Source: a virus | DNA: 20,605 nt | Virus record (IMG/VR): IMGVR_UViG_3300047323_000388 | Location: 1 to 20,605 of that record | Strand: one strand, 5' to 3' | In this document: positions 1-20,605 of the stretch, piece after piece | How the letters are laid out: each line of letters opens with the position of its first letter | How positions within the stretch are numbered: the stretch's first letter is position 1 | Notes under the pieces: model-generated | The model's database searches: none | Seen by the model: only the letters and a program-made list of their open reading frames with translations | Told to the model about the DNA's origin: nothing | Made by a program: the position numbers and the translations under genes

Positions 1-142
1 GTTTACAATATGGTAATGTTCCTGATTTTGTCGTCCCGTAACTTTTATAAAATTCACTAGGTTTCTTATCATGATCACAACCAGTACAATATATAAGTTC
101 TCTACTTGTCATTTCTGTATTACCTTTTGTTTTGGTTGCTAT
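1..142 (-). CDS. Zinc-finger protein, terminase small-subunit-like (partial)
   Basis: The 3' end runs off the left edge. The visible 47 codons include CTGC, then KKPSEFYKSYG, then LPYCK. Such a Cys-x-x-Cys N-terminal zinc finger is known in front of some Firmicute phage terminase small subunits and related DNA-binding proteins, so a packaging role is an inference from memory. The frame is opened by a strong AAGGAGG site (about 151-158), but no ATG or GTG follows it. In-frame candidates are ATT, ATC or ATA, with ATA at 142-140 giving nine bases of spacing. The first in-frame ATG is at 112-110 and has no good ribosome binding site. The chosen start is therefore uncertain. Its neighbour upstream is a homing endonuclease gene with its own terminator. 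Confidence 0.5.
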   Translation of the reverse strand, partial: MATKTKGNTEMTSRELIYCTGCDHDKKPSEFYKSYGTTKSGTLPYCK

Positions 143-175
143 GATAATACGCCTCCTTTTTTAATTTTTCACATA

Positions 176-207
176 CAAAAAAGCCACTAAAATTAATTAG
201 CGACTTT
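176..207 (-). terminator. Terminator after the GIY-YIG gene
   Basis: On the minus strand an 11-pair stem (207-197 with 190-180, two G-U pairs) closes a 6-base loop and runs into a T tract. It overlaps the last codons and stop of the homing endonuclease. It would separate that transcript from the terminase-like gene downstream. Confidence 0.75.
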
Positions 208-1305
208 CAAATCTTCTTTTTCTTCATTATTTAATTCTAAATAATCATCATAGTACATCCATTTTAATTTTGTTCCATTTTCTAATTTTCCGGAAGTCTT
301 TTGTGTTCCATTACAACACGCCCAAATTCCTGAATATCCTATTAAATAATATTCCATTGCTAATTTAATATTATTAAACACTTTACTATTATTTAAACAA
401 ATAACTTCTTCTTTTTGTTTTTTCTTTATGTTATATTTCCCACTATTATAATCTTCATAATAAGCCCAAGCATAACCATAAGCACTCTTTCTTTCTCTTC
501 TACATACATTTGATATTTCTCCTGATTTTGGTTTTTTATGAATTTTATTTTCTATTAACCATGTACAAGCTATTGTCATACTGTCAAATTCTTTTAAATA
601 TTCACCAGTATACTTATCAAACATAACTACTTTTTGTTTTCTATAACTATTTTCACTTATTTTTGATTTATGTTCTTCTGAAAACTCTCTACCTTTCATT
701 TTGTCTTTAATAGCATTAATAGATTCTTCTGAGTGATGTTTTCCTTTAAATCCTCCACCACCAGTTTTCTCTATCATTATCTTATTCATTTCAGCCAATC
801 GTTTAACTTCATTTTTATATTCTTCATTAGTATAATTGCTCCATCTATTTTTTGAAATTTCACTTAATAATTCCTTAGTTTCTTGGGTGTGTTCCTTACC
901 ATAAAAGGGGTTTAATTCTCCATACATACCAAACATAGGATTATTTTCTCCCATTACTCTTTCAGACATAATCTCCCTATATTCATCAGTTTTATAAGTT
1001 TGTCCTCCATCAGTAATATTATATCCATTTGGACAAATACTATTATATTGTTTTATATATTCTATTTCCCTTTCATCTAATTGAATATATGGTATATCAT
1101 CTTCAATTAAATCCATTTTAAAATTATCTACTCCATACTTTATCATCGCATTAGCTATTGCAGTATGTTTTCTTTTACTATCACATTTATGTTGTGACCA
1201 TCTTTCACTTAGTGTAGATATAGTTTGTCCTATATAAACCTTGTTATTTATTTTATTAATTATTATGTAAATTCTACCTAGTATATCTTGATTTTTCTTT
1301 AACAT
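193..1305 (-). CDS. GIY-YIG homing endonuclease with NUMOD repeats
   Basis: This 370-residue protein is a probable site-specific DNA endonuclease of the free-standing homing type. The GIY-YIG domain occupies about residues 10-100: IY at 12-13, YIG at 24-26, a likely catalytic Arg35 (TLSERW) and Glu80 (DERE), ending with the GYNITDGG block common in this family. Behind it come NUMOD3-like repeats (GENNPMFG, ELNPFYGKEH, GFKGKHHSEE, GREFSEEHK), known as DNA-contacting modules. After these come two NUMOD1-like segments (VVMFDKYTGEYLKEF near 228 and EVICLNNSKVF near 298). The start has AGAAGGA nine bases upstream. It is intact, followed by its own terminator, and sits next to a terminase-like gene, a common place for such elements. 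Whether it lies in an intron cannot be judged because the neighbour is cut off. Confidence 0.9.
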   Translation of the reverse strand: MLKKNQDILGRIYIIINKINNKVYIGQTISTLSERWSQHKCDSKRKHTAIANAMIKYGVDNFKMDLIEDDIPYIQLDEREIEYIKQYNSICPNGYNITDGGQTYKTDEYREIMSERVMGENNPMFGMYGELNPFYGKEHTQETKELLSEISKNRWSNYTNEEYKNEVKRLAEMNKIMIEKTGGGGFKGKHHSEESINAIKDKMKGREFSEEHKSKISENSYRKQKVVMFDKYTGEYLKEFDSMTIACTWLIENKIHKKPKSGEISNVCRRERKSAYGYAWAYYEDYNSGKYNIKKKQKEEVICLNNSKVFNNIKLAMEYYLIGYSGIWACCNGTQKTSGKLENGTKLKWMYYDDYLELNNEEKEDLKVAN

Positions 1306-1359
1306 AATTTATTCCTTCTTTCATATAAATTCTTATAATTTCCTATAAATATATTTAAT

Positions 1360-1536
1360 TTATTTCTTTTCTCTATTTTTATATCTTTCTAATGCACTTC
1401 TTAATTTAATACTATCTTTAAATAAAAATACATTAAATTTAGGATTATTCCTATCAGATTGCTCTTTAGGTTCTTCAAACCCCTCATTAATCAGCCAACT
1501 AGCTTGTCGCATTGTTTTCACTACGTAAATTCCCAT
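1360..1536 (-). CDS. DUF5659-like small protein, 58 aa (copy 1)
   Basis: The protein starts MGIYVVKTMRQASWL, ends in NREKK and carries the block FNVFLFKDS near residues 34-42. An AAGGA site lies 11 bases before the ATG; the other nearby ATG at 1546 is in a different, closed frame. It aligns without gaps, over the same 58 residues, with the protein encoded at 13030-13206: shared Met1, a central LI..G, VFLFKD, a following Arg and the lysine-rich end. Proteins of this shape are common in Clostridium and are called DUF5659; the function is unknown. The gene lies between the winged-helix gene and the homing endonuclease gene, both on the same strand. Confidence 0.7.
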   Translation of the reverse strand: MGIYVVKTMRQASWLINEGFEEPKEQSDRNNPKFNVFLFKDSIKLRSALERYKNREKK

Positions 1537-1576
1537 ATAAATTCATATCCTTTCTTATAACTTATTTTTATAATTT

Positions 1577-1623
1577 ATTAAATTTTATGAACATTATTAT
1601 TAATATATTAAATTTTGTGAACA
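1577..1623. repeat. Two 17-bp direct repeats upstream of copy 1
   Basis: Bases 1577-1593 and 1607-1623 both read ATTAAATTTTRTGAACA, with a single difference (A or G) and a spacing of exactly 30 bases. They sit in the gap upstream of the 58-residue gene, where an operator or activator site would be expected. The function is inference. Confidence 0.45.
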
Positions 1624-1696
1624 AATATTACCCTTAAATAAGCATATTACATTGATTTAACAATATATTTTCACAATTCTGCCTTATCAGTATTCC

Positions 1697-2638
1697 TTAA
1701 CTCTTCACTTTAAACATGTTAATCAACCAATCAAGCTCTTCTATAGTTGTTCCCATATAAAATAGTCTTGGATTAACTGTTATTATTTTAGCTTGTTTAG
1801 TTTCGTGAAATGCTATAACTGGCTCTCCATTAATAGATAGGCTTAATAAATCATTTTTAAATTTAGTAACATTGCTTTGATTTAATAAGATGCATAACTC
1901 CTTTAATGAATAAGGTTTAATACAGTCTATATTTTGTTCATGTGTATCTTTTGCTATCATATTATATTTTAGATTACAATACTTTAATAATTCAATAAAT
2001 AAAGCTAATTTCTTATGTTCTTTTGGAGTTGATTTCTCATATATCTCTTTAATTGCATCATCAAACATTCTTGCCTTACCTACTTTCTTATTTTTTAATA
2101 TGGTTCCTTTTTTACAATATATTTTATTTATTTCTATTATACCATCTTCATTAATGGTAATCAATTCTTTTTTAATTAATTCAGTTTTTGTTTTATAAGT
2201 CTCAGTTCTACCTAATTTTAATATATCTTGCAAATCGCTTTCATATATTAGATGTTTTATTTTATCTTTCTTAATAGTTAATCTATTTTCATAATCCATA
2301 TATACACATAAATATAAGAATCTAAATATATATTGTGGACTTACTCCTTTAGATAATAACCTATTGTAGAATATAAAATAGAAATTACCACAATATTCAT
2401 CTATTGCTTGTTTAAATAAGTCATTAGATTTTCTTAGTTCAACTCCATCTTTAGAACCTTTACTTTTATCATCAATATTATTTAATTGTTCTGCATAATT
2501 AACTATTTCCATAGCTAATAGATCCTTTGTTTGACTATGTAATTCTACTAATTCTCCATCAGTATTTACTAAATCAAATATTTTTAAGTTTTGTTTTACA
2601 ATATGAACTTTCTCAGTCCATTCACCTGTTTTATTCAT
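1697..2638 (-). CDS. Probable tandem winged-helix DNA-binding protein (Rep-like or regulator)
   Basis: The protein has 313 residues, no membrane segment, and is rich in Lys and Glu. Residues about 105-175 form a helical block followed by short strands, with KTKTELIKKELITINEDG resembling the recognition helix and wing of a winged helix. A second such unit lies near residues 240-290 (YSLKELCILLNQSN, then a hairpin). The end, VNPRLFYMGTTIEEL, resembles the NP-x-x-F ending of Firmicute RepL-type plasmid proteins, from memory. A GGAG site lies 7-8 bases before the ATG. A replication or regulatory role is plausible, but this is not a confident family assignment. A candidate terminator lies upstream, so the gene may start its own transcript. 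Confidence 0.5.
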   Translation of the reverse strand: MNKTGEWTEKVHIVKQNLKIFDLVNTDGELVELHSQTKDLLAMEIVNYAEQLNNIDDKSKGSKDGVELRKSNDLFKQAIDEYCGNFYFIFYNRLLSKGVSPQYIFRFLYLCVYMDYENRLTIKKDKIKHLIYESDLQDILKLGRTETYKTKTELIKKELITINEDGIIEINKIYCKKGTILKNKKVGKARMFDDAIKEIYEKSTPKEHKKLALFIELLKYCNLKYNMIAKDTHEQNIDCIKPYSLKELCILLNQSNVTKFKNDLLSLSINGEPVIAFHETKQAKIITVNPRLFYMGTTIEELDWLINMFKVKS

Positions 2639-2907
2639 TTTTATCGTCTCCTTCTTATAAATTCTTATAAATTTTTATTACTTCTAACTACCCATTCCTT
2701 TGGCAAAAATAAGCACTATTAAAACAATAAAAGAGACTAGACAAACCAAATCATCTAGCCATAAAATCAATTTAAATTTAATTTATATTGTATGTAATCT
2801 ATGATTACGAAACAATAAATCATGCTTTAGCATGACAACCTCGTAGAGTATGTTTATAAAAACCCAATAAAATATAACTTTTATTCTTTAATATTCTTTT
2901 TATTTTA
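2639..2907. other. Intergenic region with hairpins and no convincing gene
   Basis: Reading on the minus strand it begins with a strong copy of the recurrent A-rich motif (2893-2910). Next come a short perfect hairpin (TCATGC/GCATGA, 2820-2835), a possible terminator (2737-2758) and the ribosome binding site of the winged-helix gene. A 16-codon reading frame at 2833-2783 has GAGG before its ATG, but it overlaps the hairpin and has no other support. Confidence 0.5.
2737..2758 (-). terminator. Candidate terminator
   Basis: Minus strand: an 8-pair stem CTAGATGA/TTGTCTAG (two G-U pairs) with a 6-base loop. It is followed by a T-rich run interrupted by C, A and G. The stem is moderate and the T tract imperfect. 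Confidence 0.4.
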
Positions 2908-2910
2908 TTA
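2893..2910 (-). promoter_or_regulatory. Recurrent A-rich intergenic motif, copy 1
   Basis: The minus-strand reading is TAATAAAATAAAAAGAAT. It begins at the stop codon of the frameshifted extension and precedes the winged-helix gene's leader. One of eight strong copies in the window; promoter function is inferred from position. Confidence 0.5.
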
Positions 2911-3102
2911 ATAAATCATGTTATTTAAAGTTTCTTTAATTTCTTCTACTGCATTTTCGTAACCTTCATCTAATCCCATTTCATACGACTCAATAAGTTT
3001 CTTTCTAAGGGCAATATTAAAACCTTTGATATCACTTTGTTTTATTTCAGATAAAGTATCTAATAATCCTCCAAGTAAAACTTCTATTGGATCTTCCTCA
3101 AT
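2908..3102 (-). CDS. C-terminal extension read by -1 frameshift (or broken 3' part)
   Basis: A 64-codon open frame directly follows an A8 run (minus strand, 3109-3102) near the end of the 171-residue gene, shifted by -1. Its protein, beginning IEEDPIEVLLGGLLDTL and ending ETLNNMIY, has normal composition and codon use. It has no ATG near its start and no ribosome binding site, and a stop lies just before the A run in this frame. It is best explained as a continuation of the upstream gene through slippage on GAA-AAA-AAA, or as one gene broken by loss of one A. It ends at TAA overlapping the A-rich motif. Function unknown. Confidence 0.55.
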   Translation of the reverse strand: MEEDPIEVLLGGLLDTLSEIKQSDIKGFNIALRKKLIESYEMGLDEGYENAVEEIKETLNNMIY

Positions 3103-3599
3103 TTTTTTTCATAATCTTCGTCATCTGTATCTTTATGCAATATACAATTAACACAATCACCATTACACTCTTCAGAATTAGAATAATTTAATTCACTAAT
3201 AACCCTATCAAACTCTTCTTTATCATCAATCAATATAGCAACTTGTCCATCAAAAACGTCCTCATCAATACAATCATATAGTGAATCTTGAATAAAAATT
3301 ACTTCTGAATCTTCATCTGGATAAGTCATTCCATCTTCATCGTAAACTGGTTGTAATGTATATCTAACATCTCCATATTCATCACATATTACACATAACG
3401 ATAATATATCATGACACCCTAACAATTCATCAAAACTATCTCCATCTTGATATTCAAAATTAGCATCTAATTCATATAATAGTTCTTTTGAAACATCATA
3501 TGCAATATTATTATCTAATATAAAATTTGACGATTGTTCATTTTCTACTGCATTAAGAACTATTCCTACTAAGCTACAAATTTTATCTCTATAATTCAT
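3084..3599 (-). CDS. Acidic hypothetical protein, 171 aa
   Basis: I do not recognise this protein. It is very acidic (many Asp and Glu) and probably globular, with DDKEEFDRVISEL near residue 125 and a Cys cluster CNGDCVNC near residues 144-151 that could bind a metal. The N-terminal region MNYRDKICSLVGIVLNAVE is helical. A GAGGT site precedes the ATG. The zero-frame product ends KKLRKIQ just after an A8 run; a -1 shift there would add 64 residues. A weaker A-rich motif lies upstream (about 3617-3640), at the end of the 124-residue gene. Confidence 0.7.
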   Translation of the reverse strand: MNYRDKICSLVGIVLNAVENEQSSNFILDNNIAYDVSKELLYELDANFEYQDGDSFDELLGCHDILSLCVICDEYGDVRYTLQPVYDEDGMTYPDEDSEVIFIQDSLYDCIDEDVFDGQVAILIDDKEEFDRVISELNYSNSEECNGDCVNCILHKDTDDEDYEKKLRKIQ

Positions 3600-3635
3600 T
3601 TTAACTTCTACCTCACTTTATAATATTTAATTTAT

Positions 3636-4010
3636 TTATAGCTGATTGTTTTCTTGAATTTCTTGTTGAATTTTAGCGATTTCTCTATTGTTATCACAAG
3701 TCATTTGATTCAATTGCATATTGTATTCTATATTTCTTTCATTTAAAATAATATCAATTGCAGAAGTTTTATCCACTCCAATATTTACTAATGTACTAAA
3801 TTGTCCTGCTAGAAAAGATATAGAATCTATTCCTGCTTGGAATTCTTGTGAATCTAATTCTAATTCTTGAATATTTTCAGTATTAACTTTAACATCTTTT
3901 GAATCCATTAATTGTTCAATAACATCAATTAATTCATCTTTAGATAAAGACTCTAATGATGTTTGATCTTCTTCCATATCTTCAACATTATTTAATTCTT
4001 CTTTACACAT
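3636..4010 (-). CDS. Acidic coiled-coil hypothetical protein, 124 aa
   Basis: The protein is not recognised. The first 50 residues are acidic (NNVEDMEEDQ, LSKDELIDVIEQL). A more hydrophobic middle (IDSISFLAGQFSTLVNIGV, about 60-80) follows, then a Gln/Asn-rich helix likely to form a coiled coil (NREIAKIQQEIQENNQL at the end). A GGTGAG site lies 5-6 bases before the ATG. The gene starts 19 bases after the ClpP-like gene, so the two are probably co-transcribed. That makes a partner or substrate-adaptor role conceivable, but nothing in the sequence proves it. Confidence 0.6.
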   Translation of the reverse strand: MCKEELNNVEDMEEDQTSLESLSKDELIDVIEQLMDSKDVKVNTENIQELELDSQEFQAGIDSISFLAGQFSTLVNIGVDKTSAIDIILNERNIEYNMQLNQMTCDNNREIAKIQQEIQENNQL

Positions 4011-4029
4011 ATTCTCTCACCTATATCCT

Positions 4030-4641
4030 TTATATTATGATTTCGTCAATTACATTTAAATCTAAAGCAGTAGTACTATCCATATAAAAATCTTTATTAC
4101 TTTTAGTATAGCTATTAAATTGTTCAGCAGTTATACTTGTCTTTTCTGTTATTAAATCAACAATTAAGTTATACCATCTATCACATTGTTCTCTATCATT
4201 TACAGTGTCTTGATAAGTTTCTTGACCATATTTAAATCTATTCCATTGATGGCACATTAAATCACTTCTCTTATATGCAAATCTTTTTGATCCACAAATT
4301 AAAATTTTAAATGCCATTGAATAAGCATAGCTTGTACAATATGTATGGATTTCTATTCCTTTGTTAATGTAATACTCCATTAAATCACAAAAATGCATTC
4401 CATCAACTAAACTTCCTCCGGGTGAAGCAATAATTAATTTTATCGGAGTTCTATCTTCTTGGTTTAGTGATAATTGTTTTTCTGCTAACTTTTTTAATTG
4501 TCTAGATAGAGTTATTATAAATTCTGTTGTTACTTCATCATCAATATATAATGTATTCTTGTTTTTGTAATCACCTAATTTAATTTCTTCAAGTAATCTA
4601 TTTACTGGTTGATAATATTGTCCACTCATAACTTTCACCAT
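4030..4641 (-). CDS. ClpP-like serine protease
   Basis: 203 residues, about the length of ClpP. The crotonase/ClpP fold signatures are present: KLIIASPGGSLVDGM with the oxyanion glycines at 75-76, the nucleophile Ser108 in AYSMAF (ClpP has A-S-M), and His131 in LMCHQW (ClpP has HQP). The third catalytic residue is less clear. The segment TKSNKDFYMDSTTALDLNVID aligns with the DTDRD..M region, but the first Asp of ClpP falls on a Lys or Ser, leaving Asp184 as a candidate. The start is either the ATG at 4641 (GGA four bases upstream) or Met5 (GGTGA six bases upstream). No Clp ATPase is in view, so it may act with the host ATPase, as a stand-alone peptidase, or in phage head maturation. It is followed by the 124-residue acidic gene. 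Confidence 0.85.
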   Translation of the reverse strand: MVKVMSGQYYQPVNRLLEEIKLGDYKNKNTLYIDDEVTTEFIITLSRQLKKLAEKQLSLNQEDRTPIKLIIASPGGSLVDGMHFCDLMEYYINKGIEIHTYCTSYAYSMAFKILICGSKRFAYKRSDLMCHQWNRFKYGQETYQDTVNDREQCDRWYNLIVDLITEKTSITAEQFNSYTKSNKDFYMDSTTALDLNVIDEIII

Positions 4642-4658
4642 TTAATCCTTTATTTTAT

Positions 4659-5870
4659 TTAATTTAAAACTATCTTAAAACTTCCTTTTCTACATTTACC
4701 TTTTTCATATATATCTAATTTAGCACTAGCTTTTGCACCACCAAAGAAATTATCATCAGAATATTCATCACTTCCCATAATTGAAGGTATATAAACTACT
4801 TCACAATCATGTGTTGGTGCTTCATTTGTAGTGATTTGTTCTTCATGGTGTAAATGTCCAAAATAAGAAACATCTATAAATTTTCTTAATTGTTGACTAA
4901 CATCTGCAATAACTCTTTTAGGGTTTTTCACCTTTTGCCCATGTTGTGCATAGATATTATATCCTAGTATATTAAAATCTACATATTTGCCACCATAAAT
5001 AGGTACTTCTATTCGAGTATTATTTTCTAACATATCACGTATATATGTAATTATTATTCTTTCCATATTCTCAAGAGTAAAAGATTTGTCGTTGAAAGCA
5101 CGTATTTCTGAATGATTTCCACATAAAACATGATGATATGTAACAGTTAAATCTACACTTAGTTTGGTTAAAAACTTAATCATATATTTCATTAATTTGG
5201 TTACTTGATCTGAAAATCCTGATTGAAGACTAGCTAATTGAGAAATTCTTAGTGTCATTCCTTCAACGTCATCTCCACAATTTAAAACATGTAAATGTGT
5301 AATTCCATTTTCCTTGCACAATTCTACAGTTTCACTGGCTAGTTGATTCATTCTTTCATAAAATATTTCTTCTGAATATTTATTATTTATACTTGTAAAA
5401 TATTTTCCAAAGTGAAAATCACTAATTCCTAGCAATCCTTCTTTATCATTTTTATGTATTGTCATTTCATTGAAATCAGGAACTTCAATTCTATTAATAG
5501 ATTCTTTGAAGTTTTCAAACAACATTTCTACTCTAGTATCACATGTTTTATATTTATTTAATTCTAATTTTTCTGTTCTTACTTTAATTCTTTCCTTCTC
5601 AATTTCTAATCTTTTATTTTCTAGTTGCTGTAATTCATCCGATACTCCACTATCCTTTTTTAAATCTTCAATAGCAATTGAATAGCCTTCTGTTATATAC
5701 TTAGCAATACCACGTATGTATGACTCATTATAGTCAGTATTCAATACTTTATTGATTCCCACAGTCATCTCAGCATTAGTCATTCCTAATTCTGTTTTTG
5801 AATTCCATATTCTCGCAATAAATTTATTACGTGCTTCATTCTCTTTTATTTTAAAAGTTTCATCTTCCAT
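4659..5870 (-). CDS. Calcineurin-like metallophosphoesterase
   Basis: 403 residues. Metal-binding motifs occur in the expected order: GISDFHFG (Asp151, His153), NCGDD (Gly199-Asp200), LCGNHSE (Asn252, His253), AQHGQ (His310) and YFGHLHHEE (His339, His341). This set defines binuclear-metal phosphoesterases, which include Mre11/SbcD-type DNA nucleases and phage phosphoesterases. The N-terminal 65 residues look like a small HTH-type domain (TNAEMTVGINKVLNTDY). A charged coiled coil follows at about 80-110 (ENKRLEIEKERIKV). A DNA- or RNA-processing role is likely but the substrate is not evident. GGGAG lies seven bases before the ATG; an A-rich motif lies at 5883-5905. The stop is 18 bases from the ClpP-like start. 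Confidence 0.88.
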   Translation of the reverse strand: MEDETFKIKENEARNKFIARIWNSKTELGMTNAEMTVGINKVLNTDYNESYIRGIAKYITEGYSIAIEDLKKDSGVSDELQQLENKRLEIEKERIKVRTEKLELNKYKTCDTRVEMLFENFKESINRIEVPDFNEMTIHKNDKEGLLGISDFHFGKYFTSINNKYSEEIFYERMNQLASETVELCKENGITHLHVLNCGDDVEGMTLRISQLASLQSGFSDQVTKLMKYMIKFLTKLSVDLTVTYHHVLCGNHSEIRAFNDKSFTLENMERIIITYIRDMLENNTRIEVPIYGGKYVDFNILGYNIYAQHGQKVKNPKRVIADVSQQLRKFIDVSYFGHLHHEEQITTNEAPTHDCEVVYIPSIMGSDEYSDDNFFGGAKASAKLDIYEKGKCRKGSFKIVLN

Positions 5871-5910
5871 AATAATTTCTCCCTTTATTATTATTTTTTT
5901 TAATTTGTTT

Positions 5911-6099
5911 CTATATAATTATTTCTTGGGCACAACAGGGGCATTCAATATACTTAACTCCACTTACTTCATATAGATTTCCACTTTCAATCTCTTCTTC
6001 AACTACTATTTTTGCCTTGCAACCTTTACATATAATTTTTTGTACTCTTCTTTTATGTTTCTTGCTCTCTTTTTGTTGGTTATATTCCTTTTCTCCCAT
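5911..6099 (-). CDS. Zinc-ribbon protein, 62 aa
   Basis: The sequence holds two Cys pairs, CKGC and CPCC, in the arrangement IICKGCKAKIVVEE then YIECPCCAQEIII. This is a classical four-Cys zinc ribbon behind a basic tail (KESKKHKRR). I chose the start MGEKEY at 6099 because GGAGAG lies seven bases before it. A longer frame from 6135 would have to translate through the A-rich motif and this ribosome binding site. Such small ribbons occur as nucleic-acid-binding or transcription-related proteins; the function here is unknown. The metallophosphoesterase gene follows. Confidence 0.75.
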   Translation of the reverse strand: MGEKEYNQQKESKKHKRRVQKIICKGCKAKIVVEEEIESGNLYEVSGVKYIECPCCAQEIII

Positions 6100-6186
6100 T
6101 TTAATCTCTCCATTTATTTTATTTTTTAAATACATTAAAAGCTCACAACATCTCTATGCAATGAGTTTTATTATATATTTAAAATG

Positions 6187-6214
6187 AGTGAACTAACATT
6201 ATTGCTAGTCCACT
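6187..6214 (-). terminator. 12-pair hairpin, candidate terminator
   Basis: Minus strand: stem AGTGGACTAGCA with TGTTAGTTCACT, 12 pairs including two G-U, and a 4-base loop ATAA. The sequence that follows is CATTTTAAATAT, so the T tract is weak. It may instead be an RNA processing or stabilising hairpin between the 36-residue and zinc-ribbon genes. A perfect 10-base palindrome, CTCAATTGAG, lies at 6239-6248. Confidence 0.55.
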
Positions 6215-6259
6215 TAAATTAGTTGTTTTAAGTCAAACCTCAATTGAGTGTCTGCTATT

Positions 6260-6370
6260 TTACTTCATCAAATTATCTATTGTAATTTCTATTCCACCAT
6301 CTATTATCTTACTAATATGGTCTTTATAAATCCAACAAACTCTTTGATGGTCACATAAATCACACTTCAT
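6260..6370 (-). CDS. Cys-rich micro-protein, 36 aa
   Basis: The frame starts MKCDLCDHQRVCWIYKDHI and ends with TIDNLMK. Three Cys and two His in the first 20 residues suggest a small metal site. The ATG overlaps the end of the 111-residue gene (one base between stop and start), with AAGGG about ten bases upstream inside that gene, so translation is probably coupled. It is followed by the 12-pair hairpin. The function is unknown. Confidence 0.6.
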   Translation of the reverse strand: MKCDLCDHQRVCWIYKDHISKIIDGGIEITIDNLMK

Positions 6371-6371
6371 A

Positions 6372-6707
6372 TTATTCTGCCCTTACAAAATCTTCATCAC
6401 AATCTGTACAATGAATATGTAATTCTTCACAACTAGACTTTATTTCATTCCCTTCGCAATTACAATGATATTTATATGTAGGTTTTCTTTCCTTTGGTGC
6501 TTTTTCTTTAAATTCTTTTATAGTAACTTCAATTTTACCATCTTCTTCAAGTGTTGATAATAAAGTTTGAACTTCATCAGTTATATTTACTTCACTTGCT
6601 ACTAATTCTCCTGTTTCTTCATTTATAATTTCTAATGTTCCAACTAACTTATCATTTTTGTATTCTGCCCTTATTCCTTTATAAGCTACCTTTAATGCTT
6701 TAGCCAT
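6372..6707 (-). CDS. Hypothetical protein with C-terminal Cys/His cluster, 111 aa
   Basis: Residues 1-70 look like a small beta-rich domain (KALKVAYKGIRAEYKNDKL, then EINEETGEL-like turns). After a basic linker (KEKAPKERKPT) comes a metal-binding tail: HCNC, then SSCEELHIHC, then TDCDEDF. The Cys and His spacing suggests a zinc ribbon. GGAG lies 8-9 bases before the ATG, and an A-rich motif (6723-6743) sits between this gene and the nuclease stop. The family is not recognised. The 36-residue Cys-rich frame follows almost directly. Confidence 0.65.
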   Translation of the reverse strand: MAKALKVAYKGIRAEYKNDKLVGTLEIINEETGELVASEVNITDEVQTLLSTLEEDGKIEVTIKEFKEKAPKERKPTYKYHCNCEGNEIKSSCEELHIHCTDCDEDFVRAE

Positions 6708-6742
6708 ATTATCTTTCTCCTTTTATTCTATTTATTTTATTT

Positions 6743-8218
6743 TTACAAAATGAATTGAGAAGCAAATTTACTCACTCCTACAATTTTGGTTGTTTTATTT
6801 TTACCTTGTAAATATTCAGTTCCCTTTTCTATCATTTCAATTTTTCCTTCTTCTGTACAATGATGTATTAGAATTTTATTTGTATTAATTTGACTCCAGT
6901 ATTGAAAAATTTCTTCTTGTTGAATGTGACTCGAAAATGTTTTTTGAGTAATTACATCACAACTTTTAATCAATGTACTTCCATCAATTTTAATAGGTGT
7001 TCCTACTGGCTTAGTAACTAATTCATGAGATATAGAACCTTCTGCCCCATAATATCCCACAAAGCAAATTAAATCACCTGTAACTCCCATAAAGTTTTTA
7101 ACATAGTCACAACTACGTGTTTTAGGTTGAACGAATCCACTAGAACTTATGTAAATACCACATTCTCTTTTAGACAATATTCCTAAAGTACCTTTATACT
7201 CTCTATTATATCTAAAGTTCTTCCAAGATTTTACCCTTTCCCATTCTTCAAATTCATCATTTTTTAATATCTTACTATAAGTATCACATATAGTATTTGT
7301 TAATCGTCCATCAATGATTACAGGTATCTCATGAAACCATTCTTCATCTTTAAAAAACGAATTTATTAAAACTTGCAACTCTTGAGTACGTCCAAATGAA
7401 AAACTTGGAAAGAATATCCGATGTCCACTTTTTAAATATTTAGTTAAAGTTTCTTTTAATTCATTTCTTTCTTTTTCAACTAAATTCCTATCAAAACATT
7501 TTTCAGAGTTTGAATAAGTTGCCTCAAAAACGTACATTGAAGCTTTTGGAATTATATCTCTCTTTTTTACAAAAGGTTTGTATTTTAAATTATAATCTGA
7601 TCCCAAATCACTAGTATAGACTAATGATTTGATGTTATTATTAGGCAATCTAAAAGTAAGTTTTAATTGTGTTCCTCCTAATACATGTCCTGAATTATAA
7701 AATTCATAACTTAACCAATCATCAAATTTATATACTTGATGTGTTTCAACAGTTTTTACTTTTTCTAACATTTTGTACATATCTAATTCAGTATATAAGT
7801 TTCTAGGTCTTTTCCCTTTTGCTTTTAAACCTTTTATTAAACAATCATGCAAATACACACTATCCTTTAATAGTTCCTTAGATATCATTGAACATTCTTC
7901 TGTAGTAATTATTTCTCCTTTGAATATATCTTGTCCAAATATAGGAGTGTTTCCAATATGGTCTACTCAGACGTGGGAGTGCATTAAAAACACTCCCGAA
8001 ATACCTCCTACTGGAATATTTTCAACCATTTTTTTATTTACTGAATATTCTATCTCTGGTTTTGATTCGCCTTGTATCATCCCACATTCTAAACAAATGC
8101 ATTTATGTTTAGAATTACCTATAGGATAGCTGACTAATAATGCCGATCCACAAATATCGTCTCTGCTTCCACCTACAAAACTTAAAATTATATCATTATC
8201 CTTATTTTTTTTGCTCAT
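6743..8218 (-). CDS. MBL/beta-CASP nuclease interrupted by in-frame UGA
   Basis: One frame encodes an enzyme of the RNase J/CPSF73 type, a metal-dependent ribonuclease. The first 83 codons end in LMHSHV, then UGA (7969-7967), and the same frame continues VDHIGNTPIFGQ to the stop at 6743. Deleting GUCUGA yields HSHVDHIG, exactly the HxHxDH metal motif. Downstream motifs are intact: NSGHVLGGTQL (His, motif 3), YTSDLG (Asp, motif 4), FEATYS (beta-CASP A), TFSSHIQQEE (B) and ILIHHCTEE (C). The second part alone has no good start: ATG 7888 lacks a ribosome binding site. Either the ribosome skips six bases between two Val codons, or the gene is a recent pseudogene. The ribosome binding site GGGAG before ATG 8218 lies in a stem. 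The neighbours are HU upstream and the 111-residue protein downstream. Confidence 0.8.
7944..7997 (-). other. Candidate recoding site: stop, two Val codons and nested stems
   Basis: On the minus strand GUC (7972-7970), UGA and GUA (7966-7964) follow each other. Immediately 5' is a G/C-rich 7-pair hairpin GGGAGTG/CACTCCC (7997-7991 with 7981-7975), whose 3' arm encodes the HSH of the active site. The same 5' arm can instead pair as GGAGTGTTT/AAACACTCC (7996-7988 with 7952-7944), nine pairs, placing the stop in the loop. GTCT/AGAC around the stop also forms a small stem. Confidence 0.5.
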
Positions 8219-8224
8219 AAGTAA

Positions 8225-8282
8225 GTCTCCCTCTATTATATATTATGTCTATTGACAAAGTGAATAATAGTCAAAGAGAGAC
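8225..8282 (-). promoter_or_regulatory. 5' leader hairpin sequestering the nuclease ribosome binding site
   Basis: In the minus-strand RNA GTCTCTCTTT (8282-8273) can pair with AGAGGGAGAC (8234-8225), ten pairs with two G-U. The second arm contains the ribosome binding site for the start at 8218. A smaller stem TTGAC/GTCAA lies inside as an alternative. This suggests translational control; no known riboswitch class is recognised. Confidence 0.45.
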
Positions 8283-8335
8283 TTAATATAAGTAAAACTC
8301 AATTAAATCTCTTTTGATATATCCATATTATTTAA

Positions 8336-8647
8336 TTATTCTGCTTTATTTAAAGTTTTTGTAGCCCTAATTTTGATGATATCTTGTGCAGGAATATCCT
8401 TTGCATCAATATTCACTGGTAAACCAGTACGAGGGTTTCTTCCAACTCTAGCTTCCTTATGTTTTGCTTCTACGTGTTGAGCTTCAATTTCAACAAATGA
8501 CCCAATCTTAGCTTTATCCCCTATTTCTAGTTTATCTGCGAATGCTTTTACTATTTTATCAAACTCAGCTAATTTAGCTTCTACTTCCTTCTTACTACCT
8601 AATTCTAAAACTTCCTTAACTATTTCTAATACTTGTTCTTTTTTCAT
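8336..8647 (-). CDS. HU-like DNA-binding protein
   Basis: 103 residues with the HU/IHF pattern: N-terminal helices (KKEQVLEIVKEVLELGSKKEVEAKLAEFDKIVKAF in pieces) and the turn IGDKAKIGSFVEIEAQ. The hallmark beta-arm GRNPRTGLPVNI (HU has GRNPQTG) comes next, and IRATKTLNKAE ends the chain. It would bind and bend DNA without strong sequence preference, for nucleoid packing or replication of the element. The length is slightly above the usual 90, with extra residues near 60-68. GAGGAG lies nine bases before the ATG, and a motif-like A-rich element is at 8673-8694. It sits between the nuclease and an unknown gene. Confidence 0.88.
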   Translation of the reverse strand: MKKEQVLEIVKEVLELGSKKEVEAKLAEFDKIVKAFADKLEIGDKAKIGSFVEIEAQHVEAKHKEARVGRNPRTGLPVNIDAKDIPAQDIIKIRATKTLNKAE

Positions 8648-8696
8648 TGTATTTCTCTCCTCTTTCTTATCTTTTATTATTTTTAATTTATTATAA

Positions 8697-8760
8697 CCCT
8701 TTCGGGATATTTACTTATGTATTACTTACTTCAGTAAGCAACTATGGCAAACCGCCTTAC
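8697..8760 (-). ncRNA. Structured leader upstream of HU with alternative hairpins
   Basis: Two exclusive pairings share one arm (plus-strand coordinates). GTAAG at 8734-8738 can pair with CTTAC at 8725-8729 (4-base loop), or with CTTAC at 8756-8760, the latter enclosing a GGC/GCC stem (8746-8748 with 8754-8756). A CCC/GGG mini-hairpin follows at 8697-8706. It could be a cis-regulatory RNA; no named class fits. Confidence 0.35.
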
Positions 8761-8787
8761 TTATTAACTTTCAATCAAATCTATATT

Positions 8788-9381
8788 TTATCTTGATTTA
8801 CTATAATCTTGTTTAATTTCTTTATTAAATATATTTCTTGTTACATCTGTTGAATTTATAATTGTTGGTTTAACTACGTAACCTAATTCTTTTAAGTAGT
8901 CAGCTAAACCTAATCCTAAACCAAATGTATCTCCATATATATTTACATTTTCATTGAAACATAAATCTGATATATATTTTGCTATGAATTTAAAATCTCC
9001 AACTACTCCATTTACTTTGTCTTTAAAATAAACTCTACACTTACAATTTCCATCATCTCTATGTTCTACATCAAAATATAAATCGTATTTGATTTTAGGT
9101 TTTACTTCTTTTTCAATTTTATAAACCTTATGATCTTTAACATCTCCATTATCACGTTGTTTCCATATGGCTACATATTCATTTTCACCATTGATAGGTT
9201 TATCACCTTCATAATAATGTGAATACATGTCTTCCCACTTATTCTCTTTTCTAATTAATTCTAAAACCCTTTCATAAGCTTGAATTAAATTTTTGTAAGT
9301 ATTTTCATTTCCTTTGTTCCTAGCTTCAGTAATCTTTTCTTCTAAAGCTACTTTTTCATCTTCTAAAAATTCATTATTCAT
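8788..9381 (-). CDS. Hypothetical protein, 197 aa
   Basis: I do not recognise this protein with confidence. I chose MNNEFLEDEKV at 9381 as start because AAGGAG lies eight bases before it; a frame from 9411 adds ten residues but lacks a site. Residues 1-50 form a charged helical region. The C-terminal half alternates strands and helices: KIKYDLYFDVEHRDDG, CKCRVYFKDK, then NVNIYGDTFGLGLGLADYL. The Gly-Asp-Thr-Phe-Gly turn followed by a helix resembles segments of RNase H-fold phage nucleases, but the catalytic acidic residues cannot be assigned. It lies between the structured RNA region and the HU gene. Confidence 0.55.
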   Translation of the reverse strand: MNNEFLEDEKVALEEKITEARNKGNENTYKNLIQAYERVLELIRKENKWEDMYSHYYEGDKPINGENEYVAIWKQRDNGDVKDHKVYKIEKEVKPKIKYDLYFDVEHRDDGNCKCRVYFKDKVNGVVGDFKFIAKYISDLCFNENVNIYGDTFGLGLGLADYLKELGYVVKPTIINSTDVTRNIFNKEIKQDYSKSR

Positions 9382-9411
9382 GTTTGTTATCTCCTTAGCG
9401 TCAGTCGCCAC

Positions 9412-9867
9412 CTATAATTTATTTAAAACAACTTTATAGTTGAATTAATCATTGTGATTGTAAAACGGTAATTTATTTGTATTTTTTTAATTTATTCAAT
9501 TCATTCTCCCTATTATCTTTTTCCCTCAAAGATAGGCTACCTGATTGTAGCCATACCTCCGGAGAGAGTTAAAATAATTAAATAAAGGGGTTATGAAAAA
9601 TGAAAAGAATTTTGAGTATTTCGCCACATTTAAGGGCGTTGGTATAATAAACTCATATAGAGTAGTACTATCATTTTTTTATAAGTGTTGGGAGAATAAC
9701 ACTTATACGGTCTTAGATTTTTCAACTATTAAAATGTTTTTTCTTTCTCCCTATAATCCCGAAGTTTAATATTTTGTTAGTATTGCTAATGCTAGTCATA
9801 TCAACACTTTACAGTATTATTTTATTTTTAATTTATTTAAAGTGTGGAAATTTGTGATATTTTTTAA
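9412..9867. other. Intergenic region between the polymerase and the 197-residue gene
   Basis: About 450 bases hold no supported minus-strand gene. The region is bracketed by A-rich motif-like elements (9817-9839 and 9478-9495). Its middle contains most of the G/C-rich hairpins in the neighbourhood, described as a separate candidate RNA. A plus-strand frame of 58 codons (9593-9769) exists but is considered doubtful. Confidence 0.6.
9503..9761 (-). ncRNA. Candidate structured RNA
   Basis: Perfect hairpins (plus coordinates): ATAAGTGTT/AACACTTAT at 9681-9706 (nine pairs, 8-base loop); TATCTTT/AAAGATA at 9514-9534; GGCTAC/GTAGCC at 9535-9552, directly adjoining the previous one. A CGCC/GGCG stem is at 9622-9638, and a CTCCGGAG palindrome at 9557-9564. 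The loop GGGAGAAT (9690-9697) is exactly complementary to ATTCTCCC at 9503-9510, and over seven bases to 9745-9751. It can therefore form a long-range pseudoknot with either flank. The strand is assumed from the neighbouring genes and from the A-rich element upstream. I cannot match it to a named RNA family. Confidence 0.5.
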
Positions 9868-12800
9868 TTAAATATCCCTAGTAGTTTTCTTTTTCCCAAA
9901 ATTCATACCATATAATTCTATATCTTCTCCTTCACATAGTATTTCTATTTCTTCTTGTTGTATTCTAAACATCTCCAAAAACATTTCTCTATGACTTGAA
10001 TATAATACACTTAATGCTATTCTCCCTATATTACTATATTTTCCTTCTTTTATTTGTTTTAGTGTTGATATTAAAGTTACAAACTTTATTTTAAATGTAG
10101 ATAGCTTGTTTATTAATTCAACTCTGTATTGTATAGTTTTGAAATATTTATCTTCTCCAGTTAAATTAATATTACACCATAAGGCTCTAGTTTTTTTATC
10201 ACTATCAATTATCAGCCCCATAACTTTAACAATTTGTTTTCTATCTGCATCACTTATATGATTTAACATTTCCTTATACTTATTAGTTAATAAGTGTATT
10301 ATAGTTGTTATATTATCTTTATTATCTACTCTTCTATCAGTTTTTCTGTTATATGTAAACTTATCAATTTCTGTTTCAAGATAGTCCATTGTTGTTTCAT
10401 AATGTTGATATTTTTCTTTCTCCATATAAGAAATTGCTTTATCTATAGACTCTTTTATTACTTTATTTTTTTCTTTCTTTATAAGAATAATATCATCTGC
10501 ATCATTAACTTTATCTATTTTTTCATATGGAGTATTTTTCAGTATTTTTTCTTTTATTTTATTCTTTTTATCTTGATAAGTTTTTTTTGCAGTGTATTTG
10601 AAGAAATTAGGCAGTTTTATGTAATCATACTTTTCTTTTAATTTATTTAATTCAGATTCATTGTCTATATCAAATTCCTTTTTAGCCTTATCTATTTCTA
10701 TACAAGACATTATATTTAAAGTTGATATATCAATGAATACATCATCTATTTGTTGTTGTAATTTTTGTTTTTCATTAATATATTTCTCTTTTTTCATTTT
10801 AAATCTGAGGTCATTTAAATAACTCTCTAATATCTGTGCTTGATTAATTATTTGTCCTATAAAGTTTTTACTAGTTTTTACATCTAAATCACATTTATCT
10901 TCATTAGTGTAATATCTAGGTGTCTTCTTACCAACAACACAATTTACTGAGACTGGATAATCTTCATAATGTCTTTCTGCAATTTCAATCAACTTTTCAT
11001 TATCGCTTAGCAACATTTGGTCAGAATCGTAATCTGCTGACGATAATTTTTCCAAATTGTTTTCTTTTATAGAATTTATATGTACTATTTGTTTGCTACT
11101 ATTGAAATATGTATCTATTTCATCATATATAGTATTTTTAGAAATAAATATACAACTAGGGGAAGGGTGTGGACTTCTTGATCCTATGAGTTTTACTTCT
11201 TTAAATCCATTGCAATATATTGTTCCTTTCTTAATGATTGAACCTTCTTCAATATTCCATTTATTACATGAACCTTTTAACATCTCGATTCCATTTCCAC
11301 ACAATACACTATAGTTACCATGTATTAATATATGACCTAATCTAGCATTGTCTTTATATGCTCTTATAACATCTTTTTGAAAATTAATGAACTCAGTAGT
11401 AAATTTAATCTTATCATTTAAAGTCAATAAAGTGTACATCATATCTTTTGTATGATTGTCTTTATTTATATTTAAATAATCTTCGTTGTAAAATCCTTCT
11501 ATTTCTCTATTCATAATTTCTTCATCTGATAACTTAGATTCTTCATTTTGTTCTATTTGCATTTTTAAATGTCTTCTTAATACAGCCATATCGTTTTTTA
11601 ATAACCCTACGTATTCTTTTGTTTGCTTTAATATGTCTGATATATCTTTTTTATTGCAATTTAAGGAATTTAATAATTGATAATGCGTCTGTACTAGTTC
11701 TCCATCAAAGTAATGTGTTGGCTTGTCATATTTAACTATTCCCCATTTCTCATCCATATTGTTTAAATAATTTTCAATTGAACCAAATTTACAATATTTC
11801 AAGCTCGAAGGAGTTGTTATTAATAATATATCTTCAACTTTTTTAGCTTTTGTATAAAGATAATATTTACTATTTTTTATATCTTTAATTGTTATATTAT
11901 GATCTTTATAATATTTTTGAATTTCTGTATTAAAAGCACATGTTTTTATTAATTGATTTCTTAACAATAACATTCCTTTATCTTCATATTTTTCTTTAAA
12001 TAAACTACTATCAAGTAAACTTTCTCCATCCCATATCTTATTTATTACATCAGTATATTTTTTTGTCGTACATAATATTGCTTTTTCACTTTTATCTATT
12101 ATTTGTTCAGTAACCATACATTCTTCTCTTATCTTTGATTCTTCATCTTTAAGTATTAAGATATTTTCTGGCTTTATATTTATAGTATCTATCATGGAAC
12201 TTAGGGTTAAGCTTATGTATGCTTCATAACTTGCTAAATCAATTTCATCACCATCTTTTATATACAAGTCCATCATAGTCCAATCCATCATAGGTTTATA
12301 TAAATCTTCTCTTATAAAAAGACATTTACCTACTCTACTTGAACCACTAGAACGCTTATATCTAACCATGTGAGATTTTTTACCTTGGCTATCTATTATA
12401 TCGAATCCATTTTTATATAATTCTTTTCTGATTTGTTCTGTATTTTGCATATCATTTTTCTTTTGATTCTTTAATTCTTTAATTTTTTTTCTTTTTTCTT
12501 CGGTAATACTTTGTTGTTCTTCATATAACTCCACATATATTTGTTGTTCTGGTGTAAGATTGGTTTTATATTCTCCTTTATATTTACATTGTCTTAACGA
12601 TACTCCTTGACTCCTAATTTCTACTAATCTTAATTCTATTTCTTTATTTCTTTTATTTAATTCTAATATCTGTTCATTAAATTCATTTATTTCTTCAGAT
12701 TCTTTTATGGCACATTTAAATTTCACACTCATTATTGCATCTGAGTATTGTTTACCATCAATCATATAAAAAGGCTTGGACATATCTTTATCAGTTTTTA

Positions 12801-12990
12801 TTTCATTCATTTTTACTGAGTCAAAACACCAGTCCATAGTTGCATTCCATATATTTTTTCTATGTTCTTTTTCTTTTTTATCAGTGAAAGTCGTTTTATA
12901 ACCTCCATCTTTTGATAATACTAAATCTTTACCTTCTCTTTGAATTATGTTAATACCTTCTCCAATTTTTAGTTCCTTTATTATTTTCAT
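9868..12990 (-). CDS. Single-chain RNA polymerase-like protein (two-barrel, QDE-1/YonO type)
   Basis: 1040 residues. The key motif is SADYDSDQMLLSDN with Asp653, Asp655 and Asp657. It matches the D-x-D-G-D metal-binding loop of double-psi beta-barrel polymerases, with Ser in place of Gly. About 45 residues before it is GSRSPHPSPSCIFI, the equivalent of the R-x-P-x-x-P block preceding that loop in RNA-dependent polymerases. Behind it comes DLDVKTSKNFIGQIINQAQ, which with RSSGSSRVGKCLFI near 213-226 recalls large uncharacterised Firmicute mobile-element proteins, from memory. Coiled-coil segments lie at 95-185 and 730-860. The family covers phage DNA-dependent (YonO) and RNA-dependent (QDE-1) enzymes, so template choice is open. 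AAGGAG lies seven bases before the ATG. It is the last gene of an operon with the CoiA-like and DUF5659-like genes. Confidence 0.75.
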   Translation of the reverse strand: MKIIKELKIGEGINIIQREGKDLVLSKDGGYKTTFTDKKEKEHRKNIWNATMDWCFDSVKMNEIKTDKDMSKPFYMIDGKQYSDAIMSVKFKCAIKESEEINEFNEQILELNKRNKEIELRLVEIRSQGVSLRQCKYKGEYKTNLTPEQQIYVELYEEQQSITEEKRKKIKELKNQKKNDMQNTEQIRKELYKNGFDIIDSQGKKSHMVRYKRSSGSSRVGKCLFIREDLYKPMMDWTMMDLYIKDGDEIDLASYEAYISLTLSSMIDTINIKPENILILKDEESKIREECMVTEQIIDKSEKAILCTTKKYTDVINKIWDGESLLDSSLFKEKYEDKGMLLLRNQLIKTCAFNTEIQKYYKDHNITIKDIKNSKYYLYTKAKKVEDILLITTPSSLKYCKFGSIENYLNNMDEKWGIVKYDKPTHYFDGELVQTHYQLLNSLNCNKKDISDILKQTKEYVGLLKNDMAVLRRHLKMQIEQNEESKLSDEEIMNREIEGFYNEDYLNINKDNHTKDMMYTLLTLNDKIKFTTEFINFQKDVIRAYKDNARLGHILIHGNYSVLCGNGIEMLKGSCNKWNIEEGSIIKKGTIYCNGFKEVKLIGSRSPHPSPSCIFISKNTIYDEIDTYFNSSKQIVHINSIKENNLEKLSSADYDSDQMLLSDNEKLIEIAERHYEDYPVSVNCVVGKKTPRYYTNEDKCDLDVKTSKNFIGQIINQAQILESYLNDLRFKMKKEKYINEKQKLQQQIDDVFIDISTLNIMSCIEIDKAKKEFDIDNESELNKLKEKYDYIKLPNFFKYTAKKTYQDKKNKIKEKILKNTPYEKIDKVNDADDIILIKKEKNKVIKESIDKAISYMEKEKYQHYETTMDYLETEIDKFTYNRKTDRRVDNKDNITTIIHLLTNKYKEMLNHISDADRKQIVKVMGLIIDSDKKTRALWCNINLTGEDKYFKTIQYRVELINKLSTFKIKFVTLISTLKQIKEGKYSNIGRIALSVLYSSHREMFLEMFRIQQEEIEILCEGEDIELYGMNFGKKKTTRDI

Positions 12991-13029
12991 AATAATCTCC
13001 TTTCGATATTTGCGTTAGATTATAATCAT

Positions 13030-13206
13030 TTATTTTATTTCTTCTTTTTGTATCTTTTCGAAATCCCTTCTTATTTCTTTACCATCTTTAAATAAAAATA
13101 CACTAAACCATGGTTTATAACTTAATGGTTGAATATCTTCCAATATGTATCCTTGGGCGATGAGTTTTAAGGCTATAGATTTTTTAAATACTTTAAATAT
13201 ATTCAC
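13030..13206 (-). CDS. DUF5659-like small protein, 58 aa (copy 2)
   Basis: The start is GTG at 13206 because GGAGG lies eight bases before it. A GTG at 13215 would add three residues but overlaps that site, which itself lies at the end of the CoiA-like gene (coupled translation). The protein begins MNIFKVFKKSIALKLIAQGY and contains WFSVFLFKDGKEIRRDFEK. It aligns without gaps, at equal length, with the protein at 1360-1536 (VFLFKD shared). Function unknown. Its place inside the polymerase operon is the only functional hint. Confidence 0.75.
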   Translation of the reverse strand: MNIFKVFKKSIALKLIAQGYILEDIQPLSYKPWFSVFLFKDGKEIRRDFEKIQKEEIK

Positions 13207-13211
13207 TATTC

Positions 13212-14714
13212 TCACCTCCCATATCTTTCATTTCTTATTTTATCTGTAATTAATTTTTCTAATGTTTTGAAAAAGTTTGTTTCATTATATTTAATTTCAA
13301 TATCATCACATATTATATAATTATTAAATATATTTATTATATTGTTTTTATACGAATTAAGAATTATTTTTATATTTTCTTCATCAGAATCTCTTATATA
13401 TAAAGATGAACGATATTGATATTTCCCTATAGGCTTTACCATTTTTATATTATTTGATAATTTATTAATATATTCTATTTTTTCATCTCTATTAATTAAT
13501 AATTCTATATTATTAAACCGTTCATCTAAATCCTTTTTAATAATTTTCTCCAGTTCATTTAACCCTTTTTTATAGTCTTCGAGTATATTTTTATCAAACA
13601 ACCTAAATCCATTAAACCTTAATTCATAATAAATATTATAAGAATTATAATTAAATTTTATTTCATAAAGATTATCAATGTTTTTAACATAATTATTTAT
13701 TTTATCTATAAGTTTTTTTGTATCTTTATTACTTTTTGATTCTTTTATAAAATTTTCTAATTCAATATTATCTATCTCCCTTTGTATTTTTTTTGAATTA
13801 TTAATATCATCTATGGAATAACTATTAGAATTAAATTCATCTATTAGTTGTGAGTATCCATCATAATCTTCAAATATTCCAAGCCATGATTTGCAATCAG
13901 AACTTCTACAAATAGTATATCTTTTACTTTTACACAAGTTGTTTAAATAATTAACTTTATACTTAATTAAATCTATAATGTCTTCTGATTTTTCAATATA
14001 ACTAGCTAATTGTTTTATTTTAATATCTTTTAAATTATAGGTATTTAAATCAATTTGGTATGTTGTTTTCATTATAACTTGATATTTATATGTTTTGTCT
14101 CTCCATAAGTTATATAGTTTGCTTATTGATAAAATTTCAGTAGTTGCAGTATTCAAATACAGTATTTTACCATTTGTATCATAATTTTCTGTTTCTATAG
14201 CTTTCAATTTTATCGTACTTGATAGATCCAATTCATCAAAGTTATTTATTGAATATTTATCAAGACCTAGTATCCAAATATCCTTTATTCCTTGTAATCT
14301 ATATAAGTCATGCCTTTTATTATATTGAGTTGCTATAGGTGAGCATTGAAATTCTATAGCGTATTCTTGTCCATTTCTTGTAAAATAAATATCTGGTCTT
14401 TGTCTTGTTTCAGGTATCCACTTCTCTAATTGTAAATTATCTATGCATTCTTGTGATTGCAACCAATCATATATTATTTTAATACCTTGTATATGCTCTT
14501 GTGTAACTCCTTCTGAATATATATCGGGACAATCACTATTCTTTTCATGTCTAAAATAAGCAATTTTAAAATCTCCATGACAATATAACATTTTCTCTCC
14601 ACAGGCTGGACATTTTAACATTCCTTTATTAGACCATTTTCTTAATTGTTCTTCTTTATATGTAAATGTATCTACTATTGATTTACCAACTTGGCATGTT
14701 AGCATTAACTTCAC
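13212..14714 (-). CDS. CoiA-like nuclease
   Basis: 500 residues. The N-terminal zinc-finger-like part has CPACGEKM (Cys35, Cys38), YFRHEKNSDCP, and SEGVTQEHIQGIKII. This is followed by the nuclease core RPDIYF (Asp108) and EYAIEFQCSP (Glu121, Gln123), the PD-(D/E)-x-K variant seen in competence protein CoiA and relatives. Then comes YNKRHDLYRLQGIKDIWILG, also typical of the family. The remaining 350 residues are lysine- and asparagine-rich helices without a known domain. CoiA is known to act on DNA during transformation; on a mobile element it may process DNA in replication or defence. AAAGGAGTGAAG precedes the ATG. Its stop overlaps the ribosome binding site of the next gene. Confidence 0.82.
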   Translation of the reverse strand: MKLMLTCQVGKSIVDTFTYKEEQLRKWSNKGMLKCPACGEKMLYCHGDFKIAYFRHEKNSDCPDIYSEGVTQEHIQGIKIIYDWLQSQECIDNLQLEKWIPETRQRPDIYFTRNGQEYAIEFQCSPIATQYNKRHDLYRLQGIKDIWILGLDKYSINNFDELDLSSTIKLKAIETENYDTNGKILYLNTATTEILSISKLYNLWRDKTYKYQVIMKTTYQIDLNTYNLKDIKIKQLASYIEKSEDIIDLIKYKVNYLNNLCKSKRYTICRSSDCKSWLGIFEDYDGYSQLIDEFNSNSYSIDDINNSKKIQREIDNIELENFIKESKSNKDTKKLIDKINNYVKNIDNLYEIKFNYNSYNIYYELRFNGFRLFDKNILEDYKKGLNELEKIIKKDLDERFNNIELLINRDEKIEYINKLSNNIKMVKPIGKYQYRSSLYIRDSDEENIKIILNSYKNNIINIFNNYIICDDIEIKYNETNFFKTLEKLITDKIRNERYGR

Positions 14715-15076
14715 TCCTTTAGATTTATTATTTTTTGATTTAACTTCCAGTAAAACTTACGATTTATCTTAACTTAATTCTTTTTATTTTGTTACTAACC
14801 ACACTACTAACCTTGTCCATATTCTTCGATAAAAACTCAACTTCCCACTCTCTAATAGCTTTCACACAATTTAACGAATACTTTTATCACCTTACTTTTT
14901 AATTCAAAATCAACCCTTATTTTTAACTTTTTATAAATACTTCTAAACTTATTACAAGAAACTTAAAAATAACGTCCTATTTTAATTTAAAACATCAAGT
15001 AGACAACTTATACCTTATTTCTTCTAAATCTCAACCTTGAACCTGTAGTCCCCTTTCTATCGAACAATTCAAACTA
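14715..15076. other. Intergenic region with A-rich motif and a possible gene remnant
   Basis: No complete gene is seen. On the minus strand a 33-codon open stretch (14865-14764, from GTG) encodes KAIREWEVEFLSKNMD then VSSVVSNKIKRIKLR. It has protein-like composition but no ribosome binding site, and stops just upstream close the frame. It runs into the motif copy at 14777-14793, whose bases encode NKIKRI. It is probably a decayed gene. The rest is AT-rich and featureless to me. Confidence 0.45.
14777..14793 (-). promoter_or_regulatory. Recurrent A-rich motif, copy 2
   Basis: Minus reading AACAAAATAAAAAGAAT, about 60 bases upstream of the CoiA-like gene and thus in front of the polymerase operon. 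Confidence 0.5.
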
Positions 15077-15550
15077 CTAAACACTCTTATTAAGGTTGTT
15101 TACAAATCGTTGTCTATAAACTTCTTTCTCTTCTTCAGTTAATTCTTCTTTTTCTTTATAATGTCCATTATCTATGTAATATTGAATATTGTCCTTGAAC
15201 CATTTTAATTTTCTTAAATTTCTAATACTGCTTGGACTTATATCTGCACCATTTTTACTAGCTCCTACTTCCTCAGCAACAATATCTAAACTATCTTCAC
15301 TAAAGTAAATTAACACATCTCCATCACTAGAACAATTATTTACTGATTTAACTCCTTTATCAATTAACTTTTTAACAAACTGTTCTGAATTACCTCTTTT
15401 GGGTTTATAATACGCTAGTAAATTGTTATCTACTCTGTAAATTTGACCACTTCCAGCACACACTATATATGTATCTTCCTTTATTGGTTCTAGGTTTACT
15501 CTATCAAACTCACAGGCTATCCTATAAATTCCTTTATATCTTTCTAACAT
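15077..15550 (-). CDS. Hypothetical phage-type protein, 157 aa
   Basis: The protein is not assigned to a family. It begins MLERYKGIYRIACEFD and has short strands (EDTYIVCAGSGQIYRVD, NLLAYYKP), then a helix-rich second half. The segment SPSSIRNLRKLKWFKD could be an HTH-like stretch, and EELTEEEKEVYRQRF ends the chain. The GKYR-like start followed by Tyr-rich strands recalls small Firmicute phage proteins of unknown role. AAGGAGG lies eight bases before the ATG, directly behind a strong A-rich motif, so the gene is probably well expressed from it. Confidence 0.65.
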   Translation of the reverse strand: MLERYKGIYRIACEFDRVNLEPIKEDTYIVCAGSGQIYRVDNNLLAYYKPKRGNSEQFVKKLIDKGVKSVNNCSSDGDVLIYFSEDSLDIVAEEVGASKNGADISPSSIRNLRKLKWFKDNIQYYIDNGHYKEKEELTEEEKEVYRQRFVNNLNKSV

Positions 15551-15568
15551 TTAATTTTCCTCCTTAAT

Positions 15569-15586
15569 ATTCTTTTTAATTTATTA
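15569..15586 (-). promoter_or_regulatory. Recurrent A-rich motif, copy 3
   Basis: Minus reading TAATAAATTAAAAAGAAT, immediately before the ribosome binding site of the 157-residue gene. Confidence 0.5.
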
Positions 15587-15593
15587 TTATGTA

Positions 15594-15812
15594 CTATCTT
15601 TTACAATCATCTCTTCTATATCTCTTTATTTTAATCTTATCTGCTTGGCTTAAATATGGACTACTAATGTCTGCTCCATAATAATAAGCTTCTAAATCTC
15701 TATCACTTGCATTCCATTCATCCTCCTTTATACAATTATCTTCAAATCCTAATATGTATGCTACCCAATCTTTTTCAAATTTTATCTTTTGTACTCCATT
15801 GTTTTCTTGCAT
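15594..15812 (-). CDS. Hypothetical protein, 72 aa
   Basis: The protein reads MQENNGVQKIKFEKDW at the start and contains NASDRDLEAYYYGADI and a basic end (KIKIKRYRRDDCKR). No family is recognised. AAGGTG lies eight bases before the ATG, at the end of a possible 18-codon frame. The protein is followed by motif copy 3. Confidence 0.55.
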   Translation of the reverse strand: MQENNGVQKIKFEKDWVAYILGFEDNCIKEDEWNASDRDLEAYYYGADISSPYLSQADKIKIKRYRRDDCKR

Positions 15813-15813
15813 T

Positions 15814-15870
15814 TTACTTCACCTTATCCCCTTCTGTTATTTTGTTGTTTAATTTTGTATTATTTTTCAT
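15814..15870 (-). CDS. Possible 18-aa leader peptide
   Basis: The frame reads MKNNTKLNNKITEGDKVK, starts 11 bases after GGAG and stops one base before the ATG of the 72-residue gene. Its end includes that gene's ribosome binding site. It may be a coupling or leader peptide, or chance. Confidence 0.3.
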   Translation of the reverse strand: MKNNTKLNNKITEGDKVK

Positions 15871-15888
15871 AATAATCATTTCTCCTTT

Positions 15889-15907
15889 ATTCTTTTTATT
15901 TTATTTT
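15889..15907 (-). promoter_or_regulatory. Recurrent A-rich motif, copy 4
   Basis: Minus reading AAAATAAAATAAAAAGAAT, followed by AAAGGAG of the 18- and 72-residue frames. Confidence 0.5.
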
Positions 15908-15948
15908 GATATGTATTTGTTTTGAAAGTTTGTCCAGCCTTCCTTTAT

Positions 15949-15977
15949 AATATACTTTTTATTTTATCTAATGTCAA
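15949..15977 (-). promoter_or_regulatory. Sigma-A-like promoter containing motif copy 5
   Basis: TTGACA (15977-15972), 17 bases, TATATT (15954-15949). The spacer and -10 box are made of a variant of the A-rich motif (ATAAAATAAAAAGTAT, 15952-15969), so host and motif signals overlap here. It would transcribe the small genes downstream. Confidence 0.6.
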
Positions 15978-15995
15978 GCTTTTCTAAATTTACCG

Positions 15996-16160
15996 TTAAA
16001 TATTATGTATTAATAACCATTCTTGTTCTTCATCCATCTCTTTTATTTCATCATCATCTAGTATCCCACTAAAATTCCATCCTTTTAGTTGATTATATCT
16101 AGCTAAATGTTTTTCTGCTATTTTATTACTTTTTGATTTGAATTCTATTACTTTACTCAT
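15996..16160 (-). CDS. Small acidic hypothetical protein, 54 aa
   Basis: The protein begins MSKVIEFKSKSNKIAEKHLA and continues with an acidic half (LDDDEIKEMDEEQEWLLIHNI). AAGGAG lies 8 bases before the ATG, behind motif copy 6. The family is not recognised. Short basic-then-acidic proteins of this sort are common in clostridial plasmids and phages. Confidence 0.6.
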   Translation of the reverse strand: MSKVIEFKSKSNKIAEKHLARYNQLKGWNFSGILDDDEIKEMDEEQEWLLIHNI

Positions 16161-16179
16161 TTTAATACATCTCCTTAAT

Positions 16180-16242
16180 TTATATTCTTTTTATTTTATT
16201 AACTTCACTTAAAGTTACGATTTTAACTAGATATTTCTTCAT
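16180..16242 (-). pseudogene. 20-codon remnant ending in the A-rich motif
   Basis: The frame reads MKKYLVKIVTLSEVNKIKRI. The first 15 residues resemble the start of clostridial HPr-like proteins, from memory. The last six are encoded by motif copy 6 (16184-16201). A promoter lies upstream, and a GGAAGTG site precedes a three-codon frame overlapping this ATG. It may be a truncated gene or a short peptide. Confidence 0.3.
16184..16201 (-). promoter_or_regulatory. Recurrent A-rich motif, copy 6
   Basis: Minus reading TAATAAAATAAAAAGAAT, upstream of the 54-residue gene; identical to copy 1 over 18 bases. Confidence 0.5.
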
Positions 16243-16281
16243 ATATTCATATTAATCACTTCCTTTTCACTTATTAATATT

Positions 16282-16310
16282 AGTTTAACATTATTTTCTT
16301 ATGTTGTCAA
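16282..16310 (-). promoter_or_regulatory. Sigma-A-like promoter
   Basis: TTGACA (16310-16305), 17-base spacer, TAAACT (16287-16282). It lies directly downstream of motif copy 7 and before the 20-codon remnant and 54-residue gene. Confidence 0.55.
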
Positions 16311-16314
16311 TAGT

Positions 16315-16333
16315 ATTCTTTTTAATTTATTTA
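16315..16333 (-). promoter_or_regulatory. Recurrent A-rich motif, copy 7
   Basis: Minus reading TAAATAAATTAAAAAGAAT, four bases before the TTGACA box. Confidence 0.5.
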
Positions 16334-16388
16334 TATTACCATTTAATCACACCTAACTTCATATTACTAAGTCAAATACATTCATTTT

Positions 16389-16521
16389 AGTCTGAGAGCA
16401 TAAATGACTATCTTTATTTTGAAGTGCTATTGTCTGTCAGCAAAGTTCAACTCTAGTCCTATTGTCTGAGAGACTAACAGAATGAAGTTAACTAATAATA
16501 CTAAAGACTAATAATACTAAA
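16389..16521. repeat. Repeat-containing intergenic region
   Basis: The octamer TCTGAGAG (or TCTGTCAG) occurs at about 16391, 16433 and 16465; the last two lie in a longer CTATTGTCTG repeat spaced 32 bases. Next to them, ACTAATAATACTAAA is repeated perfectly at 16491-16505 and 16507-16521, with a partial third copy. The region follows the winged-helix gene and precedes a promoter. It may be a binding array for that protein or an origin or partition site. Confidence 0.5.
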
Positions 16522-16571
16522 TATACTAAGAAGATTTATTGCTTACGCATTGATTTTTTCTTTTTTGGTTT

Positions 16572-17435
16572 TTATTTTGTCAGTTTATTGTATTGTTTTT
16601 CTAGTGATTTTAATTCTTCAATTTCTTCTTCCGATTTATTTATTTTCTTTGTTAAGTTATTTATCTTTTGTTTTAATGACCTTTTATTATTTATTTTACT
16701 CTTTTCTTTTTTACTTAATGGAGTTATTGATTTATCTTTATTTTCAATAGCAATTCTATTATCTAAATATTCCTTATCTTGTATTCTACAGTAATATGTT
16801 TTTGTAGCCTTATATTTACCATTTACTATTCTATATCCTACATTGTCATAATATAATAAAGCCATATCGTCTTTTAAAGCTTTTATATATTTTAATACTG
16901 TATTTTCACTTATATCTAAAAGTATCGCCATATTTTCTATTGACGGATAGCATAATTTATATGTTTCTGCTTGGTCGTTTGTTTCTATTAACCTCATTAT
17001 GTATAAATATAAGTGAGTAATTAAGTATTTATCTATTTTGTTATCATTGCAATAATCTAATATAATTTTTAATTCATTGTAATATAGTTTAGTAAATCTC
17101 CCTATCTCATGTTGTAATTCAGCAAAGTATATATCCATCTTATTTTGTTTAGTTATTTCTTCTATGTTTATACTATTATAACATTCAATAGTATCGCTAA
17201 AGAATAATATATCTTGTTCTTGAAAATACTTTAAGGTGTTTATAATGAATTTTGTTCTATTTGTATTTCCAGTTGTAGTATTTAATCTTTGGCATAGATA
17301 TCTTATACTAAATAAACATGTATCTGTTCCTGTTCTTCCTTGTAATAATATAGTTAGTAATAATAATTTATCAGATTCTAATTTCTTTTCACCATTTATA
17401 AAATCATTTAGTATCATTATATATTTGTCTTTCAT
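16572..17435 (-). CDS. Winged-helix DNA-binding protein, Rep-like, 287 aa
   Basis: The start MKDKYIMIL at 17435 is chosen because AAGGAGGG lies ten bases upstream. A frame opening at 17483 would begin inside the promoter -10 region. The N-terminal part (LLTILLQGRTG, SIRYLCQRLN, FIINTLKYFQEQDI) is a probable first winged helix. Residues about 170-200 form a second HTH (PSIENMAILLDISENTVLKYIKALKDD), followed by a short wing. The C-terminal 60 residues are a lysine-rich coiled coil (KQKINNLTKKINKSEEEIEEL). This layout fits plasmid accessory replication proteins or regulators; the gene lies next to the Rep_3 gene but has its own promoter. The specific family is not recognised. Confidence 0.6.
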   Translation of the reverse strand: MKDKYIMILNDFINGEKKLESDKLLLLTILLQGRTGTDTCLFSIRYLCQRLNTTTGNTNRTKFIINTLKYFQEQDILFFSDTIECYNSINIEEITKQNKMDIYFAELQHEIGRFTKLYYNELKIILDYCNDNKIDKYLITHLYLYIMRLIETNDQAETYKLCYPSIENMAILLDISENTVLKYIKALKDDMALLYYDNVGYRIVNGKYKATKTYYCRIQDKEYLDNRIAIENKDKSITPLSKKEKSKINNKRSLKQKINNLTKKINKSEEEIEELKSLEKQYNKLTK

Positions 17436-17471
17436 ATTGTATTCAACCCTCCTTCCTTTCTTAATAATTCC

Positions 17472-17500
17472 ATAATAAATCATGTTGTGTATTTTGTCAA
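17472..17500 (-). promoter_or_regulatory. Sigma-A-like promoter of the winged-helix gene
   Basis: TTGACA (17500-17495), 17-base spacer, TATTAT (17477-17472). It sits directly downstream of motif copy 8 and about 35 bases before the chosen start. Confidence 0.75.
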
Positions 17501-17502
17501 AT

Positions 17503-17520
17503 ATTCTTTTTATTTTATCT
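17503..17520 (-). promoter_or_regulatory. Recurrent A-rich motif, copy 8
   Basis: Minus reading AGATAAAATAAAAAGAAT, two bases from the TTGACA box of the winged-helix gene. Confidence 0.5.
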
Positions 17521-17575
17521 TATAGAATGATAATAACTTCAATTACCTATTTTGTAAAAAACATTTCCATTACAT

Positions 17576-17606
17576 AAAAACAGATGTAATATTTCTACTA
17601 CATCTG
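17576..17606 (-). terminator. Rho-independent terminator of rep
   Basis: Minus strand: perfect 8-pair stem CAGATGTA/TACATCTG with a 10-base loop, followed by TTTTT. It lies about 100 bases after the rep stop and before the next promoter. Smaller G/C-rich stems (TACG/CGTA, GGC/GCC) lie between rep and it, at about 17625-17655. Confidence 0.85.
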
Positions 17607-17707
17607 AATATACTATTATACTAGGCTTTAAATGCCAAAATACGCCCCGTATAGATGTTCTAATTTTAAACAACACTTTATACCTTATTTGTCCTATAGT
17701 GGCAAAC

Positions 17708-18958
17708 TTAAGCCTTATTTTGCATTTCTTTAAGTAAATCTGATACTGTACTACTTGATTCAACATCAATTGCTATTTCTTCTTTTTCTTCACTTTTATC
17801 CCAACCAAGTAATTTTTCTTCTACTCCTTTCATATGTTTTTCATCTTTTGCTTCAGGTCTACCGTCAAAATTATTAAACATGTTGCTTTTTGGGAGACTA
17901 ATATTTTCAATCCAATATTCTTCTATAGCAGTTTTTACTGTACCATAATAATTTTTGATAGTTGTTGTTTTAGCATAATCATGAACTCTATTTACTTCGT
18001 ATTTAATATAATCATAAAAACTCATATTAATTTTGTTCTCTCTAATTGCCGAAATTGCTAAATCTGTTAACTCTGCAACTTGACCTGCTGTTAATTTACA
18101 TCCTAAAATACCTTCCATATTTGCAACTTGCGAAGCATCTATTACATCTATATCGTCTTCTATATCATTTAATTGTGTAGTAATTTGGGAAATAATAAAT
18201 TCAATTGCTCCAACTTTTCTTCCATATCTAATTTCTTTGAGTGATATATTTAAATTAGTATTATTATTAATAGATTCTAATGATGGAGTTAGTACATTTC
18301 TTTTAAACTCCGAATATTTAGTATATTTAGCGTCATCATATATCCCAAGTTTATATCTAAAGTCCTCTAATTCAAACCTTCTATTTCCCCTATAAGCATA
18401 ATTTTGTAATAATTCGTATACTCTAAAAGCATATGACGTATTGAATGTTTTTGTAGAATTGTATTCCATTTTACCAAACTTTCCTTTTATAACTAATAAA
18501 TCTAATATTAAATCTGGATGAAAAGTAAGATCAACATATTTTCCTTCAGGATTATATTTACTTGTAATAACCCAACTTTTTTCAACGAATGTACCATCAT
18601 CTTGAAGATAATTTAATTCTTTTTTCTTCAAAGATTTCGCAGTATCTTCTAAAACTCTATATAGATTATTACTTGAAAGATTAAATTCTTCTTTAAATTC
18701 ATTAACATATATTCTTAAATCTTTAAATTCTTCATGTCCAAATAAAGTTTTTATCTCTGATGGTTTTATTTTAGATTTTATATATCTAGGTTTTAGCTTT
18801 TTTGTAGCTAGATATGTTAATCTCTGTTCATTTAATGTAAAATTATAACCACTCTCTATTAAATTATGAGATTTGAATACATAAGTATTGGTGTCCATTG
18901 TTTGCACTTGTATTTCTAATGCTAATTGCTCATAAGTTCTTTCCTTTGTATCCTCCAT
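17708..18958 (-). CDS. Rep_3-family plasmid replication initiator
   Basis: 416 residues. Residues about 36-160 form the first winged helix: SGYNFTLNEQRLTYLATKKL, the FNLSSNNLYRVLEDTAKSL helix, then KYVDLTFHPDLILDLL. The second lies at about 165-257: TSYAFRVYELLQNYAYRGNR, FELEDFRYKLGI, YSEFKRNVLTPSLESINN, then the GRKVGAIEFII hairpin. This order is the Rep_3/RepA initiator signature; the protein binds iterons and opens the origin. The tail of about 150 residues is longer than usual and ends acidic. GGGAGGG about ten bases before the ATG overlaps an iteron. Iterons upstream and one between the promoter boxes suggest autoregulation. Confidence 0.93.
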   Translation of the reverse strand: MEDTKERTYEQLALEIQVQTMDTNTYVFKSHNLIESGYNFTLNEQRLTYLATKKLKPRYIKSKIKPSEIKTLFGHEEFKDLRIYVNEFKEEFNLSSNNLYRVLEDTAKSLKKKELNYLQDDGTFVEKSWVITSKYNPEGKYVDLTFHPDLILDLLVIKGKFGKMEYNSTKTFNTSYAFRVYELLQNYAYRGNRRFELEDFRYKLGIYDDAKYTKYSEFKRNVLTPSLESINNNTNLNISLKEIRYGRKVGAIEFIISQITTQLNDIEDDIDVIDASQVANMEGILGCKLTAGQVAELTDLAISAIRENKINMSFYDYIKYEVNRVHDYAKTTTIKNYYGTVKTAIEEYWIENISLPKSNMFNNFDGRPEAKDEKHMKGVEEKLLGWDKSEEKEEIAIDVESSSTVSDLLKEMQNKA

Positions 18959-18970
18959 TAATTAATACCC

Positions 18971-19335
18971 TCCCAAATTACTACACACTTATTACTAATT
19001 AAATACACCTTTATAGTTTTCTGATATAGATATAATATCACCCAAATTACTACATTTCAATCCCAATCTACAACACCCAAATCCCAATTGGTTACACTTT
19101 ATTAACCAATAAACAACATGTTTATTATAATATTCACTTCTTAAATCTTGATATAATCACATTTTGGGCATTTGTAATATATAGATATATTTGTTGTGTT
19201 GTATATCTGAACTATAATAATACTCTAATACAACAACAGATTAATAGGTGTAGTAATTTGGGATAGACATTATAGGGGTATAAAATTTCTTATGATAATA
19301 CGTGGTTATAAACAATTATCCCAATTAGCTACATC
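18971..19335. other. Iteron-containing replication origin
   Basis: The 14-mer CCCAAATTACTACA is perfect at 18972-18985 and 19041-19054, and in inverse orientation at 19249-19262. Close variants lie at 19062-19074, 19083-19096 and 19320-19333. An inverted repeat AATAAAC/GTTTATT is at 19108-19126 and TGTTGTAT/ATACAACA at 19197-19235. The intervening DNA is very AT-rich, as expected for melting. The remainder to 19493 shows no further gene on the minus strand. Confidence 0.85.
19032..19060 (-). promoter_or_regulatory. rep promoter with an iteron as spacer
   Basis: TTGAAA (19060-19055), 17-base spacer, TATTAT (19037-19032). The spacer contains a complete iteron (19041-19054), so Rep binding should block transcription. 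Confidence 0.65.
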
Positions 19336-19493
19336 TTTATATCACATCAATTACAACCCACTTATTAAACCCATACAGACTCCAAATTTAAAGACAACAA
19401 CTATTACCTTTAAACTTCTATATCTATTCCTAAGACCTGTCAGCTATCACATATTACTTCCTAATGCGACAATAAGTTGGTTATGTTGCATTA

Positions 19494-20246
19494 TTACTTC
19501 TTGAAGTTGAATATTTTGCTAATAAATGATTTTGGTTCTTGCTGATTTTTTATTTGTTCTAAATTTAAACATTTAAACTCATTTATTGCTTTAGTATTTT
19601 CGGATATTATTTTGTTATTATTATCTAAATTTTCTTCTACCCTCCTATTAGTCTCTTGAGTTATTGATAGTTCATTTTGTAAACTATCAAAATAACCATT
19701 CATTTTATCACTTACAACCTCATCTATTGTATTAATAATACCTTCTTTTAGGGCTATATTATTTTCTTTAATAATATTCTGTAGAATATTAATCATATCC
19801 TGTTGTTGTTTTATAGTAATATTTTGCATTTCTATAAATTTTTTATCCATTTCATCAGTTAATCCAGATATAAATGTTTTTATTGCTAATGGATTACCAG
19901 TATCTAAACCAATCTCATTATTAAATCCCTTTTGACTACAGTAATCATAGGCTTGTTTAACTGTTAAACCATCTTCCTTTAGTAGTTTTCGTATAAACAT
20001 CAAATTCTCAATATTACTTTTAGTATATTTTCTATTATTATTTGATATTGGAATATTTAATAATGGTTGAAACATTTTACTCCAATATCGTATCTTACTA
20101 TCTGGCTCATCTAATATTTTAGCTACTTGCATACAATTGTAATATAAAGGCTCTCTATTAATATTTATATCCGTTTCAAATAAGCCCTCATCAATAATTT
20201 CTTCATAGTTAGTATCAATAATATTCTCTTCATTAAACTTATCCAA
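19494..20246 (-). CDS. MerR-type HTH protein with coiled coil, possible partition or replication factor
   Basis: 250 residues starting at TTG (AAGGAG 11 bases upstream; no in-frame ATG). Residues 38-108 form a MerR-like winged helix: MQVAKILDEPDSKIRYWSKMF, then NRKYTKSNIENLMFIRKLL and LTVKQAYDYCSQKG. Residues about 125-235 form a long coiled coil (MIN-LQNIIKENNIALKEG, then NNKIISENTKAINEF), and the chain ends with the basic SKIFNFKK. MerR-HTH plus coiled coil is the plan of the DNA-anchoring protein RacA, so segregation or replication control is plausible by analogy. It lies directly upstream of the origin and rep. Direct repeats and an AGTTTA array lie in front of it. Confidence 0.65.
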   Translation of the reverse strand: MDKFNEENIIDTNYEEIIDEGLFETDININREPLYYNCMQVAKILDEPDSKIRYWSKMFQPLLNIPISNNNRKYTKSNIENLMFIRKLLKEDGLTVKQAYDYCSQKGFNNEIGLDTGNPLAIKTFISGLTDEMDKKFIEMQNITIKQQQDMINILQNIIKENNIALKEGIINTIDEVVSDKMNGYFDSLQNELSITQETNRRVEENLDNNNKIISENTKAINEFKCLNLEQIKNQQEPKSFISKIFNFKK

Positions 20247-20273
20247 AGATAAATCATCTCCTTATTAACTTAA

Positions 20274-20293
20274 AGTATATCTATAGTATATCA
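20274..20293. repeat. Two 8-bp direct repeats upstream of the MerR-like gene
   Basis: AGTATATC occurs at 20274-20281 and 20285-20292, eleven bases apart (one helical turn), close to the start of the MerR-like gene. It is a candidate operator. Confidence 0.4.
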
Positions 20294-20339
20294 TATCTGA
20301 ACTAAATGTAATCAAATTTATTTAATTTAAATATAATAA

Positions 20340-20480
20340 AGTTTAGAATTAGTTTGGTATAGATAACCATTTGATTTAAATAAGTTTAATTGATATAATA
20401 TGAAATATAAATTTGATTTAGTTTAACATTATTAAAATTCAACTTTAGTTTACTTTAATTAATGATTTTCTACCAGTTTA
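20340..20480. repeat. AGTTTA array with about 27-bp spacing
   Basis: AGTTTA occurs at 20340, 20393, 20420, 20447 and 20475; steps are 53 (about two units), 27, 27 and 28. It lies in about 350 bases without a gene at the right edge, upstream of the MerR-like gene. It may be a centromere-like or operator array. Flanking bases are not conserved, and the motif is short in AT-rich DNA. Confidence 0.4.
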
Positions 20481-20605
20481 GTAATAACTTAATACCAGTA
20501 TACTTCTAATAATGTAATAGTTAACTACTAATATAGTTTTAACTTAATAACATTTATAGTGTAATATAATAATAAATAACAACGGTTAAATTCTAGTATA
20601 TATAT

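Follow-up and report, generated by a model that had tools for sequence, protein, structure and literature searches.

To our knowledge, ribosomal bypassing has been studied well in a single phage case, gene 60 of bacteriophage T4. In this gene a stop lies right after the take-off codon, the landing codon specifies the same amino acid, and a 5' stem loop and a Shine-Dalgarno-like sequence are present; the stem loop is thought to be the motor, refolding behind the ribosome (PMC5009743, PMC11194080). In synthetic stop hops in E. coli, 9 nt arranged as codon-stop-codon yield a single amino acid and the frame is kept (Weiss et al. 1987, cited in PMC5009743). A bypass is also suspected in the terminase gene of Streptomyces phage Hau3, for which a 5' Shine-Dalgarno sequence has been proposed (PMC5009743). 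A 2016 review noted that cases taken for readthrough might include natural in-frame stop hops, with none known (PMC5009743), and we found no later claim of one in the open-access full-text literature. The in-frame stop hop has so far been reported for artificial constructs only.

The window analysed here, the full extent of a 20,605-base IMG/VR virus record, contains a nuclease gene that invites comparison with these systems. Like T4 gene 60, it is a phage gene in which a stop stands directly 3' of the putative take-off codon (GUC UGA, kept in a relative), with a landing codon that encodes the same residue, a predicted stem loop just 5' of take-off and a Shine-Dalgarno-like sequence. It differs from gene 60 in that the predicted gap is 6 nt and in frame instead of 50 nt, the codon pair is GUC/GUA instead of GGA/GGA, and no nascent-peptide signal is known for it. 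With the synthetic E. coli hops it shares the 9-nt in-frame layout, but those are artificial and use matched codons, whereas the window gene is natural, its surroundings are conserved and its two codons are synonymous. The Hau3 terminase is likewise a phage case with a short gap, predicted from sequence and with a proposed Shine-Dalgarno sequence 5' of the gap; there, however, a UUA codon is concerned, and here a UGA that lies in frame within an active site.

A nuclease gene interrupted within its catalytic motif

The gene, assigned by its frame and domain matches to the beta-CASP metallo-beta-lactamase (MBL) nucleases, and the codons at the interruption are:

6743-8218, minus strand: beta-CASP MBL nuclease gene, made up of ORF1 (codons 1-83), the UGA and ORF2 (codons 85-491)
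7970-7972, minus strand: GUC, proposed take-off codon; the related phage uses it for 4% of its Val codons
7967-7969, minus strand: in-frame UGA, read from the sequence and kept in the related phage
7964-7966, minus strand: GUA, proposed landing codon, from the sequence and comparison with the related phage

Read from 8218 to 6743, the gene translates as MSKKNKD...GVFLMHSHV-UGA-VDHIGNTP...FASQFIL, and the minus strand at the UGA is CAC TCC CAC GTC TGA GTA GAC CAT ATT GGA, which bears out the HSHV-UGA-VDHIG of an earlier sequence-only reading. Its claim that no frameshift is involved also holds, as both flanks share one frame, open for 83 codons upstream and 407 downstream. The UGA and one Val codon sit within the HxHxDH motif, which the window nuclease possesses only if these 6 nt are skipped; the skip restores the standard spacing, as that reading had proposed, and distant relatives lack exactly the two codons. 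Twelve such relatives at 24-30% identity (ten viral contigs and two phage records) carry HxHxDH or, in L067/L069, the variant HxxGHxDH, in each case without the two codons. When aligned with the window protein, 10 of the 12 have exactly two residues fewer at the UGA position.

The window protein matches the Pfam Beta-Casp domain (PF10996, E 3e-7, 31.4 bits against a cut-off of 27.7) and PHROG 36352 (E 2.7e-49), and the solved structures (PDB) nearest by sequence to its post-UGA part are YSH1, INTS11 and CPSF73 (E down to 1.9e-15). By these matches, the 407 codons 3' of the UGA encode a beta-CASP MBL nuclease, predicted to cut RNA. The beta-CASP domain and the similarity over the whole downstream part are common to it and to nucleases of the CPSF73, INTS11 and RNase J type; unlike in these, its catalytic motif is broken by the UGA and one codon. 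An antisense ORF of 118 codons (7773-8129, plus strand) runs across the UGA region and is open in both phages.

Scanning IMG/VR for the pattern HxHx-UGA-xDHxG returned 31 stretches: four are the gene described here, one is contig L021 and the rest lie outside MBL frames. L021 (40.5 kb, 27% GC) comes from an unrelated phage and carries another MBL family, reading ACC CAU AGG CAU CUU UGA CUA GAC CAU AUU GGU (HRHL-UGA-LDHIGG) in a single frame with 53 codons before the UGA and 197 after it, the later motifs being kept. The gene preceding it is read as RecT-like, annotated phage relatives of this MBL likewise follow a RecT gene, and its relatives have HxHxDH without the insert. In both pairs, GUC/GUA and CUU/CUA, the first two bases match, the third differs and the downstream codon ends in A. 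The UGA region of L021, a single contig, showed no hairpin comparable to that of the window. The same layout with UAG or UAA gave non-MBL chance matches only, and non-MBL matches were also all that came from searches with the UGA one codon earlier or with a relaxed UGA pattern, and from a scan of 84,980 prokaryote genomes for the layout.

Selection and RNA surroundings in a diverged relative

A separate scan of IMG/VR placed the same gene on four contigs of another phage (18-130 kb), with 91% DNA identity over 1558 nt, 139 nt differences, no indel and the same 6 nt, which marks the layout as more than a chance occurrence. G001 and G003 are two parts of this related phage and share 22 kb. The contigs are separate assemblies, for G003 and G004 carry two differences outside the insert and none within it. 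Only two alleles of the nuclease gene were found. Recurrence of the 6 bases among homologues, which the sequence-only reading had named as a check, is seen in the only close relatives, and the refuting outcome it had named, their absence from close relatives, did not occur.

Third codon positions hold 104 of the 139 changes, and the codon differences between window and related phage comprise 101 synonymous and 23 non-synonymous ones. Estimated by NG86, dS is 0.32 before and 0.59 after the UGA, and dN/dS is 0.088 and 0.043, respectively; the relaxed selection after a lesion that marks a pseudogene is not seen here. From the UGA to the first ATG (codons 85-110) there are 4 synonymous changes and 1 non-synonymous change (P ~0.016, assuming that three in four neutral changes are non-synonymous), and because of this ratio these codons are probably read in frame. 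In-frame translation of the region past the UGA is well supported by the comparison. The retained 6 nt, the downstream dN/dS of ~0.04 and the divergence of the two phages together indicate that both lineages have long kept the insert along with a selected downstream protein.

Comparison of the two alleles further shows constraint at the nucleotide level around the UGA, where the following elements lie:

7917-8038, minus strand: conserved block, gene nt 181-302, with 2 differences in 122 nt versus 9% in the gene
8003-8009, minus strand: internal AGGAGGU, Shine-Dalgarno-like, just 5' of the hairpin, from the sequence and comparison with the relative
7975-7997, minus strand: predicted RNA hairpin of 8 bp, GGGAGUGU-UUUUAAU-GCACUCCC, candidate 5' stem loop, unchanged in the relative
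7933-7972, minus strand: alternative downstream stem, GUCUGAGUA pairing with UAUUUGGAC, candidate take-off stem, both arms unchanged in the relative
8219-8300, minus strand: 5' untranslated region, all 82 nt identical in the two phages, z -4.3

The 28 unchanged codons 61-88, the longest such run in the gene, lie within the conserved block and span the UGA (shuffle test, p 0.002 for a run covering the UGA and 0.028 for one anywhere). Codons 74-90 form the gene's rarest-codon cluster (z -4.7; TCG 3%, GTG 8%, CAC 16%, TCC 3%, CAC 16%, GTC 4%, GAC 18%), and equally extreme 12-codon windows account for 0.04% among the related phage's genes. The predicted fold of the UGA region is stronger than that of dinucleotide shuffles (z -3.5) and of synonymous recodings (p 0.004). 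The hairpin ends 2 nt 5' of GUC (z -4.4 for a 36-nt piece), and its sequence is identical in both alleles and therefore without covariation support. The outer stem of a predicted three-way fold is disrupted by the changes at nt 267 and nt 273, which leaves two candidates, the inner hairpin and the stem GUCUGAGUA/UAUUUGGAC. No Rfam family or ribozyme matched within the window up to E 1. In the 5' untranslated region, an inverted repeat is predicted to pair with the gene's own ribosome-binding site, and hiding this site is possibly a second layer of nuclease control.

Alternative routes across the UGA

Readthrough by a near-cognate tRNA (Trp, Cys) or with selenocysteine would produce HSHV-X-V-DHIG, with two extra residues at the metal site. 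The conserved UGA and the selected downstream protein are consistent with it, and a second gene of the related phage looks like a case of readthrough or selenocysteine: in the clpP-like head protease gene (L083, minus strand from 4341; window counterpart 4030-4641), a UGA at 3967-3969 replaces a Cys (TGC) of the window protein directly before the His of SDLM-C-HQWNR, a single-codon replacement without insertion, with coding conserved on either side. This UGA could represent readthrough, selenocysteine or a nonsense change, and its region has no stable fold. The UGA of the MBL gene, however, is part of a two-codon insertion and is not aligned with a Cys of the homologues, on which ground a selenoprotein was rejected. 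None of the relatives examined has two extra residues between HxHx and DH, and such an addition would shift two metal ligands; other genes use UGA as an ordinary stop. We consider readthrough unlikely. A reassigned UGA was rejected, as in-frame UGA is not pervasive, and so was a suppressor tRNA: no such gene is present in ~220 kb of the related phage, in which only tRNA-Ser(GCT) was found. That tRNA stands at the end of a stretch of ~0.7 kb without clear genes (L083, 6280-6960, minus strand), which also gives a match to the drum RNA family below threshold (40.2 bits, cut-off 43).

The gene might instead be split, yielding an N-terminal peptide and a C-terminal polypeptide with its own start, which may assemble. 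Bacterial ribosomes commonly reinitiate past a stop, and selection acts on both parts. A normal start would nevertheless lose DHIG, there being no ATG, GTG or TTG from the UGA to codon 111; the sole nearby GGAG is lost in the relative through a change from GGA to GGT at codon 101, codons 85-110 are conserved as protein, and it would have to be a coincidence that the break falls exactly 6 nt from an intact motif. A split gene thus appears improbable, somewhat more so than readthrough.

The sequence-only reading had offered a fresh pseudogene by 6-bp insertion as its alternative. This is contradicted by the comparison and was rejected because the close relatives keep the 6 nt, purifying selection on them is strong, and both the hairpin and the block of rare codons are conserved. 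It was rejected together with a sequencing error also because the two diverged alleles and all five contigs agree at the insert, G003 and G004 among them, which differ elsewhere. An old pseudogene, or a strain-level nonsense change with residual conservation, would find a parallel in in-frame stops of other genes of the related phage. On L079, a UAA at 3001-3003 breaks a ligase-like gene (YKGN-UAA-VSVGSGYSDEQR), which looks like an ATP-dependent DNA ligase, and 0.8 kb on, a UAG at 3768-3770 interrupts a small ORF (GFLDF-UAG-VHENVLD); these stops may be nonsense changes or readthrough. We regard an old pseudogene as quite improbable, given the silent divergence of ~0.3-0.6 between two insert-carrying lineages, the low dN/dS past the stop and the lack of any frameshift in 1476 nt. 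Least plausible of all is that the 6 nt are cut out of RNA or DNA ahead of translation: the region is predicted to be structured and GUCUGAGUAGAC forms an inverted repeat, but Rfam gave no match, L021 has no such inverted repeat and we know of no mechanism that excises 6 nt. Frameshifting was rejected in both directions, as a +1 shift runs straight into UAG in the window gene and in the L021 gene, and the -1 frame never rejoins the gene frame.

The window also encodes a GIY-YIG homing endonuclease with a NUMOD3 motif (193-1305, minus strand). Bypassing of gene 60 in T4 is linked to a homing endonuclease.

A candidate stop hop in phage MBL nucleases

Among the ways across the UGA, only a 6-nt hop would keep the catalytic motif intact, because readthrough adds two residues, a +1 shift meets UAG and no usable start lies between the UGA and codon 111. 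A programmed in-frame 6-nt translational bypass ('stop hop') is in our view the best explanation, with a little better than an even chance of being correct; we infer the hop itself from the spacing, and the roles of the RNA elements, the tRNA and any regulation are putative. The +6 hop put forward by the sequence-only reading is strengthened by the kept 6 nt, the selection, the hairpin and rare codons and the second MBL family, but its codons are synonymous (GUC/GUA), not identical, and their unlike third base counts against a hop. The clpP UGA, the ligase UAA and the small-ORF UAG slightly weaken the argument that an in-frame stop here must be programmed, since they show that stops within this phage's genes are not unique to the hop layout.

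In the proposed stop hop, the ribosome would translate ORF1 up to GUC (codon 83) and pause within the rare-codon stretch with UGA in the A site. The peptidyl-tRNA-Val would release GUC and re-pair 6 nt downstream at GUA, and translation would resume in the same frame at GAC, so that the product reads HSHV-DHIG and is an active beta-CASP MBL nuclease. The hairpin just 5' of the take-off codon may push the ribosome forward as it refolds, like the 5' stem loop in gene 60 of T4, and the internal AGGAGGU perhaps adds to this push. Direction may come from a single tRNA-Val(UAC), with weak wobble on GUC and full pairing on GUA. Because ribosomes that do not hop would end with an inactive 83-aa peptide, the UGA would act as a gate on the active site.

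The broader proposal, to which we give slightly less than an even chance, is that a natural in-frame stop hop has arisen at least two times in phage MBL nucleases and been kept, each time inside the catalytic motif and gating the active enzyme. Gene callers split such genes in two. The locus offers a small element (~120 nt) that is directly testable in a reporter. If true, this would be the first in-frame stop hop from nature and would show bypassing at work as an enzyme gate: a translational safety catch on a nuclease, with only hopping ribosomes making the active enzyme.
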